Below the pieces are notes generated by a model, which did no database searches, had not been told where the DNA came from, and saw only the letters and a list, made by a program, of their open reading frames with translations. The position numbers were made by a program, and so were the translations under genes. 64,000 nucleotides of DNA from Zoogloea sp. (lineage in GTDB: Bacteria; Pseudomonadota; Gammaproteobacteria; Burkholderiales; Rhodocyclaceae), in NCBI GenBank assembly GCA_016703645.1, contig JADJBR010000007.1, positions 1,116,001-1,180,000 of the forward strand, in the 5' to 3' direction. Shown here piece after piece: positions 1-64,000 of the stretch. Each line of letters opens with the position of its first letter. Position 1 is the stretch's first letter.

Positions 1-814
1 CCGCGTCAAAGTCGGCGTCGGCAAACACGATGCCGGCGTTCTTGCCGCCCAGCTCGAAGGACACGTCGCGCATGCCGTCGGAGGCCGCCTTCATGATGGC
101 CGCGCCGGTGCGCGTCTCGCCGGTGAAGGTGATGGCATCCACGCCCGGGTGACGGGTCAGGAACTCGCCGGCCGAGTCCGGCCCGAAGCCCTGCACCACG
201 TTATAGACGCCCTTGGGGATGCCCACTGCGTTCATCACCTCGCCCAGCAGGGCCGCCGTGTGGGGCGACTCCTCGGAGGGCTTCACCACCACGGTGTTGC
301 CGCAGGCCAGGGCCGGACCCACCTTCCAGGTCATCAGCAGGAAGGGCGCGTTCCACGGACTGATCACACCCACCACGCCCTTGGGTGCACGAACCGCGTA
401 GTTGAGGGCGCCCCGGCCGTCGGGCGTGGACATCTGGAAGGTCTCGGTGGGCACGTTCTTGACCACGTCGGCAAAGACCTTGAAGTTGGCCGCGCCGCGG
501 GGGATGAACACATGGCGCATGACGTGGGAGGGCTGGCCGGTGTCGGCCATCTCGGCGGCCACGAAGTCCTCGAAGCGGCGGGTGATCTCGTCGGCCACGC
601 CGTAGAGCAGATCGACACGCTGATCCACGGTCAGTCCGCCCCACTCGCCATGGAGGGCTGCGCGGGCGGCACATACCGCCGCGTCCACCTCGTCGCGCCC
701 CGCCTCGGTGATGCGGGCGATCACGCTGTTGTCCAGGGGCGAGCGCTTCTCGAAGGTCTTGCCGCTGAGCCCGGCGGTGTATTCGCCGCCGATGAAGTTC
801 TGGATGAGACGCAT
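1..814 (-). CDS. dmpC: 2-hydroxymuconic semialdehyde dehydrogenase, 3' end outside window
   Basis: NAD-dependent aldehyde dehydrogenase that oxidises the ring-fission product of catechol in the meta pathway. 271 residues are visible, starting MRLIQNFIGGEY. The Rossmann-fold half is present with the SPWNAPFLLMTWK block, the FTGET motif and the ELGGKN segment carrying the general-base Glu. The catalytic Cys lies beyond the left edge. The start at 814 is preceded by GAGGA at normal spacing. It is the last visible gene of the phenol operon, 489 bp downstream of the unknown gene at 1304-2089. The assignment to the hydroxymuconic branch rests on family resemblance plus the adjacent catechol 2,3-dioxygenase; another aldehyde dehydrogenase subfamily is possible. 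Confidence 0.85.
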   Translation of the reverse strand, partial: MRLIQNFIGGEYTAGLSGKTFEKRSPLDNSVIARITEAGRDEVDAAVCAARAALHGEWGGLTVDQRVDLLYGVADEITRRFEDFVAAEMADTGQPSHVMRHVFIPRGAANFKVFADVVKNVPTETFQMSTPDGRGALNYAVRAPKGVVGVISPWNAPFLLMTWKVGPALACGNTVVVKPSEESPHTAALLGEVMNAVGIPKGVYNVVQGFGPDSAGEFLTRHPGVDAITFTGETRTGAAIMKAASDGMRDVSFELGGKNAGIVFADADFDA

Positions 815-994
815 GCTGTCCTCGATTGGAAGTCTGGAATCGCCAAACCTTGTGGCTGGCATGAAGATCAGTCTATGAACCGGCACCAATACCGTCCAAT
901 ACCTAATAACAACAGTCTCATTACCGTCTAGGTATGAACTTAAGGGCACGCAACGGCAGACTGTCCGCTGGGGTGTGCTTTTACTGGTGGGCTT

Positions 995-1203
995 TTTTTT
1001 CACCTTGAGCTGGCCGGGATTTTTCCACGGCCGCGTTTGCACACCCGGCCGGCTACGGCGGCGCGGAACTCGCCCTGCGGGCTCAGACAGCCGCGCCGGC
1101 CGCCCGATGCGAGCAGTGTGCAGGGGCGACTTCAGTCGCCCCTGCATGAGCAAGAAAGGGGTCGCCTGCCGGGGCGAGACCCGGCCAACTCAAGGTGAAA
1201 AAA
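995..1203. repeat. 209-bp element bounded by 24-bp inverted repeats
   Basis: The arms at 995-1018 and 1180-1203 are inverted copies matching at 23 of 24 positions (core TTTTTTCACCTTGAG). The interior holds a GC-rich stretch with internal complementarity and the REP palindrome at 1120-1145. No coding frame is convincing. The structure resembles a MITE-like or folded-RNA element lying between two phenol-operon genes, so it would be transcribed with them. Its identity is unknown. The rest of 815-1303 holds nothing else that I recognise. Confidence 0.6.
1120..1145. repeat. REP-like palindrome, single copy
   Basis: Perfect 12-bp arms, GCAGGGGCGACT and AGTCGCCCCTGC, are separated by TC. The same core, GGGCGACT-N2-AGTCGCCC, occurs twice at 61803-61893. 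This is the form of a dispersed REP element. Confidence 0.75.
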
Positions 1204-1303
1204 TGGAAAGCCGCCCAGTAAAGGCTCAAGCGCAGTGTGACCACCAAGACCACCTGGACAACACAGCTTCGTCAAGGCGCCCGCGAAGCAGCAGGTATCG
1301 CCC

Positions 1304-2089
1304 TCAAGCCTGCAGGAAGCCGCTCAGGCGGGTGAAGAAGTCCTTGTCGCGCTCGTACTGGGCACTGGAGATCTGTCCGCGATGGGCCTCCAGGGCGGAC
1401 AGGAAATCGCTGACGAGTCGGCGGTAGCTGTCGATGTCGTCGGCCTTGTAGGCGGTGGGCACGTTCTGCCCGTCGATCCGCAGGCCATGGACGGCACCAT
1501 GCATCATCAGGCTGTAGGTGAGCACATCGCCGTCCTCCATGGAGGCCGTCGTCTGGAACCATGCCTCGCGAACGGCGGCGGGGGCCTCCCTGGGCGGGAA
1601 GTGGGCGACGAGGGCCGCGCCCACTTCCTCAAAGCCATCGCGGTTCATGTCAACGCCATAGCCCTCGGGCAGGAGCAGGTTGCGCGCCCCCTCCTCGCTG
1701 ATGGCACCCACGTCGATGGGGTCGGCGAGGCAGTGGTTACGGCGAACCGCCTCCAGTTCCTCGGCGGAGAGACTGCCGAGGAACTGGCGGGCATTGCCCA
1801 TGGCGCCGCTGCCATAGGCTTCATCGAGCACCTGGGCGTACCGGGCCTGACTGTCGGAATCCACGCCCCGCAGGGCGGACAGTTCGACATGGGTGCGCCC
1901 GAGGATGGCCTCAAGGGCCTCGGCGGAGGTCGGGCCGGCAGCGCTCGCGCCGCTGGCAGTGCCCTCAACTCGGCCACCGGCGGCCGCAAAGGCAGACTGA
2001 AAGGTCTGGTAGAAGCCGCTGTCGGGTGTCTGGCTGTAGCTGCGGCGTTGGGATGCGGTGATCGGCTGACCCACGGCACGGATATCCAT
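1304..2089 (-). CDS. unknown 261-aa protein inside the phenol operon
   Basis: The product begins MDIRAVGQPITASQRRSYS and is preceded by GGAGG seven bases upstream, which fixes the start at 2089 rather than at the longer in-frame opening. There is no signal peptide or membrane segment. The first 80 residues are Ala/Gly/Ser-rich; the remainder is acidic and predicted helical, with a tyrosine- and aspartate-rich end. I do not recognise the family. It lies between dmpP (223 bp upstream) and dmpC, where the classical dmp operon has no such gene, so it is probably co-transcribed with phenol catabolism or was inserted into the operon. Confidence 0.75.
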   Translation of the reverse strand: MDIRAVGQPITASQRRSYSQTPDSGFYQTFQSAFAAAGGRVEGTASGASAAGPTSAEALEAILGRTHVELSALRGVDSDSQARYAQVLDEAYGSGAMGNARQFLGSLSAEELEAVRRNHCLADPIDVGAISEEGARNLLLPEGYGVDMNRDGFEEVGAALVAHFPPREAPAAVREAWFQTTASMEDGDVLTYSLMMHGAVHGLRIDGQNVPTAYKADDIDSYRRLVSDFLSALEAHRGQISSAQYERDKDFFTRLSGFLQA

Positions 2090-2312
2090 TTTCTGCCTCC
2101 GAATCGGCAATTGTTGCCGACAGGCGGATCGCCTGCCGGTCCGCAGGGGTGCGGGAGTGATTCGAAGCACACCATGCACGATGCGTACCCAGGGATCGCC
2201 GAAGCGCCCCAACCAGCCCCGATGACCCGCCGGCCCTCGAATGCAGCGCTCGCACCGAGAAGGTCCGGCCCCGATCAGGCAGCCGGACCCGCCCTTCCGA
2301 CGCCGCGGCCTC

Positions 2313-3368
2313 TCAGAGGGCTTTGAACAGCGGGCTGCGCACCTGCTGGGCATCGGCCGCCGAGATGAACTTCTCGGTGTAGATGTCGCGCTCGAACAGG
2401 CGGCCCTGCATGAGTGTCGAGATGCAGGCCTCGATCATCAGCGGCGGGCCGCACAGGTAAGCCTTGTGGCCGCGGAAGTCGTTGTCGAAGGCGGCCTTGG
2501 CGGCCTCGTGAACAAAGCCGCGAAAGCCCGTCCACCCCGACGCCTCCGGCTCATGGGACAGGGCCGGCACGTAGCGGAAGTTGGGGTGCCGCTCCGCCAG
2601 GGCCACGAAGTCGTCGTGGTAATAGAGCTCTTCCCGACTGCGCTGGCCGTACACCAGGGTGATGGGTCGGTCGAAACCTTCCGCCAGCAAGTCCAGGATC
2701 ATCGATCGGGGGCTGGACAGACCCGACCCGCCGGCCATGAAGAGCACCGGCACATGGGCCGACTTCTTCACGAAGAAACGCCCGTAGGGGCCGGTGATGC
2801 GCACCCGCTCACCGGCCCGCATCGTGTCATGGACGTAGGTGGTGCCCTGGCCACCCGGCACGATGCGGATGTTGAGCTCCACCTCGCCGCTGACCGACGG
2901 CGGGCTGGCGATGGAGAAGGCGCGGCTGCCGATGCCGCCGGGCAGTTCAAGATTGACGTACTGGCCGGCCTGGAAGCGGATCGGTGCATCGAGCCGGATC
3001 CACACCCCCTTGATGGTCGGGGTGAGGGTTTCGATGCGCGTCACCGTGCCGTCGTAGTCCTGCACGGGGAGGTTTTCCGCATCCGGGTCTTCGTCGATCT
3101 CGGCCTCGATCACCAGGTCGCCCTGGGGCGTGGCGCAGCAGGCGAGGCACTTGCCCTCGTCCCGCTCGAAATCCATCAGGGCAAAACTGGAGGCCTCGCC
3201 GTGCTCCACCTCGCCGTCCGCCACCTGCACCTTGCAGGTGGCGCACAGGCCGTGGCAACAGGCGTGGGGCAGGTAGATGCCGGCGCGCAGGGCCGCGTCG
3301 AGGATGGTCTGCCCCTCTTCGATTTCGATGGTCTGGCCGAGGGGCTCAATGGTCAGCGCATAGCTCAT
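2313..3368 (-). CDS. dmpP: phenol hydroxylase P5 reductase component
   Basis: 351-residue flavoprotein that passes electrons from NADH through FAD and a 2Fe-2S centre to the diiron oxygenase. The N-terminal plant-type ferredoxin domain carries Cys37, Cys42, Cys45 and Cys77 (C-x4-C-x2-C...C). The FAD domain has RAFS at 149-152, a variant of RxYS. The NAD domain has GGSGLSS at 213-219 and CGPPLM at 306-311. An open frame continues upstream through dmpO, but the start at 3368 (MSYALTIEPL) gives the family length and falls just after dmpO. It is separated from dmpO by 10 bp. Confidence 0.96.
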   Translation of the reverse strand: MSYALTIEPLGQTIEIEEGQTILDAALRAGIYLPHACCHGLCATCKVQVADGEVEHGEASSFALMDFERDEGKCLACCATPQGDLVIEAEIDEDPDAENLPVQDYDGTVTRIETLTPTIKGVWIRLDAPIRFQAGQYVNLELPGGIGSRAFSIASPPSVSGEVELNIRIVPGGQGTTYVHDTMRAGERVRITGPYGRFFVKKSAHVPVLFMAGGSGLSSPRSMILDLLAEGFDRPITLVYGQRSREELYYHDDFVALAERHPNFRYVPALSHEPEASGWTGFRGFVHEAAKAAFDNDFRGHKAYLCGPPLMIEACISTLMQGRLFERDIYTEKFISAADAQQVRSPLFKAL

Positions 3369-3378
3369 GGCCCTGTCC

Positions 3379-3732
3379 TCAGGCGGCCGACAAGCTGTTG
3401 AGCCCCGGCGTGCGAAAGCGCAGCTGGGTCTTGTGGGTGATGCCGTTGGCTTCAAGACTGGCAGCAAAGTCGGGCACCCAGGGCTGGTTGGCCTTGAGCC
3501 ACGCGACGCTGTGCCAGTCAATGGCGGCAGCATCCGGATCGGCCTGCACGAGCATGCTAAGCGGGCCACTGACCAGCTCGCCGAAGGGCATCTCGGGCGG
3601 CACGCACAGCAGGAAGGGGGCCGCGAACAGCAGGTGGCGGTCCCAGCTGGCGTAAACAAGTTGCTTGCCATGGAAGTTGGCCACCAGATCGCGGGGCACG
3701 GCGGTGTATTCCTTGATTGCAGCGACAGCCAT
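3379..3732 (-). CDS. dmpO: phenol hydroxylase P4 subunit
   Basis: 117-residue gamma-type subunit of the multicomponent phenol hydroxylase (DmpO/TouB-like; family length about 119). It begins MAVAAIKEYTAVPRD. The start at 3732 has CGGAGA upstream and is preferred over a 43-codon extension that would run back into dmpN. It lies 17 bp after dmpN and 10 bp before dmpP, in strict operon order. Confidence 0.93.
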   Translation of the reverse strand: MAVAAIKEYTAVPRDLVANFHGKQLVYASWDRHLLFAAPFLLCVPPEMPFGELVSGPLSMLVQADPDAAAIDWHSVAWLKANQPWVPDFAASLEANGITHKTQLRFRTPGLNSLSAA

Positions 3733-3749
3733 GTTGTGTCTCCGTTTGC

Positions 3750-5270
3750 TTATTGATTGGTGGTGGCGAGGCCGCGCCAGGCTTCGAAGTTCTTCTGGTC
3801 TTCGGAGCCGGCGTAGTCCCCGTTGTCCTTGCCGTCCAGCAGACTGACCCACTTCATCCATTCGCCCAGGTCGCCCTTGATCGGGTCCTGGAAGAGCTGG
3901 GGCATGGGCAGCCAGGCCTGCACGTACTTCTCGGGCTCGTTCTCGAAGATGTGCTGGCAGCCGTCGGAGCAGAAGTGATAGGTCTCGCCTTCATAGACCG
4001 TCTCCCGGTGGCAGCTCAGGGTGGGATCGTCGGGCTCGGTGAATACACAGGGCAGCTGGCAGGTCTGGCACAGCTTGGCGAGGCCGTAGTTCTTGAACTG
4101 CGCGCCGGCGTCGGCGAGCTTCTTGATGTGCTTCCAGCGCGGCCGGTAGTACGTGTCGAAGGTGTCCGGATACTTGGCCGACAGCCAGTTCATGTCGTCC
4201 TCGGACGGGATCCAGCTATGGAAGGCGGTACCGAAGCTCCACTGGTACAGGCCCAGCATGAACTGGTGGGACATGTGGTCGATGGCCTTTTCGGCGTCAT
4301 CCCAGCCCCGGGGCGGCTTGATGCCGTAGCGGGCCAGATCCTTGAACAGGGCGCCACCGTTTTCGATGCCGTAGATGTTCCAGGCCTCGCGCCAGGACAT
4401 GACGCGCTTGGGCAGCATGTAATCCATCATGGTGCTGACCAGCCCGAGCACGCGGAAGCCCCGCCAGAACCACTTGTCGATCCATTCCTGGACGATGGGC
4501 AGGTTGTCCGGGTCCTGCTCGAGCATGAACTTGATGCACTCCAGGCCCAGGGTCATGTGACGCGCCTCGTCGGACTGGGCCGAGAAGCCGAAGGTCACGG
4601 TGGCCATGTCGCCGTTGTAGGCCGCGCCCGACATGAAGGGCACGAAGAGCAGGTTGGTCAGCACGTACTCGAAGCTGAAGCCGATGGCGATCATGAACTC
4701 GAAGGGGCCGGCCGACATGGAGTCGTCGAAGAAGGAGCGGGCCACCGAGGTGTACCAGATGCGGTCGCGGGTGTCGGCAAAGGCGTGGAAACCGTTGTAG
4801 TAACGGTTGTAATTGGACATCGCGTGGATCTGCGTCTGGGCGTGACGGATCTCGTCGATGGCCTGCATCTGGCAGGCCACCTGGGTGCCCACCCCGGGAA
4901 ACTCGCGGCCGACGCGGGCGAAGCCCTTGTGGGCGGCGTACTCACCCGGGCTGATGGCCTGCAGGAAGATCTTCAGGGCCGACAGGTAGCGGGCGTCGGT
5001 GAGATTGAGGTGGCCGTTGTTCTGGGCGTGGGCGTCGATGATGGCGTAGAACTTGCGCTCCTTCTCGGCCTGGTACTTCCAGTAGGAATCCATGGTCAGG
5101 CGGAAGGGGTCTTCCCATTTGTCCCAGTCGTGGATCTTGATGCCCTCATAGCCCACGTAGGGGAAGACCTCCTCCTTGCTGTGGTAGGTCGGCTCCCAGC
5201 CCAGGTCGCGGGTCATCAGCTTGTATTTCTCTTTCAAGCCGAGTTTCTTCTTGCTGACTTTCATGTCCAT
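3750..5270 (-). CDS. dmpN: phenol hydroxylase P3 large oxygenase subunit
   Basis: 506-residue alpha subunit holding the carboxylate-bridged diiron site that hydroxylates phenol to catechol. Ligands are visible as Glu110, the DEIRH motif with Glu140 and His143, Glu201, and the DEARH motif with Glu235 and His238. A C-terminal Cys-rich YHS-type segment follows (CQTCQLPC and FCSDGC). Length and domain order match DmpN. The start is MDMKVSKKKLG. Confidence 0.97.
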   Translation of the reverse strand: MDMKVSKKKLGLKEKYKLMTRDLGWEPTYHSKEEVFPYVGYEGIKIHDWDKWEDPFRLTMDSYWKYQAEKERKFYAIIDAHAQNNGHLNLTDARYLSALKIFLQAISPGEYAAHKGFARVGREFPGVGTQVACQMQAIDEIRHAQTQIHAMSNYNRYYNGFHAFADTRDRIWYTSVARSFFDDSMSAGPFEFMIAIGFSFEYVLTNLLFVPFMSGAAYNGDMATVTFGFSAQSDEARHMTLGLECIKFMLEQDPDNLPIVQEWIDKWFWRGFRVLGLVSTMMDYMLPKRVMSWREAWNIYGIENGGALFKDLARYGIKPPRGWDDAEKAIDHMSHQFMLGLYQWSFGTAFHSWIPSEDDMNWLSAKYPDTFDTYYRPRWKHIKKLADAGAQFKNYGLAKLCQTCQLPCVFTEPDDPTLSCHRETVYEGETYHFCSDGCQHIFENEPEKYVQAWLPMPQLFQDPIKGDLGEWMKWVSLLDGKDNGDYAGSEDQKNFEAWRGLATTNQ

Positions 5271-5284
5271 GGCGGTCTCCTCTT

Positions 5285-5554
5285 TCAGCTATTCCAGCTC
5301 AGGGTCAGGGTGTCGTCGTCCTCGCTCACGTGGCCGGTGAGGGAGATCAGGTTGATGTGCAGCTCCTGCAGGTCGAAGTCGCGGCCAACCTGCTCTTCAA
5401 TGGTGGACTTGCGGATCACCAGCGTGCCCTCGGCGTCGATCTTGACCATGGCCGGCTGGCGATGGACGACGGCGTGGGGGTTGTCGATCTCGATGGCCTC
5501 GATGATCGGGCGGGTGTCTTCGTTGGTTTGCAGGGCAATGAATACGGTGGACAT
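5285..5554 (-). CDS. dmpM: phenol hydroxylase P2 effector protein
   Basis: 89-residue cofactor-less regulatory protein of the MmoB/DmpM family. It binds the oxygenase and is needed for productive turnover. It starts MSTVFIALQTNEDTRP and contains the IEAIEIDNPHAVV and VGRDFDLQELH segments of the family. It lies between dmpL and dmpN with gaps of 9 and 14 bp. Confidence 0.94.
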   Translation of the reverse strand: MSTVFIALQTNEDTRPIIEAIEIDNPHAVVHRQPAMVKIDAEGTLVIRKSTIEEQVGRDFDLQELHINLISLTGHVSEDDDTLTLSWNS

Positions 5555-5563
5555 GGCGGCCTT

Positions 5564-6556
5564 TCAGAGGACGATGCCGGTTTTCTGGATGCGCGCCTGG
5601 AAGGCGGCGAGCTGCTCGCCGACGGCTTCGTCGGCGTCGGCGCCAAGGGCCAGCTCGACGATGGGCACCATGGCCGACGCAGCGCGGGCACTCCAGCTAC
5701 GGGTCCATTCGGTGAGCACGTCCCGGTTGGCGTCGGATTCGGCGGCGGCCACCTTGAGCACGGCGTCCACCCATTTGCGGGTCTCGTCGAACCAGTCGCT
5801 CATGAACTGGGTGAGCATGGCCACCGCCGAGGCACCCTGCACCGACAGGTGCTTGTCCACGATGCGCTCATAGATCAGCGGGTACAGCAGGCCGTCGAGG
5901 GCCACGTTCTGGGCCACGAAGAGCTCGAAGGGGTCGCGGCACACCAGGCAGTCCTCCACGTAGCGGCGCAAGGGTTGCCAGGCGGCCGCATCGAGCCAGG
6001 CGGCCTTGCCGGCGTCGAGGGCTTCGGCGTCACCCAGCAGCAGGCCCAGGCGCGACAGGTACTGGGCGATGCCCAGGTTGTCCATGGCGTGGTACATGCA
6101 CGGCTGGGTGAAGGTGGTGCCGAAGCCGTAGCCGCAGATAAAGGTGTTGTGCTGGTTTGCGCCCCAGGCGGCATGGCGCAGGGGAACCAGCACCTTGAGG
6201 GCGACGTCGCGCAGTTCGTCGGAGAGCATGTCGCCCAGGCCGCGGCTCTCGACGAAGCTGAAGTTGGCCTCGGCGGTCTCCTGCTGGCGGGCGCGGGTCA
6301 GGGTATAGGTGCTGTAGTAGAACTGGCGCGGGTCTTTCAGGGCATACCAGTCGGCCATCACGATGCGGCTCAGGCTCGTGTCGTAGAGCAGATGGTCCGG
6401 GTCCCAGGTGGGCTTGTAGTGCAGGTTCTCGGCAGCCTGGATGTCGTAGCTGCCCTCCTGGTAGCGCGAAGCGGGCTTGTCGCCAAAACGGCGCACCAGG
6501 TGGTCAAAGGCCTGGCGCCGGGGTGTGATGGCGACCGTGCGGAGGTCGATCTGCAT
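5564..6556 (-). CDS. dmpL: phenol hydroxylase P1 small oxygenase subunit
   Basis: 330-residue beta subunit, a ferritin-like fold without the metal ligands. It packs against DmpN in the (alpha-beta-gamma)2 hydroxylase. It starts MQIDLRTVAITPRRQ. Length agrees with DmpL/TomA1. It follows dmpK by 24 bp. Confidence 0.94.
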   Translation of the reverse strand: MQIDLRTVAITPRRQAFDHLVRRFGDKPASRYQEGSYDIQAAENLHYKPTWDPDHLLYDTSLSRIVMADWYALKDPRQFYYSTYTLTRARQQETAEANFSFVESRGLGDMLSDELRDVALKVLVPLRHAAWGANQHNTFICGYGFGTTFTQPCMYHAMDNLGIAQYLSRLGLLLGDAEALDAGKAAWLDAAAWQPLRRYVEDCLVCRDPFELFVAQNVALDGLLYPLIYERIVDKHLSVQGASAVAMLTQFMSDWFDETRKWVDAVLKVAAAESDANRDVLTEWTRSWSARAASAMVPIVELALGADADEAVGEQLAAFQARIQKTGIVL

Positions 6557-6580
6557 GGTGGGTGTCTCCTGCTGTTCGGA

Positions 6581-6817
6581 TTATCTGAAGCGGGTGTGGG
6601 TGGCATCGGCGAGGCGCCAGTCCCAGTCACCCAGGGGGGCATCGGGGTCGCGAGGCGGCAGCAATTCCACCCGGTTGGCAAGGCAGAACGCGGTGAAGGC
6701 CTCGCGGGGGAGGATCATCTCGACGAAGATCTCCGGCTCGCCGATGGCAAACTCGAATTCGACGAAGCCATCGGGACGCTCGCCCGAGGGGCGCACGAAA
6801 CGGCGGGTGGTGTCCAT
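6581..6817 (-). CDS. dmpK: phenol hydroxylase P0 assembly protein
   Basis: 78-residue DmpK/P0 protein. In characterised systems it is not catalytic but assists assembly of active hydroxylase. It contains FVRPSGERPDGFVEFEF and ends LGDWDWRLADATHTRFR, typical of the family although slightly short. Its start is 7 bp after the dmpB stop, so the ring-cleavage gene and the hydroxylase genes appear translationally linked here. Confidence 0.9.
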   Translation of the reverse strand: MDTTRRFVRPSGERPDGFVEFEFAIGEPEIFVEMILPREAFTAFCLANRVELLPPRDPDAPLGDWDWRLADATHTRFR

Positions 6818-6824
6818 GCCGGCC

Positions 6825-7754
6825 TCAGCTCACGACCGTGAGGAAGGTCTCGTGGAGCTTGCGTTGGGGGTAGTCGAGGCCCTGGCCGAAGTTGTCAAAG
6901 GTCCAGGTCATGGTCTCGTAGTCCGGGTAGGGCAGATGGCCGCCAAAGAAGGTCTCGAAGCGGTTGCCGGACGGGTCCCAGGCGTAGATGGTGCAGCCGC
7001 GGGTCACACCGTGGCGGGTGGGGCCGATGTCCACCGGCACCGTATTCATGGACATGATGTCGCCGGCGCGCAGCACCTGGTCCCAGCTTTCCATCAGGAA
7101 GGAGCAGTGGTGCAGCTTGCCCGGCTCGGGATATTCGGCAAAGGCGATGTCATGCACCTTCTGCCCGCAGGACAGCCAGATCGCCGCGTTGCCCTGACCA
7201 TCGGGCGTAAGCACCCGCTCCACCAGGTAAAAGCCCAGCACCTCGGTGAAGATCTTCTGCACCTCCGCCACCCTCGGGCCGTAGAGCAGCGCATGGTCGA
7301 GGCGGATCGGGGCGATGCCGTGATCGCGGGCCTTGCTCCAGGGCGCCGGGTTGATCAGCGGAATGCCGTTGCCCACCTTGTCCTTCTCGGCGTACAGCTC
7401 CATCACGTGGCCCGAGGGCAGCGTGAAGCGCACCCGCTCGCCGGTGGCCAGCATTTCGCCGGCGGGGATGCGCTCGGTGGCGAGGCCATAGGCCTGCAGG
7501 TCGGTCTCGAACTTGTCGAGGGTCGCCTTGTCCAGCACGCGGAAGCCGAAGAAGTCCAGGCCGGCCCGGTCCGCCTCGCGGATCACATAGCTGTTGTGGT
7601 CGCGCTCGTCCCAGCACTTGAAGTACACGCGGCCCTGGGCGTCACGGCCGGTTTCCACCAGGCCGAGCACATCGCGGTAGAAGCGCACGGCCTCGTTCAG
7701 ATCAAGCACGCGCACCTGGGCGTGGCCCGGGCGCAGAACACCAGTCATTGCCAT
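6825..7754 (-). CDS. dmpB: catechol 2,3-dioxygenase
   Basis: 309-residue extradiol dioxygenase that cleaves catechol to 2-hydroxymuconic semialdehyde. Two vicinal-oxygen-chelate modules are present. Fe(II) ligands are His154, His216 and Glu267 (in PSGNRFE); the catalytic His201, His248 and Tyr257 of the XylE family are also present. GAGGAG lies eight bases before the start at 7754. It precedes dmpK, whereas in the Pseudomonas dmp operon dmpB follows dmpP and dmpQ. Confidence 0.97.
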   Translation of the reverse strand: MAMTGVLRPGHAQVRVLDLNEAVRFYRDVLGLVETGRDAQGRVYFKCWDERDHNSYVIREADRAGLDFFGFRVLDKATLDKFETDLQAYGLATERIPAGEMLATGERVRFTLPSGHVMELYAEKDKVGNGIPLINPAPWSKARDHGIAPIRLDHALLYGPRVAEVQKIFTEVLGFYLVERVLTPDGQGNAAIWLSCGQKVHDIAFAEYPEPGKLHHCSFLMESWDQVLRAGDIMSMNTVPVDIGPTRHGVTRGCTIYAWDPSGNRFETFFGGHLPYPDYETMTWTFDNFGQGLDYPQRKLHETFLTVVS

Positions 7755-7799
7755 TTCTTGTCTCCTCTTTGTCGGTATGGATGGGTCAAACGCAATTCA

Positions 7800-8114
7800 T
7801 CAAACGGTGGCCGGCCCGCAGACGCGCGCGTGCAGCTTGCCGATCACCTTCAGGGAAAGATCGCTGGCCGGGTACACCCGGCAGGCCAGCAACCTGTGGC
7901 AGGCCCGGTCGTCATCGCTGACGTGGTCCCGGCTCATGGCCCGGGTGTGAAAGTCGCCGGACAGGACTTCCACCTTGCACACCCCACAGCCTCCGCCCCG
8001 GCAACCCACCGGAATCCCCCGCCGCCCGAGCCGGGCCATGGCCGACAGCAGGGATTCGTCCCCGGTGCAGGCGTAGTGCTCGCCGGTGTCTGCGATGGTC
8101 ACGGTGTGGGGCAT
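7800..8114 (-). CDS. dmpQ: 2Fe-2S ferredoxin reactivating catechol 2,3-dioxygenase
   Basis: 104-residue plant-type ferredoxin of the XylT/DmpQ family. It re-reduces the iron of catechol 2,3-dioxygenase after inactivation by substituted catechols. Cluster ligands are Cys38, Cys43, Cys46 and Cys78. The start MPHTVTIADTG at 8114 has AAGGAG upstream; a much longer upstream opening is rejected because it covers the promoter. It is the first gene of the operon, 86 bp from the sigma-54 promoter and 45 bp before dmpB. Confidence 0.93.
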   Translation of the reverse strand: MPHTVTIADTGEHYACTGDESLLSAMARLGRRGIPVGCRGGGCGVCKVEVLSGDFHTRAMSRDHVSDDDRACHRLLACRVYPASDLSLKVIGKLHARVCGPATV

Positions 8115-8199
8115 GGGGTGTCTCCTTCTCGTCGCCTTACGTTCTTGTTGAGGGCGGCTTCGGATCAACGGATCTGATGCACCCACAAAGACAACTAAT

Positions 8200-8214
8200 G
8201 CAGCCGCCGTGCCA
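8200..8214 (-). promoter_or_regulatory. sigma-54 promoter of the phenol operon
   Basis: The minus strand reads TGGCAC-GGCGG-CTGC, with the -24 GG and -12 GC at correct spacing (consensus TGGCAC-N5-TTGC, one mismatch). It lies 86 bp before dmpQ. Phenol operons under DmpR/XylR-type activators use such promoters. I could not find a clear enhancer palindrome between 8215 and 8450. Confidence 0.75.
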
Positions 8215-8524
8215 CATCCGGCAAGGGGCTGATTCGAAAAGAAAAAGAAGGAAAAAAGGGGGAGAGCCGCCAGCCGGGCGCGTGACGGATTTGTCCGCCA
8301 GGCCGGGTGGGGTGACAAAAAGGTAAAGCTGCAGTGCAACAAGGAACGGTCAGCCGATGTGCCCCGTGCTTCCCGCAGCCGAGCACCGCAACCAAATCAC
8401 GAACTGCGATGACGCCTGCGCTTGCAGTTCTATCGACACCTCTGCGAGTTATGCCTTTTCAGCGCCCCGAGACTGACCATCCCGGGCGACCCCATTTGGC
8501 ACGCGTACAGCAGACGTCACTTGA

Positions 8525-8701
8525 GTCGGAATTTTCCCCGACCAGCTACCAGACGCAGCGCAAGCAACCCAGGATGCCAAAGCGATCTTGCCATCAGGCT
8601 TTGAAAAACCGCTCCAACTCATAGCCCGAATCATTGAACTTATCAGTGATCCGCACATCAGCACAGAAGCATACGCCGACCTTTTCACCGAGCTTTCTTG
8701 A
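8525..8701 (+). pseudogene. 58-codon gene remnant of unknown origin
   Basis: A frame opening after a TGA at 8522 runs to TGA 8699-8701 and reads protein-like: it contains AKAILPSGFEKPLQLIARII and ends STEAYADLFTELS. There is no start codon or ribosome site within it, so it looks like the 3' end of a gene whose front is lost or shifted. The stop lies 17 bp before the next gene's start. Family not recognised. Confidence 0.4.
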
Positions 8702-8718
8702 CTTGAGGAGACATCACG

Positions 8719-9775
8719 ATGAATCTCGCCCCCCCCTTCCGTCGTCCGCAAAGGGCAGGTTTGCGGTACCAGCCTGCTGTTGGCACTGACACTGAGCGCA
8801 TGCGGTAGGTCCAGTGGAGACGGGCCGTCCAATACATCAGTCGGAACCTCTCCGGGGGTGGTCGATACGGGCGGAGGAGGCTCCGCGAACGCACACCGCA
8901 TCACGCGCATGCGCTACGACCTGGACAATAACGGCACCATCGACAGTGTGCGCACCTTCAGCTACAACGCCGACGGACGAGTGGTTGCAGAGCACTACAC
9001 CTACACGGGCGACGGAAGCCCGGACACCGACTTCAGAAATTTTTCGATCGACGCGCCCTCTGGCAGCCAGACAACGAACTACACCTACGACAGTTCGGGC
9101 CTGTTGCAGCTTTGGTCCATCGTGGACGCATCCGGCGCACGGACAGATTCCCGTTATGAATACGGCAATGACAAATTGATCGATCGCTACACGATCGATA
9201 CGTTCAACGCGGTCGGGGGACTCACCGGCACCGTGTATTTCCAGATGGACAACATGGGGACGCGATTGACCGACTGGCGCCTCTACGTCGATGGCAACAG
9301 CACGCCCTCGCAAAACGCTGCGCTGACTTACAACGCCGGCGGCCAGGTGCAATCCGACCTGCTGACAGTGGCCACCGCCGGAACACAGACCTTGACGACC
9401 TATGCCTATAACGCTGCCGGAAGGATCCAATCCGTGCGCCAAAGCACGCCCTCTAATTCAGCTTTCTTTTCAGAGCACGCCTACACCTACAGCAGTGCGA
9501 ATACCTTGTCGGCCATTATTGCCACCGGCAACTCGGCCAATGACATCTACCGGTGGGACTACACCGTCAATAGCGACGGTCTGAATACGGAATGGCGGAT
9601 CGATCTCGACTCCAACCAGACCGTCGAGGCGATCGTCTATATCGATTGGGAATCCGGCCCGTGTCTTCAGACCTTCATCTGGGCCCCACGCGCGCACCCG
9701 AATTTCGTCGCGGGTGGGAACGTTCCCTATGCGCCAGGATCGGGCTATGCGGTGCTGCCCACTTGCGGACCGTAA
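8719..9775 (+). CDS. YD-repeat-like secreted lipoprotein, out of frame at a C8 tract
   Basis: GAGGAG precedes an ATG at 8719, but that frame closes early. Removing one C from the run at 8729-8736 joins the ATG to a proper lipoprotein signal peptide (charged VVRKGQ, hydrophobic SLLLALTL, lipobox LSAC) and then about 320 residues. The mature part has YD/RHS-like repeats (RTFSYNADGR, TTNYTYDSSG, YAYNAAGR) and Asp/Asn-rich loops such as DLDNNGTID. An alternative TTG start at 8780 would lose the signal's charged part. The gene is either phase-variable, recently broken, or carries a sequencing error. Function unknown; cell-surface location is inferred. Confidence 0.65.
8729..8736 (+). repeat. C8 homopolymer in signal-peptide coding region
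   Basis: Eight consecutive C lie 10 bp after the ATG at 8719. Seven would restore the lipoprotein frame. Tracts of this kind are slippage-prone and cause phase variation in some surface genes. Confidence 0.7.
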
Positions 9776-9817
9776 AGCGCCGTACAGGGTTGGATACCGC
9801 CAGGGTCACCTCGCGTT

Positions 9818-9854
9818 GTTCGGACGGCGCGCCCGCTTCGGGCGCCGTCCGAAC
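9818..9854 (+). terminator. strong hairpin after lipoprotein gene
   Basis: A stem pairing GTTCGGACGGCG with its complement (two-base bulge) begins 42 bp after the stop. There is no T-run, so it is a terminator-like hairpin only. Confidence 0.5.
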
Positions 9855-9923
9855 CCTCGGCGCGCGTCAGTCCTCCGGAGTGGAAGCTTGAATTACCAAA
9901 AAGTGCGTTAGTTACCGTACATT

Positions 9924-10083
9924 CTATTCGGCCGCGTAGCGGGTACTCGGATGCCTGAAAAATGCTCGAACGATGTCGAGCGTTTTCTGCAGCGAGCGCA
10001 TGAAGCGCAGCGCAAGCTTATTCATCTGCTCGGGCCCCTTGATGATGCTGCGACCCAGTTTGTGGCTCTTCAGATGCGCCCAG
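9924..10083 (-). pseudogene. 3' remnant of an IS630-type transposase
   Basis: The frame reads WAHLKSHKL followed by MNKLALRFMRSLQKT and ends at TAG 9924. This resembles the C-terminal end of IS630/DDE transposases, where a WxxLK(S/Q)H motif follows the last catalytic residue. Everything upstream is missing: the frame is joined directly to group II intron sequence at about 10084. The family call is by resemblance only. Confidence 0.5.
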
Positions 10084-10205
10084 CTTAAACGCTTCCCAAA
10101 CCTCGCGCTTCTCAATACAAAACGGTCTTGCCTTATCCACGCAGGTCCTCCCCTCGCAGGTTGCCCGCGCAACAAAGCTGGACGATGTCGCCCCTTTGGT
10201 CCAGC
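10084..10205 (-). mobile_element. group II intron fragment with start of its maturase
   Basis: This continues the intron interrupted by IS66. It encodes the first residues of an intron-encoded reverse transcriptase/maturase (VDKARPFCIEKREVWEAFK), after which the sequence switches to the IS630 remnant. Catalytic RT domains, intron domain V and the 3' splice site are absent, so the intron is dead. The last 8 bp (10198-10205, GGTCCAGC) are the IS66 target duplication. Confidence 0.65.
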
Positions 10206-10238
10206 GTAAGCCCCCGGCGATCCCCTCTTGACCGAGCC

Positions 10239-11767
10239 TTAAGCGGAATCCGGCCCCCACCGATGCGGCAACAGCTCCCCAATTCGACTCTGGGGCTGAG
10301 TCGGCAGGCGAGTAAGGACGTCCTTCAAGTAGGCATAGGGCTCATGCCCATTCAGGCGCGCCGACTGGATCAGACTCATGATCGCCGCCGCCCGCTTGCC
10401 GGCGCGCAGCGAGCCAGCAAAGAGCCAGTTCTTGCGGCCGATGGCGATCGGCCGGATCTGGTTCTCGATCCAGTTGTTGTCGTGGGGACGTTTCCATCGG
10501 TCAGGTAATGGATCAGCGCCGCCCAACGCTGAGGGTGTAGTCGATGGCCTTGGCGCTGGATGAGCCGTTGGGGATCTTCCCTCGGCAGGCCAGCAGCCAG
10601 GTCTTGAAGTCGTCCAGAAGCGGCTTTGCCTGGGTCTCCCGTAGCGCCTGGCGGGCTTCGGCCTTCAGCTCCCGCGCATCTTGCTCGATGCCGTAGAGGG
10701 CGGCGATCCGCTCCAGCGCCTCACCGGCAATCTGGCTCTGCCCGTGTTCCTGAAGCTCGAAGAACTTGCGTCGGGCGTGGGCCATGCAGCCCGCTTCCGT
10801 CACGCCTTGCGCGATCAAGGCCTTGTAGCCCGCGTAATCGTCGCAGACGAGGGTGCCGCGCCAGTCGCCGAGGAAGTCCTGAGCGTGCTTGCCGGCGCGG
10901 CTGTCGGCAAAGTCGTAGATCACCGCCCGCATCGGATCGTGGGCACCGATGCTGTAGGACCACAGGTAGGCCCGGTGCGTCTTGCCGGCCCCCGGGTCGA
11001 GCATCGCCACCGGGTCTCGTCGGCGTGCAGCACCGGGAAGGTGAGGAGCTCGTCCTTCAGGGCGTCGACCAGGGGCTGGAGCTGCACGCCCATCTGGCCG
11101 ACCCACTGCGCGAGCGGGACTGGGGAATACGAGCCCCGCCCGACCGAAGATCCCTTCTTGCCGGTAGAGTGGCAGATGATCCTGATACTTGGCCACCAGC
11201 ACCTGAGCCAGCAGGCCGGTGGTGGGGATACCCTTGTCGATCACATGAGCCGGCACCGGGGCCTGCACCAGGGTTTCGCAATCCTGGCAAACCCACTTGC
11301 CGCGAATGTGGCGCTCGACGCTGAAGGTGCCCGGGGTGTAGTCGAGTTTCTCGGCGACATCCTCGCCGATGCGTTTCATCTGGCAGCCACAGGCGCAGGT
11401 GGTGGAGTCCGGCTCGTGGCGGATCTCGGTGCGCGGAAGCTCGGGTGGCAGCGGCTTACGCTTGGCCTTTCCCGGCCGCAGACGGTTTGCCGGAGAGTTG
11501 CTCCAGCTCCTCGGTCGTCGCCGCGAGATCCGCCTCCACTGTCTCCTCGAACAACTGGGCCTGCTCCGCCGACAGGCGCTCAGTCTTGACCCCGAAGCGC
11601 CAGCGTTTGTGGAGCGACAGCTCGTGGGTGAGCTGGTCGATCTTCGTCTGGCGCCAGATGAGCTCCCGGTCCTGCGCGATGAGTAGCTGGCGCAGGGCGT
11701 CGGCGTCGAGTGCGTGGAGATTGGCGGGGAGATACATGGGCAAATCATGCCGTTGGAACACCGCCAC
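10239..11767 (-). pseudogene. tnpC: IS66 transposase TnpC, multiply frameshifted
   Basis: N-terminal coiled-coil and linker segment (MYLPANLHALDADALRQLL, LSLHKRWRFG), zinc-finger-like CACGC, the DDE core with VCDDYAGYKAL, MAHARRKFFE and the C-terminal NNWIENQIRP are all present but in different frames. Breaks are visible near 11465 (one extra A), twice around 11000-11150 (the segment before VAMLDPGAGKTHR), near 10527 and near 10490. The protein cannot be made whole from this sequence. Confidence 0.85.
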
Positions 11768-11797
11768 TGCTATCGGGACATCCCCGATGGTGGACCT

Positions 11798-12126
11798 TCA
11801 AATCATCCGGATCACGCCGTCGCCGCCCAGTTGCTGCCAGGGTAGGCCGAGCACCAGTGCGTCGAACTGGGCCTGGGTGAGCGTCATCGAGCCGTTCCCT
11901 TCGGCCCAACGGAAGCGCCCCTGGTTGAGCCGCCGGCAGGCGAGCCAGAGCCCCAGGCCGTCGTGGATCAGCACCTTCATCCGAGTGCCGCGCCGGTTGG
12001 CGAAGAGGTAGGCGTGATGGGGCGCGCTTCGCCAAAGACCCGCACCACCTGGGCGAGGATCGTGTCCATGCCGGCACGCATGTCGAGGGGCACCACCGAC
12101 AGCCATAGCGCTTCGACCCGGATCAT
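11798..12126 (-). pseudogene. tnpB: IS66 accessory protein TnpB, frameshifted
   Basis: The product starts MIRVEALWLSVVPLDMRAGM and ends with GRFRWAEGNGS...VIRMI. The conserved junction (FGEAR / HHAYLFANRRGTRMKVL) is split by loss of one C in a run near 12020; the 329-bp length agrees with a one-base deletion from 110 codons. Confidence 0.8.
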
Positions 12127-12489
12127 CCAGCCACTCGCGCAGCCAGACGCCACAGGCAGCAGCCGACGAGGCGGGCCACTCAACCGTGACGGTCGCCGCG
12201 CCTTTGCGCAGTTCCATGCGGATGGGCGCATGGGTGCTCTGGGTAAGTTGCACCGGACGAAGCCGCCAATGGCCTCGGACGCCGCTGGGCGTAAAGGCAG
12301 GCAGGACAACTCGGGCGGCTCGATGCCCCGCTCGCGCATCCAGCGCCGCAGTTGGTTGGCGTTGATCCCGTTGGCCAGGGCCACCCCGGCGACCGAGGCG
12401 CCTGGCTCGCCGCAGGCTTCGATCAACGATCGCTTGAACGCTTCGGAGTGGGTGCGACGGGTACGGCGGGGCTGCTGCGTGATGGTCAT
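12127..12489 (-). pseudogene. tnpA: IS66 accessory protein TnpA, frameshifted
   Basis: Starts MTITQQPRRTRRTHSEAF, with a helix-turn-helix segment (ASVAGVALANGINANQLRRW). One base is missing near 12258, after GGFV; the remainder (VQLTQSTHAPIRMELRKGA) continues in the neighbouring frame. A second disturbance near 12130 removes the usual stop overlapping tnpB. Confidence 0.75.
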
Positions 12490-12572
12490 GGAAGTGTCCA
12501 CTTCTAGCGCTAGTGGACACTATGTTTAGCGAGCTAAGGCGCTGAGGGAAGATGAGTTGGCCGGAGGCTTAC

Positions 12573-13058
12573 GGTCCAGCGCCATTACAGCGCCTTCAAC
12601 CCTACTACGAGCGACTCCGTCCCTGTGCCCCGCATCGGTACGCTCCCCCTTGCAGAGTCTGTCTGCTTGGGCTTCTCCCTTCACATCGGGACGACAGGTT
12701 CCCACGTTCCTCACCAGAGCCTGATTCAAGGTCACGCCGCCTACATGCCGGACGCCGATTGGGCAGTACCCAGGTTTCCCCCAACCTTGTCCCGGGACCG
12801 AAATCAAACCCCGGTTTCGACGTCGATAAAATCCACTACGACACTTCATCAGCGGTTCACTCGCGTTCGTCTCCTTGAACCTCACCTGACGGAGTCCTAC
12901 TCCGCCTTTTCCAGCAACGCTCACCACGAGGGCTCTTTACCCACACAGCTTGTGGCGGTTTGAAGCCTGCTCCTGTAAGCCGATTTCGAGGGGCCGACCC
13001 TCATCTCCGGTGAAACACCGCAACCGCCAAACTGCCGGCGGGTGCGTTCGTGGCACAC
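12573..13058 (-). mobile_element. 5' part of a group II intron
   Basis: On the minus strand the segment begins GTGTGCC, matching the GUGYG 5' consensus, at the exact point where the ISAs1 transposase stops resembling its family. It continues as structured, non-coding sequence like the first domain of bacterial group II introns. Beyond the IS66 insertion the same sequence leads into the maturase start at 10084-10205. The 133-codon opening at 12526-12927 is not treated as a gene. Positions 12573-12580 are the IS66 target duplication. Confidence 0.65.
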
Positions 13059-13523
13059 GATTTCATTGGATTTCTCGGTGGTCGCCATCTGCCCCAGCAC
13101 AATGCCAACGTTGGCCGCGAAGGCGCTCACCATGTGCAGCGGTGCGGCCGCCGCCTTGCTGGTCGTGCGCCGGCTCGTCTTGCCGTCGATGGCGATCACC
13201 TGATCGCGCCCCAGCGCCGGAATCACCAATCCCACCCAACTCCGAAACGCCCCCTCGAAGCCCTTTGGGTCGAGCAGCGCAAAGACCCGCTCGAAGGTGT
13301 CCGGAGAGGCAACCCCATAGTCCAGCGTGAGAAAGCCGCGCAGCCAATCAAGCCGCTCCCGGCTCCATTGCGAGACTTCCTCGAAATCGTCGGCGCCGCT
13401 CAGCACCGCACACACCGCCACCGTCAGCAGTTCGCTCAGCACATGTCGCGTCTGCTGCGCGTTGCGCCAGTCCTCGAGCCCCTCGAATACCTCGACCATC
13501 GACGCCAGCTTTTCCGTTTCCAT
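13059..13523 (-). pseudogene. ISAs1-family transposase, truncated by the intron
   Basis: Starts METEKLASMVEVFEGLEDWR; contains LLTVAVCAVLSGADDFEEV and the DDE-proximal segment IAIDGKTSRR. It is intact for 155 residues to EKSNEI, where intron sequence begins. The second half of the family is missing. The upstream end of the element lies between about 13530 and 13640 but I could not place its terminal repeat. Confidence 0.85.
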
Positions 13524-13640
13524 GGCTCCGCCCAAAAGCCAGGAAACAACACAAAACCGGCCTCTGTGAACAGCAGTTTCGTAAGTGCTTGATCGTGAAA
13601 AATATTTTCATCGGCGTAACGACATGTGGGTAGCTGCGGT

Positions 13641-13898
13641 AGCCCTCCAACCCTCCCCGCCTCCACTCCCACGCCGGACGATGCCTGCACCGAGGCCATG
13701 GCCCGCCCGGGGGCCGACATCCCCCTTCAGCACGCCATCGACCGGCTGCTGGATGCCCGGCTGTCCCTGGAAGAGGCCGAAGGCCTGATGATCACCACCG
13801 CCCTGCGGCGGACCGAGGGTAACCTCTCGGCGGCGGCGCGCCTGCTCAAGCTGGGGCGGGGGCAGCTGCAATACCGGGTGGGCAAACGCACCGGATGA
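13641..13898 (+). pseudogene. C-terminal stub of an NtrC-family (DmpR-like?) activator
   Basis: The frame reads as an interdomain linker followed by a Fis-type helix-turn-helix: ARLSLEEAEGLMITTALRR, then GNLSAAARLLKLGRGQLQYR, and a stop. There is no AAA+ domain upstream; the sequence runs straight into the ISAs1 remnant. Phenol activators of the DmpR/XylR type end this way, and in Pseudomonas CF600 dmpR is divergent from the phenol operon, the orientation seen here. The DmpR identity is inferred; any sigma-54 activator could leave such a stub. Confidence 0.6.
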
Positions 13899-13997
13899 AG
13901 CCCCCTGCACCGAGGGCTGCATTCCACCCCCGGGAAGACCCCATTTTTCAAAAGCCCTTCTGAGACAATCCGGCGGAACGCATCTCAGGAGTCCGTC

Positions 13998-15677
13998 ATG
14001 CCCCGTATCACCTCCGCCGCGCTGAGCCTCGCAAAGCCCTACTGGACCGACCCCGTCGAACGGCGCCTTGCCTGGGTGCTGGCCCTGATCATCCTTGCCC
14101 TGGCCGTCGCCTTCACCGAACTGAACCTCTGGCTGAACGAACTGAACAAGTCGTTCTACGACGCCCTGCAGAACATGAACGCACCGGCCTTCCAGAGCAG
14201 CATGGCGCATTTCTTCACCGCCGTCGGCATCCTGGTGGTCGTTGCCACCGCCGCCGAGTATACGGAGCAGGCGCTCAACATCCGCTGGCGCCGCCACCTG
14301 ACGCATGCCCTGGTCGGCCGCTGGCTGGACGGTGACACGTTCTACCGGATCGAGCGGGATGGCCTGTGCGACAACGCCGACCAGCGGCTGACCGAGGACA
14401 TTGCCGAGTACGTGCGTCTGATGCTGAGCCTGAGCAAGGGCTTCATCATCAACCTCGGCTCCCTGGCCACCATGGGCTGGGTATTGTGGAAGAGCGCCGG
14501 CCCGATGAGCTTCGACATCGCGGGCACCCACCTGACAATCCCGGGCTACCTGTTCTGGCTGGCCGTGTTCTGGGGGGCATTGCAGACCCTGGTCACCCAC
14601 CTGGCCGGTCACCGGCTGGCGGGCCTGACCGTGGCACAGCAGTCCTACGAGGCGGACTACCGCTTTACGCTGGCCAAGGTGCGCGAAGCCTCCGAGCAGA
14701 TCGCCCTGTACCGCGGCCAGGCCGTGGAGCAGGGACGCATGCAGAAACTGTTCGGCCAGATCGCAGGCAATTGGCACCAGATCATGCGCCAGAACATCTA
14801 CCTCAATGTGGCCAGCACCGGCTTCTCGGTGATTGCCGTGCTGGTCCCCATCATCGCCATCTCACCCAAGGTGCTCTCAGGGGAGCTTTCCCTGGGGACC
14901 CTGATGCAGGACATATCCGCCTTTGCCGCAACGACCACCGCCGTGGCCTGGTTTGCGCGCTCCTACCGGGATCTTTTCCAGCTGTCGGCCCGCACCCGCC
15001 GCCTGGAGGCCTTGCGACTGGCCATGGCGCCGCCCCCGGCACCGGGCATCCGCGTGGCGCGCGATCCGGACACCGATGACGTGGCCGGCCGCGGCGTTGC
15101 CCTGGCCCTGCCCGACGGCCGCCCCCTGTCCCGCGTCGGGGAGTTCCTGTTCGAGCCCGGTGCGCGCTGGATGGTGCGCGGCCCCTCGGGGGTAGGCAAG
15201 AGCACCCTGCTGCGCGCCATCGCCGGCCTGTGGCCGTTCGGTGGCGGCGAGGTGCGCCTGCCCGCCGGAGCGCGGGTGATGTTCATGCCCCAGAAGAGCT
15301 ACCTGGGCGACGGCACCCTGCGCGATACCCTGATCTACCCCGCAGACCCGGGCAGCGCCGACGATGCCACCCTGGCGCAGTTGCTGCGGGACTGCCGCCT
15401 GCCCCACCTCGCCGACCGGCTCGACGAGATCGCGCACTGGGGCCACCGCCTCTCGCCCGGCGAACAGCAGCGCCTGGCCTTTGCCCGCGCCCTGCTCTAT
15501 CGACCTGACATCCTGTTCATGGACGAGTCCTCCAGCGCCCTGGACAACGACACGGAGGCCCATCTCTACCAGATGGTGATTGACCGCCTGCCCGACTGCA
15601 CCGTGGTCAGCGTTGCCCACCGCACGACACTGGAGGTGTTCCATCCGAACACGCTGCACGTGGCAGCGCCCGCCTGA
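13998..15677 (+). CDS. SbmA/BacA- or ABCD-like ABC transporter, fused TMD-NBD
   Basis: 559 residues. The N-terminal transmembrane domain (about 20-330) has a LNEWLN-like ELNLWLNELNKSFYDALQ segment seen in the peroxisomal/SbmA-like group. The C-terminal ATPase has Walker A GPSGVGKST (about 395-403), signature LSPGEQQRL and Walker B ILFMDE. The half-transporter should homodimerise in the inner membrane. Relatives transport peptides, cobalamin-like or acyl substrates; the substrate here cannot be told. The start is preceded by CAGGAG. Confidence 0.85.
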   Translation: MPRITSAALSLAKPYWTDPVERRLAWVLALIILALAVAFTELNLWLNELNKSFYDALQNMNAPAFQSSMAHFFTAVGILVVVATAAEYTEQALNIRWRRHLTHALVGRWLDGDTFYRIERDGLCDNADQRLTEDIAEYVRLMLSLSKGFIINLGSLATMGWVLWKSAGPMSFDIAGTHLTIPGYLFWLAVFWGALQTLVTHLAGHRLAGLTVAQQSYEADYRFTLAKVREASEQIALYRGQAVEQGRMQKLFGQIAGNWHQIMRQNIYLNVASTGFSVIAVLVPIIAISPKVLSGELSLGTLMQDISAFAATTTAVAWFARSYRDLFQLSARTRRLEALRLAMAPPPAPGIRVARDPDTDDVAGRGVALALPDGRPLSRVGEFLFEPGARWMVRGPSGVGKSTLLRAIAGLWPFGGGEVRLPAGARVMFMPQKSYLGDGTLRDTLIYPADPGSADDATLAQLLRDCRLPHLADRLDEIAHWGHRLSPGEQQRLAFARALLYRPDILFMDESSSALDNDTEAHLYQMVIDRLPDCTVVSVAHRTTLEVFHPNTLHVAAPA

Positions 15678-15858
15678 GCCCTGCAAGAGCGGGACTTCCC
15701 ACTGGCATCCACGGTGGCGCGCGGGGGCCGACCACCGCCCCTTCCGGCCGTGGTGATTTCACCCTGCCCGGGCGCCCGGGCAGCCGGGGTGGTTCAAGGC
15801 GTGGGGCGTGGGGCCGATAAGACTGCATCAACGAACCCGGTCTCGCCCGCTTCAACCC

Positions 15859-17766
15859 ATGAATCCCCTCCACGACAAGGTCGAGCCTGCCCCTGCCCGG
15901 GCGACGGAACGACGGTGCCGCGTCTTTCTGCTCATCGTTTCGTCAAGTCTGGCCCTGATGATTGCGGGGGCACTGGTGTTCGTCGCGAACGACAGGGATC
16001 TGCCGCCCTACACGATGCTGGTGGGCGCAGGCGTGGGGCTGACCCTCATTGCCTGCCTGTGCGAGATCGCCCGCCTGCGGCGCATCACCCGGGCCCATGC
16101 CCTGGCCATGATCGGCACCAATGACGGGATGTGGGAGTGGGACCCGGTCAACAAGGAACTGAAAGTCGGACGACGGTTGTCCAGCATCCTGGGCTACGCC
16201 GACAACTTCCTCAGCGATTCGGAGCAATGGACACGCCTCATCCATCCGGATGACCGGGCGGGCTACCACGAGGCGGTGGCAAGCCACCTCAAGGGCATCA
16301 CCCCCCATTTCTATCACGAGTACCGGGTGCAGGCGGCCGACGGCGCCTACCGTTGGCTGGCGGCCCGTGGCGTGGCCCAGCGGGACAGACGGGGCGTCGC
16401 GCGCCTCATGGCCGGCTCCATCACCGACATCTCGGAGCGCCGGGCCGATGAGGCCCGCATCCGCTACCTCGCCCACCACGACTCCCTCACCGGCTTGCCC
16501 AACCGCGGCCAATTGATGGAACAGGTGCCGCGCCTGATCGCCCGGGCCGCCGGCCGCGGTGACATGCTGGGAGTGCTGTTCATCGACCTGGATCGCTTCA
16601 AGACCATCAATGACGCCATGGGGCATTCGGTCGGCGACATGATGCTGAAGAGCGTGGCCCGCCGCATTGCCGAAGCCCTGCGCCCCCTCGATCAGGTCTA
16701 TCGCCAGGGGGGCGACGAGTTCATCGCCGTTCTGCCGGAGATCTCCGGCGCCGGGGATGCGGGCCATGTGGCCGAACGCATCCTCGAAGCCATCACCCGG
16801 CCAATGCGCGAGGCCGGCCTTGATCTGCACACTGCGGCAACCATCGGCATCGCCCTGTTTCCCGGCGACGGAGCTGACGCCGAGACGCTCCTGCGCAATG
16901 CCGACACCGCCATGTACGCCGCCAAGGGCCGGGGCGGATCAAGCTGCCATTTCTTCTCGGAGCAGATGAACGAGCGCCTGCAGCGCCGGGTGGCCCTCGA
17001 AGCCGCCCTGCGCAACGCCATCGCGGGCGGTCAGATGGAGCTGCACTACCAGCCCCAGGTCAACGTGGCCGACGGCCGCGTGGTGGGTGCCGAAGCCCTG
17101 CTGCGCTGGCGTCATGAAGGGCGTCTGATTCCCCCCGACCACTTCATCCCGGTGGCCGAGGAGACCGGAATGATCCACACCATCGGCGAATGGGTACTGG
17201 ACACGGCCATCTCCCAGGCCGCCCGCTGGCATGCGGACTGTGCCACTCCGCCGCGCGTCGCCATCAACCTGTCACCGCGCCAGTTCTGGCACAGTGGCCT
17301 GGCGCGGGGCATCATCCGGCGCCTGCAGGGCCACCGCCTGCCTGCAGGCAGCATTGAGCTCGAAGTCACCGAGTCGGTGCTCATCCAGCCCGAGGGGCCG
17401 GCCATCGGTGAGTTGCGCGCCCTCCGGCAGCATGGCCTGCACCTGGCCCTGGACGATTTCGGCACCGGCTACTCGTCCCTGTCTTATCTGCGCAACCTGC
17501 CGGTCAACCGCCTGAAGATCGACAAATCCTTCATCTTTCCCCTCGCCGGGCAGCGGGCCGAAAACCCCCAGGACGCCGCCGCCATCGTCCGTGCCATCAT
17601 CGCCATGGCCCACAGCCTGTCCCTTTCGGTGGTTGCGGAAGGCGTTGAAACCGCCGCCCACCTGCAGACCCTGAAGGTGATGGGCTGCGATCTCTACCAG
17701 GGTTACCTGCTCAGCCCCGCCCTCCCCGCCGACCAGTTCGCCGCAAACTTTCTGCGGCCCGCCTGA
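15859..17766 (+). CDS. membrane PAS-GGDEF-EAL cyclic-di-GMP enzyme
   Basis: 635 residues from ATG 15859; an in-frame GTG at 15808 is possible. Two membrane helices (about 17-70) are followed by a PAS domain (MWEWDPVNKELKVGR to TDISERR), a GGDEF domain with intact GGDEF (about 284) and an EAL domain with EALLRW (about 411) and the DDFGTGYSS loop. Both catalytic signatures are intact, so it could make and degrade c-di-GMP. It has its own upstream region and no obvious operon partner. Confidence 0.9.
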   Translation: MNPLHDKVEPAPARATERRCRVFLLIVSSSLALMIAGALVFVANDRDLPPYTMLVGAGVGLTLIACLCEIARLRRITRAHALAMIGTNDGMWEWDPVNKELKVGRRLSSILGYADNFLSDSEQWTRLIHPDDRAGYHEAVASHLKGITPHFYHEYRVQAADGAYRWLAARGVAQRDRRGVARLMAGSITDISERRADEARIRYLAHHDSLTGLPNRGQLMEQVPRLIARAAGRGDMLGVLFIDLDRFKTINDAMGHSVGDMMLKSVARRIAEALRPLDQVYRQGGDEFIAVLPEISGAGDAGHVAERILEAITRPMREAGLDLHTAATIGIALFPGDGADAETLLRNADTAMYAAKGRGGSSCHFFSEQMNERLQRRVALEAALRNAIAGGQMELHYQPQVNVADGRVVGAEALLRWRHEGRLIPPDHFIPVAEETGMIHTIGEWVLDTAISQAARWHADCATPPRVAINLSPRQFWHSGLARGIIRRLQGHRLPAGSIELEVTESVLIQPEGPAIGELRALRQHGLHLALDDFGTGYSSLSYLRNLPVNRLKIDKSFIFPLAGQRAENPQDAAAIVRAIIAMAHSLSLSVVAEGVETAAHLQTLKVMGCDLYQGYLLSPALPADQFAANFLRPA

Positions 17767-17853
17767 CACCACCGGTGCCTCCCTGACAGGGGCTGAAAAA
17801 CCCGCCCGGACGGGGTACGCTGCGGCCAAGCCCTTTCATGCGATCCCGAACCC

Positions 17854-19320
17854 ATGCCCCACTCCGACGCCGTCCTCGCCGATCTTCAACCGGCTGCCGT
17901 ATGGCAGCACTTCGCCACCCTGTGCCGCATCCCGCGTCCGTCCAAGGCCGAAGGCCCCGTGCGGGACGCCCTCCAGACCTGGGCCCATGGGCGCGGTCTG
18001 GCAACCCGGGTGGATGGGGCCGGCAACCTGATCATCCGCAAACCGGCCCGGCCGGGCCACGAACGCGCCCCGGGCGTGGTGCTGCAGGGCCACCTGGACA
18101 TGGTGTGCCAGGCTAACAGCGGCACCGCCCACGACTTCACCCGCGACCCGATCCGCCCGACCCTGCGCGAGGGCTGGCTGGTGGCCGACGACACCACCCT
18201 GGGCGCCGACAACGGCATCGGCGTGGCCCTGATCCTCGCTGCGCTGGATGACGACACCCTGGCCCACGGCCCCCTCGAGGCCCTGCTCACCGTGGACGAG
18301 GAAGCCGGCATGGGCGGCGCCCAGGGGTTGCAACCCGGCACCCTCCAAGGGCGCCTGATGCTCAACCTGGATACGGAGGACTGGGGCGAGTTCTACCTGG
18401 GCTGTGCCGGCGGCGTGGACGTGAATGTGAGCCGCCCCGGCACGCCGGCCGCGCTGCCCACGGGCTGGGAGACCTGGACGCTGACCCTCGCCGGCCTGCG
18501 CGGCGGACACTCCGGGGTGAACATCCACGAAGAAAGAGGCAACGCCATCAAGCTGCTGGTGCGGGTGCTGCGCAGCCTGGAGCGCACCCACACCCTGCGC
18601 CTCGCCAGCCTTGCCGGCGGCACCGCGCGCAATGCCCTGCCCCGCGAAGCCCGCGCCACCGTGGCCCTGCCGGCCGGTCAGCGCAGCGCCCTGGAAGCCG
18701 CCCTCGCCGCCGCCCAGGCAGAGCTGCGCGAGGCCCTGCGCGGCGTGGACGAAGGCGTGACCGTGAGCCTCGCCAGCGCCACCGCCAGCGAACTCATGAG
18801 CAGCGCCGACCAGGCCCTGTGGCTGGCCTCCCTGCATGCCGCCCCCCACGGCGTGCGCCGCCGCAGCCTGAGCGTGCCCGGCGTGGTGGAGACCTCCAAC
18901 AACCTCGGTGTGGTGGAGCTCAACCCCCGCTCAGGTAGTTGCAACTTCATGGTCCGCTCCCTGCTCGACAGCGGCAGCACTGCCCTGGCCGACGAGATCG
19001 TCAGCCTCTTCGCCCTGTCCGGCACCGCGGCCGAGCTGTCCGGCCACTACCCCGGCTGGGCACCCAACCCGGCCTCGCCCCTGCTGGCCCGCTGCCAGCG
19101 GGTGTTCGCCCGGGACTTCGGGCAGGCCTCCTGCGTCAAGGTGATCCATGCCGGCCTGGAGTGCGGCATCCTCGGCGCCAGCCATCCGGGCATGGACATC
19201 GTCTCCTTCGGCCCCACCATCCGCGGCGCCCACGCCCCGGGCGAGCGGGTCGAGGTCGCCTCGGTGGACAAGGCCTGGCAGCTCCTGCGCGCCATCCTCA
19301 CCGACATCGCCACCGGCTGA
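17854..19320 (+). CDS. pepD: aminoacyl-histidine dipeptidase (peptidase D)
   Basis: 488-residue M20 family cytosolic dipeptidase with broad specificity including Xaa-His. Zinc-site motifs are visible: GHLDMV, LGADNGIG, the DEEAGM catalytic Glu pair and NLDTED. Length matches PepD. Starts MPHSDAVLADLQPAAVW. Confidence 0.93.
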   Translation: MPHSDAVLADLQPAAVWQHFATLCRIPRPSKAEGPVRDALQTWAHGRGLATRVDGAGNLIIRKPARPGHERAPGVVLQGHLDMVCQANSGTAHDFTRDPIRPTLREGWLVADDTTLGADNGIGVALILAALDDDTLAHGPLEALLTVDEEAGMGGAQGLQPGTLQGRLMLNLDTEDWGEFYLGCAGGVDVNVSRPGTPAALPTGWETWTLTLAGLRGGHSGVNIHEERGNAIKLLVRVLRSLERTHTLRLASLAGGTARNALPREARATVALPAGQRSALEAALAAAQAELREALRGVDEGVTVSLASATASELMSSADQALWLASLHAAPHGVRRRSLSVPGVVETSNNLGVVELNPRSGSCNFMVRSLLDSGSTALADEIVSLFALSGTAAELSGHYPGWAPNPASPLLARCQRVFARDFGQASCVKVIHAGLECGILGASHPGMDIVSFGPTIRGAHAPGERVEVASVDKAWQLLRAILTDIATG

Positions 19321-19370
19321 GTGCGTGTGAGCACGTCCGCTGTGCGGCCCAACTTCACCCCTGCAATGCG
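19318..19370 (+). repeat. partial copy A of the post-stop dispersed repeat
   Basis: Directly after the pepD stop. It shares CTGYGCGGCC, then TTCACCCCTGC and ATGC, with the full copies at 20573-20692 and 45725-45847, and ends where the next gene begins. Confidence 0.55.
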
Positions 19371-20571
19371 CCCGTTGCGCCCATTGCGCCCTTTCCGCCT
19401 CCTTGCCCTGGCCATCGCCCTTGCCGGCGCCAGCGCGGGCGACGCCCACGCCACCCGGGGCAGCCGCTATGTCACCGCAGGCCGGTGTGCCGGCGTGCCG
19501 GGCGTGCAGCTCAAGGTGGCCAAGGGCTTCTGCGTCGGGCTGGCCGCGAGCGGGCTGGGCCTGCCGAGGGGCGTGCTGCCCCTGGCCGATGGACGCGTGC
19601 TGGTCACCGACCTGGGCCGCTGGGACGCCCCGGCCGGACGGCTGCTGCTGCTCAGTCCAAGGCCCGGAGGCTACGAGGTGCGCCCCCTGCTCAAGGGGCT
19701 GGACCGCCCCCACGGCCTGCAGGCGGGGCCGGACGGTCAGGTCTACCTGGCCGAAGCCGGCCGCATCCTGCGGGTGAACCTGGAACGCACCCCGCCCACC
19801 GTAACCCCGGTGATCACCGGCCTGCCCGCAGAGGGCCGGCACCCGCTGAAGCAGTTCGTGTTCGGCCCGGACGGGGCCATCCATGTGAACGTGGGCGCCA
19901 GCACCGACCACTGCGAGGACGCCCCGGCCCCCCGCGGCATGCGCTGCCCCGAAGCCGAGCGGGACACCCCGGGCGCCGCCATCTGGCGCTACGCCCTGGT
20001 GGACGGCCGCTGGGTGGGCAAGCCCTATGCCCGCGGGCTGCGCAACGCCATGGCCCTGGCCTTCGCCCCCGACGGCAGCCTGTGGCAAGCCGAAAACAGC
20101 CGGGACACCCTGCCCGGCGGAGGCGATTCGGAAACCCTTCCCCACGACGAACTCAACCGCATCCGCCCGGGTGCCTACTACGGCTGGCCCTACTGCACCG
20201 ACATGGGCCGCTTCGACCCGGCCTTCGCGCCGGGGGACTGCAGCCGCCATGCCAAACCCGAGCGCCTGCTGCCCGCCCACTCGGCCCCGCTGGGCATGGT
20301 CTTCTACACCCATGCCGCAGCGCCGGACGCCTGGCGCGGCAGCCTGGTCATCGGTCTGCATGGCTATCGCCGCCAGGGCCACCGCATCATCGCCTGGCGC
20401 TTCGACGCCTCGGGCAAACCGGCGCGCAATTTCACGGTGCTGGTGGACGGATGGCAGGCCACCGCCCGCCATCCCCTGGGCGCCCCCACCGACATCAAGG
20501 CCGACACCCGCGGCCGCCTGTGGGTCACCGAAGACCGCAACGGCACCGTGCTGGTGATCAGCCCGGAGTGA
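19366..20571 (+). CDS. secreted PQQ-dependent sugar dehydrogenase-like protein
   Basis: 401 residues. ATG 19366 is chosen because it gives a signal peptide (MRPLRPLRPFRLLALAIALA...AHA); an upstream GTG at 19321 lies in a repeat. Six-bladed propeller features of the sorbosone/glucose dehydrogenase (GDH-B) group are present: LVTDLGRW, LDRPHGLQAGPDGQVYLAEA, RGLRNAMALAF and YYGWPYC. It would act in the periplasm with PQQ. Substrate unknown. It is not adjacent to an obvious cytochrome but lies near the quinoprotein cluster. Confidence 0.8.
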   Translation: MRPLRPLRPFRLLALAIALAGASAGDAHATRGSRYVTAGRCAGVPGVQLKVAKGFCVGLAASGLGLPRGVLPLADGRVLVTDLGRWDAPAGRLLLLSPRPGGYEVRPLLKGLDRPHGLQAGPDGQVYLAEAGRILRVNLERTPPTVTPVITGLPAEGRHPLKQFVFGPDGAIHVNVGASTDHCEDAPAPRGMRCPEAERDTPGAAIWRYALVDGRWVGKPYARGLRNAMALAFAPDGSLWQAENSRDTLPGGGDSETLPHDELNRIRPGAYYGWPYCTDMGRFDPAFAPGDCSRHAKPERLLPAHSAPLGMVFYTHAAAPDAWRGSLVIGLHGYRRQGHRIIAWRFDASGKPARNFTVLVDGWQATARHPLGAPTDIKADTRGRLWVTEDRNGTVLVISPE

Positions 20572-20572
20572 G

Positions 20573-20692
20573 AGGATGAGAGTACGTACTGCGCGGCCGG
20601 ATTTCACCCCTGCGATGCTCACCGTACCCTTGTACAGTTGCGCCTCCCGGCGCGAACTCGCTCCCCCTCGTGAGGCCTTCCTCACACCCTCT
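20573..20692 (+). repeat. dispersed post-stop repeat, copy B
   Basis: Follows the stop at 20571. It is homologous, in inverse orientation, to 45725-45847, sharing for example TGCGATGCTCACCGTACCC and a small CGTAC hairpin, and ends near CTCACACCC. Confidence 0.75.
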
Positions 20693-20861
20693 GAACCCCG
20701 CCCCCATCAGACGCCCCCGCGGCCACCGACCTAACATCCCCGGAAGAATCCACCCCATGTCCAAATAAAAAATCCATTGCTCAAAGGGCTTTTTCCTGAC
20801 ATGCGCCGATTCACCGCCCGACGACCGCCCAAGGAAATACCGGGACACGCTGCCGATGACC

Positions 20862-22910
20862 TCAGAAACGCCCCAGCTTGCGGTACAGGGTGTTGCGGCT
20901 GATGCCGAGGCGCCGGGCAGCTGAGGAGATGTTGCCGTTCTCGGCTTCAAGGGTGCGCTGGATCATCTCGCGCTCGATCTCTTCCAGGCTTCCCATGCCC
21001 CCCGCCGCCGATGCGCCGACCGGTGCTGCGACGCAGGCGCGGGCGGATCCGTTCATCAGCGACGGCGCGGCGACCTGGTGGGTGATCTCACTGATCTCCT
21101 CGAAGATGTCATCCGGAAGATGCCAGGTCTCGATGATTTCCTCGTCATCGTCGAGCAGCGCAATGGCCACCTTGATCACGTTGTTGAGCTGCCGGATGTT
21201 GCCCGGCCAGCGATAACTGACGAAGGCATCCATGACCTTGCGCGAGACCCGGACCTTGCGGTCCGGCCCGGCCTCTTCAAGCAACAGCTTCTCGATCAGG
21301 CTGTCGATGTCACTGCGCTCACGCAGGGACGGCAGATTGATGCACAGGCCGTTGAGACGATAGTACAAGTCTTCGCGGAAGCCCCCGCGTGCCACCTCTT
21401 CCTTCAGGCGCCGGTGAGTGGCGCAGACCAGGGTGATGTCCACCGGAATGCTCTTGTTGGTCCCCAGGGGCGTGACGCAACGCTCCTGCAGCACCCGCAG
21501 CAGGCGAGCCTGCAGGGACAGGGGCATGTCGCCGATCTCGTCGAGGAACAGGGTGCCACCATGGGCCTGCTGGATCTTGCCCACCGCGCCTTCCTTGCGC
21601 GCCCCGGTGAAGGCCCCGCCGGAATAGCCGAAGAGCTCGGACTCGATGAGGGTTTCGGGAATGGCCGCGCAGTTGAGGGCCACGAAGGGCCCGGCTGCCC
21701 GCGGCCCACTGTTGTGAAAGGCCTTGGCAAACATTTCCTTGCCTGCGCCGGACTCACCCTGGATGAGGATCGGGATATCGCGGCCGAGAATGCGGGTGCC
21801 CTTGTCGATGGCGGCCTGCAGACGTTCGTCACCGGTGGACAGGGACTTCAGCGTGAGCCGCTGTTTGGCGGGTGCCGCACCCGCCGGTGCCGGCACGGGC
21901 GCAATGGCGTCCTGACGGGGACGGCTGGTCATGCGTTCGCCCTTGGCATCCAGCAGTGCCTGGGCACCGGACACCATGGAGCCGAAGTTGCCCCGCAGGC
22001 GGGCATAGAAACGTTCGCCGTTACGACCCGAAATGGCAATCAACGAAGAGGGGTCGCGGCGCGCCCGGTCGATCAGGGTGCCCAGGGGCACATCGAAGAG
22101 CATGTTGTAGTGACGCCGGGGCAGATCCTCGCGGCGCATGCCGAGCAGTTCAAGGGCGGCCTGATCGGCGCCCAGCAGGTCGCCCTCGGGGCTGATGGCC
22201 AGCAGGGCTTCGCACAGGCTGCCCACATGGTCGGCACGGGAATGAAAACTGAGCAGGCCCTGGTGGGCGAACTCGGATTCGAAGAGGCGTTTTTCGATGA
22301 TTCGGGAAGACATCTTTACAAGGCCGAGGGAATGTCGCTGGAAGGCGCGGTAGTCACTGGAAATGTCCAGAACCCCCATCAGACGGCCCTGGGCGTCCTG
22401 GATGGGTGAAGCGCTGCAGGTGAGGAAGGCGTTGCCTTCGAAAAAGTGCTCGGAACCGAACACGTTGACTGCGCCCCGTTCGGCCAGCGCGGTACCAATG
22501 GCATTGGTGCCACGCTCAAACTCGTGCCAGCTGGCACCGGGGTGCAGCGCCACCTGCTCCGCACGGCTCAGGAAGTCCGCATCGCCGTAGCTTTGCAGCA
22601 CCATGCCCCGGGCGTCAGCCAGAATGACCATGCTGTGGGAATTGCGGATTTGCTCGAAAAGGTGTTCAAGCACGGGCTGGGCATGGGAAATCAGGGTGCG
22701 ATTCCGCTCCCTGGCTTCGGTGACGCCGCGCACATTGGGTTCACCACATTCGACACGGGCCGGGTCCAGGCCCGCCTGACGGCAACGCTCCCAGGAGCGC
22801 AGTACGTTCTGGTCGAGCAGGGCTTCCGGGAGTTCGCCCCGACCGAAATACAGAGACCGCGCTTCCTGAAGGCTCACCGAACGAGCCTCCACACTGAATG
22901 GAACCTGCAT
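20862..22910 (-). CDS. AcoR-type sigma-54 activator, GAF-AAA+-Fis
   Basis: 682 residues. An N-terminal GAF-like sensor (about 75-215, with GTNAIGTALAE and LTCSASPIQDAQG) is followed by a PAS-like segment (230-320), then AAA+ with Walker A GESGAGKE (386-393, numbered from the upstream ATG), an intact GAFTGA loop (433-438) and Walker B TLFLDEIGD. The C-terminal Fis helix-turn-helix is NISSAARRLGISRNTLYRKL. Two ATGs are adjacent; 22910 sits at better distance from GGAGGAGG than 22913. It is divergent from the pedF operon, whose sigma-54 promoter and palindromic sites lie between them, and is probably its activator. Confidence 0.92.
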   Translation of the reverse strand: MQVPFSVEARSVSLQEARSLYFGRGELPEALLDQNVLRSWERCRQAGLDPARVECGEPNVRGVTEARERNRTLISHAQPVLEHLFEQIRNSHSMVILADARGMVLQSYGDADFLSRAEQVALHPGASWHEFERGTNAIGTALAERGAVNVFGSEHFFEGNAFLTCSASPIQDAQGRLMGVLDISSDYRAFQRHSLGLVKMSSRIIEKRLFESEFAHQGLLSFHSRADHVGSLCEALLAISPEGDLLGADQAALELLGMRREDLPRRHYNMLFDVPLGTLIDRARRDPSSLIAISGRNGERFYARLRGNFGSMVSGAQALLDAKGERMTSRPRQDAIAPVPAPAGAAPAKQRLTLKSLSTGDERLQAAIDKGTRILGRDIPILIQGESGAGKEMFAKAFHNSGPRAAGPFVALNCAAIPETLIESELFGYSGGAFTGARKEGAVGKIQQAHGGTLFLDEIGDMPLSLQARLLRVLQERCVTPLGTNKSIPVDITLVCATHRRLKEEVARGGFREDLYYRLNGLCINLPSLRERSDIDSLIEKLLLEEAGPDRKVRVSRKVMDAFVSYRWPGNIRQLNNVIKVAIALLDDDEEIIETWHLPDDIFEEISEITHQVAAPSLMNGSARACVAAPVGASAAGGMGSLEEIEREMIQRTLEAENGNISSAARRLGISRNTLYRKLGRF

Positions 22911-22967
22911 CATCTCCTCCTCCGCTCATGCGGATTGTCTTCGGCACATTGGCCGATTTTCTGAACC

Positions 22968-22984
22968 TGCTCCAAAATGTAGCA
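22968..22984 (+). promoter_or_regulatory. palindromic activator site TGCTCCA-N3-TGTAGCA
   Basis: Lies 145 bp upstream of the sigma-54 promoter at 23129, a normal enhancer distance. It matches TGCTCCA-N3-TGGAGCA at all but one position. A half site, TGCTCCA, follows at 23011-23017. Probable binding sites of the adjacent AcoR-type regulator (inferred). Confidence 0.65.
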
Positions 22985-23128
22985 GGTGGGTCACATTTCA
23001 ACAACGCGACTGCTCCACTACGATTCCCTTACAGCAAGTGTTGGGCCACCTTATCGGTTCATAAGAAAAACTCGAAACCGGCTGTGCCACCAAGCACCCC
23101 GGCACCCCCCGGAAGCGCCACCCGGAAT

Positions 23129-23144
23129 TGGCACGCCCCTTGCT
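23129..23144 (+). promoter_or_regulatory. sigma-54 promoter of the pedF operon
   Basis: TGGCAC-GCCCC-TTGCT is a perfect match to the -24/-12 consensus, 77 bp before the pedF start. Confidence 0.9.
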
Positions 23145-23220
23145 GTCTCGACTGGCACACGGTGGCCTGCCAACCCGCGGTCCACTCGATGAATTCCAAT
23201 CATGACCAAAGGTGATCCAG

Positions 23221-23649
23221 GTGATTTTCCGCAACGCTTCCGTCCTTCGCATCCTCTCCGCCGCCGCCCTGACCGTCGCTGCCAACCTCGCCATGGCTCA
23301 TGGTGACGTCGTTCCCCAGGCCGTCGACACCTCGTCCCTGAAGCAGCTTGGCAAGGACTGGCTGCCCAAGAACCCCTACCTTGGCAACAAGGAGGCAATC
23401 CGCATCGGCGACTCGGCCTTCAACCAGAACTGCGCCCGCTGCCACGGCCTCGGCGCCATCTCGGGCGGCATCGCGCCGGACCTGCGCTATCTGCCTGCCG
23501 GTGAAGAGGGTGACGAAATCTTCATGCAGCGCATCCGCAAGGGCGCCACCCGCGACGGCCGCGTTTACATGCCCCCGTTCGAGGGCATCCTGAGCCAGGA
23601 AGCCATGTGGACCATCCGCGCCTGGCTGGAGACTGTACGTGCCGACTGA
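23221..23649 (+). CDS. pedF: periplasmic cytochrome c (cytochrome c550-like, PedF)
   Basis: 142 residues with a signal peptide cut near AMAHGDV and one haem site, CARCH. The axial Met is probably in YMPPFEG. It resembles PedF/ExaB-like electron acceptors of quinoprotein ethanol dehydrogenases. GTG 23221 is preferred (AAGGTGAT upstream); GTG 23212 is in frame and possible. First gene of the sigma-54 operon; it overlaps the next gene by 11 bp. Confidence 0.85.
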   Translation: MIFRNASVLRILSAAALTVAANLAMAHGDVVPQAVDTSSLKQLGKDWLPKNPYLGNKEAIRIGDSAFNQNCARCHGLGAISGGIAPDLRYLPAGEEGDEIFMQRIRKGATRDGRVYMPPFEGILSQEAMWTIRAWLETVRAD

Positions 23650-24484
23650 CCGTCGCACCTTCCTCCTTGCCGCCGGGGCCGCCGCACTGGCGGCAAGCCT
23701 GCCCGCAAGGGCCGACAGCCTGGCCGACATCCGCAAGCGCGGCAGCTTGCGGGTGGCCGTTTACAACAGCTTCCCCCCCTATTCGAATCAGGGCAAGGGA
23801 ATCGACGTGGATCTCGCCGAAGCCCTTGGCAAGCAGCTCGGGCTGGCCGTGCAGGTGGTCGGCTACAACGCCGACGAAGACATGGACGACGACCTGCGCA
23901 ACATGGTCTGGAAGGGGCACTATCTGGGCGCCCAACCGTCCGACGTGATGATGCACGTGCCCGTGGATTCTTACCTGCAGGGCAAGAACGACAAGGTCCG
24001 GATCTTCGGGCCCTATCACCTGGAATCCATTGCGGTGGCCCGGGTGCAGCGCATCAACCCGATCCGCGGCTCCGCGGCGGCAGCCCTTGAAGTCTTCACC
24101 CGGGAGAAGATCGGCGTGGAAGGCCGGACCCTGGCAGACGGCTTCCTGCTCGGCGCGCTGAATGGCCGGCTGCGCGAGAACGTGGTGCACTTTGCCAGCG
24201 TGGCAGCAGCCATCGACAAGCTCAAGGCAGGCGAACTGGCTGCCGTGATGGGCACCCGTTCGGAGATCGAAGCGGCCCTGGGCAAGGATGCGCGCTTTGT
24301 CGTCGAGGCCGTGCAGATGCCCGAACTCAAGTTCAATCACTGGCCGCTGGGCATGGCGGTGAAGGCCGACGAAGCAGCCCTTGCCGACGCTCTCTCCGCC
24401 GCGCTCAAGGAACTGCAGAAGAATGGGACGGTCGCAGCCCTGTTCGCTCGTTACGGCATCACCTACCAGCCCCCAACCCTCTGA
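23639..24484 (+). CDS. periplasmic solute-binding family 3 protein (MoxJ/PedG-like)
   Basis: 281 residues from a GTG overlapping the end of pedF. A twin-Arg-like leader (DRRTFLLAAGAAALAASLPARA) precedes a type II binding-protein fold (LRVAVYNSFPPYSNQGKGIDVDLAEAL). Such proteins accompany methanol and ethanol quinoprotein dehydrogenases, where they are thought to aid maturation rather than transport. No permease genes are nearby, consistent with that role. Confidence 0.82.
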   Translation: MPTDRRTFLLAAGAAALAASLPARADSLADIRKRGSLRVAVYNSFPPYSNQGKGIDVDLAEALGKQLGLAVQVVGYNADEDMDDDLRNMVWKGHYLGAQPSDVMMHVPVDSYLQGKNDKVRIFGPYHLESIAVARVQRINPIRGSAAAALEVFTREKIGVEGRTLADGFLLGALNGRLRENVVHFASVAAAIDKLKAGELAAVMGTRSEIEAALGKDARFVVEAVQMPELKFNHWPLGMAVKADEAALADALSAALKELQKNGTVAALFARYGITYQPPTL

Positions 24485-24488
24485 CACC

Positions 24489-25439
24489 ATGCGCCCCTTC
24501 CCCCACGCCCGCCTGCTGGGCACCCTGCTGGCCGGACTGATCCTGCCGGCCAGCGGGCTGGCCGCCCCGTTTGCCTACGTACCCAATGAGAAATCCGGGT
24601 CTGTGTCCGTCATCGATACGGCCACCGACACGGTGGTGCGGACCCTGCCCGGCGGCAAGCGCCCGCGCGGCATCGCCACGGATGGCACGCATCTCTATAT
24701 CAGCGAGGCGCCCAGCAGCAGTCTGGTGGTGGTGAATATCAACGAGGCGAGGCAGATCAAGAGCATCAAGCTGGGAGAATCACCGGAAGGCGTGAGCGTC
24801 TCCGCTGACAATCGCCTGATCGCGGCGGCCGTGGAGGAATCCAACAGCGTGGTGCTGCTGGATGCCCGCAAACGTCGGCAGATCGCCGAGATCAAGGTCG
24901 AGGGCGACAATCCCGAGCACGCCGTTTTCAGCCCCGACGGCCGCTGGCTGCTGGTCAGCGCCGAGAACGCGGAGCAGGTGGATGTGGTCGATGTCAGGGC
25001 ACGCCGCCAGGTGGGCAGCATTCCCGTGGGAAAACGCCCCCGTGGCATCGGCTTCACGCCGGATGGCAAGCGCGCCTATGTGGCCTGCGAGCTGGTCAGC
25101 ACGGTTTACGCCATCGACATGGACAGCCGCCAGGTGATTGCCGAAATCAAGGCAGGGACCTACGCCAACGGCGTGGCCATGGCACCGGACGGCAGCCGGG
25201 TCTATGTATCCAATGGCAAGGACGCCACCGTAAGCGTGATCCGCACCAGCGACCATCAGGTCGAGGCCACCATTCCCGTTGGCAAGCGCCCGTGGAACAT
25301 GGCTGTAACCCCCGACGGTCGCAAGCTCTACGTGGCCAACGGCCGCTCCAACAGTGTGACGGTGATCGACACCCAGCGACTCGAGGCCATTTCCGAAATC
25401 CCGGTCGGCGAATTACCCTGGGGCGTCACCATCCGCTAG
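24489..25439 (+). CDS. secreted YVTN beta-propeller protein
   Basis: 316 residues with a signal peptide (cut after SGLAA) and seven repeats of the YVTN type (FAYVPNEKSGSVSVIDTAT, AYVACELVSTVYAIDMD, VYVSNGKDATVSVI, LYVANGRSNSVTVID). PQQ-alcohol dehydrogenase clusters often carry such a protein; its role is not settled. It starts 4 bp after the previous stop, so it is in the same operon. A longer in-frame start inside the previous gene is rejected. Confidence 0.85.
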   Translation: MRPFPHARLLGTLLAGLILPASGLAAPFAYVPNEKSGSVSVIDTATDTVVRTLPGGKRPRGIATDGTHLYISEAPSSSLVVVNINEARQIKSIKLGESPEGVSVSADNRLIAAAVEESNSVVLLDARKRRQIAEIKVEGDNPEHAVFSPDGRWLLVSAENAEQVDVVDVRARRQVGSIPVGKRPRGIGFTPDGKRAYVACELVSTVYAIDMDSRQVIAEIKAGTYANGVAMAPDGSRVYVSNGKDATVSVIRTSDHQVEATIPVGKRPWNMAVTPDGRKLYVANGRSNSVTVIDTQRLEAISEIPVGELPWGVTIR

Positions 25440-25440
25440 C

Positions 25441-25516
25441 GTCTCCAAGCGGGAGCAGTAGACCGAGTATTGAACACATCCGCTCCAGAATGGAGCACCT
25501 GCTCCACCCTGGAGCA
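25441..25516. promoter_or_regulatory. three tandem TGCTCCA-N3-TGGAGCA-type palindromes
   Basis: CGCTCCA-GAA-TGGAGCA (25481-25497) and TGCTCCA-CCC-TGGAGCA (25500-25516, perfect) are 19 bp apart. A weaker GTCTCCA-AGC-GGGAGCA lies at 25441-25457. They sit between two convergent genes and not at a visible promoter. Same motif as 22968 and 30952. Confidence 0.65.
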
Positions 25517-25522
25517 GCCCAA

Positions 25523-25546
25523 AAAAAGGCCCTCATGGGCCTTTTT
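25523..25546. terminator. bidirectional terminator between convergent genes
   Basis: AAAAAGGCCC-TCAT-GGGCCTTTTT: a perfect stem with a T-run on both strands. Confidence 0.9.
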
Positions 25547-25562
25547 CATCACCGAATACGGA

Positions 25563-25877
25563 TCACAACTTGAGAATCCACTCCACCGCCGCCTTCAGGT
25601 CGGCATCGCTGATCTTGTCGGCCGGATGGGGGGGCATCGGGATCTGCCCCCAGTTGCCGGTGCCACCGCTGCGGATCTTTGCGCTCAGCACCGCCACGGC
25701 ATCGCCCTGCCCCTTGTACTTGGCCGCCACGTCCTTGTAGGCGGGGCCGACGCGCTTCTGATCGACCGCGTGACAGGCCACGCAACGTGCCTTCTTGATG
25801 ATCTCTTCCGACGCCACGGCCGGCGATACGGCGGCAAGACCCAGCGCGACAGCGCAAACCAGCTGGACAACGTTCAT
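25563..25877 (-). CDS. small class I cytochrome c
   Basis: 104 residues with a signal peptide ending SPAVAS, haem motif CVACH, and Met ligand probably in IPMPPHP. It is like cytochromes c551/c8. It sits between the pedF operon and the second AcoR-type regulator, and is probably part of the alcohol-oxidation electron chain. The gene runs into the shared terminator at 25523-25546. The promoter is unclear. Confidence 0.9.
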   Translation of the reverse strand: MNVVQLVCAVALGLAAVSPAVASEEIIKKARCVACHAVDQKRVGPAYKDVAAKYKGQGDAVAVLSAKIRSGGTGNWGQIPMPPHPADKISDADLKAAVEWILKL

Positions 25878-26292
25878 GAATGTGCTCCTCCTTGTTCTGA
25901 GTTGATTTTGATCGGCAAGGCGAGGCCGGATGAAAAAAACCGGACGGCGTGACGCCGCCCGAAAACCGCCTTGCCCGGGCTATCAGCAAAAAGTGTGCGG
26001 AACCCCTGTCACCTCAAAAAACAACATACCGAACAATAACTTGCGCTCAAAGCACGAAACTCCTCGCGGGCAACCCGTGCTCAGAGCCTGAACACCTGCT
26101 CCATAGCGTTACGCCAACATTGAACAACTGATCACCCGGCAAGCGCCACGGTGGCGTCCGGCGCGGCAATGAAAGCGCGTCCATTGGGGTGGAAACCCTT
26201 TGGCAGCGCGAGATCCAGACTCCACGCGGCGTTTCGCGCAGCGGGCCGCAGGCCATCCACGCCACGGGCATGTTTCGTGCTGCGTGAGTCTC
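25878..26292. other. divergent intergenic region with leader hairpin
   Basis: Holds a hairpin at 25941-25961 which, on the minus strand, is followed by seven T and therefore looks like an intrinsic terminator in the leader of the cytochrome gene. A weak sigma-54-like sequence (CCGCAC-ACTTT-TTGCT, minus strand) lies near 25986-26001, and a half site TGCTCCA at 26097-26103. No other gene is seen. Confidence 0.4.
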
Positions 26293-28158
26293 GTGAAAGA
26301 CACGGCCCCCAAAACCATCCATCAGTCCGCGGAAGCCATCCGGCGCTCCTGGGAACGTTGCGCCGCCAGCGGACTGCGGCCCGATGAGCGCCGGCCCGAG
26401 GAGCGCAGCCGCACCGCGGCCCTGTCCGACCGCCTTGAGGCCAATGCCCGTCTGGTCACTTACGCCCAACCCATCATGGAGCATCTGCACCAGCAGATCG
26501 CCCGCAGCTCGTCCACCATCCTCCTGGCCGACGACTCGGGCACCATCCTGCGCTCGGTGGGCGACGCCGACTTCCTGGAGCGCGCGGCCCGCATTGCCCT
26601 CAAACCGGGCTACTCGTGGTCCGAGGCGGCCATGGGAACCAACGCCATCGGCACGGCCCTGGCAGAACAGCGCCCCGTCGCGGTAATCGGCGAAGAGCAC
26701 TACCTGGACCGCAACAAATTCCTGACCTGTGTGGCCACCCCCATACATGCGCCGACAGGAGGGGTTCTGGGCATCCTGGACGTGTCCACCAGTGCACGCC
26801 TCACCCAGGTACATGCCCAGGCGCTGCTGCAGACCACCGCGGAGATCATCGAGAATCGCCTGATCGAGACCGTGGCCGACGCCGCCGTCGTGATCCGCTT
26901 CCACCATCAGCCCGAGGCCCTGGCCTCTCCCCTCGAAGGCCTTGCCGTATTCGACGAAGGGGGCGCCTTCCTGGCCTGCAACCGGCGCGCAGAACGCCTT
27001 CTGGGTCTGAGCGACACGCGCATCCTGCGGCCCCCCTTCTGGGAGATCTTCGAGACGCGCTGGAATGCCTTGCTCGAACATGCCCTCCAGAGCAGCGCGC
27101 ACCCCACGACCCTGCGCAGTCACCTTGGTCGGGAGTTCGTCGCCTGCGTGCTGGTGAGCAATCTGCAGCGCGTGAGGAACATCGCCGGATCGCGAGACAG
27201 TCGTCCGGCACACCCGGCCCGGCCCCTGCCCACCCTGGACGACCTGGATCTGGGTGACAAGGCGCTGACGTACGCCATCCGCCGTGCCCGGCGCATTCTC
27301 GGTCGCGACATTCCCCTCCTCGTGCAGGGTGAGACGGGGACCGGCAAGGAGGTGTTCGCCCAGGCCTTCCACCAGAGCGGCCCCCGCCGCAATGGCCCCT
27401 TCGTGGCCATCAACTGCGCCGCCATCCCGACCAACCTGATCGAGGCCGAGCTGTTCGGCTACACCCCGGGCGCCTATACCAGCGCCCGCAGCGAAGGCGC
27501 CAAGGGCAAGCTGCGGGAGGCCCACGGGGGAACCCTCTTCCTGGATGAAATCGGCGACATGCCCCTCAAGCTGCAGGCCGTGCTCCTGCGCGTCCTCGAA
27601 AGCCGCCGGGTCACGCCGCTGGGGGGCGGCTCGGAGGAAGCCATCGACCTGTCCCTCGTATGCGCCAGCCACCGATCCCTGAAAGCGCTGTGCGAACGTG
27701 GCGAGTTCCGTCCTGACCTGTATTTCCGCCTCTCGGCAATGAGCCTGTCACTGCCGGCCCTGCGTGAGCGCAGCGACATCGAAGCACTGGCGCGGCGCCT
27801 GCTCCACGACGAATCGCCGGGACGGCCAATCCGTCTCTCGGCCTCGTCCCTCGACCTGATCCGCCGCCACCCGTGGCCGGGCAACATCCGCCAGCTACGT
27901 AACGCCCTGCGCCTCGCCGCCGCCATGCTGGCCCCCGACGAAGACACCCTGACGCCGGAGCATCTGCCCCAGGAGCTCACGGACGACCCCGAGCTCACTT
28001 CGCCCGCACCGGCCGCCCAGAGCCTGCGGGCGGCCGAAGGTCGTCTGGTGGGCGACACGGTGGCCAGGCACAAGGGGAACATCTCCGCCGCCGCCCGCGA
28101 GCTGGGCATCACCCGCACGACCCTCTACCGCAAACTGCGCCAGCACGCCGCCCCCTGA
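26293..28158 (+). CDS. AcoR-type sigma-54 activator with GAYTSA loop
   Basis: 621 residues from GTG 26293; GTG 26284 is also possible and no clear ribosome site decides. GAF-like sensor (about 60-195, MGTNAIGTALAEQRPV), PAS-like segment, AAA+ with Walker A GETGTGKE and Walker B TLFLDEIGD, then a Fis helix (NISAAARELGITRTTLYRKL). The sigma-54 contact loop reads GAYTSA (393-398) instead of GAFTGA. It is a paralogue of the regulator at 20862-22910 and probably serves another promoter of the same cluster. Confidence 0.9.
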   Translation: MKDTAPKTIHQSAEAIRRSWERCAASGLRPDERRPEERSRTAALSDRLEANARLVTYAQPIMEHLHQQIARSSSTILLADDSGTILRSVGDADFLERAARIALKPGYSWSEAAMGTNAIGTALAEQRPVAVIGEEHYLDRNKFLTCVATPIHAPTGGVLGILDVSTSARLTQVHAQALLQTTAEIIENRLIETVADAAVVIRFHHQPEALASPLEGLAVFDEGGAFLACNRRAERLLGLSDTRILRPPFWEIFETRWNALLEHALQSSAHPTTLRSHLGREFVACVLVSNLQRVRNIAGSRDSRPAHPARPLPTLDDLDLGDKALTYAIRRARRILGRDIPLLVQGETGTGKEVFAQAFHQSGPRRNGPFVAINCAAIPTNLIEAELFGYTPGAYTSARSEGAKGKLREAHGGTLFLDEIGDMPLKLQAVLLRVLESRRVTPLGGGSEEAIDLSLVCASHRSLKALCERGEFRPDLYFRLSAMSLSLPALRERSDIEALARRLLHDESPGRPIRLSASSLDLIRRHPWPGNIRQLRNALRLAAAMLAPDEDTLTPEHLPQELTDDPELTSPAPAAQSLRAAEGRLVGDTVARHKGNISAAARELGITRTTLYRKLRQHAAP

Positions 28159-28363
28159 GGGCGCGTGACGAAACCGGGTCGCGGGGCAGCTTCACTTACA
28201 AGCACTGATCGCCCTTCGCAACACTTGCCATCCATTATATGCGCGGTCAAGCCGCCTGCACCCGCTTTGAGGGGATTCGGATCCGGTGACGCCCCCCCCC
28301 GGATGCCGGACGCCGTCCCCTGTGGGATACTCGCCTCCAGATCGCCCTTCACGAAAGCATCCT

Positions 28364-28735
28364 TTGAAACCTAGCGCCCTTTTCACCAGCGCCATCCTTC
28401 TCACCGTGTCCGCCTGCGCCCCGGCGCCCAGCCCCCTGCCTGCGGAGATGCAGGCCGAGTTCCAGCCGGGAATGACACTTGAAGACGCCAGCCGACGGCT
28501 CACCGCCCGCGGCACCACCTTCTCGGTGAAGACCGAAGCGGAATGCCAGGCGCTGGTCGAGCGCAGCCCCAATATCTCCCAGCTCCGTCCCCGGGGCGGG
28601 CCTTGCGTCTTCGGCAAGATCCCCCTGTCAAAGACCTGGTTCGGCGGCCACACAGACCTCATCCTGCAGCTCGTGTTTACCCCCGGCAACACCCTGGCCG
28701 ATGCCCACTTCGAGGAGATCGGCAGCCTGATGTAG
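28364..28735 (+). CDS. small lipoprotein, unknown function
   Basis: 123 residues from TTG 28364 with a lipoprotein signal (SALFTSAILLTVSAC). The mature part has GMTLEDASRRLTARGTTFSVK and two Cys (ECQALVERS, GGPCVFGK) that could form a disulphide. The layout resembles SmpA/OmlA-type small lipoproteins but I would not assign it. An upstream ATG at 28286 adds a proline-rich run unlike a leader. It ends at a shared terminator. Confidence 0.6.
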   Translation: MKPSALFTSAILLTVSACAPAPSPLPAEMQAEFQPGMTLEDASRRLTARGTTFSVKTEAECQALVERSPNISQLRPRGGPCVFGKIPLSKTWFGGHTDLILQLVFTPGNTLADAHFEEIGSLM

Positions 28736-28750
28736 GCGCCAAAAAGGAAA

Positions 28751-28777
28751 AACCCCGACGGGGGGACGAACGGGGTT
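28751..28777. terminator. terminator between convergent genes
   Basis: AACCCCG...CGGGGTT stem; on the minus strand it is followed by TTTTT, so it mainly serves the sensor-regulator-cytochrome operon. Confidence 0.75.
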
Positions 28778-28825
28778 CTTCACAACATGCAATCCTTCGC
28801 GGCCACCGCCGCGCGCTTCACACCC

Positions 28826-29206
28826 TTACTTGGGGGCCAGCGTCAGGATCCACTTCACCAGCTTCTTGGCGTCGGCTTCCTTGATGGCCACCTTGTTGGG
28901 GGGCATGACCAGGCCGCTGACCTGGTCCTTCCAGTGGCTGCCATAGGGGTTGGAGCCTTCCAGCACCACGCGGGTCAGGAACGCGTCGGCACCCGGCTTG
29001 CCCTTGTACATCTTGGCCACGTCCTGCCAGGCGGGGCCGATGGGGGCCATGCCATTGGGGCCGGGCGTGCCATGCTCGATGGCATGGCAGGTCATGCAGC
29101 CGCTCTTCGCAGCCAGAGCCTTCATATCGTCGTCCGCGGCCGCACAGGCAGACGTTGCGGCCATGCCCAGACCGGCCAGCAGGGCGATCTTGTGTAAGGC
29201 GTTCAT
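28826..29206 (-). CDS. periplasmic class I cytochrome c
   Basis: 126 residues: signal peptide (cut near ACAAADD), haem motif CMTCH, Met ligand probably in LVMPPNK. It is downstream of the response regulator by 45 bp and ends at a terminator, so it is probably the last gene of the sensor kinase operon. Likely one of several periplasmic electron carriers for the quinoprotein dehydrogenase. Confidence 0.88.
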   Translation of the reverse strand: MNALHKIALLAGLGMAATSACAAADDDMKALAAKSGCMTCHAIEHGTPGPNGMAPIGPAWQDVAKMYKGKPGADAFLTRVVLEGSNPYGSHWKDQVSGLVMPPNKVAIKEADAKKLVKWILTLAPK

Positions 29207-29251
29207 CTTTCTTCTCCTTGACTAAAAAAGGCGTTCATCCGGGCTCCATCG

Positions 29252-29899
29252 TCACGCCGGGCTCGCCGACCAGTCGATCAGTCCGTAGCGCGCGGCAAGC
29301 CGCAGCAGCTTGAAATCGTTGTCCGCGTCCAACTTCTGACGGATGGCGGACATATGGTTGTGTATGGTCTTCTGACTCAGATGCATCGTGCTGGCGATGG
29401 CGCAGGGCGACTCGCCACTGGCCGCCAGACGCAGCACGTCGAACTCCCACGATGTGAGGCGGGACAACAGCGCCTCTCCATCAAGGGCAGCCCCCGCCAG
29501 GGCCTGGGCCACATCCGGCGAGAGCACCCGCCGGCCAGCCGCCACGTCGTGGATCGCATCAAGCAACTCGGCCGGCTCGCTGTTCTTGGTCAGGTAGCCG
29601 AGGGCACCGACACGCATGGCCTGGGTGACATAGCTGGGGTTGTCGTGCATGGAGATCACCAGCACTCTCAGGCCGGGCTCCCGGGCCAGCATGCGCCGGA
29701 TCGCATCAATTCCGCTGCTGCCCCGCAGGTTCAGATCGACGATGGCGAGGTCGGCACCGTGCTCCACCAGACGGGCATAGGCCTCGTCAGCGGACGCAGC
29801 CTCACCGACAACGCACATGTCGTCTTCCGCATCAAACAGGCGCCGATAGCCATTACGAACCACCGCGTGATCTTCCACCAACAGGATCCGGATCGTCAT
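29252..29899 (-). CDS. NarL/LuxR-type response regulator
   Basis: 215 residues. Receiver domain with phospho-acceptor Asp55 (AIVDLNL) and Lys in YLTKNSEP; C-terminal LuxR helix-turn-helix (LTSWEFDVLRLAASGESPCAIASTM and KTIHNHMSAIRQKL, cited in parts). It resembles the ExaE/AgmR/PedR group that controls PQQ alcohol dehydrogenases. It lies 10 bp after its kinase and probably controls the dehydrogenase at 31421. Confidence 0.92.
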   Translation of the reverse strand: MTIRILLVEDHAVVRNGYRRLFDAEDDMCVVGEAASADEAYARLVEHGADLAIVDLNLRGSSGIDAIRRMLAREPGLRVLVISMHDNPSYVTQAMRVGALGYLTKNSEPAELLDAIHDVAAGRRVLSPDVAQALAGAALDGEALLSRLTSWEFDVLRLAASGESPCAIASTMHLSQKTIHNHMSAIRQKLDADNDFKLLRLAARYGLIDWSASPA

Positions 29900-29909
29900 C
29901 GCGCCCTCC

Positions 29910-31205
29910 TCAGGCTTGTCCCTGGCTCAGGGGCAGGCTCAAATGCACACGCAGGCCGCCACCGGGCGCCTCGTCCAGCCAGCACCGCCCGCCCGCCATC
30001 TCGGCCCGCTCCCGCATGCCGAGCAGCCCGCCACGGGCCTTGCGCACCACATCCGCCACCTGACCAACGCCGTTGTCACACACCGTGAGCTCCACCGCCT
30101 TGCCCACCTGCTGCAGCGACAGACAGACCCGACTTGCCACGCTGTGACGCAGCACATTGGTCAGGGACTCCTGCAGGGTCCGGTAGAGCGCAAGCCCTGC
30201 CGCCGGCGGCAACGCCGGCAAGGTGGATGGAAACGCAGTCTCGATACCGATGTCCGGTGCCCGGCCACGCCAGCCGCTCACCAGATCATTGAGGGCATCC
30301 ACCATCTGCAAGCCCTCCAGACCATGGGGGCGCAGCTGGGAGAGGAGAGTCCGAACCTGACCGATCATTCGTGTGGATTCATTGCGTATGTCACGGGCAC
30401 TTTCCGCCAGATCGTCCGGAGATGCCCGGCCGGCATGGCGCTCAATGTAAGCGGCGGAAATACTGACGGCCGTCAAGGCCTGACCGAACTCATCGTGCAA
30501 CTCCCGTGCCAGATCCCGCCGTTCGGTTTCCTGCAGCTCCAGCAACTGCCGGGCAAGCTGCTGACGGGCCGCCCGGGTCTCCGCAAGCTCGATGGAAAGA
30601 CGCTCCATGGCGCTGGCGATGCTGGCGAATTCCCGCAGACGGAATGGCGGCAGCGTGATCCTCTCCTCACTGCGCCCGATGCGGGCAAGCCCCTGCTCCA
30701 GCTCCCGCACCGGTTTCAGGGCCCGGTGGGCGGCAAGCCACGCCACGACAGCCATCCCCAGGGAGAAGACGACCAACGTGGCGATGATGCGCACGCCATC
30801 GCGCAACACCTCATGGATCTCCGCCCGGGCATCGGCGCGGATCACCAGAACACGATCACCCAGGGCAATGCGCCGCTCGTGGATCTTGCGCCCTTCCATC
30901 AGGTGATCCACCAGGGCCGGGAGGATGCCATCGGCCTGTGGCGCAACACCTTGCTCCATATTGGAGCGCTCCACGGACAGCGCAACGTGTCGCAACTGAC
31001 CACCTGCCAGCAGGGCCTCCAGTTCGCCACTGCCCTGCCCATCGGATGCGCGCAAGGCGAGGATGGTATTCACGAGGTGGGTCGAGGCCTCCATCTCCTC
31101 GGCCACATCCTCCCGCAGGGCCAGCCCCACCCAGGCCACCGCCATCACGAGCAAGCCCAGGGCAAAGCCAAGCACGTAGCCAAACAGTCTCCAGCGCAGA
31201 TCCAC
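29910..31205 (-). CDS. membrane sensor histidine kinase (HisKA_3 type)
   Basis: 431 residues: membrane helices at about 8-30 and 139-160 flank a periplasmic sensor of about 105 residues, then HAMP, a dimerisation helix with His237 (ARELHDEFGQAL) and an ATPase domain ending in GGGLRVHLSL. The kinase partners the NarL-type regulator immediately downstream. A sigma-54 promoter lies 37 bp before the start. A 17-bp palindrome of the cluster's family lies inside its coding sequence at 30952-30968. Confidence 0.92.
   Translation of the reverse strand: MDLRWRLFGYVLGFALGLLVMAVAWVGLALREDVAEEMEASTHLVNTILALRASDGQGSGELEALLAGGQLRHVALSVERSNMEQGVAPQADGILPALVDHLMEGRKIHERRIALGDRVLVIRADARAEIHEVLRDGVRIIATLVVFSLGMAVVAWLAAHRALKPVRELEQGLARIGRSEERITLPPFRLREFASIASAMERLSIELAETRAARQQLARQLLELQETERRDLARELHDEFGQALTAVSISAAYIERHAGRASPDDLAESARDIRNESTRMIGQVRTLLSQLRPHGLEGLQMVDALNDLVSGWRGRAPDIGIETAFPSTLPALPPAAGLALYRTLQESLTNVLRHSVASRVCLSLQQVGKAVELTVCDNGVGQVADVVRKARGGLLGMRERAEMAGGRCWLDEAPGGGLRVHLSLPLSQGQA
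30952..30968. promoter_or_regulatory. TGCTCCA-TAT-TGGAGCG palindrome inside the kinase gene
   Basis: Matches the motif at 22968 and 25481-25516 with 13 of 14 arm positions. It is about 275 bp downstream of the sigma-54 promoter at 31243. A role as a downstream enhancer is possible; chance is not excluded. Confidence 0.45.
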
Positions 31206-31242
31206 GCCCGCCTCCTTGTTCTTGATTTATGGGAGCAGATCA

Positions 31243-31257
31243 GCAAGGCATGTGCCA
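31243..31257 (-). promoter_or_regulatory. sigma-54 promoter of the two-component operon
   Basis: The minus strand reads TGGCAC-ATGCC-TTGC followed by T, a full consensus match, 37 bp before the kinase start. Confidence 0.88.
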
Positions 31258-31269
31258 GATCCCGGAACC

Positions 31270-31335
31270 GGCGGGAAAACTTCCCGCCCCCGGTGGGAGC
31301 CCTTCCCACGACAACACGTGGAAGGCGCTTCCATA
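31270..31335. promoter_or_regulatory. three phased inverted repeats between kinase and dehydrogenase
   Basis: GGCGGGAA-AAC-TTCCCGCC (31270-31288), GGTGGGAG-CCC-TTCCCACG (31292-31310) and CGTGGAAG-GCG-CTTCCATA (31317-31335). All have a 3-bp centre with GGAA/TTCC-like arms, starting 22 and 25 bp apart. They lie 86-150 bp before the dehydrogenase start and just upstream of the divergent sigma-54 promoter. Probable activator sites, perhaps for the NarL-type regulator (inferred). Confidence 0.65.
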
Positions 31336-31420
31336 CTGCGCCTCGTTCCGGGCCGTGGCACCACAAGGGGGGCAGGTCCGGAAGCGACGAACGACAACAT
31401 TCCGGAGACAAGGACTCACC

Positions 31421-33292
31421 ATGAAAAACAGACGTGTCAATCTCAAGCCCGGCCTCCTGGCCTTCGCCCTCGCGGCAGCATTCGGCACTTCCGCCCACGC
31501 GGTGGGCGCCAAGGTCACGTGGGACGACATCCGGAACGACGACAAGACCCCGGGTGATGTGCTCACCTACGGCCTCGGTCTGAAGGCCCAGCGTCACAGC
31601 ACCCTGAAGACGGTCAACACCAAGAACGTCGCCGGCCTGGTGCCCGCATGGAGCTTCTCCTTCGGCGGCGAGAAGCAGCGCGGCCAGGAAAGCCAGGCCC
31701 TGGTGCACGACGGTGTGATCTATGTGACCGCCTCCTACTCCCGCATTTATGCCATCGATGCCCGCACCGGCAAGCGCCTGTGGGAGTACGAAGCCCGCCT
31801 GCCCGAGGATATCCGCCCCTGCTGTGACGTGGTGAACCGTGGCGCCGCCATCTACGGCGACAAGATCTACTTCGGTACCCTGGACGCCGGCATCGTGGCC
31901 CTCAACAAAGACACCGGCAAGGTGGTGTGGAAGAAGAAGTGGGGCGACCACAAGGTCGGCTACACCATGACCGGCGCGCCCTTCGTGATCCAGGACCAGA
32001 AGAGCGGCAAGGTTCTGCTGGTGCACGGCTCCTCGGGTGACGAGTTCGGCGTGGTCGGCTGGCTGTTTGCCCGCGACACCGAGACCGGCGAGGAAGTGTG
32101 GGCCCGCCCGATGGTGGAGGGCCACATGGGCCGCCTGAACGGCAAGGACAGCACCTACACCGGCGACCCCAAGGCCCCCAGCTGGCCGGAAGGCCCGGAC
32201 GGCAAGAAGGTGGAGGCCTGGAGCCACGGTGGCGGCGCCCCCTGGCAGACCGCCAGCTTCGACCTCGAGAAGAACATGGTGGTCATCGGCACCGGCAACC
32301 CGGCCCCGTGGAACACCTGGAAGCGGACCAAGGAAGGCGACGATCCTCGCAACTGGGACAGCCTCTTCACCTCCGGTCAGGCCTATGTGGACGCCAGCAC
32401 CGGCGAACTGAAGGGCTTCTTCCAGCACACCCCCAACGATGCCTGGGACTTCTCCGGCAACAACTCGGTGGTGCTGTTTGAGTACAAGGATCCGAAGACC
32501 GGCAAGATGGTCAAGGCCTCGGCCCACGCCGACCGCAACGGCTTCTTCTTCGTGACCGACCGGGACAAGCTGACCAACGGTGCCGGCTACCCCAACAAGC
32601 CGACCGCGCTGATCGGTGCCTACCCGTTCGTCGACGGCATCACCTGGGCCAAGGGCTTCGATCTCAATACCGGCAAGCCCATCATTGTCGAAGGCCAGCA
32701 CCCGCCCAAGGTCAAGGAAGGCGCCGACAAGGGCGAGAGCATTTTCGTGTCCCCCCCCTTCCTGGGCGGCACCAACTGGATGCCCATGTCCTACAGCCCG
32801 GACACCGGCCTGTTCTACATCCCGGCCAACCACTGGGCCATGGACTACTGGACCGAGCAGCTGACCTACAAGGCGGGCTCCGCCTATCTGGGCCAGGGCT
32901 TCCGCATCAAGCGCCTGTTTGATGACCACGTGGGCACCATCCGCGCCATTGATCCGAAGACCGGCAAGATCGTATGGGAACAGAAAGAGAAGTTCCCCCT
33001 GTGGGCTGGCACCCTCACCACCGCTGGCGGGTTGCTCTTCACCGGTACCTCCGACGGCTACGTGAAGGCCCTCGACGCAAAGACCGGCAAGGAACTGTGG
33101 AAATTCCAGACCGGCTCCGGCGTGGTGTCCGTGCCCATCACCTGGGAAATGGATGGCGAGCAATACGTCGGCATGTCCTCCGGCTACGGCGGCGCTGTGC
33201 CCCTGTGGGGCGGCGACATGGCCGACCTGACCAAGCAGGTCACCCAGGGCTCGTCCTTCTGGGCCTTCAAGCTGCCCAAGATCGCGCGCTGA
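31421..33292 (+). CDS. exaA: PQQ-dependent alcohol dehydrogenase, calcium type
   Basis: 623-residue periplasmic quinoprotein with a signal peptide (cut after SAHA), eight-bladed propeller repeats, the vicinal disulphide Cys134-Cys135 (RPCCD), metal ligands Glu208 and Asn293 (GTGNPAPWN), and catalytic Asp343 (DAWDFSGNN). Position +2 from the catalytic Asp is Ser345; lanthanide-dependent XoxF/PedH enzymes have Asp there, so a Ca2+-dependent PedE/ExaA-type enzyme is indicated. No C-terminal cytochrome domain, so separate cytochromes c must take the electrons. Start at 31421; the longer frame into the intergenic region is rejected. Confidence 0.95.
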   Translation: MKNRRVNLKPGLLAFALAAAFGTSAHAVGAKVTWDDIRNDDKTPGDVLTYGLGLKAQRHSTLKTVNTKNVAGLVPAWSFSFGGEKQRGQESQALVHDGVIYVTASYSRIYAIDARTGKRLWEYEARLPEDIRPCCDVVNRGAAIYGDKIYFGTLDAGIVALNKDTGKVVWKKKWGDHKVGYTMTGAPFVIQDQKSGKVLLVHGSSGDEFGVVGWLFARDTETGEEVWARPMVEGHMGRLNGKDSTYTGDPKAPSWPEGPDGKKVEAWSHGGGAPWQTASFDLEKNMVVIGTGNPAPWNTWKRTKEGDDPRNWDSLFTSGQAYVDASTGELKGFFQHTPNDAWDFSGNNSVVLFEYKDPKTGKMVKASAHADRNGFFFVTDRDKLTNGAGYPNKPTALIGAYPFVDGITWAKGFDLNTGKPIIVEGQHPPKVKEGADKGESIFVSPPFLGGTNWMPMSYSPDTGLFYIPANHWAMDYWTEQLTYKAGSAYLGQGFRIKRLFDDHVGTIRAIDPKTGKIVWEQKEKFPLWAGTLTTAGGLLFTGTSDGYVKALDAKTGKELWKFQTGSGVVSVPITWEMDGEQYVGMSSGYGGAVPLWGGDMADLTKQVTQGSSFWAFKLPKIAR

Positions 33293-33302
33293 TCAGGGCT
33301 GC

Positions 33303-33338
33303 CCCGGGCCGGAACGCCTCCGGCCGGCCCGGGTTTTT
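33303..33338 (+). terminator. intrinsic terminator of the dehydrogenase gene
   Basis: CCCGGGCCGG paired with CCGGCCCGGG, followed by TTTTT, 10 bp after the stop. Confidence 0.92.
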
Positions 33339-33428
33339 CTCCTTGCACAAATGCCACCCGGGGGGTCGAATCCGTTCGACCGCCGAACACAACGGGCGGT
33401 TGAATCGACCCCCACAGGGAGCTTCCCC

Positions 33429-34010
33429 ATGCTTCGTCCAATGCTGTCAGCCCTGCTTGCGGGGCTGAGCATCGCAAACCTGCCCGTCTCTGCTGCCGGC
33501 AACCCTGCCGAGCCCCAGGTCTACGGCACCTGCGGCATGTGGCCCCACGCCCGCTGCCGGGGCGCCGACCTGCGCCACAAGGATCTCTCGGCCCTTGACC
33601 TGGCCGGCGTAGACTTCACCGGCGCCAATCTGGCCCGGGCCGACCTGCGTGCCGCCAACCTGGCGGGTGCCATCTTCGACGGTGCAGACCTGAGTGGTGC
33701 CCGCATGGCAAAGGTCAACGCGCCCGGCGCCTCCTTCCGCAACGCCAAACTGATCGGCACCGATCTGGAGTTCGCCAAGCTGATGCGCGCCGACTTCACC
33801 GGCGCCGACCTCACGGTGGCCAACCTGGAGGCTGCACGCACGCCCTTTGCATGGTTCGTCGGCGCCCGCCTGACCAACGCCAACCTGCAGGAAACCAAGT
33901 TCAACGCCACCAACCTGCGCAACGCCAATCTGGAAGGTGCCTTGCTGCGCTACACCATCTTCCCCGACTCGTCCTTCGAGGGCTGCACCGGCTGCCCCAC
34001 CGACTGGTGA
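33429..34010 (+). CDS. secreted pentapeptide-repeat protein
   Basis: 193 residues from ATG 33429 (AGGGAG upstream). Signal peptide (cut after VSAAG), then about 25 A(D/N)Lxx repeats (GADLRHKDLSALDLAGVDF, GANLARADLRAANLAGAIF) forming a right-handed beta helix. Cys near both ends (YGTCGMWPHARC, EGCTGCPTDW) may form stabilising disulphides. A pentapeptide-repeat gene also adjoins pedE in Pseudomonas putida, supporting a link to the quinoprotein system; the role is unknown. Confidence 0.88.
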   Translation: MLRPMLSALLAGLSIANLPVSAAGNPAEPQVYGTCGMWPHARCRGADLRHKDLSALDLAGVDFTGANLARADLRAANLAGAIFDGADLSGARMAKVNAPGASFRNAKLIGTDLEFAKLMRADFTGADLTVANLEAARTPFAWFVGARLTNANLQETKFNATNLRNANLEGALLRYTIFPDSSFEGCTGCPTDW

Positions 34011-34015
34011 CCCCC

Positions 34016-34477
34016 ATGGCTCCCCGCTTCCTCCTCCGCCTGAGCGCCGCACTGCTGATCCTGAGTGGATCCGTCCTTGCCGGCGAAATCGCCGATCCGA
34101 ACGTCGTGGTCGACACCTCCGGCCTCCCGCCCATTGCTGCCAACGCGCCCGAGGGCAACCCCTACCGGCGCAATGCCCGGGCAGCCGAAATCGGTCGCAT
34201 GGCCTTCAACCAGGCCTGCTCCCGTTGCCATGGCGTTGACGCGGTCAACAAGGGGCAAGTCGGCCCCGATCTGCTCAAGATGGATCGGTCGTGCCCGCGC
34301 ATCGCCGATCCGGTGATCCGCCAGATGTGCATCCTGGACCAGGACGACTTCTTCCTGAAGTCCGTCCAGGAAGGCAAGACCCGTGTCGGCGTGGTGCACA
34401 TGCCGGCCTGGAAGGACGTGCTGTCTCCCGCTGCCATCTGGACGATACGAACCTTCCTGGAGAGTCGCAGCCGCTGA
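34016..34477 (+). CDS. PedF-like periplasmic cytochrome c
   Basis: 153 residues from ATG 34016, five bases after the pentapeptide gene. Signal peptide (LLILSGSVLAGE), haem motif CSRCH, Met in VVHMPAWKD. Its layout is like the protein at 23221 (AINQ/AFNQ before the haem, C-terminal AIWTIRTFLES against AMWTIRAWLET), so the two are paralogues. Two additional Cys (RSCPR, RQMCIL) are not seen in the pedF copy. Confidence 0.88.
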   Translation: MAPRFLLRLSAALLILSGSVLAGEIADPNVVVDTSGLPPIAANAPEGNPYRRNARAAEIGRMAFNQACSRCHGVDAVNKGQVGPDLLKMDRSCPRIADPVIRQMCILDQDDFFLKSVQEGKTRVGVVHMPAWKDVLSPAAIWTIRTFLESRSR

Positions 34478-34531
34478 AATCCCGGGCCGGACAGGGGATA
34501 ATCCGGGCTCGTCCCACCAACGCCTCCGTCC

Positions 34532-35053
34532 GTGTCCGCCCAACCCTTCATCCGATTCGCCCACCCCACTGACCTCCCGGCCATCCTGCGGATCCAGGCC
34601 CGCTGCTACACCGCCATCGTTCCCGAGTCCGCCACATCGATGGGGGCAAAGGTGGCCGCAGCACCCGACACCTGCTTTGTCGCCTGCCAGGGCGAGCACA
34701 TCGTCGCCTATCTGCTGGCCCTGCCCTGGCGCTTCGACGACCCACCCGGCCTCGACGCCGCCGAGTGCCGCCTCCCCGCAAGGCCCGACACCCTTTACCT
34801 GCACGACCTCGCCGTCGATCCGGAAGCCCGCGGCAGCGGCATCGCCGACATGCTGGTGGGCGCTTTCCTGGCGGCCCTGACCACGCTTTCCCTGCCCCGG
34901 GCCAGCCTGATTGCCATCCAACACTCCGCCCCCTGGTGGTCTCGCCACGGCTTCGTGCCGGTACCCGTTGCCGCCCCCTTGAGCGTACGCCTTGCCGGCT
35001 ACGGCAAGGATGCCGCCTACATGTGCCGCCTGGCGGCCACTCCCGACCCTTGA
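34532..35053 (+). CDS. GNAT-family N-acetyltransferase
   Basis: 173 residues from GTG 34532. GNAT fold with IRFAHPTDLPAILRIQ at the N-terminus and the acetyl-CoA loop LHDLAVDPEARGSGIADML. Substrate unknown. It follows the cytochrome by 54 bp; a shared transcript is possible. Confidence 0.85.
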   Translation: MSAQPFIRFAHPTDLPAILRIQARCYTAIVPESATSMGAKVAAAPDTCFVACQGEHIVAYLLALPWRFDDPPGLDAAECRLPARPDTLYLHDLAVDPEARGSGIADMLVGAFLAALTTLSLPRASLIAIQHSAPWWSRHGFVPVPVAAPLSVRLAGYGKDAAYMCRLAATPDP

Positions 35054-35091
35054 GACGGACGTAATAGCGCAACCCTGATGTGGGATACACC

Positions 35092-35529
35092 ATGAAATAC
35101 GACGACGCAAACTGGCACTGCGGGAGTGACACCTTCCCGGAGGATCAGCCGGAGGAATATGGCGCAACTCACATTGGCCTGTTCTTGAAATGGTGCTTTA
35201 TCCAGGGGTGGGCCGGTGCCCTGCACATGCGTGAGGAGCCCGACGCCGTTCACGCCGTGATCGCGGGGCGCCTGTCGGGCACGGAATTCCTCCTGACATA
35301 CTGCGACGGCAAGCTGACGAACGAATCCCTCAACGCACCGGGCAACGCTTTCGCCGAGAAGTACTACGGTGACCGAGGCTTGTATCTGCAGGACTACAGC
35401 GAGCACTTTAGTCATCACGAGTATTCATCTCCCGAGAGCGCCCATGATTTCACGGCGTTCTCGTCCCTGCTGAACGGGCGCCTCAAGAGCGGCAAATTGA
35501 CCCGGAAGCCATGGTGGAAACGATGGTGA
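35092..35529 (+). CDS. DUF7832-like cytosolic protein
   Basis: 145 residues from ATG 35092. MKYDDANWHCGSDTFPED and GATHIGLFLKWC are typical of the DUF7832 group, found scattered as single genes and sometimes near polymorphic toxins. No signal or membrane segment. No toxin gene is next to it. Function unknown. Confidence 0.75.
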   Translation: MKYDDANWHCGSDTFPEDQPEEYGATHIGLFLKWCFIQGWAGALHMREEPDAVHAVIAGRLSGTEFLLTYCDGKLTNESLNAPGNAFAEKYYGDRGLYLQDYSEHFSHHEYSSPESAHDFTAFSSLLNGRLKSGKLTRKPWWKRW

Positions 35530-35550
35530 TCGCCTGACGCTGGTTATTTA

Positions 35551-35565
35551 TAGACGGTCAGTCTA
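35551..35565. promoter_or_regulatory. AcuR operator, copy 1
   Basis: TAGAC-GGTCA-GTCTA, 11 bp before the acuR start. It shares TTTATAG...TCAGTCTAAT with the site before acuI. Probable autoregulation. Confidence 0.75.
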
Positions 35566-35575
35566 ATATAATGCG

Positions 35576-36223
35576 ATGACCGCTTCCGCCCCAAACAACA
35601 CGGCCCTGCCCCGTCGCCCCCGCGGTCGGCCGTCGCGGCACGGGCAGAGCTACGCCGACACCCGCGCGCTCCTTATCCGGCGCGGTACCGAGTTGTTGTC
35701 CCAGCGCGGCGTGAGCGCGACCAGTCTGGACGAGGTGCTGAAGTCAGTGGGCGTACCCAAGGGTTCGTTCTACCACTACTTTCCGAGCAAGGACGCGTTT
35801 GTGCTGGCCACACTGGACGCTTACGCCGACTACCTGTCGCGCAAGCTCGACCGCCATTTCACCAATCCTGCGCTGACGCCGCTTGCCCGCTTGCAGGCCT
35901 TTGTCGATGGCGCCTGTCAGGGTGTCGAGCGCTATGACTTCAGTCGCGGCTGCCTGGTCGGCAATCTGGGGCAGGAGGCCGGTTGTCTCGACGTGGCGAT
36001 CCAGACACGGCTGGAAGACATCTTCCTGCGCTGGGAGGGGCAACTGGCTGCCTGCCTGCAGCTCGCTGCCGACGACGGGGCTGTCCGCCGCGACACGGAT
36101 TGTGCCGCGCTTGCCCACGCCTTCTGGATCGGCTGGGAAGGCGCCATCCTGCGCGCCCGGCTGATGCGCTCGACGGCACCGATGCACGCCTTTTTCCAGT
36201 TGTTTCGCAAGGCCCTCGGCTGA
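35576..36223 (+). CDS. acuR: TetR-family repressor AcuR
   Basis: 215 residues. TetR helix-turn-helix (GVSATSLDEVLKSVGVPKGS followed by FYHYF) and a ligand-binding domain with FSRGCLVGNLGQEAG, typical of AcuR, the acrylate-responsive repressor of acuI. The identical-type operator before this gene and before acuI supports the pairing. Confidence 0.88.
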   Translation: MTASAPNNTALPRRPRGRPSRHGQSYADTRALLIRRGTELLSQRGVSATSLDEVLKSVGVPKGSFYHYFPSKDAFVLATLDAYADYLSRKLDRHFTNPALTPLARLQAFVDGACQGVERYDFSRGCLVGNLGQEAGCLDVAIQTRLEDIFLRWEGQLAACLQLAADDGAVRRDTDCAALAHAFWIGWEGAILRARLMRSTAPMHAFFQLFRKALG

Positions 36224-36239
36224 TTGTCTCGCCGATTTA

Positions 36240-36254
36240 TAGTCACTCAGTCTA
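36240..36254. promoter_or_regulatory. AcuR operator, copy 2
   Basis: TAGTC-ACTCA-GTCTA, 19 bp before the acuI start, one arm mismatch. Confidence 0.72.
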
Positions 36255-36273
36255 ATTACCCACGGAGGTCTCC

Positions 36274-37263
36274 ATGTTTCAGGGAATTCTGATCAGCAAG
36301 GACGACGCGGCTTACCGCGCCACGGTGCAGGCGATCGGCGAGGAAGTGCTGCCGGATGGCGATGTCACCGTCCGCATCGGATGGTCGACGCTGAACTACA
36401 AGGACGGACTGGCGATCACCGGCCGCGCGCCGGTGGTACGCCGCTTCCCGATGATCCCTGGCATCGACTTTGCGGGCACGGTGGTGGACAGCCGCCACGC
36501 GGCCTGGAAAGTCGGCGACCGTGTGCTGCTCAACGGCTGGGGCGTCGGCGAGACCCATTGCGGCGGGCTGGCCGAGATGGCGCGGGTCAAGGGCGACTGG
36601 CTGATTGCGCTGCCGGCGGAATTCTCGGCACGGCAGGCGATGGCGATCGGCACGGCTGGCTACACCGCGATGCTGTGCGTGATGGCGCTCGAATAGCACG
36701 GCGTCAAGCCGGGCGACGGCGAGGTGCTGGTCACCGGCGCCAACGGCGGCGTGGGCAGCGTCGCGATCGCGCTCCTGTCGCGGCTCGGGTATACGGTGGT
36801 GGCGTCCACCGGTCGCATGGGCGAATCGGCTTACCTGACCGGACTCGGCGCGACAACGGTGATCGACCGCAGCGAACTGTCGGCACCGGGCAAGCCGCTG
36901 GGCAAGGAACGCTGGGCCGGAGTGATTGATACGGTCGGCAGCCACACGCTGGCCAATGCCTGTGCGACGACCCGCTACGGCGGCGCGGTGGCGGCCTGCG
37001 GGCTGGCCGGGGGAATGGACTTTCCGTCGTCGGTGGCGCCCTTCATCCTGCGCGGCGTCACGCTCTGCGGTATCGACAGCGTGATGGCGCCGCTGACGGT
37101 GCGGCAGGCGGCGTGGGGCCGGCTGGCGCGCGACCTCGACCTCGCCAAGCTGGACGCGATGACCCGCGAAATCGCGCTCGCCGAGGCGCCCGCCCTGGCC
37201 GAACAGCTCCTCGCCGGGCAGGTGCGCGGTCGGCTGGTGGTCAGGCTGACCGGCGAGAACTGA
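36274..37263 (+). pseudogene. acuI: acrylyl-CoA reductase AcuI, interrupted by an amber codon
   Basis: NADPH-dependent medium-chain reductase (YhdH/AcuI) that detoxifies acrylyl-CoA to propionyl-CoA. Reading frame is continuous over 329 codons except TAG at 36694-36696, between VMALE and [18 protein letters not shown], just before the nucleotide-binding loop GANGGVGS. Both halves are otherwise intact and well conserved, with GGAGGT before the start. Either a recent nonsense mutation, a sequencing error or suppression. Without readthrough the Rossmann domain is not made from this start. Confidence 0.88.
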
Positions 37264-37290
37264 GAACGTATGAGGAAATCGTAGCGAACT
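37261..37290 (-). repeat. degenerate copy D of the post-stop repeat (one end only)
   Basis: Directly after the acuI stop. GTATGAGGAAATCGTAGCGA resembles GTGTGAAGAAATCGTCGCGA at 45731-45750. Confidence 0.4.
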
Positions 37291-37399
37291 CACGCCGCAC
37301 GATCGATTCCGGCACAGGCTCCGAGGCCTTCCTGCCCGAGGCGGCGAGCAGCCCGGCTGCCGCCCTTTCCCTTCATTTACCCCATGGGCCAATGACGAC

Positions 37400-38587
37400 A
37401 TGAACAACCAGATCCAACGCCTCAAGGTGCTCGGCGCCGGCATTTTCAGCTTGCTGCTGGTCCTCGGCGTGGCCCGCTTCTCGTATACGCCGCTCCTGCC
37501 CCTGATGCAGGAGCAGGCCGGGCTGGGCGTTGCCGCGGCGGGCTGGCTGGCGGCGATCAACTACGCCGGCTACCTGAGCGGCGCGCTGATCGCATCGCTG
37601 ATCAGCGATCTGGTGCTGAAGGACCGGCTGTTCCGGATCGGCATGGTGGTGGCGATTCTCAGCACGCTGATGATGGGCCTCAGCAATGACGTGACGGTGT
37701 GGGCGATATCGCGTTTCCTTGCCGGCCTCAGCAGTGCCGCCGGCATGCTCCTTGGCACCGGGCTGATCCTCCACTGGCTGATCCGCCACAACCACCGCAG
37801 CGAACTCGGCATCCACTTCGCCGGCATCGGTCTGGGCATAGCCGGCTGCGCCACCTTCGTCGCCGTGCTCAGCCAGTGGCTGGATTGGCGCGAGCAGTGG
37901 TTCGCCTTCACCGCCCTCGGCTGCCTTTTCCTGATCCCCGCCCTCGGCTGGCTGCCACCGCCCGACACCAGCGGGCTGACCAGCACCGGACAGAAAATGC
38001 AGGACCGCCCGCCAAGCCCGCTCTACCTGCGGATCTTCATGGCGGCCTACTTCTGCGCCGGAATCGGCTACGTGGTCAGCGCCACCTTCATCGTCGCCAT
38101 CGTCAACAAGCTGCCGGGCCTCGCCGGGCAGGGCAACCTGGTCTTTCTCGCAATCGGCCTTGGCGCGGCGCCCGCATGCATCAACTGGGATTTCATCGCC
38201 CGCCGCACGGGCGACCTCAACGCGCTGATTCTCGCCGCCATACTGCAGATCGTGGGCATCCTGCTGCCTGTACTCATCGGCGGGCTCACCGCCGCCTTGT
38301 TCGGCGCACTGCTCTTCGGCGGCACCTTCATCGGCATGGTCAGCCTGGTGCTGACGATGGCCGGCCGCTACTACCCCACCCGGCCGGCCAAGATGATGGG
38401 CAAGATGACACTTTCCTACGGTGCGGCGCAAATTCTCGGCCCTGCGGTCACCGGCACGCTGGCGACCCACTTCGGCAGCTATAACGCCGGCTTGTATTTT
38501 GCGGCGGCTGTCATGGCGATCGGCACCGTACTGTTGCTGGTGCTGAAAGTGGTCGAGCGGCGCGATGCCATGCGACTGGCGGTGTAA
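37400..38587 (+). CDS. YbfB/YjiJ-type MFS transporter
   Basis: 395 residues with about twelve membrane helices. N-terminal RFSYTPLLPLMQEQAGL and WLAAINYAGYLSGAL are typical of the YbfB/YjiJ permease group. Substrate unknown; its place after acuR-acuI suggests export or import of a related C3 acid (inference). 136 bp after acuI. Confidence 0.85.
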   Translation: MNNQIQRLKVLGAGIFSLLLVLGVARFSYTPLLPLMQEQAGLGVAAAGWLAAINYAGYLSGALIASLISDLVLKDRLFRIGMVVAILSTLMMGLSNDVTVWAISRFLAGLSSAAGMLLGTGLILHWLIRHNHRSELGIHFAGIGLGIAGCATFVAVLSQWLDWREQWFAFTALGCLFLIPALGWLPPPDTSGLTSTGQKMQDRPPSPLYLRIFMAAYFCAGIGYVVSATFIVAIVNKLPGLAGQGNLVFLAIGLGAAPACINWDFIARRTGDLNALILAAILQIVGILLPVLIGGLTAALFGALLFGGTFIGMVSLVLTMAGRYYPTRPAKMMGKMTLSYGAAQILGPAVTGTLATHFGSYNAGLYFAAAVMAIGTVLLLVLKVVERRDAMRLAV

Positions 38588-38689
38588 GTAGCAAGAGCGG
38601 GGTTGAGCTGCCCCGGCCGGCCTGCGCCGGTCGGCAAAGATGGGCGGAATCCGGCACAATCCGCGCACCCGCCAGCCCCCATTGAACCG

Positions 38690-41044
38690 ATGCGCGCGCC
38701 TCGTCACCTGATCCACCTGATTCTCCTCATCCTCATCACCGGCTGCACCACGGTGGTAAACCGCGTCCAGCTCGACCGGGAACTCGGCCGCCCCGATCCG
38801 GGCCGCTTTGATCGCCCGGCGGCAGCGCCCGCCCAGGCCCCGGACTACCAGACCCGCGTGCGCCCCATCCTCGAACGCCGCTGCGTGGCCTGCCACGCCT
38901 GCTACGACGCACCCTGCCAGCTCAAGCTCACCCGTCACGACGGCATCACCCGCGGCGCCAACGCCGAATCGATTTACGCCGGCACCCGCCTGCTGTCAGC
39001 CAGCCCCAACCGCCTTGGCTTCGACGCCCACAGCAACGCCGCGTGGCGCGACAAGGGCTTCCACCCGGTGCTCAACGAGCGGGCCGCCACCCCCCAGGCC
39101 AACCGGGACGCCAGCGTGCTTTACCGCATCCTGGCCCTCAAGCAGCGTAACCCCGGGCCCGACAGCGGCCCCCTGCCCGCCGGGCGTTTCGACTTTTCCA
39201 TCGACCGCCCGCAAACCTGCACCCGCATTGAGGGCATGCCCGACTTCGAGAAGGAGCATCCGGACTGGGGCATGCCCTTCGGCCTGCCGGCCCTCAGCAC
39301 CGCGGAGCATGACATCCTGAGCCGCTGGATCGAGGCCGGCGCCCCCTTCACCCCCCGCCCCCCACTCTCCGCCGCCCTCCGCGCCCGGCTGGAGGAATGG
39401 GAGACGCTTCTCAACGGCAACAGCCTGCGCGACCAACTGGTGGCCCGCTACATCTACGAACACTGGTATATCGGCCAGCTCTATCTCGACGACGAGCACG
39501 CGCAGCGCTTCGAGCTGGTGCGCAGCCGCAGCGCGCCCGGCCAGCCCATTGACGTCATCGCCACCCGGCGCCCCTACGATGACCCCGGCGTGGCCCGGGT
39601 CTACTACCGCCTGCGCCCGACGGACGAAACCCTGGTGGCCAAGACCCACATGCCCCTGGCGCTCGACGAAGGCCGCCGGGCGCGCCTGAAGAGATGGTTC
39701 TTCGACGCCCCCTTCACGGTCAGCAGCCTGCCCGGCTACGACCCGAAGACCGCGTCCAACCCCTTCGCCGCCTTCAAGGCACTGCCCGTGGATGCCCGCT
39801 ACCGTTTCATGCTCGACGATGCCGGCTTCACCGTGATGGGCTTCATGAAAGGGCCCGTGTGCCGCGGCCAGGTGGCCCTCAACGTCATCAATGACCACTT
39901 CTGGGTGCTGTTCTATTCGCCCGAAGGCGAAGTTGCGCGCAACACCCAGGGCCTGCTGGACAGCACCCGCCCCAACCTGCGCATGCCCGCCGAAGACGAC
40001 AGCACCACCGGCATCCTCGCCTGGAACAAGTACGCCAAGGCAGAACGCCGCTACCTGGCGACCAAGAGCGCCTTCATGGCGGGGCTGCCCCGGCTCAGGC
40101 CCCAACTGACCGATCTATGGAACGGCGATGGACGCAACCCCAACGCCGGCCTGACCGTTTTCCGTCACTTCGACAGCGCCTCGGTCATTCGCGGTCTGGC
40201 CGGTGAACAACCCCAGACCGTGCTGCTCCTGGGCTACCCCCTGCTCGAACGCATGCACTACCTGCTGGTGGCCGGATTCGACGTGTACGGCAACACCGGG
40301 CACCAGCTTGCCACCCGTCTTTACATGGATTTCCTGCGCATGGAGGGCGAAGAGAACTTCCTCACCCTGCTGCCCCTCAAGCACCGCCAGAAGGTGCTGG
40401 ATGGCTGGTACCGGGGCCGCCCCGACCCACGCATCCTCGAATTTGCCGACGCCCGCAGCTACTTTCCGGGGGAGACCGGCATGCGTTACCGCACGACCGA
40501 CCCGCTGGGTGAGCTCTATGCGGGCATTCACCGCTACCTACGCCCGGTGCGTCCGCTCCCCCTGGATCTCGCGCCCAACGGCTTGAGAGTCGAACAGGTC
40601 GGCCAGCTACGCGCCCTCAACCGCATCACCGGCAGAAGCGCCTCGCGGATGCCCGAGCACAGCCTGTTGATCGTGCACAACGGCAAAGACCCCGTCCGCG
40701 TCCTGTCACTGTTGCGCAACAGCGCCCACAGCAATGTGGCCGGACTGTTCGACGAGGACGCCCGACGCCTGCCCGATGAAGACAGCCTGATTGTCCTCGA
40801 CGGCATTGTCGGTGCCTATCCCAACGCGCTCTTTCACCTGGATGCCAGCGAGCTGCCCCGCTTCGTCCGCGCCGTGGAGACCCTCGCCAGCGACGACGAC
40901 GTGCAACGCCTTCACCAGCGCTTCGCCGTGCGTCGCACCGATGCCCGCTTCTGGCGCATCAGTGACGCCGTCCACGACTACTGGCAGTCCGTCGAACCCC
41001 GGCAAGCCGCCATCCTGGACTACAGCCGCCTGGAGAACCGCTGA
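38690..41044 (+). CDS. cti: fatty acid cis/trans isomerase, haem-binding lipoprotein
   Basis: 784 residues from ATG 38690. Lipoprotein signal (LILLILITGC), then a cytochrome-type haem site CVACH, as in Cti, which converts cis to trans unsaturated phospholipid acyl chains in the periplasm under solvent or heat stress. Length agrees with Cti. Phenol- and solvent-tolerant bacteria commonly have it. A longer start at 38603 lacks a leader and is rejected. Confidence 0.92.
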   Translation: MRAPRHLIHLILLILITGCTTVVNRVQLDRELGRPDPGRFDRPAAAPAQAPDYQTRVRPILERRCVACHACYDAPCQLKLTRHDGITRGANAESIYAGTRLLSASPNRLGFDAHSNAAWRDKGFHPVLNERAATPQANRDASVLYRILALKQRNPGPDSGPLPAGRFDFSIDRPQTCTRIEGMPDFEKEHPDWGMPFGLPALSTAEHDILSRWIEAGAPFTPRPPLSAALRARLEEWETLLNGNSLRDQLVARYIYEHWYIGQLYLDDEHAQRFELVRSRSAPGQPIDVIATRRPYDDPGVARVYYRLRPTDETLVAKTHMPLALDEGRRARLKRWFFDAPFTVSSLPGYDPKTASNPFAAFKALPVDARYRFMLDDAGFTVMGFMKGPVCRGQVALNVINDHFWVLFYSPEGEVARNTQGLLDSTRPNLRMPAEDDSTTGILAWNKYAKAERRYLATKSAFMAGLPRLRPQLTDLWNGDGRNPNAGLTVFRHFDSASVIRGLAGEQPQTVLLLGYPLLERMHYLLVAGFDVYGNTGHQLATRLYMDFLRMEGEENFLTLLPLKHRQKVLDGWYRGRPDPRILEFADARSYFPGETGMRYRTTDPLGELYAGIHRYLRPVRPLPLDLAPNGLRVEQVGQLRALNRITGRSASRMPEHSLLIVHNGKDPVRVLSLLRNSAHSNVAGLFDEDARRLPDEDSLIVLDGIVGAYPNALFHLDASELPRFVRAVETLASDDDVQRLHQRFAVRRTDARFWRISDAVHDYWQSVEPRQAAILDYSRLENR

Positions 41045-41079
41045 CCCCGGTCCGGACCGGCTCACAGACACAGAAAGCA

Positions 41080-41104
41080 CGCGGGCAGCCACTGGCTGCC
41101 CGCG
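41080..41104 (+). terminator. hairpin after cti
   Basis: CGCGGGCAGCC-ACT-GGCTGCCCGCG, a perfect 11-bp stem without a clear T-run. Confidence 0.65.
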
Positions 41105-41137
41105 CCGAAGACGCCCGGGATCAGGCTCCACGCCCCA

Positions 41138-41707
41138 TCAGGGCAGGCAGAGCTTGCCCGTCACCGATGCCGAGGTGCCGATGCTGTTGCCCAGCACATT
41201 GAGATGGCCGGTGACCTTGGCGTAAGCCCCCTTGCCGTCCGAACCCGAGATCAGGATCTGCTCCGTCACCGCGCCGGTGCTCATGGAACCATCGGCCGCC
41301 AGCTTGACCTGGGCAACGATCACATCATTGCTGTAGAGGGCCGTGCGATGCTTGCCGGTGCCGATATACACCACGCTGCGGGCGGTCTGGATGCTCTGCC
41401 GCGGCAGGGACGTGGCCGCATCGATCACCGCGGCCGGGGTTGCGGTGGGGCCGCTCAGACCCACCAGCGGCTCAGCGGTTACGCCGGCAAAACCCGTTGC
41501 CGCTGGAAAACCGACCAGGTTCAAGGCAACGCTGAAACACTGGTTCTGGTAAGCCGGAACCTGGCTGCCCAGTGCATTGATCTGGCAGGATGCATCGGGA
41601 AGCAGGCGAACGGAACCCAGCACAGGCACACAGGCAGCGCCGGCAACGCCGGAAATAAGGGCCAGGACGACGGGGGCAAGGACTCGGGAAACAACACGTG
41701 CATTCAT
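41138..41707 (-). CDS. secreted protein of unknown function
   Basis: 189 residues from ATG 41707. Signal peptide (LAPVVLALISGVAGAAC) and a mature part with four Cys, probably two disulphides, and beta-rich segments (SVVYIGTGKHRTALYSND, AYAKVTGHLNVLGNSIG). I do not recognise the family. A longer opening to 41809 is less likely since it would bury the leader. Confidence 0.7.
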   Translation of the reverse strand: MNARVVSRVLAPVVLALISGVAGAACVPVLGSVRLLPDASCQINALGSQVPAYQNQCFSVALNLVGFPAATGFAGVTAEPLVGLSGPTATPAAVIDAATSLPRQSIQTARSVVYIGTGKHRTALYSNDVIVAQVKLAADGSMSTGAVTEQILISGSDGKGAYAKVTGHLNVLGNSIGTSASVTGKLCLP

Positions 41708-42016
41708 GGGGGACACTCTCCTTGATGGACAATCGGACCAGCTACGGACCCGCGCACGACAAACGGCCGTTCTCGCAGGCACGCCGCCGTCATCATGAGC
41801 GCCAGCCACGCGCTGATGGACGTAACAGGCTTAGGCAAGCGTGACGGAATTCACGAATCCGACGGACGCACCACCTCTACCCCCGGGCGAACGTCCCGAC
41901 CCACCATCAAAAGCCCGTCTTATCGCCATATCGAATCAAGAAATTTGTGCAGCGCAGCATAATCAGGCTAAGGTAAGGCCCTTCATCCGCAGCATCGCCC
42001 GCGCGCGCCCTTGCCC
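41708..42016. other. intergenic region, no feature seen
   Basis: About 310 bp between divergent genes. It contains an AT-richer stretch near 41930-41970 that could hold promoters for either side. No palindrome or gene recognised. Confidence 0.5.
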
Positions 42017-42937
42017 ATGATCGTCCGCCCCCGCCCCACCATGCGGCAGCTCTTCTTCATCTGGAAGGGCTCCATCATTCCCCTGATCTTCCCCCAGGTC
42101 CTGTTTGTCACCGTGGTCGCCGCCCTGGTCACCCTGGCGGCGGCACTGGCCGGTCCACGCTTCCCCGACTTCGCCAGCGGCCCCTTCACCTTCCTGGGCA
42201 TTTCCCTGTCGCTCTTCCTGGGCTTTCGCAACAACGCCTGCTACGACCGCTGGTGGGAAGCCCGCAAGCACTACGGCAACCTGCTGGTGGTGATGCGCTG
42301 TCTCGCCCGCGACAGCCAGATCCTCGATGGTGACGCGGAAGGCCGCCACCAGCGCCGGGAGATCCTGCGCCTCGCCACGGCCTTCACCAAGGCACTCACC
42401 GCCCGCCTGCGCGACCGCCCCGTCGCCGATGCCGTCGCCACCGAACTGAGCGCCACCGAACTCGCGGCCTGCACCGCCGCCCGCAATCCACCCGACCACC
42501 TGCTGCGGCACATCACCAGGCTGCTGCTCGACGCACGCCGCCCCGGCCGCCTCGATTCCGTCACCTACGCCAGCCTGGCCGAGCACATCAACCAGCTCAC
42601 CGCCATCCAGGGCGCCTGCGAACGCATCCGCCACACCGCCCTGCCCTTCGCCTACACCCTGCTGCTGCACCGCACCGCGCACCTCTTCTGCATCTTGCTG
42701 CCGTTTGGCGTTGTCCACTCCCTGGGCTATGCCACCCCCCTGCTGACCGCCCTGGTGGCCTACACCTTCTTCGGCCTCGATGCCCTCGGCGACGAACTGG
42801 AAGAACCCTTTGGCACCGCCCAGAACGATCTGCCCCTGGACGCCATGACCCGCAACATCGAGATCGACCTGGCCGAATACCGGGGCCTGGAAGACGTGCC
42901 CGAGCCCTTGAAGCCGGTGGACTTCCTGCTCATGTAG
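42017..42937 (+). CDS. bestrophin-like membrane channel
   Basis: 306 residues from ATG 42017 (a TTG at 42011 is possible). Bestrophin/RFP-TM family (YneE-like): IVRPRPTMRQLFFIWKGSI, FLGFRNNACYDRWWEARK, and C-terminal GLDALGDELEEPFG, the acidic belt of the family. Four membrane helices. Bacterial members conduct ions across the inner membrane. Its stop lies in a terminator-like hairpin. Confidence 0.92.
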   Translation: MIVRPRPTMRQLFFIWKGSIIPLIFPQVLFVTVVAALVTLAAALAGPRFPDFASGPFTFLGISLSLFLGFRNNACYDRWWEARKHYGNLLVVMRCLARDSQILDGDAEGRHQRREILRLATAFTKALTARLRDRPVADAVATELSATELAACTAARNPPDHLLRHITRLLLDARRPGRLDSVTYASLAEHINQLTAIQGACERIRHTALPFAYTLLLHRTAHLFCILLPFGVVHSLGYATPLLTALVAYTFFGLDALGDELEEPFGTAQNDLPLDAMTRNIEIDLAEYRGLEDVPEPLKPVDFLLM

Positions 42938-42961
42938 GCCCGCCCCCCACGCGGCGGGCCT
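42936..42961 (+). terminator. hairpin overlapping the bestrophin stop
   Basis: AGGCCCGCC paired with GGCGGGCCT; no T-run. Confidence 0.5.
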
Positions 42962-43020
42962 CACCGCGGGCGAACACATCATTGCGGACGCATCCACCCG
43001 GCCGGCTCATCTGCGAGGGA

Positions 43021-43398
43021 TCACGCCCCGCGCCCCGGCGAATGCAGCCCGATGCGATTACCCTCGCTGTCGGCGAACATGGCGATGCTACCGATCTCCG
43101 GCGACAACTCGGTCCTGGGCATGAGCACGGTCGCGCCGGCTGCCACGGCACGGGCCAGGGGAACGGACAGATCGTCGCCACCATGGAGATAGATCACCAC
43201 CCCGTGGTCACCGGGCTTGCCTTCCGGGCAGGCCAGCAACGCGCCACCCGTGGCGGGTGCATCGCAGGGAAAGATCGCCATGTGCATGCCTTCCATCACC
43301 TCGGGCTTGAGCTCGACGGCGAAGGTGGCTTCGTAAAAGCGGCGGGCGCGATCCAGATCGCGGACGGGAATTTCAAACCAGTTGATCAAGCGCTGCAT
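43021..43398 (-). CDS. VOC-family (glyoxalase-like) protein
   Basis: 125 residues: a single VOC module (LINWFEIPVRDLDRARRFYE to IAMFADSEGNRIGLHS). The Glu/His metal positions are partly retained. Homologues are often annotated as bleomycin-resistance-like but function here is unknown. It is divergent from a WYL regulator with twin operators between them. Confidence 0.88.
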   Translation of the reverse strand: MQRLINWFEIPVRDLDRARRFYEATFAVELKPEVMEGMHMAIFPCDAPATGGALLACPEGKPGDHGVVIYLHGGDDLSVPLARAVAAGATVLMPRTELSPEIGSIAMFADSEGNRIGLHSPGRGA

Positions 43399-43444
43399 GA
43401 CCGGCTCCTTCAGATAGTGGATGGAGCAGCCAGTCTGCCCCCTG

Positions 43445-43521
43445 CCTCCTGACAGCCTCCCGTCAGGAGGCCCGGCCTCAGGTCGCCCCCGCAGCGCTAT
43501 CCTGACAGCCTTGTGTCAGGA
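43445..43521. promoter_or_regulatory. twin operators between VOC and WYL genes
   Basis: CCTCCTGAC-N8-GTCAGGAGG (43445-43470) and TCCTGACA-GCCTTG-TGTCAGGA (43500-43521), with perfect arms. They share TCCTGACAGCC. The second ends 7 bp before the regulator's ATG. Probable binding sites of the WYL protein. Confidence 0.8.
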
Positions 43522-43528
43522 GCCCCCC

Positions 43529-44317
43529 ATGCGCCGAGCCGACCGCCTGTTCCAGATCGTCCTTCTCCTTGACCGGGGGCGGGCCGTCACCGCCCGCGAG
43601 CTGGCCGACGCCCTGCAGGTATCCGAACGCACCGTGTACCGCGATGTGGCCGATCTGTCCCGCTCGGGCGTGCCGATCAGCGGCGAGGCCGGGGTGGGCT
43701 ACCTGATGCGTCCGGGCTATCGCCTGCCACCCCTGATGTTCGATGCCGAGGAACTGGCGGCGCTGGCCCTGGGCAGCCGGATGGTACGTAGCTGGGCCGA
43801 CCCGGCCCTCGGCCGCGCCGCCGAACGCGCCTTGCTTCGTATCGAGTCCGTCCTGCCCAGGCGCCTTCGCCACGACCCCGCCAGGGACGCGCTGCTGGTG
43901 CCCGGCTTCCATGTGCCCGACGCCATGCGTGCCCCCATGAGCACACTGCGCGAGTGCATCTCCGATCAGCGCAGACTGCGCATTGCCTACACCCGCGCCG
44001 ACGGGGCCGCCAGCGAACGGACGATCCAGCCCGTGGGGCTGGTGTTCTGGGGCGAAACCTGGACCCTCGGCGCCTGGTGCGAATTGCGCGGCGACTTTCG
44101 CAGCTTCAGGTTGGACAGGATCGCCCGCCTCGCCCCCCTTGACGCGCACTTCGACGGTACCGGCATGCTGGCCCGCTACCTGCAGGCCGCCCAGACCGAA
44201 CGGGATGCCTGCCGGATCGAAACGCCCTCCCGCCCTCCCTCCGCCCCCGGGGAAGACAGGGCCGCCGCGAGCATGCAAGAATCTCCGCCCCACAACCCAC
44301 CCGCTGCGTCCCCATGA
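43529..44317 (+). CDS. YafY-type HTH-WYL transcription regulator
   Basis: 262 residues from ATG 43529. DeoR-like winged helix (LADALQVSERTVYRDVADL), a WYL domain (LRIAYTRADGAASERTIQP) and a WCX-like region ending RLARLAPL-type (FRLDRIARLAPL). The last 45 residues are a Pro/Ala-rich tail. The stop overlaps the ATG of the next gene by 4 bp. Probably regulates the divergent VOC gene and itself. Confidence 0.9.
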   Translation: MRRADRLFQIVLLLDRGRAVTARELADALQVSERTVYRDVADLSRSGVPISGEAGVGYLMRPGYRLPPLMFDAEELAALALGSRMVRSWADPALGRAAERALLRIESVLPRRLRHDPARDALLVPGFHVPDAMRAPMSTLRECISDQRRLRIAYTRADGAASERTIQPVGLVFWGETWTLGAWCELRGDFRSFRLDRIARLAPLDAHFDGTGMLARYLQAAQTERDACRIETPSRPPSAPGEDRAAASMQESPPHNPPAASP

Positions 44318-44634
44318 GCCTTGCCGACAGCAATCCCTGCCTCGATTGCGGTGCCTGCTGCGCCACTTTCCGCGTGTCCTTCTATTGGTCCGAGGCCGAG
44401 ACCCTCGGCCTGCCCACGGAACTCACCGAACAGGTCAACGCCTGGTTTGCCTGCATGCGCGGCACCAACCAGCCGCAACCCCGCTGCGCCGCCCTGGCTG
44501 GCACCGTGGGCCAGGAGGTGAGCTGCCAGGTCTATGGCCATCGCCCGTCCCCCTGCCGCGAAGTCGAGGCCGGTGGCAGCCAATGTGCCAAGGCCCGGGC
44601 CCACCATGGCCTGCCAGCACTGATTTGCGAATGA
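44314..44634 (+). CDS. YkgJ-family Cys-cluster protein
   Basis: 106 residues. CLDCGACC and later CQVYGHRPSPC...C give the CxxCxxCC-type zinc/iron-binding signature of YkgJ/UPF0153. ATG is in the ATGA overlap with the WYL gene, so the two are translationally coupled. Function unknown. Confidence 0.88.
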   Translation: MSLADSNPCLDCGACCATFRVSFYWSEAETLGLPTELTEQVNAWFACMRGTNQPQPRCAALAGTVGQEVSCQVYGHRPSPCREVEAGGSQCAKARAHHGLPALICE

Positions 44635-44645
44635 CTTGCATTTGC
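44627..44645. promoter_or_regulatory. Fur-like box before the iron-binding protein gene
   Basis: GCGAATG-ACTTG-CATTTGC: inverted repeat resembling GATAATGATAATCATTATC at 11 of 19 positions, 58 bp before the start at 44703. Confidence 0.5.
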
Positions 44646-44702
44646 AAATAACAACAAGTCTCGATAACATCGGTCGGGTCTTCCCCCATATCCGCACCGA
44701 CC

Positions 44703-45725
44703 ATGACCAAGCTGAAATCCCTCGCCGCCCTGTTGGCCGCCAGCGCCGCCCTGGGCAACACCGCTTTCGCCGCCGACACCGAACTCAACCTCTACACCGC
44801 CCGTCACTACCAGACCGACGAGGCCCTGTACTCTAACTTCACCACCCGCACCGGCATCAAGATCAACCGCATCGAAGGCAAGGAAGAAGAACTCCTGGAG
44901 CGCATCCGCAACGAAGGGGCCAACAGCCCGGCCGATGTGTTCATCACCGTTGACGCCGCCCGCCTGGCCGCTGCCGACCAGTACGGCCTCTTCGCCACCG
45001 TGGACTCGCCATCCCTCAAGTTGGCCATCCCGGCCCACCTGCGCACCGACCGCTGGTTTGCCTTCTCCACCCGCGCCCGGGTCATCGTCTACAACAAGCT
45101 CGACGTGAAAGCCGATCAGGTGCGCAACTATGAAGACCTGGCCAAGCCCGACATGAAGGGTAAGGTCTGCGTCCGCTCCGGCAACCACCCCTACAACCTG
45201 TCCCTCGGCTCGGCCCTGATTCAGCACATCGGCGCCGCAAAGACCGAAGAATGGGCCCGCGGTCTGGTGGCCAACTTTGCCCGCGCGCCCAAGGGTGGCG
45301 ACACCGACCAGATCAAGGCCGTCGGCGCTGGCGAATGCGGCGTGGCGCTGGTCAACTCCTACTACCTGGCCCGCATGCTCAAGTCCACCAAGCCCGAGGA
45401 TCAGAAGACCGTTGATCGCATCGGCATCGTGTGGCCCAACCAGTCCAGTTTTGGCGCCCACATCAACATCTCCGGCGGCGGCATGCTGAAGACGGCCCCC
45501 CACAAGGAAGCCGCGGTCAAGTTCCTGGAATACCTGGCCTCCCCGGAAGCCCAGGACTATTTCGCCAACGGCAACAACGAGTGGCCGGTGGTGGCCGGCG
45601 TCAAGATCGCCAACCGGGGCCTCGATGCCATGGGCAAGTTCAAGGCCGACACCCTGCCCGTGGGCAAGCTGGCCGATTCAGTGATTGAAGCCCAGAAGAT
45701 CTACGACCGCGCCGGTTTCCGCTGA
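44703..45725 (+). CDS. fbpA: Fe(III) ABC transporter periplasmic binding protein
   Basis: 340 residues with a signal peptide (cut after NTAFA). FbpA/FutA family: LNLYTARHYQTDEALYSNF at the N-terminus and the tyrosine pair NSYYLARM that binds iron. Permease and ATPase genes do not follow, so it depends on subunits encoded elsewhere. Ends directly at the dispersed repeat and a strong terminator. Confidence 0.92.
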   Translation: MTKLKSLAALLAASAALGNTAFAADTELNLYTARHYQTDEALYSNFTTRTGIKINRIEGKEEELLERIRNEGANSPADVFITVDAARLAAADQYGLFATVDSPSLKLAIPAHLRTDRWFAFSTRARVIVYNKLDVKADQVRNYEDLAKPDMKGKVCVRSGNHPYNLSLGSALIQHIGAAKTEEWARGLVANFARAPKGGDTDQIKAVGAGECGVALVNSYYLARMLKSTKPEDQKTVDRIGIVWPNQSSFGAHINISGGGMLKTAPHKEAAVKFLEYLASPEAQDYFANGNNEWPVVAGVKIANRGLDAMGKFKADTLPVGKLADSVIEAQKIYDRAGFR

Positions 45726-45847
45726 GCGGGTGTGAAGAAATCGTCGCGAGCGGTTCGAGTTCGCCCCGAGAAGCACAGCCGTACAAGGGTACGGTGAGCA
45801 TCGCAGGGGCGAAATCGGGTCGCGCAGCAGATTGATTCACACCCGCT
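45725..45847 (-). repeat. dispersed post-stop repeat, copy C, with 12-bp terminal inverted repeats
   Basis: Bounded by AGCGGGTGTGAA (45725-45736) and TTCACACCCGCT (45836-45847), perfect inverse copies. The interior has hairpin CCGTAC-AAGG-GTACGG. It starts at the last base of the fbpA stop. Homologous to 20573-20692 and, in part, 19318-19370. Confidence 0.8.
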
Positions 45848-45873
45848 GATTCGAAGCGGTTCGCCACACGTTC

Positions 45874-45906
45874 AGGTAAAGGCCGGGAAGTTCCCGGCCT
45901 TTACCT
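45874..45906 (+). terminator. strong terminator after fbpA
   Basis: Perfect 16-bp stem AGGTAAAGGCCGGGAA / TTCCCGGCCTTTACCT with a single-base loop as written, followed by a short pyrimidine run. Confidence 0.85.
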
Positions 45907-45932
45907 TTCTTGCCGCAACGCATCATCTTATT

Positions 45933-45951
45933 GCCAATCATTCTCATTACC
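45933..45951. promoter_or_regulatory. Fur box before the TonB receptor
   Basis: CAATCATTCTCATTACC; its complement has the AATGAGAATGATT core common in proteobacterial Fur boxes. About 105 bp before the receptor start. Confidence 0.75.
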
Positions 45952-46056
45952 ATTACAATTGAAACAAGATCCTACGGGCAAGCCAGCCATCTGCTAGCCA
46001 AGCCAGCCAGCCTCAGATCGTGAAACTCCAACGATTTCATTACGAGAGGCTTTGCC

Positions 46057-48354
46057 ATGGCTCACAAGAAGACCCGCCGCCCCGCGGCTGCACACCGTCA
46101 TCGAACCCCCGCCCCGTCGGTCGCAGCAGCACCCTCCATCACCGACAAGGCCGTCCTGCCCCTGGGCGCCATGATGTTCGCCGCGTCCATGGGCGCCTTC
46201 GCCCAGACCCCCGCCGCCCAGGGCGACGAGAAGACCCTCAAGCCGGTGATCGTCAAGGCCGACGCCGAACGCGAGCAGGAAGGCAAGAACACCCTGCGCA
46301 CCACCACCACCCGCATCGGCAAAGGCAAACAGGAACTCCGCGACATTCCCCAGTCCGTCACCGTCGTCACCGAGAAGCTCATGGACGACCGCAAGATCGA
46401 CACCGTCAAGGAAGCCCTCAAGATGACCTCGGGCATCACCTTCCTGGCGGCCGAAGGCGGCGAGGAAGACGTCCGCCTGCGCGGCTTCCCCCTCAACACC
46501 ACCGGCGACCTGTTCATCGACGGCATGCGCGACCCGGCCTTCTACGACCGCGACACCTTCAACATGGATCGCATCGAAGTGCTGCGGGGCTCTGCCTCCA
46601 TGCTCTTCGGCCGTGGCTCCACCGGCGGCGCGGTCAACCAGGTGAACAAACAGGCCCGCCTGCTCGACGAAAGCCAAATCGACCTGACCCTGGGCAGCCA
46701 CCAATACCGCCGTGCGGTGGCCGACATCAACGTCAAGACGGGCGAAGACGCCGCCCTGCGCATCAACGCCATGCGTACCCTGGCCGACAACAACGGCGCC
46801 GGCTCCAGCCTCGACAAGTATGGCTTCGCAGTCGACTACCGCTGGGGCATCGGCACCCGCGACGAATTCGAGGTGGGTTACTTCTACCTCAACAACAGCA
46901 ACGGCATGAACTACGGTCTGCCGTGGGTCCGCCCCAATTCAAGCTCCCCGGTCAGTGCCACCACCATGCTGCCGGCCGACCCCAAGAGTTACTGGGGCAT
47001 GGCCAGCGACTACAACAAGGGCACCGCCGGCTACGCCACCTTCATGCACACCCACCGCTTCTCGGCGGACACCGAACTGGTGACCAAAGTGCGCAAGGGC
47101 GACTTCGAACGGGATCAGCGGGCCGGCACCGTGCGTTTTGCCCCCGCCACCCTGCAACCGGGCGGTCAGGCCGTCACCCTGGCCACCCTCAATCCGAACA
47201 CGGTGATCAACCGTGGCACCAATCTCAAGGTGCAGAACATGGAGAACCTGTTCGCCCAGAGCGACCTGTCTTCCAAGTTCGAGGCACTGGGCTTCAAGCA
47301 TGAAGTGCTCACCGGCGTGGATTTCGCCTGGGAGAAGAAGATTGTTCGCGGTGCCCTCAGCGCCGCCCAGGGCGGCGTCACCCTGACCAAACCCACCACC
47401 ACCTATGGCAATACGGACGATGGCGCCTGGGTCGACGAAAGCCTGCGCAAGCTGCGCAAGACCAACGAGTTCGAGGCCATTTCGGGCGGTATCTACGCCC
47501 AGGATCTGATCCGGATCACCGACCACTGGAAGCTGCTCGGCGGGCTCCGCTACGACGCCATGTCAGGCAAGTACGACGTCTTCGGCTTGAGCAACACCAA
47601 CGTCGCGTCCTTCAGCAAGTACGAACAGGCCATCTACAAATGGAGCCAGCGTTACGGCGTGATGTATCAGCCCTCTGACCGCCACTCCTTCCACCTGTCC
47701 TACGCCACCTCGTTCAACACCTCTGGCGACACCTACTCCTACAGTGCCGCCACGGTGGATACCCCGCCCGAGAAGAGCATGAACCTTGAACTGGGTGCCA
47801 AGATCGACTCGGCCGACCGGCGCATGTCCACCCGCTTCGCCCTGTTCCGGGGCGTCAAGCTCAACGAGCGCAACACCGATCCCCTGATCAATGTAGCCGT
47901 GCTGTCGGGCAAGCGCCACGCCACCGGTTTCGAAACCGACGTGATCGGCAAGATCACCCCGCGCTGGGAAGTCTACGGCTCCTACACCTGGATCTGGGAC
48001 GCGGAGATCGACAAGGGCGCGGAAGGCGCGGAAGGCCAGGGCCGTCGTCCGTCCCTGATCCCGAAGCACCAGGGCACCCTGTGGAGCACCTACCAGGTCA
48101 CCGAAAAGCTGCGCGTCGGCGCGGGCGCCAACGGGCGCACCAAGATGACCCCCAACCGCAACCCGGGCTGGTACTCCGACGGCTACGTGACCTACGACGC
48201 CATGGCCGAATACGAAGCCATTCCCGAGCGCCTGACCCTCAAGGCCAACGTGATCAACCTGAGCAACAAGCTCTATGCCGACTCCCTGTACTCCGGGCAC
48301 TACATCCCGGGTTTCGGCCGGACCTACTACCTCACCGCCAGCGTGAAGTTCTGA
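46057..48354 (+). CDS. TonB-dependent siderophore receptor
   Basis: 765 residues: long leader (cut near GAFAQ), plug domain (LRDIPQSVTVVTEKLMDDR, VLRGSASMLFGRGSTGGAVN) and a 22-strand barrel ending YYLTASVKF with the terminal Phe. It belongs to the Fiu/PiuA/FhuE-like siderophore group. Followed by a PiuC-like dioxygenase, the usual partner of PiuA/Fiu. Fur-regulated by its box. Confidence 0.94.
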   Translation: MAHKKTRRPAAAHRHRTPAPSVAAAPSITDKAVLPLGAMMFAASMGAFAQTPAAQGDEKTLKPVIVKADAEREQEGKNTLRTTTTRIGKGKQELRDIPQSVTVVTEKLMDDRKIDTVKEALKMTSGITFLAAEGGEEDVRLRGFPLNTTGDLFIDGMRDPAFYDRDTFNMDRIEVLRGSASMLFGRGSTGGAVNQVNKQARLLDESQIDLTLGSHQYRRAVADINVKTGEDAALRINAMRTLADNNGAGSSLDKYGFAVDYRWGIGTRDEFEVGYFYLNNSNGMNYGLPWVRPNSSSPVSATTMLPADPKSYWGMASDYNKGTAGYATFMHTHRFSADTELVTKVRKGDFERDQRAGTVRFAPATLQPGGQAVTLATLNPNTVINRGTNLKVQNMENLFAQSDLSSKFEALGFKHEVLTGVDFAWEKKIVRGALSAAQGGVTLTKPTTTYGNTDDGAWVDESLRKLRKTNEFEAISGGIYAQDLIRITDHWKLLGGLRYDAMSGKYDVFGLSNTNVASFSKYEQAIYKWSQRYGVMYQPSDRHSFHLSYATSFNTSGDTYSYSAATVDTPPEKSMNLELGAKIDSADRRMSTRFALFRGVKLNERNTDPLINVAVLSGKRHATGFETDVIGKITPRWEVYGSYTWIWDAEIDKGAEGAEGQGRRPSLIPKHQGTLWSTYQVTEKLRVGAGANGRTKMTPNRNPGWYSDGYVTYDAMAEYEAIPERLTLKANVINLSNKLYADSLYSGHYIPGFGRTYYLTASVKF

Positions 48355-48383
48355 TGGAACGCAGGGGATAGGCAGGACCGGAA

Positions 48384-48413
48384 GAGGGTGTGCGCCCTGG
48401 GGGCACACCCTCT
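48384..48413 (+). terminator. terminator after the receptor gene
   Basis: GAGGGTGTGC paired with GCACACCCTC; TTTTT follows at 48421. As it precedes the dioxygenase, it may attenuate rather than end the transcript. Confidence 0.75.
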
Positions 48414-48447
48414 CTCACCCTTTTTCAGCTCGCCATATAAACGCGCC

Positions 48448-49131
48448 ATGCTCCTCCAGATCCCCGAACTGCTGACCGCCGAGGAAGTCCGCCAGGCCCG
48501 TCAGGCCCTCATCGATGCCCCCTGGGCCGATGGCCGCGACAGCGCCGGCCCCCAGGCCGCCACGGTCAAGAACAACGAACAACTGCCCCACGACTGCGCC
48601 CCCGCCACCCTGATCCGCCAGCTAGTGCTGCGCGCCCTCGACCGACACCCCCTCTTCCTCACCGCCGCCCTGCCCAAGAAGATCTTCACCCCCCGGGTGA
48701 ATCGCTATGGCGGAGACACCCCCTATTACGGCGGCCACGTGGACAACGCCATCCGCTTCCGCGCCGACACCGGCGAGCGGGTGCGCACCGACGTCTCATG
48801 CACCGTCTTCCTGGCCGACCCGGACGAATACGAGGGCGGCGAGCTGCGGGTACAAGACACCTATGGCGCCCGCGGCGTCAAGCTGCCCGCCGGGCACGCC
48901 GTGCTCTACCCGGGCACCAGCATCCACGAAGTCACCCCGGTGACCCGCGGCCACCGCCTCGCCTGTTTCTTCTGGATTGAAAGCATGGTGCGCAGCGACG
49001 AGCAGCGCCGCCTGCTCTTCGACCTGGACATGGCCATCATGCGCCTGCGCCAAAAACACGGCGAGACCGCCGAAGCCGTGGACCTCACCGGCACCTATCA
49101 CAACCTGCTGCGCATGTGGGCAGACACCTGA
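48448..49131 (+). CDS. piuC: PKHD-type Fe(II)/2-oxoglutarate dioxygenase (PiuC/YbiX)
   Basis: 227 residues from ATG 48448. Iron ligands are His and Asp in YYGGHVDNA and a distal His in SIHEVTPV; the 2-oxoglutarate Arg is in [10 protein letters not shown]. PiuC-type genes accompany Fiu/PiuA receptors. A 20-codon upstream extension lies in the terminator hairpin and is rejected. Confidence 0.92.
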
Positions 49132-49135
49132 AACC

Positions 49136-50251
49136 ATGAACACCCGGACGGCCCTGCCCGAGGGCGTGATCTCCCTGCCCGGCCACGAAGCCCATGCCCG
49201 CGGCGTCCTCGACGCCAACGCCTGGGCCTACTTTGCCGGCGGTGCGGCCGACGAACACACGCTCAACGCCAACCCCGCCGCCTGGCAGAAGCTGCAGTTG
49301 CACCCGCGCATCCTGCGCCCGGTGGCGGGCGGGCACACCCGGGTCAGCCTCCTGGGGCGCAGCCTGGCCCATCCCATCCTGCTCGCCCCGGTGGCCTACC
49401 AACGCATGGCCCACCCCGACGGCGAGATCGGCACCGCCCTGGCCGCTTCAGCCCAGCAGGCCGGCCTGGTGCTCAGCACCCAGGCCAGCACCCCCCTCGA
49501 AGCCGTGGCCGACGCCATCCGCAATGATCCCGACCGCGGCCCCCTGTGGTTCCAGCTCTACCTGCAGCATGACCGGGGCTTCAACCTCGAACTGATCCAC
49601 CGGGCCGAAGCCGCCGGCTATGAAGCCCTGGTGCTCACCGTCGACGCCCCCTGCAACGGCGCCCGTGACCGGGAGCGCCAGGCCGGATTCCGCCTGCCCC
49701 CGGGCATCAGTGCCGTCAACCTGTCCCGGCTTGTGCCGCGCCCAGACCCCGCGCGGCACCCTCACCAGAGCGCGCTGTTCGACGGCCTGCTGCAGCAGGC
49801 CCCCACCTGGGACGACATCGCCTGGTTGCAGGCCAGCACGCGCCTGCCCCTCATCCTCAAGGGCGTGCTGCACCCCGACGACGCCCGCGAGGCCGCCCGG
49901 CTGCAGGTGGGCGGCCTCATCGTCTCCAACCACGGCGGGCGCACCCTCGACACCCTGCCCCCCACCGCCGAAGTATTGCCGGAGATCGTCGAAGCCCTGG
50001 GCGGCAGCCTGCCGGTGCTGGTGGATGGCGGCATCCGCCGCGGCACCGACGTGCTCAAGGCCATGGCCCTCGGCGGCGCTGCGGTCCTCATCGGCCGCCC
50101 CTACATTTACGGACTCGCCAATGCCGGCGCCCTGGGCGTCGCCCATGTGATCCGCCTGCTCCGCGACGAGCTGGAAATCGCCATGGCCCTCAGCGGTTGC
50201 CCGACCCTGGGAGACATCCCCGCCGACCTCGTCCGGCGGGCGCGCAACTGA
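49136..50251 (+). CDS. FMN-dependent alpha-hydroxyacid oxidase/dehydrogenase
   Basis: 371 residues, four bases after piuC. LldD/glycolate oxidase fold: WAYFAGGAADEHT, LLAPVAYQRMAHPDGE, catalytic His and FMN site in SNHGGRTLDTLP, VDGGIRRGTDVLKAMALGG. Substrate probably L-lactate, glycolate or a longer 2-hydroxy acid. Coupling to iron-uptake genes is unexpected but appears in other genomes. Confidence 0.9.
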   Translation: MNTRTALPEGVISLPGHEAHARGVLDANAWAYFAGGAADEHTLNANPAAWQKLQLHPRILRPVAGGHTRVSLLGRSLAHPILLAPVAYQRMAHPDGEIGTALAASAQQAGLVLSTQASTPLEAVADAIRNDPDRGPLWFQLYLQHDRGFNLELIHRAEAAGYEALVLTVDAPCNGARDRERQAGFRLPPGISAVNLSRLVPRPDPARHPHQSALFDGLLQQAPTWDDIAWLQASTRLPLILKGVLHPDDAREAARLQVGGLIVSNHGGRTLDTLPPTAEVLPEIVEALGGSLPVLVDGGIRRGTDVLKAMALGGAAVLIGRPYIYGLANAGALGVAHVIRLLRDELEIAMALSGCPTLGDIPADLVRRARN

Positions 50252-50297
50252 GGTTCAGGCGACAGGCGTGCCGCGGACGCAGCGCCTGCCTCGGCGC

Positions 50298-51542
50298 TTA
50301 CTCGTCGAAGGCGTGGATGAAGTCGCGGATGCGCGGATAGATCTGGTGCTCCCAGCGCTTGCCGTTGAAGACGCCGTAATGCCCGACCGAAGCCTGCAGG
50401 TGATGCTGCTTGCGATAGGGCGCCAGCTTGCTGCACAGGTCGTGGGCGGCCAGGGTCTGACCGATGGAGCAGATATCGTCCCGCTCACCTTCCACCGTGA
50501 ACAGGGCCGTGCGGCGGATCGCCTCGGGTTTCACCAGGCGGCCGCGGTATTCCAGCACACCACGCGGCAGCTGGTATTCCTGGAAGACCTTGCGCACCGT
50601 CTGCAGGTAGAACTCGGCGGGCAGATCCATCATGGCCAGGTATTCGTCGTAGAACTCCTTGATGCCATGGGCCTTCACCGTATCGCCCTCCACGTAGTGG
50701 CCATACATCTTGCGGAAGGATTCCTTGTGCCGGTCCAGGTTCATGCTCATGAAGGCCGAGATCTGCAGAAAACCCGGATACACCCGCCGCATGCCTCCCT
50801 TGTAACGCAGGGGCACCACCCCGATCAGCTTGCTTTCGAACCACTCCATGGGCTTGGCGGTGGCCAGGTTGTTCACCTCGGTGGGGTTGATGCGGCAGTC
50901 GATGGGCCCGGCCATCAGCGTCATGCTGCGGGGCTGGTGGGGGTGCTGGTCCTCGGCCATGACCGCCACCGCAGCCAGGGTCGGCACCGTGGGCTGGCAT
51001 ACGGCCACCAGGTGGGTGTGGGGGCCGAGCCAATCCACGAAGCGGATGATGTGCTCGATGAAGGTGTCCAGATCGAAAGCCCCCTCGGACAGGGGAATGT
51101 CGCGCACGTTGTGCCAATCGGTCACGTACACGTCATGGTCTTGCAGCAGGGTCTGGACGGTGCCGCGCAACAGGGTCGCAAAATGCCCGGAAACGGGTGC
51201 CACCAGCAGCACCTTGGGCTCGGTGCCACAGGCCGGCGTTTTGCGGAAGCGCAGCAGGGAGCAGAACGGGGTCCGGAAGACAGTCTCCTCCGTGACGGCG
51301 CAGGTGCCCGATGGCGTGTCGACAGTGTCGATATTGAAGGGCGGGCGATGGTGGGTCAGGCCGGACAGGGCCAGCACCTCACAGGCCGCCGCCGCCTTGC
51401 GCAGTGCGCGGCTATGGGGGAGCCAGAACAGGCTGTGATGCAGCCAGGGCGCCAGGAAACGCGCCGCACTGCGCATCGGCGTGGTCAGGTCGGCCACGGC
51501 CTGATAGGCCTGGTAATGCAGGGCAGGACTATTGGGGAGCAT
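50298..51542 (-). CDS. phaZ: intracellular polyhydroxyalkanoate depolymerase
   Basis: 414 residues from ATG 51542. PhaZ of the Ralstonia type: catalytic Cys in VCQPTVP (in place of a lipase-box Ser), then TLMAGPIDCRINPTEVN and the C-terminal HYGVFNGKRWEHQIYP with catalytic His. It mobilises cytoplasmic PHB granules. The phasin end at the right edge of the window also points to PHA storage. Confidence 0.93.
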   Translation of the reverse strand: MLPNSPALHYQAYQAVADLTTPMRSAARFLAPWLHHSLFWLPHSRALRKAAAACEVLALSGLTHHRPPFNIDTVDTPSGTCAVTEETVFRTPFCSLLRFRKTPACGTEPKVLLVAPVSGHFATLLRGTVQTLLQDHDVYVTDWHNVRDIPLSEGAFDLDTFIEHIIRFVDWLGPHTHLVAVCQPTVPTLAAVAVMAEDQHPHQPRSMTLMAGPIDCRINPTEVNNLATAKPMEWFESKLIGVVPLRYKGGMRRVYPGFLQISAFMSMNLDRHKESFRKMYGHYVEGDTVKAHGIKEFYDEYLAMMDLPAEFYLQTVRKVFQEYQLPRGVLEYRGRLVKPEAIRRTALFTVEGERDDICSIGQTLAAHDLCSKLAPYRKQHHLQASVGHYGVFNGKRWEHQIYPRIRDFIHAFDE

Positions 51543-51688
51543 GATATTTTTGTGATGCTGCTGTTGGGTTCCGGATACTAGCAATAGCCATGCCGTCACG
51601 GACACCCTTGCAGGCACGTGGTTTGCTCTTATCCTTGACACACCAGGCCCCATCACCTGCCCCGAACGCCTTGCCGGAGACTCCCACC

Positions 51689-52342
51689 ATGGCCATCACC
51701 CTCACCCTGAGCAGCAAGAACTACTCGTCCTGGTCCCTGCGCGGCTGGTTGATGGCGCGCTTCGCCGGCCTCACCTTCAAGGAGGAGATGGTCGAACAGG
51801 ACGATGCCAATGCACGCGCCGAGCTCCTGCTGCTGGCGCCCTCGGTGCGCGTCCCGCGCCTCACCCACGGCGACATCTCCGTCTGGGACACCCTGGCCAT
51901 CGGCGAATACCTCAACGAGATCAAGCCCAAGGCCGGGCTGCTGCCCGCCGATGCCGCCGCCCGCGCCCACTGCCGCTCCATCTGCGGCGAAATGCACTCG
52001 GGATTCAGCGCCCTGCGCGCGGCGCTGCCCATGAACCTGAAGGCCCATTTTCCCAACTTCACCGTGTGGTCGCGGGCCAAGGGCGACATCGAAAGGGTTG
52101 TCGAGATCTGGCGCGACTGCCTGACGCGCTATGGCGGCCCCTACCTGTTCGGCGCCCGGCGCACCCTCGCCGACGCCATGTATGCCCCCGTCGCCACCCG
52201 CTTCCTGACCTACGACGTACCCCTCGACAACGCCTGCGCCGCCTATTGCCAGACCCTCATGGCCATGCCCGAAATGGGCGAATGGGTCGCCGCGGCCAAG
52301 CTCGAACCGGACGACATCGAGGAGCTGGAAGTGGAGTTCTGA
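51689..52342 (+). CDS. glutathione S-transferase family protein
   Basis: 217 residues from ATG 51689. Thioredoxin-like domain (ITLTLSSKNYSSWSLRGWLM) with the SW(S)LR motif in place of the usual Tyr/Ser/Cys-Pro active site, and an all-helical C-terminal domain. Divergent from phaZ with 146 bp between. Confidence 0.88.
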   Translation: MAITLTLSSKNYSSWSLRGWLMARFAGLTFKEEMVEQDDANARAELLLLAPSVRVPRLTHGDISVWDTLAIGEYLNEIKPKAGLLPADAAARAHCRSICGEMHSGFSALRAALPMNLKAHFPNFTVWSRAKGDIERVVEIWRDCLTRYGGPYLFGARRTLADAMYAPVATRFLTYDVPLDNACAAYCQTLMAMPEMGEWVAAAKLEPDDIEELEVEF

Positions 52343-52417
52343 GGGCCGCGCTCCCCCAGGCAGTCCCGCACCATATCGAGGCGCACGCCCGCAAGCGGTG
52401 CGTGTCCGCCGGCCGCA

Positions 52418-53470
52418 TTACTCGAACAGCGCCTCCAGATCCACCGAAGCCTCGCGCCCCACCCGGGGCAGGCCTTCAGTCACCCAGCGTGCTGCCCTCG
52501 CCCGCCCCAGATCACGCAAGGTGTGCAGGAAGGCCCGGGTAGCGTTGAGCTTGCTCGCCCTGCCGGCCGCGAGCAGCTCTTCCGCTTCGATCAGGTGGAA
52601 ACGCAGCCCCGTCAGCTTGCGCTCGAAATGGCCCAGGGGCAGCCACCCCCGGCCCTCGCCAATCTGCCTGCGGGCATGGGCAATCATGCGCATCTCCCGC
52701 AGAAACGTGGTCGAAAACCCCAGCTCCACGCTGCGCGCGGCAATATCCTCGGCGCTGCGCGGCGCCGTCGGCCGCACCAGCGGATTGAGCAGGATCAGCA
52801 GGATGTCCGGCGTGGAGCACTCGTACATCAGCGGGTAGATCGCCGGGTTGGCAGTGAAGCCCCCGTCCCAGTACGCCTCGCCATCGATCTCCACCGCGTG
52901 GTGCAGGGTGGGCAGACAGGCCGAGGCCAGCAGCGCATCCTCGCTCAACTCGGCGGTATGGAACAGGCGCACCTTGCCCGTGCGCACCTGGGTGGCGGCA
53001 ATGAAGAGCTTGAGGGGGCACTCACGCCGGATGCGCTCGAAATCGAACTGGGCCCGCACCACGTCACGCAGGGGGTTCAGCTCGAAAGGGTTGAGCTGGT
53101 AGGGTGAGAACAGCCGGGTGATGCCCAGCATCATGTTCACCGCCGCCGGCAGCGAGCCATCCCCCGCCGGGTTGAGGCTGTGCAGCAGATCCAGCTCGAA
53201 GGGCGTGGTATCGGCCACCGCCTCCCAGAAGGCGCTCAGGCTCTCCCTCGCCCCCTCCGCGCCCCCGGTCGTCCAGCCCTGGGCCAGGGCCACGGCATTC
53301 ATCGCCCCGGCGCTCGTCCCGCTGATACCCTCCAGCGCCACCCCCTCCTCCAGCAGGCGGTCCAGCACCCCCCAGGTATAGGCCCCATGGGCACCGCCCC
53401 CCTGCAGCGCCAGGCTCAGGGTCGACGAAACCGCAGTGTCCTTCTTCTTCCACCATCGACTGACTGACAT
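52418..53470 (-). CDS. patatin-like phospholipase
   Basis: 350 residues. Oxyanion loop LQGGGAHGAYTWG, nucleophile GTSAG, and catalytic Asp in YWDGGFTANP give a full Ser-Asp dyad. No signal peptide. It resembles patatin proteins linked to PHB metabolism in beta-proteobacteria, but that role is only suggested by proximity to phaZ. Confidence 0.92.
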   Translation of the reverse strand: MSVSRWWKKKDTAVSSTLSLALQGGGAHGAYTWGVLDRLLEEGVALEGISGTSAGAMNAVALAQGWTTGGAEGARESLSAFWEAVADTTPFELDLLHSLNPAGDGSLPAAVNMMLGITRLFSPYQLNPFELNPLRDVVRAQFDFERIRRECPLKLFIAATQVRTGKVRLFHTAELSEDALLASACLPTLHHAVEIDGEAYWDGGFTANPAIYPLMYECSTPDILLILLNPLVRPTAPRSAEDIAARSVELGFSTTFLREMRMIAHARRQIGEGRGWLPLGHFERKLTGLRFHLIEAEELLAAGRASKLNATRAFLHTLRDLGRARAARWVTEGLPRVGREASVDLEALFE

Positions 53471-53613
53471 CGCGTTACTCCTTCAAGACGGCACATGCTG
53501 CACCGCACAATACAGGAAGGATGGACGGAGAAGGGTTTCAGAAGTTCGAAACGGGTGGGGTTGGCAGGCCCCGCGGTGGCGGAACGCTTCCGGATCAGCG
53601 CGACGCCTGCCCG

Positions 53614-54918
53614 CTAGTCCTCGCGTCCGAAGTGGCGCTGCCCTACCCACTGCGCGACCTCCCGACCGAGCGCTTCACCGGCCACGGTGGCGTACCTGAA
53701 GTGCATCCCGCCGTGAATGCGAGCCATGCCGGCTTCGGCGTTGAAGGCATCAATTCCGGCGTAGGTGCGCGCTGTCTTGGTAACGGTGCTGTCCCAGGTG
53801 AAGGTGACCTCGGGCGTACCGTAGAAGCCGCGCAGGGCTTCACCTACGCTGCCTGAGGTGCAGGAATGGGCCGCGGGATACTCCGGGTGGTTTGGTGTTG
53901 GCAAAGATGGCGTCCAGGTGGCATCCGGCACGGTGGCGTCGTTGCCGTCGGTATCGGCCATCTGGATGGCGCTCACGGGACGCCAGCTCTGGTAGTGGTA
54001 CTTGGCGTCGAAGCAGGCGCCGATGGCATCGGCGAGGCTCACGTAGATCACGGCCATCAGCCGGGCTGCATCGCCCACGTTCTCGGTGCTGGACGCAAAA
54101 CGCCCCAGGTTGCGGGTGACGGCGGACGGTGGCGGTTCGGTATGAAAGCGTGCCGTCTCCCCTTGCTCGGGCGTGCGCACGGCGCTGATCGTTCCGCCAA
54201 GCGCCCGGGTCTCGTTCACCGCGGCAGCGTATGCCGCACTGTTCAGCGCCGGCGGGGGCGCAGGGCGGAACTGGTCGAGGCTGTTGAGCGCGAAGGGTTT
54301 GATCGACGGAAAGTGCCGGAACACCGGGTTGGGGTTGGCACTGCGGAACTGGCCCGGCGCGGTGCCGGAAACATAGGGCGCCAGCGCCACGTTGCGGCCG
54401 TCGTTGGCGCGCAGCCGCACGACCGCTTCAGCCACTTCGCGGCCCACGGCAAGCCCCTTCGTCTTGGCGGGGCCGTCGGGCAGCGCAGCCAGACGCTGTT
54501 CGTAGCCCGCCTCGTAGTGGGCGCTGCGGTTGGGAAACAGCGCCTTCAGCACCCCGTAGGCCGCCGCACTGACGGCGGCTTCAGTGGAGGCACCCGCGGC
54601 CGGCGTCATGGGTTTGAATGCAAAGGGCTTGAACCGGCCCTCGACTGCATTCACCGCGTCGTACATGGCCACGTGAACGCCGGCCAGATCGGGAAAGTAC
54701 GTGGGGCGTTGCTCTTCCGGCGTGGTGTTGACCGCCGAAGTTGCCAGCACGGTCTTGTTGGCGATGTCGTTCCAGTAGGCCACCACGTTGGTCTGGTTCG
54801 TGGCGAGCGTCACCGGAGCTGCGGCCCCTCGTGGTGCTGCGCAGGCCGCGAGGCCCAGAACAAGCGGAGTCAGCAGAAAGCAGCGCAATCCATTCGGCAG
54901 TTCGTGACGGATATTCAT
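53614..54918 (-). CDS. vanadium-haloperoxidase-like PAP2 lipoprotein
   Basis: 434 residues. Lipoprotein signal (TPLVLGLAAC), then a PAP2/vanadium-chloroperoxidase domain with KYHYQSWRPVSA, PEYPAAHSC and the vanadate-binding RIHGGMHFR. Members may be halogenating enzymes or phosphatases; which applies cannot be read from sequence. It stands alone, preceded by AAGGAG. Confidence 0.88.
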   Translation of the reverse strand: MNIRHELPNGLRCFLLTPLVLGLAACAAPRGAAAPVTLATNQTNVVAYWNDIANKTVLATSAVNTTPEEQRPTYFPDLAGVHVAMYDAVNAVEGRFKPFAFKPMTPAAGASTEAAVSAAAYGVLKALFPNRSAHYEAGYEQRLAALPDGPAKTKGLAVGREVAEAVVRLRANDGRNVALAPYVSGTAPGQFRSANPNPVFRHFPSIKPFALNSLDQFRPAPPPALNSAAYAAAVNETRALGGTISAVRTPEQGETARFHTEPPPSAVTRNLGRFASSTENVGDAARLMAVIYVSLADAIGACFDAKYHYQSWRPVSAIQMADTDGNDATVPDATWTPSLPTPNHPEYPAAHSCTSGSVGEALRGFYGTPEVTFTWDSTVTKTARTYAGIDAFNAEAGMARIHGGMHFRYATVAGEALGREVAQWVGQRHFGRED

Positions 54919-55385
54919 GAGGTCTCCTTGGGGGGGCCAGTTGCATGCCGTTCACCGGGTCACGGTTGCTCCCCGGAAGCACCGATGCTCGTGACGGGTA
55001 TTCGTGATGCCAAACCTCAGGCCGCAGCCACTTAACGAAATACGTTGGAGGAAGCCGCTCCACGGAGAATGCCCTCCCCGCCCCCCGCACACGATTGACT
55101 GCGTGATCTCACGCCCTCGCTCATGACGCTGAGCCTACACAACATCATGCGGATCAGCCAGCATGAACACAGCATCATCTGCGCACTTCGCGCGGTAATA
55201 CCCCTTGCGTCTGAAGCAGCTCCAGCCCAAGACCATTGCCGCCTACGCCCCCGCCATCCGCCGGCCGATGGATGTGCCTGTTGTCGGAGCCACGACTGCG
55301 CCTGACCTGAAATCAGCAGGGATTCACATCGGGGCTCGCTTCGCGATCACGATCCAGGCGCAATCGTCAGTCCGAACCGTGCCGC
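54919..55385. other. non-coding accessory region
   Basis: 467 bp without a complete gene. The only recognisable trace is the recombinase remnant at 55205-55264. Base composition is less GC-rich than the flanks. Confidence 0.5.
55205..55264 (+). pseudogene. N-terminal remnant of a tyrosine recombinase
   Basis: Twenty codons read LRLKQLQPKTIAAYAPAIRR, like the N-terminal core-binding helix of phage-type integrases that accompany some transposons (RLKQLQPKTIxAYxxAIRR). A stop lies just upstream and similarity ends abruptly at 55264. Confidence 0.4.
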
Positions 55386-55901
55386 CTAGCTGAAGCGCTT
55401 GCACAGCCTGGGGTACAGGCGGTCGAGATCCTCTTCGGACCATTCATCACCGGCCGGCCCGTCCGACTGAATGCCCGAGGGCTTGGATGGGAAAGCCGAG
55501 TAATCAAGCCCCGTCTTTCTGCGCCAGGCGTCAACACCGACCGACTGCCATCCTTCGACCTGGCAGTCGACTTCTTCGTCACTCTCTTCGATGACGGACG
55601 CAAGGGTGTCCGGGTCCGCCAATGCACTATTGAATACCTTCTCGCCGCGCGAGATCAGCCAGCCCCGGAAGTAGTCGAACCCATCGTCGGAGCAACCGCC
55701 ACCGATCACATAGGCCGCCCCCCACAATGGCCACGTATAGGATGCCCGAAAGTAGGAGACGAATATGGTCTGAAAATCCACAAGCTCATCGACAGACAAT
55801 TCGTCCAGGAGGGATTCAAGCTCCTTGAGTTGCTGCTCGGGGTCTCCTTCAGCGGCCTGGCGGGACGTGTCGATGAGTTTCCAGAATGAACCGTTGTCCA
55901 T
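55386..55901 (-). CDS. DUF4240-family protein
   Basis: 171 residues: MDNGSFWKLIDTSRQAAEGD, FRASYTWPLWGAAYVIGGGCSDDGFDYFRGWLISRG is the family core (cited in part). Members are scattered, often in accessory regions and next to polymorphic-toxin or immunity genes. Acidic, cytosolic. Function unknown. Confidence 0.85.
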   Translation of the reverse strand: MDNGSFWKLIDTSRQAAEGDPEQQLKELESLLDELSVDELVDFQTIFVSYFRASYTWPLWGAAYVIGGGCSDDGFDYFRGWLISRGEKVFNSALADPDTLASVIEESDEEVDCQVEGWQSVGVDAWRRKTGLDYSAFPSKPSGIQSDGPAGDEWSEEDLDRLYPRLCKRFS

Positions 55902-55986
55902 GGGTCTTCCTATGAGGTGAAGGGATGCGTGTGCTGCGTGACGTTCAATGTAACCGGCCGGCGGAGGCCGAAGGCCGGAGCGAGCC

Positions 55987-56475
55987 TCACCGGCGAAGTG
56001 CCTTCAGGGCAAGAAGTGCCTCAAGGCCGGCAGCCACCAGGTCCTTCATGTCGCCGCCTTGGATTGGCCCCGAACGCGGACTGCTCTCACCGTGATTGTT
56101 GACGCAAAGGCGCCAGGCGACAGGGTAGTTCTCGGCGGTTTTCGTGAAACGGGCAAGCAGGCGATTGGTCTCTACGCCGGGAATCTGAAGATGCCTGTCC
56201 AGAAGAAACACGACGCTCGGATGGACGGAAATGTCACCGTTGGCGACGGTGACTTCCGCAATTCCCGGCATGGACGCACCGCTCTTCAGGTCGACCACTG
56301 ACGAAACGATGAATTGCCCAAAGGGAACCAAGGGAATCTCGGCGAAAGCTGTCGGTTGCACGTGTGACTCGTCAGCCGGCTCGGAATTGACGCCCGATTC
56401 GTCGTCGGAAACCCAAGCCCAAATGGGAGCTTGCAGGAAGTCGGCACGATTCAGCTTGATGAATGGCTTAGACAT
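55987..56475 (-). CDS. unknown acidic cytosolic protein
   Basis: 162 residues, MSKPFIKLNRADFLQAPIWAW, no leader or membrane helix. The layout (single acidic beta-rich domain, accessory context next to a DUF4240 gene) resembles immunity-type proteins, but no family is recognised. 85 bp upstream of the DUF4240 gene on the same strand. The gap holds an imperfect GC-rich palindrome. Confidence 0.6.
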   Translation of the reverse strand: MSKPFIKLNRADFLQAPIWAWVSDDESGVNSEPADESHVQPTAFAEIPLVPFGQFIVSSVVDLKSGASMPGIAEVTVANGDISVHPSVVFLLDRHLQIPGVETNRLLARFTKTAENYPVAWRLCVNNHGESSPRSGPIQGGDMKDLVAAGLEALLALKALRR

Positions 56476-57190
56476 GATGCATGCGGAGCTAACCGACGTA
56501 TGACGTCCAAAGAATAGGGCTTATCCCTCGCGGCACGCAACCGCGTTCGAAGTAAGTACGCATGTCGCGAGGGATAAGCCTTGTTGCACTGAACCGCCGG
56601 AAAAGGCAGTAACGCTGGGGATTCTACGCCCGGAAAATCCACCTTGGGTGTATCGGATCGCGGAGCGTCGAGTCCTGGAGGACGACACCACGGCCGGAAA
56701 GCGGCAGAGATGGGGCCGTCGGGGATGCGGTCGCATGGGACTGCCGATGAGATCACTGGTCCGTCACTGACATATTGAGATGGGCGGACGGCCGATGTCA
56801 GGGTAGGCCATCGCGGCAGCGTGGGGCCGGGGGCATTACGGCCACAGTGCGCAAGTGCTCTTGGGCGCAGTGGGGCAGCGCCTCGGGCAGGGCTGGCGGA
56901 ATCTGCCCCTGGGGCGCACAGGCGGTGCATCCGATAGCCCGGCCACTTGCCGGCCGGCCAAGCCGTGGTGGTCATCCTCGACGGGCAATCGCTTGCCCCG
57001 CCGGATCAACTCGGCAGCGAGGGCGCTCGCCTCCTACACGCCTTACTCAACAGGCGGGGCCCGGGCCGCTTCCGCAGAGATCTTCAGGTATCGCATCTCC
57101 GTGGCAGGGCGGCGCTTGGCGGGCACTCCCGGGGAATCACACCAAAGAGCCCCCCGGGCGACATCGCGAGTCCTCGCTACCACCAGCCCC
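56476..57190. other. 715-bp region without a credible gene
   Basis: Open frames on both strands lack ribosome sites and protein-like composition. The only structure noted is the inverted repeat at 56518-56580. Confidence 0.55.
56518..56580. repeat. perfect 15-bp inverted repeat, 33-bp spacer
   Basis: GGCTTATCCCTCGCG (56518-56532) and CGCGAGGGATAAGCC (56566-56580). It could be the end of a lost mobile element or a long hairpin. No T-run. Confidence 0.7.
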
Positions 57191-58726
57191 CTACTTGAAC
57201 GAAAAGACCGGCTTGAGCTGGGTAAGGCAACTGCTGTCAGGCCGTTTGTCGGGCTTGTTGAGAAAGTCGCGGGCGATTTGCGCCGAGCAGGCGGCGGCAG
57301 GCAAACCGGGCTTCAGGATCAGGGCGATGTGGCCCACGTTAGGGAAGGTGTACACGTCGGATGTCTTGAATTGCCTGGAAACGGCTTCCCCATAGGGCCG
57401 GGGCGTCACGGGATCATAGGCGCCGTTGAAGATCAGCGTGGGAATGTCCGGATTCGCGTAGGCGAAGGGTGGCTTCAGCCCGACCTTGATGACCTCGCAG
57501 GCGTTCCGCACGCCGTCGGCCTCACGCTTGCCGAGTGGCAGCAGCTGAGGATAGGGCGTCGGCAGCACTTGGGCAGGGGTGACGCTCAGGGAATTGGTCC
57601 GGGCGCACATCACGGTGTGATACATCTCTCGCGCATTGCCCATCGCCAGTGCCCCCGAAAGCGGGGCCTCGATCCAGGAAAAGTCGCCCAGGCTGGCGGC
57701 ATGGATCAACCAGGGCACATCCATCTTCTCGGAAGTCCCGTAAAGTGCGGGCAGGATGCCGTCGACAAAGGCCAGCCCATCGATCCGGCTCGCGATCTTC
57801 TCCTTGGTGGAGGGAACCGTCAGGGTGATGGGAATGGGCTTTCGGTTGAGCTGGTCGACAATCGCCAGAAACTTCCGCTCCAGATCGGGATAGGCCTGGC
57901 TGCACTGGGGGTCCTGGGCGCAATCGTGAAAGACATTGCGCAAGGCGTGACTGATCGTGTGGCTCGACGCGAGATTGAAATCGATGTCCGGTCTGACCAC
58001 ACCATCCAGGATCGCGCTCACCAGCGCTGCCTTGTGCGCACCCGTTTGCGCAATCACGTATTGCCCCAGCAAGGTCCCGTAGGAGCCTCCATAGAAACTG
58101 AACTGGCGATAGCCCAAGGTTTCGGCCACGAAGAAGATATCAGCGGCGTTCTCACGGGTGTTGAAGGCCGCCGGGTTGATCCCCTGTGCTCTGAACCGAT
58201 CATTGCAGGCCTTGATCCAGCCCGGATCGGTGGCCTCCCTCTCGCCCCTGGCCACGGCGATCTTGTGTGCAGTGACCTCGGGGCACGACAGGAAGGGCCT
58301 GGAATACCGCGTCCCCCGCTCTTCCACGAAGATCAGGTCACGGTCCTTCAGGATGGCCGTCAACCCGGGGGTTTTCCCGGGCAAGGCGAGATTGACGAAC
58401 ACGCCAATGGTGGTGTCGCCGGGGCCGCCCTGCTCAACAAACAGGGGATTGGATGCGGGCGAGTCGGCCGTGCTGCGGACGCGCACCACGGCCAGCTGGA
58501 TGGTGCGCCCCCGGGGGTCTTCGTACTGCTCAGGGGCCGTCACGAAACCACAGTCCGACTGGGCGGCAATGGAATCGGGTACATCGAAGGTCTTGCAGGC
58601 GACGCCCTGCCAGGCACTTCCAAAACTGGCCGGATCCGGCCTCGGCGGAGTCATGGCACAGCCGCTGGTGATGATGGCGGCCGTGACCAGAGCCAATCGG
58701 CCGAGCCGATGCAATTGGCTTTTCAC
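57191..58726 (-). CDS. TAP-like alpha/beta hydrolase lipoprotein
   Basis: 511 residues from GTG 58726 (GGAAGGA upstream). Lipoprotein signal (ALVTAAIITSGC). Tripeptidyl-aminopeptidase-like fold: FVEQGGPGDTTIG oxyanion loop, nucleophile GGSYGT, catalytic Asp in NGAYDPVTP and His in VGHIAL. Probably hydrolyses short peptides or esters in the periplasm. A longer opening to 58819 is rejected. Confidence 0.88.
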   Translation of the reverse strand: MKSQLHRLGRLALVTAAIITSGCAMTPPRPDPASFGSAWQGVACKTFDVPDSIAAQSDCGFVTAPEQYEDPRGRTIQLAVVRVRSTADSPASNPLFVEQGGPGDTTIGVFVNLALPGKTPGLTAILKDRDLIFVEERGTRYSRPFLSCPEVTAHKIAVARGEREATDPGWIKACNDRFRAQGINPAAFNTRENAADIFFVAETLGYRQFSFYGGSYGTLLGQYVIAQTGAHKAALVSAILDGVVRPDIDFNLASSHTISHALRNVFHDCAQDPQCSQAYPDLERKFLAIVDQLNRKPIPITLTVPSTKEKIASRIDGLAFVDGILPALYGTSEKMDVPWLIHAASLGDFSWIEAPLSGALAMGNAREMYHTVMCARTNSLSVTPAQVLPTPYPQLLPLGKREADGVRNACEVIKVGLKPPFAYANPDIPTLIFNGAYDPVTPRPYGEAVSRQFKTSDVYTFPNVGHIALILKPGLPAAACSAQIARDFLNKPDKRPDSSCLTQLKPVFSFK

Positions 58727-58875
58727 TGGGGATTTCCTTCCTGAACAGGGCTTGGTTCCGATACGGATCCTAAAGTATGAACTCGACCCCCGACCACGTA
58801 TTGGGCATGCAGGATGCACACGACACGCCCATCAGCGTTGATCGGCGTCCGGCAGTCTGAATCAGGTGCCGATGC

Positions 58876-59394
58876 ATGAGCCCAGTCCGTGACGCGAGAC
58901 CCGCCCTGTGGCTACGTGTTCTGCAGTTCCCGCTGGTGCGGCTGACGCTACTGGGCAGCAGCGGGCATGGCGGCGCTGGGCCTGGCCCTGTATTTCGGCC
59001 TTGTTCGGCTCATCGACAGGCGCCGGGTCCGTGAGCGGCCCCGCCCGGGATGGGCAGGGAGTGTGGAACCGGGCTGTTGATGGGTGCCGGCCTGCTGCTT
59101 GCCGCCGCCTACATGCTGACCCGCCGTCTGTGGATGAGCATTGGCTTTCACATGGCCTGGAACTACACACAGTCAGGTATTTTTTCCGGAATTGTGTCCG
59201 GGGCTTACGCCAAACCGGGCCTGATCAAGGCCACCATCGAGGGGCCGCTTGTACTGACCGGAGGCGAATTCGGTCTGGAATCCTCGCTGATGGCCTTGCT
59301 GCTCTGCACCAGCGCTGGCGTGATGCTGCTGATCAAGGCCATCCGGCGCGGCAACATCGTGCCGCCGTTCTGGAGTCGCGCCCGGGCGAAGTAG
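58876..59394 (+). pseudogene. CPBP intramembrane protease, frameshifted and core-deleted
   Basis: The N-terminal part (ALWLRVLQFPLVRL) and LGLALYFGLVRLIDRRRVRE lie in different frames. The C-terminal part from LLMGAGLLLAAAYMLTRRLW to FHMAWNYTQSGIFSG is in a third stretch (59050-59394). The region that should carry the catalytic EExxxR and the following helices is absent: GLLMGAG is joined directly to LLLAAAYMLTRRLW. The HxxxN motif (HMAWN) remains. Not functional. Confidence 0.75.
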
Positions 59395-59572
59395 GCCACG
59401 CATGGCGCTGCGGTGCCCCCCATCGCCACGCCAGACATATCGTGCGCTGCGATGCCGACGGGCGGCATGCGGGAACGGCTGACGCCCTGAGAAGCACCAC
59501 GATGCCGGGGGTCACCCCCTGAGCACCGCGCACCTCCACCCGCTCCCCCAAGACCGACGCCAGTCTGCGGCC

Positions 59573-60004
59573 TTACATCGAATACATGGGGCGACCGTAG
59601 TAGGCGTGGATCCCCTCGGCCCATTCGGGGTTGGCCATGTCGGGCCAGGTGTCCTTGTCAAAGCCCGGCGCCCGCGCCAGTTGCTCCTTGTCCACGTCGA
59701 GCATGAAGCGCTTGTTCATGGTGTCGAGGGCCAGGGCGCTCCAGGGGATCGCAAAGAGCTTTTCGCCCATGCCCAGGAAGCCCCCGAAGGACAGCACGGC
59801 ATAGGAAATGCGCCCGCTGCGCATGTCCAGCATGATCTCCTTCACTTCACCCAGCTTTTCCGCCTGACGGCTGTACACGTCGTTCCCGATGAGCGTTTCA
59901 GCGCCCATCAGCGCCGGCCCCGGCCCCTGCCCTGCATCGTGGCCAATCCCACCATCGGTTCCGGCCTTGTAGATGCCCAATGTGTCGCGCTCTTCGTAGT
60001 TCAT
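59573..60004 (-). CDS. PRC-barrel domain protein
   Basis: 143 residues from ATG 60004 (AGGAGG upstream). PRC-barrel core: AETLIGNDVYSRQAEKLGEV to ISYAVLSFGGFLGMGEKLF. C-terminal region WPDMANPEWAEGIHAYYGRP. Such proteins are common in stress-induced loci of beta-proteobacteria. Next to a YflT-like stress gene on the same strand. Confidence 0.88.
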   Translation of the reverse strand: MNYEERDTLGIYKAGTDGGIGHDAGQGPGPALMGAETLIGNDVYSRQAEKLGEVKEIMLDMRSGRISYAVLSFGGFLGMGEKLFAIPWSALALDTMNKRFMLDVDKEQLARAPGFDKDTWPDMANPEWAEGIHAYYGRPMYSM

Positions 60005-60146
60005 GACTGCCTCCTGATGGATTCCCTGGAAAAACCTCCGGAATGCCGGGCCAGGTCCGCGACGTTCCGCACACCACGATGGGCCGGCGGCGGAAGGTCG
60101 TCTGTCGGGCAGCACACAGACCACGGCGGATGCCCGACCGGCCGGC

Positions 60147-60716
60147 TCAGGCGGATTCCGTCGTGACGCCCTCCCGGCCACGGAAGGACGCCTCCAGCAC
60201 GACCCTGACCAGTTCCCGGTCCGGCTCGGCATGGGTACGGACCACCAGCACGGTGTTTCCGGCCTGGATGGCATCCGTCACCAGTTCCGAGAAGCGCCCG
60301 TCCTTGCGATTGGCCCCGACCGCCGCCCCGACAATGCCACCGATGCCGGCAAACCAGCCCAGCATGGCAAGGGGTGCCACCACCGGGCTGGCAACAAAAA
60401 GGGTGATGCCGGACGCCACGATGGCCAGGGCACCGAGGGCGCCCACTCCGGTCCCCATCAGCGTGCCGATGCCGCCATCGACCAGCACGTCCTTGAGCAC
60501 GTCATCACTGAGCACGTCGCCGGGCTGGGGCGGTGTTTCATGGAAGATCCGCATCTCGGTGGCGGAAATGCCGTGCTCCTCAAGCAACTGGCGCACGCCT
60601 TCGGCCTCACTTCGCCCTGGATAGACGGCGGAGAGCACGTGGGATGTCCGTTCGACCCCGGGAGCGCTGCCTGGGGCAGCGGCGGGCGTCATGGTGATTT
60701 CAGTCAGATTGTTCAT
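60147..60716 (-). CDS. DUF1269/YflT-like stress protein with glycine-rich helix pair
   Basis: 189 residues: N-terminal ferredoxin-like fold (SHVLSAVYPGRSEAEGVRQL), a long hydrophobic Gly/Ala-rich segment (GTLMGTGVGALGALAIVASG, ...LAMLGWFAGIGGIVGAAVGA) and a C-terminal half fold (NTVLVVRTHAEPDRELV). Resembles proteins described as general stress or 'heat-induced'. Role unknown; 142 bp upstream of the PRC-barrel gene. Confidence 0.8.
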   Translation of the reverse strand: MNNLTEITMTPAAAPGSAPGVERTSHVLSAVYPGRSEAEGVRQLLEEHGISATEMRIFHETPPQPGDVLSDDVLKDVLVDGGIGTLMGTGVGALGALAIVASGITLFVASPVVAPLAMLGWFAGIGGIVGAAVGANRKDGRFSELVTDAIQAGNTVLVVRTHAEPDRELVRVVLEASFRGREGVTTESA

Positions 60717-60993
60717 GGAAGCTCCTGGTCAGCATGGGTGGATTCCTTGGCAGGCACTCTGCAAAGGTGCGCTGGCTTCGGTGGAGCGACAGGTGCGGCG
60801 TCCCTGGCAGCCAGGCCGGCCTTTGGGGCAGCCGGCGGATGATTGTCTTCCCGGCGCCGGAGATGGTCCGTGCGCTGGCATACATCGGGCACAGGAGAGG
60901 CGGCACCGGGGAAGACCGTGGTAAGTGCGACACCGCACCGACGGGGCGGGGGCAGCCCTGTCACCGTTCGCCCATGGATTCGCCCCCAGCGGC

Positions 60994-61011
60994 CGGCCCG
61001 GGCCCGGGCCG
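60994..61011. repeat. perfect 18-bp palindrome
   Basis: CGGCCCGGGCCCGGGCCG, 26 bp before the hydrolase start. It may be an operator or just GC-rich sequence. The remaining 60717-61037 shows nothing else. Confidence 0.4.
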
Positions 61012-61037
61012 CCGGCCCCCACCACAAGGAGCTCACC

Positions 61038-61757
61038 ATGAAGGCGACAAGCTGCATCCCCCACGTCCTGCTTCTGCCCGGCCTGCTCAACGATGCCAGC
61101 CTCTTCCAGCAGCAGATTGACGCCCTCACCGCCGTGACCACCACCGAGGTGGCCGACCTGACCCAGGCCGACAGCATTGCCGGCATGGCCGACAGCGTAC
61201 TGAAGAACACCCCGGAAGCACCCTGTGTGCTGGTCGGCCTGTCCATGGGCGGCTACGTCGCCTTCGAGATCATGCGCAGGGCGCCGGCACGCGTGGCCGG
61301 CCTGGTGCTGCTCGACACCTCGGCCCGGCCCGATACAGCGGAAGGGGTGGCCGCACGGGTGGCGCTGATGAAGCTGGCGGAGACCGATCTCGAAGCCGTC
61401 TTCGAACAGCTGATGCCGCGCCTGTCTCACCCCTTGCGGATGAACCTGCCGGCGGTACGCGGGGTGGTGCACTCGATGATGAGCAGCCTCGGCAAGGACG
61501 TCTTCATCCGCCAGCAAGGCGCGATCATGACCCGCCCCGACAGCCGCCCGGACCTTGCCCGCATCCAATGCCCCACCCTGGTGATCTGCGGCCGCCAGGA
61601 CCTCGTCACGCCACCGGAGCTGGCGGAGGAGATCGCCCACGGCATCCCGGACGCCCAAATCAGCATCATTGAGGACTGCGGGCACCTGTCCACCCTCGAC
61701 CAGCCCGATGAGGTCAGCAAGCGCCTGCTCGAATGGGTCCGGAACATCAAGTGCTGA
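61038..61757 (+). CDS. alpha/beta hydrolase
   Basis: 239 residues from ATG 61038 (AAGGAG upstream). Nucleophile Ser in VGLSMGGYVA, Asp in ICGRQDLVTPP, His in EDCGHLSTLDQ. Small soluble hydrolase, BioH/RutD-like size. Substrate unknown. Confidence 0.9.
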   Translation: MKATSCIPHVLLLPGLLNDASLFQQQIDALTAVTTTEVADLTQADSIAGMADSVLKNTPEAPCVLVGLSMGGYVAFEIMRRAPARVAGLVLLDTSARPDTAEGVAARVALMKLAETDLEAVFEQLMPRLSHPLRMNLPAVRGVVHSMMSSLGKDVFIRQQGAIMTRPDSRPDLARIQCPTLVICGRQDLVTPPELAEEIAHGIPDAQISIIEDCGHLSTLDQPDEVSKRLLEWVRNIKC

Positions 61758-61802
61758 TCGTTCATCGCCACGCACCCCAGCCCCATCCTCGCGCGGCGGC
61801 TC

Positions 61803-61893
61803 CCGTGGGGGCGACTTCAGTCGCCCATCCGTGCGTAATACCAGGCACCGTTCGTTGATCGATGTCCGCGGGCGACTGAAGTCGCCCCCACGG
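61803..61893. repeat. inverted pair of REP palindromes (REPIN-like)
   Basis: Two 24-bp units, 61803-61826 and 61870-61893, are exact inverse copies. Each carries GGGCGACT-N2-AGTCGCCC flanked by CCGTGG, and they are separated by 43 bp. The arrangement is that of a REPIN/BIME between convergent genes. The core equals the single REP at 1120-1145. Confidence 0.85.
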
Positions 61894-61933
61894 TCCCTCC
61901 AGCCACCCTGCGTAGATCCGTACGCCTTCCCTG

Positions 61934-62848
61934 CTACTGCGCGTCATTCATCCCCGTCTGCGCGAACCACGCCTCCAGAAACTCCACGCACACCTTGACC
62001 TTGGCCGACACCGACAGGCGTGAGGGAAAGACCGCCCAGACATCGGCCTGCTGGAAATACCCGGGCAGTACCGGCACCAGCACGCCGGTGTCGATCTCGT
62101 CGCAGATGTCCCAGGTAGAGCGCAGGATGATGCCGTGGCCGTCGATGGCCCACTGGCGGACGATCTCGCCGTTGTTGGCCGAGAGCGGGCCGCTGACCTT
62201 GATGGCGATACGCCCCTCCGGGCCGTCCAGCTCCCAGCGCCCGAAATCCTGGTCGCGCTCGCGGATGGGGATGCAACGATGGGCGTGGAGATCATCCAGG
62301 GCGGCAGGCGTGCCGAAGCGCGCCAGATAGGCCGGCGCGGCGCACAGCACGCGGCGGTTGCGGGCGATGCGACGGGCGATGACATTGCTCTCATGGACCC
62401 GGCCGATGCGGATGTCGAGCTGGAAGCCCTCCTCCACCAGATCCACCAGCCGGTCATACAGCTCCAACTGGATCTCCAGCTGGGGGTGGTGCCCGGCCAG
62501 GGCCGACAGGGCCGGGGCCAGGCGGCTGCGCCCGAATCCGGTGCTGCTGCAGATGCGCAGGAGCCCGCGCGGGGCCGCCTTCTCCCGGGAGAGGGCCTCA
62601 CCCATCAGATCTACATCCTCGAGAATGCGCAGCGCCCACTGGTGCACGATCTCGCCCTGGCCGGTGAGCGTCACCTTGCGCGTCGTGCGGTGAAACAGCT
62701 TCTCGTGCACAGCGGCCTCGAGCAGGGCGATGCGCTTGCTTACCACGGCCTTGGAGACGCCCAGTTCCCGGGCGGTTTCGGCAAAGCTGCGGTGGCGAGC
62801 CACCACGCAGAACAGGCGGAGATCATCGAGCTGGGGATTGATGTTCAC
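61934..62848 (-). CDS. LysR-family transcription regulator
   Basis: 304 residues. N-terminal winged helix (LDDLRLFCVVARHRSFAETA, SKAVVSKRIALLE) and a LysR substrate-binding domain. Divergent from the TauE/SafE-type permease, with 117 bp between, so it may control it. A LysR site was not identified. Confidence 0.92.
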   Translation of the reverse strand: MNINPQLDDLRLFCVVARHRSFAETARELGVSKAVVSKRIALLEAAVHEKLFHRTTRKVTLTGQGEIVHQWALRILEDVDLMGEALSREKAAPRGLLRICSSTGFGRSRLAPALSALAGHHPQLEIQLELYDRLVDLVEEGFQLDIRIGRVHESNVIARRIARNRRVLCAAPAYLARFGTPAALDDLHAHRCIPIRERDQDFGRWELDGPEGRIAIKVSGPLSANNGEIVRQWAIDGHGIILRSTWDICDEIDTGVLVPVLPGYFQQADVWAVFPSRLSVSAKVKVCVEFLEAWFAQTGMNDAQ

Positions 62849-62965
62849 GATTCGTGTCCACTGAATTCACATCTGGACGAATTGTAAATATCTTCGTGGT
62901 CTCTAAGCTAGGCGGACAAGATGGTCGCACCCGCGCCATCCCGACCCCCCGGAAGACCCTGTTCC

Positions 62966-63748
62966 ATGCACGCACTGGCCATCACCGACATCCTCTCCAT
63001 CCTGACCCTGGGTGCCGCCCTGGGCTTTTTCGGCGGCCTCTTCGGCATCGGAGGCGGGATCATCGCCATCCCCTTCCTGGCCCTGGCCTTCGGCATGGAA
63101 CAAGCCCTGGCCCAAGGCACCTCCCTGGCCATGATGCTGCCCATCCTGATCGTCGGCTGGTGGCGCTACACCCGCCAGCACCCGGTGGCTCTGGGCACCG
63201 CCCTGCCCCTCGCCGTGCTGGCATCGGCCGCCACCTATGGCGTGGCCCAGGTGGCAACGGGGCTGGATTCCGGCCTGCTGCGCAGCCTGTTCGGCGTCTT
63301 CCTGGTCCTGATCGCCCTGCGCATGCTCACCGGCCGACGCCCGGCCGGCAACGCGGACGGGGCCGGCGTGTTCGATCGCCGATGGCAGCCCCTGGTGGGC
63401 ATTCCGGGGGGCGCCTGCATGGGGCTGCTCGGCGTGGGCGGCGGGCTGCTGGCCACCCCCATCTTCACCCAGGTCTTCGGCCAGCGTCAGACAGTGGCCC
63501 AGAGCCTGTCCCTGGTCCTTGTCACCCCCTGCTCGGCGGTGGCCCTGCTTACCTACGGCCGTGCCCACCAGGTGGACTGGTCGATTGGCCTGCCCATGGC
63601 CATCGGCGGCCTGCTCACCGTGTCCGCCGGGGTGTCGGTGGCCCACCGCCTGCCCGAACGCAGCATGCGCCTGGCCTTTGCCTGGATGATCCTGGCCACC
63701 GCCCTGTGGATGCTGCTCAAGCCGCTGATCCTTCAAGGGCCTTGGTGA
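62966..63748 (+). CDS. TauE/SafE-type sulfite or anion exporter
   Basis: 260 residues from ATG 62966 with about eight membrane helices. Family repeats GAALGFFGGLFGIGGGIIAIP and GACMGLLGVGGGLLATP (cited in part) are the two halves of the fold. Substrate could be sulfite, sulfoacetate or another organosulfonate. Confidence 0.9.
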   Translation: MHALAITDILSILTLGAALGFFGGLFGIGGGIIAIPFLALAFGMEQALAQGTSLAMMLPILIVGWWRYTRQHPVALGTALPLAVLASAATYGVAQVATGLDSGLLRSLFGVFLVLIALRMLTGRRPAGNADGAGVFDRRWQPLVGIPGGACMGLLGVGGGLLATPIFTQVFGQRQTVAQSLSLVLVTPCSAVALLTYGRAHQVDWSIGLPMAIGGLLTVSAGVSVAHRLPERSMRLAFAWMILATALWMLLKPLILQGPW

Positions 63749-63821
63749 CGCCAGCTACCGCCACCAGATACCGCCGGGGACACTGATAGCTGTTCGTTCC
63801 GACAAGGCATTGAGACGGCAA

Positions 63822-63844
63822 AAAGCCCCGGCGGACGGGGCTTT
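63822..63844 (-). terminator. terminator of the phasin gene
   Basis: AAAGCCCCG...CGGGGCTTT; TTTTT follows on the minus strand. It also lies after the TauE/SafE-type gene on the plus strand. Confidence 0.85.
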
Positions 63845-63892
63845 CCGGTCATCATCTCACGACGAAAACCGCTCTCTTGGCATGCGTGCAGC

Positions 63893-64000
63893 TTAGCTGG
63901 CCTTGCGACCCTGCGAGCTCTTCTCCATCGCCTTGTTGGTGGCTTCGGCCATGTTGCGAACATTGGCCTTGGTCATGTCACTGGTCTGCTGAGCCATGCT
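63893..64000 (-). CDS. phasin family protein, C-terminal end only
   Basis: 35 codons and a stop are visible; the product ends DMTKANVRNMAEATNKAMEK then SSQGRKAS, the amphipathic, Ala/Gln/Lys-rich tail typical of PHA granule phasins. The 5' part is beyond the right edge. With phaZ in the window, PHB storage is implied. Confidence 0.75.
   Translation of the reverse strand, partial: SMAQQTSDMTKANVRNMAEATNKAMEKSSQGRKAS

Follow-up and report, generated by a model that had tools for sequence, protein, structure and literature searches.

A 17-bp palindrome family around a pedF-like operon of Zoogloea: candidate operators of a sigma-54 activator, with a tandem pair at the operon end

We analysed a 64,000-nucleotide stretch of contig JADJBR010000007.1 of Zoogloea sp., hereafter called the window, which carries genes for alcohol oxidation. 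A palindrome of 17 bp, TGCTCCA-N3-TGGAGCA, occurs there at 22968, 25481, 25500 and 30952 with at most one mismatch. The first of these sites is located between the gene of an activator, REG1, and a sigma-54 promoter, and the next two form a tandem pair behind the last gene of the operon that this promoter serves. These positions raise two questions, that is, which protein recognizes the palindrome, and what a strong copy does at the end of an operon. The features of this part of the window are as follows.

20862..22913, minus strand: REG1, a GAF - sigma-54 AAA+ - Fis-type HTH activator of the AcoR/BmoR type (Pfam GAF, Sigma54_activat, HTH_8), the proposed binder of the palindrome
22968..22984, no strand: upstream site U, TGCTCCAAAATGTAGCA, one mismatch
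23011..23017, plus strand: half site TGCTCCA, 43 bp from U
23129..23143, plus strand: perfect sigma-54 promoter TGGCACGCCCCTTGC (TGGCAC-N5-TTGC) of the pedF-like operon
23212..23649, plus strand: cytochrome c-550 PedF (TIGR04494, 213.9 bits, cut-off 122)
23639..24484, plus strand: PedG/MoxJ-like periplasmic solute-binding protein, SBP (Pfam SBP_bac_3; TIGR03871 far below its cut-off)
24492..25439, plus strand: PQQ-associated beta-propeller protein, the last operon gene here (TIGR03866, 221 bits, below the cut-off of 287)
25481..25497, no strand: operon-end site T1, CGCTCCAGAATGGAGCA, one mismatch, 19 bp from T2
25500..25516, no strand: operon-end site T2, perfect
25523..25546, no strand: separate terminator-like hairpin beside the array (RNA fold)

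The site list of the original prediction was borne out: the sites at 22968, 25481 and 30952 have one mismatch each, that at 25500 has none, and the half sites TGCTCCA placed at 23011 and 26097 are both present. The weaker site it had named at 25441 is also found, with three mismatches and a matrix score of 3.4 bits, which lies inside the background (95th percentile 5.9 in background windows of 300 bp), and we regard it as being at chance level. Since the number of sites with at most three mismatches in the window (5 found, 4.28 expected) is not unusual, 25441 alone carries no weight.

A genome-wide scan had been proposed as a check on the motif. In the own genome (4.99 Mb), 6 sites with at most one mismatch were found, 4 of them in the 8 kb described here, against none in the reversed control; with at most two mismatches the numbers were 21 and 5. 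Six such sites are not the many copies of a dispersed, REP-like repeat. In 40 stretches around REG1 orthologues from 37 related genomes there were 12 sites without a mismatch, 17 with one and 26 with two (control 0, 0 and 1). REG1 orthologues are present in 43 of 150 family genomes, the own genome included, by a hand-set cut near 51% identity, with genomes at 44-50% counted as lacking REG1. These 43 genomes hold 65 motif sites (control 4) and the other 107 hold 53 (control 14); the enrichment in REG1-carrying genomes has a Mann-Whitney p of 2e-7 with kinship ignored, that is, the activator and the motif co-occur. Since the REG1-free genomes also exceed their reversed control, similar sites may be used by other proteins, or the control may be too low. 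The 80 named loci (32-55% identity; 1,490,306 bases) gave a weak excess of 0, 3 and 10 sites at 0, 1 and 2 mismatches (control 0, 0 and 0). One site, C10:150534 in L006, is likely due to chance, as neither a sigma-54 match within 450 bp nor a match to a cluster gene goes with it. The palindromes are thus real and far above chance.

BmoR and AcoR have the layout GAF-AAA+-Fis, and REG1 has the same three domains; the likeness to BmoR is one of domain layout and described properties, and the target operon differs. No NCBIfam model scored above its cut-off for REG1 (best 25 of 30), and Pfam found no receiver domain in it. The operator of NtrC is TGCACCA-N3-TGGTGCA. The palindrome shares its 17-bp dyad layout and differs in one letter per arm, but NtrC belongs to a different class of regulators. 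The gene for sigma-54 itself is present in the own genome.

Sigma-54 upstream activating sequences usually lie roughly 80-200 bp from their -24/-12 promoters. The perfect promoter at 23129 was confirmed and begins 144 bp past the end of the site at 22968. For the comparison among relatives, 7 of 41 loci were dropped because they had no usable match to the cytochrome gene (CYT1) or too wide a gap (L158, L160, L161 and L163-L166), which left 34 evaluable loci. In these a sigma-54 match with at most one mismatch stands at the position of the pedF-like promoter, and the best upstream site lies 94-181 bp from it. The counterpart of site U scored above the 99% background level in 17 of the 34 and above the 95% level in 30. 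The 43-bp spacing between U and the half site at 23011 is kept in L127 and L128, the two genomes of the same genus with the closest activator (87% and 83%).

The spacing between neighbouring sites is also regular. A pitch of 19 bp was seen in 15 of 25 close site pairs and in none of the control, and 19 bp was the best offset for half sites in the flanks on both sides, in the upstream and the operon-end classes alike. That is, the unit of the motif is often a tandem array at a 19-bp pitch. Such a pair is also found, in degenerate form, on the far side of the convergent cytochrome gene.

25563..25877, minus strand: CYT2, convergent small cytochrome c gene (Pfam Cytochrom_C)
25986..26000, minus strand: weak sigma-54-like element CCGCACACTTTTTGC upstream of CYT2, two mismatches
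26078..26113, no strand: degenerate tandem pair 26078/26097, 19 bp apart, upstream of CYT2 and REG2; the half site at 26097 is its second member
26296..28158, plus strand: REG2, a second activator with the architecture of REG1 (Pfam)

The block around 26097 is conserved in L127 and L128. The stretch 25986..26000 looks conserved in L127 and not in L128, and several other genera have a one-mismatch sigma-54 element at this position upstream of CYT2. About 93 kb away in the own genome, a second PQQ alcohol dehydrogenase gene has a perfect motif site, the fifth of the six with at most one mismatch, which is flanked on either side by a perfect sigma-54 promoter, the two being divergent (136-176 bp, start to start). 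In G016 and G090, too, the counterpart of this dehydrogenase gene, 81% identical, has a perfect sigma-54 promoter with a perfect site beside it. The comparison thus supports the original view of the sites as the regulon of the neighbouring activator: the motif is enriched around REG1 orthologues, in REG1-carrying genomes and beside sigma-54 promoters including that of the second dehydrogenase. Judged from the DNA, the palindromes are very likely operators of REG1.

The site at 30952 lies inside a gene, and its case is less simple.

29252..29899, minus strand: LuxR-type response regulator
29910..31205, minus strand: histidine kinase
30952..30968, no strand: site K, TGCTCCATATTGGAGCG, one mismatch, some 290 bp past the promoter of the kinase gene
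31243..31257, minus strand: perfect sigma-54 promoter TGGCACATGCCTTGC of the kinase gene, 38 bp ahead of its start

The near-perfect site that had been predicted here is present; as an operator it is plausible from the sequence, but coding accounts for it in part. The chance is about even that it is a coding coincidence and no operator. It encodes a conserved ERSxMEQ-like stretch, and L128 keeps RSNLEQ at this point, yet synonymous changes there weaken the site to three mismatches. Against coincidence, kinase loci with a sigma-54 promoter scored 8.5-22.1 (n=6) and those without it -6.4 to 11.7 (n=5), with p 0.006 when kinship is ignored; this comparison left out L154, in which the gene is cut by the end of the stretch, L156, whose kinase match is just under the 40% cut, and kinase matches of 30-32% identity. 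Nor was another good site found in the 500 bp that precede the start of the kinase gene. The promoter itself recurs in L127, L128, L137 and L147 (perfect) and in L139 (one mismatch). A further perfect sigma-54 match inside the kinase gene, at 30497 on the minus strand (CTGGCACGGGAGTTGCAC), encodes L-A-R-E-L-H in the HisKA_3 region and is probably a coding coincidence.

We now return to the operon end. In 24 of the 34 loci, which are related and not independent, a strong site (above the 99% background level) follows the last operon gene at a distance of at most 270 bp, and in 10 none was found in the 270 bp scanned. L140 was scored as a miss, its one-mismatch site being 337 bp after the SBP gene, yet it is among the 21 operon-end sites that, with 11 upstream sites, were listed by hand from sites with at most two mismatches. 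These 21 copies span 11 genera. By a weight matrix that favours the operon-end class, which was included among the 59 sites it was made from, the operon-end site scored higher than the upstream site in 22 loci, lower in 11 and equal in 1, and ten loci combine a weak upstream site with a strong operon-end site. At 1.4-3.0 kb from the promoter, the operon-end site keeps its place irrespective of the last gene found, which can be that of the SBP, the beta-propeller protein or a cytochrome b561. What follows is variable, with convergent genes in L133 and L146 and a co-directional HTH gene in L156. None of the 21 copies has a sigma-54 promoter within 400 bp, where random positions have one in 15% of cases. 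This agrees with the earlier statement that ordinary promoter activation does not account for the tandem pair.

The usual picture of a bacterial enhancer is that of an upstream element, and downstream cases include FleQ and the ftr sites of Caulobacter. In the portions of the literature examined, the clearest downstream case is rocG of Bacillus subtilis, which requires a RocR site located 1.5 kb downstream from the promoter; this site is still partly active when moved up to 15 kb (excerpts of PMC4941409). As with rocG, a gene of the sigma-L type, the candidate activator site here lies downstream of a sigma-54 promoter, in the intergenic region beyond the 3' end (PMC4941409); the likeness is one of position only. 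According to the same excerpts, the rocG element also serves rocABC, the sigma-54 operon that follows, as its upstream site, whereas none of the 21 operon-end sites has a promoter within 400 bp that would give it this second use, and the pedF-like operon, unlike rocG, has an upstream site as well.

On balance we think it probable, from the arrangement of the DNA, that REG1 operators are combined here with an enhancer that lies downstream, at the operon end, has no promoter of its own and resembles that of rocG; for the enhancer part taken by itself the chances are even. REG1 would sense an alcohol or a related signal through its GAF domain, assemble on the arrays and drive the sigma-54 polymerase by DNA looping. 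Its operator sets would be those at the pedF-like promoter, at the operon end, in front of CYT2 and REG2, and in front of the second PQQ dehydrogenase. The pair 25481/25500 would raise the local occupancy of REG1 at the REG1 and pedF promoters, which are 2.4 kb distant and whose upstream site is in many cases the weaker one. An enhancer could lie anywhere downstream, and the constant place of the sites at the operon's end, which it does not need, speaks against this part. A tentative possibility is that REG1 holds both ends of the pedF operon together as a gene loop, the main docking array being at the operon end and not at the promoter. We consider it unlikely that REG1 acts as a roadblock or boundary that stops read-through into the next genes, such as the convergent CYT2, and aids termination. 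The site does keep to the operon end regardless of the genes before it, and a terminator-like hairpin adjoins it here, but this hairpin is already a separate element of the window, what follows the operon differs among loci, and the ten loci with weak upstream and strong operon-end sites would stay unexplained.

The binder might be REG2, or both activators, the nearness of REG1 being incidental. REG2 shares the architecture and the Fis HTH of REG1, and a good site directly precedes some REG2 genes (L133, L136, L137, L138 and L149, scores 18.4-22.4; several entries at 45-49% identity were ignored there as cross-matches to REG1). However, a full-length counterpart of at least 53% identity was found in only 16 of the 34 REG1 genomes searched out of 43 (G060 has a REG2-like fragment only), and G049, G112, G036 and G147, which have REG1 and no close full-length REG2 orthologue, keep the operon-end site; we therefore hold this reading to be quite unlikely. 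It is still less likely that the operon-end copy is a store that buffers free activator: a high consensus match with no sigma-54 promoter near any of the 21 copies would suit such titration, but such a store would have no need of a place behind this particular operon in one genus after another. Least probable of all is that the inverted repeats work at the level of the transcript, by terminating it or stabilising its 3' end, and are not protein sites. The operon-end pair folds stably as RNA (z -7.5), and the operon-end copies, unlike the upstream ones, have dyad symmetry beyond the 17 bp. This added symmetry, however, matches half sites in the flanks at the 19-bp pitch, the core is identical to that of the upstream sites, letters and not pairing alone are kept, and the stem followed by a T run of an intrinsic terminator is wanting, as five T downstream or five A upstream occur within 28 bases in only 3 of the 21 copies. 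From the shared core, the pitch and these runs we reject an RNA hairpin or terminator as the sole function.

Regarding known regulation of such genes, BmoR is described as responding to alcohols, with an upstream site 193 bp from the -24/-12 boxes and a putative inverted repeat; removal of this repeat is reported to have left a wild-type-like response, so that the site of BmoR is itself unsettled (PMC8899819). The Pseudomonas ped/exa cluster likewise has a kinase, a LuxR regulator, a pentapeptide protein, a PQQ-ADH, PedF and PedG, in a different order, and its LuxR-type regulator AgmR is credited with raising the expression of most genes of the ped cluster (PMC12997753). In contrast, the pedF-like operon here has a sigma-54 promoter and an adjoining GAF-AAA+ activator. 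Among the matches listed in our literature search, which consisted of titles and the beginnings of abstracts with subscription papers mostly outside, no description of the motif or of an operon-end enhancer for these genes was found.

The placement of a strong copy at the operon end, with no matching promoter, hints at control from the far end. A promoterless downstream array conserved across many genera offers a clean system for the study of operon-spanning loops, boundaries or activator depots. If the gene loop is true, it would be a natural bacterial loop that is kept through the gain and loss of genes across a family. The alcohol-oxidation genes of this family gain, in addition, a regulon logic unlike that of the Pseudomonas ped cluster.

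In the alcohol-oxidation cluster of the window, the original prediction had described a family of palindromes of the type TGCTCCA-N3-TGGAGCA, and a pattern scan of the window bore out the positions given for them. The genes concerned are as follows.

20862-22913, minus strand: REG1, an activator gene (GAF + sigma-54 AAA+ + Fis-HTH protein)
23212-25439: pedF-like operon (PedF, PedG/MoxJ-like binding protein, PQQ-associated beta-propeller)
25563-25877, minus strand: CYT2, a cytochrome c gene
26296-28158, plus strand: REG2, a second activator gene (GAF + sigma-54 AAA+ + Fis-HTH protein)
29252-33292: kinase, LuxR-type regulator and PQQ dehydrogenase

PedF was assigned by a TIGR04494 match above cut-off; the PedG/MoxJ-like protein and the beta-propeller both score under the cut-offs of the quinoprotein models. 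The gene set parallels the Pseudomonas ped cluster as described in PMC12997753, in a different gene order.

When three mismatches were allowed, the scan of the window was uninformative, because it found 5 sites against 4.28 expected. The proposed genome-wide scan (4.99 Mb) gave 6 sites with at most one mismatch and none for the reversed pattern, which served as the control; four of the six fall inside the 8 kb of the cluster examined here. At up to two mismatches there were 21 sites versus 5 for the control. The sixth site with at most one mismatch, C10:150534, is without a comparable promoter or dehydrogenase setting. Among the two-mismatch sites, TGGTCCAGAATGGAGAA occurs on contigs C2, C9 and C4 (L007, L008 and C9:683737; the C4 copy differs by one inner letter), perhaps within a dispersed repeat, and the identical sites TGCCCCACACTTGAGCA of L011 and L012, 6.6 kb apart on C7, suggest a local duplication.

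We then searched 150 genomes of the family, its own included, for REG1 orthologues, and 40 stretches were taken from 37 other genomes. In these stretches (763,027 bases), 12 sites were perfect, 17 had one mismatch and 26 had two; the reversed pattern gave 0, 0 and 1. The 43 genomes with a REG1 orthologue held 65 sites (control 4) and the 107 without one held 53 (control 14), an enrichment with a Mann-Whitney p of 2e-7 over the 150 genomes, kinship being ignored. Sites outnumber the control in the REG1-less genomes as well. In the intergenic region that separates REG1 from the pedF-like gene, the highest-scoring site lay 94-181 bp from the promoter, frequently as the variant TGTTNCA-NNN-CGTAGCA, and in the 34 evaluable loci its score exceeded 99% of the background in 17 and 95% in 30. 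A sigma-54 promoter was found within 400 bp of all 11 hand-listed upstream sites (at most two mismatches), and it was perfect in 10. At the level of sequence, the dyad family is conserved and tied to REG1 and sigma-54 promoters. One perfect site, L170 (G086:C1:1801045), lacks both a sigma-54 match within 450 bp and a nearby hit to a cluster gene.

The sequence comparison likewise shows that a promoterless copy of the dyad is conserved at the operon end, that is, after the last operon gene (25481 and 25500 in the window). Its score was above 99% of the background in 24 of the 34 loci. Set against the upstream site, it scored better in 22 loci and worse in 11, with one tie; 10 loci combined a weak upstream site with a strong operon-end site. 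In 21 hand-listed cases from 11 genera, what stayed constant was the position at the operon end, the distance to the promoter being 1.4-3.0 kb. None of these 21 had a sigma-54 promoter within 400 bp, compared with 15% of random places in the same stretches. A strong site was absent from the 270 bp scanned in 10 of the 34 loci, one of which, L140, has one further out. Most relatives, same-genus G036 among them, carry a cytochrome b561 gene 3' of the beta-propeller gene, and in some neither was found behind the SBP gene. The gene after the operon-end site is convergent in L133 (kinase-like) and L146 (glyoxalase) and co-directional in L156 (HTH protein). In same-genus G133, the operon-end site is perfect; the REG2 orthologue there (G133:C53:437226-439040) has one in-frame TGA within the match and may be a pseudogene or reflect a sequencing error.

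Close pairs were defined as sites less than 70 bp apart with at most 4 mismatches each, 6 in total, and at most 3 in the better member. The spacing was exactly 19 bp in 15 of 25 such pairs, and the control gave no pairs. Flanking half sites also match best at a 19-bp offset on either side, in the upstream and operon-end classes alike. In the window this spacing is seen at 25481/25500 and 26078/26097; the half site originally noted at 26097 thus belongs to a degenerate tandem before CYT2, and L127 and L128 retain the block surrounding this half site. At 8 REG2 loci of other genera, a one-mismatch sigma-54 element lies 124-146 bp beyond the best site preceding REG2.

We suppose that REG1 would sense a signal, bind the dyad sites and loop the DNA. 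By analogy with the rocG case described in PMC4941409, the operon-end array is plausibly a downstream enhancer. A boundary or roadblock, which the location at the operon end would also suit, is rated second. The kind of regulon is already known; among the titles and abstract openings listed in literature searches, none described a promoterless operon-end array conserved across a family.

A perfect sigma-54 promoter lies 38 bp upstream of the kinase gene (31243, minus strand), and the sole good site found near it is that at 30952, downstream and within the gene. Where the kinase locus has a sigma-54 promoter, this position scores 8.5-22.1 (six loci); where it has none, the scores are -6.4 to 11.7 (five loci; p 0.006). 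The site also codes for a conserved amino-acid stretch, and at its counterpart in L128 the amino acids are kept and much of the site is lost. We give an operator and a coding coincidence equal chances here. Upstream of the PQQ dehydrogenase, 31273-31333 holds three successive GGGAA..TTCCC-type palindromes; by eye, a CGGGAA..TCCCGG-like copy was present in 6 of 7 other kinase-dehydrogenase intergenic regions viewed, and L139 has a variant. These are perhaps sites for the LuxR-type response regulator, and if that regulator uses them, the dehydrogenase would be controlled in another way.

C7:1234281 (L002), a perfect site and one of the two with at most one mismatch outside the 8 kb, separates the starts of two divergent genes. 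One encodes a second PQQ-dependent alcohol dehydrogenase, the other a quinoprotein-associated SoxYZ-like carrier, whose match to TIGR04557 exceeds the cut-off. The site is flanked on both sides by perfect TGGCAC-N5-TTGC elements, 159 and 165 bp off, start to start. The second dehydrogenase (L002:3-1229) has WDFDGVNE and that of the window (31421-33292) has WDFSGNN, which we take to mark the lanthanide and the calcium type, respectively. REG1 sites may therefore link lanthanide-type and calcium-type dehydrogenases.
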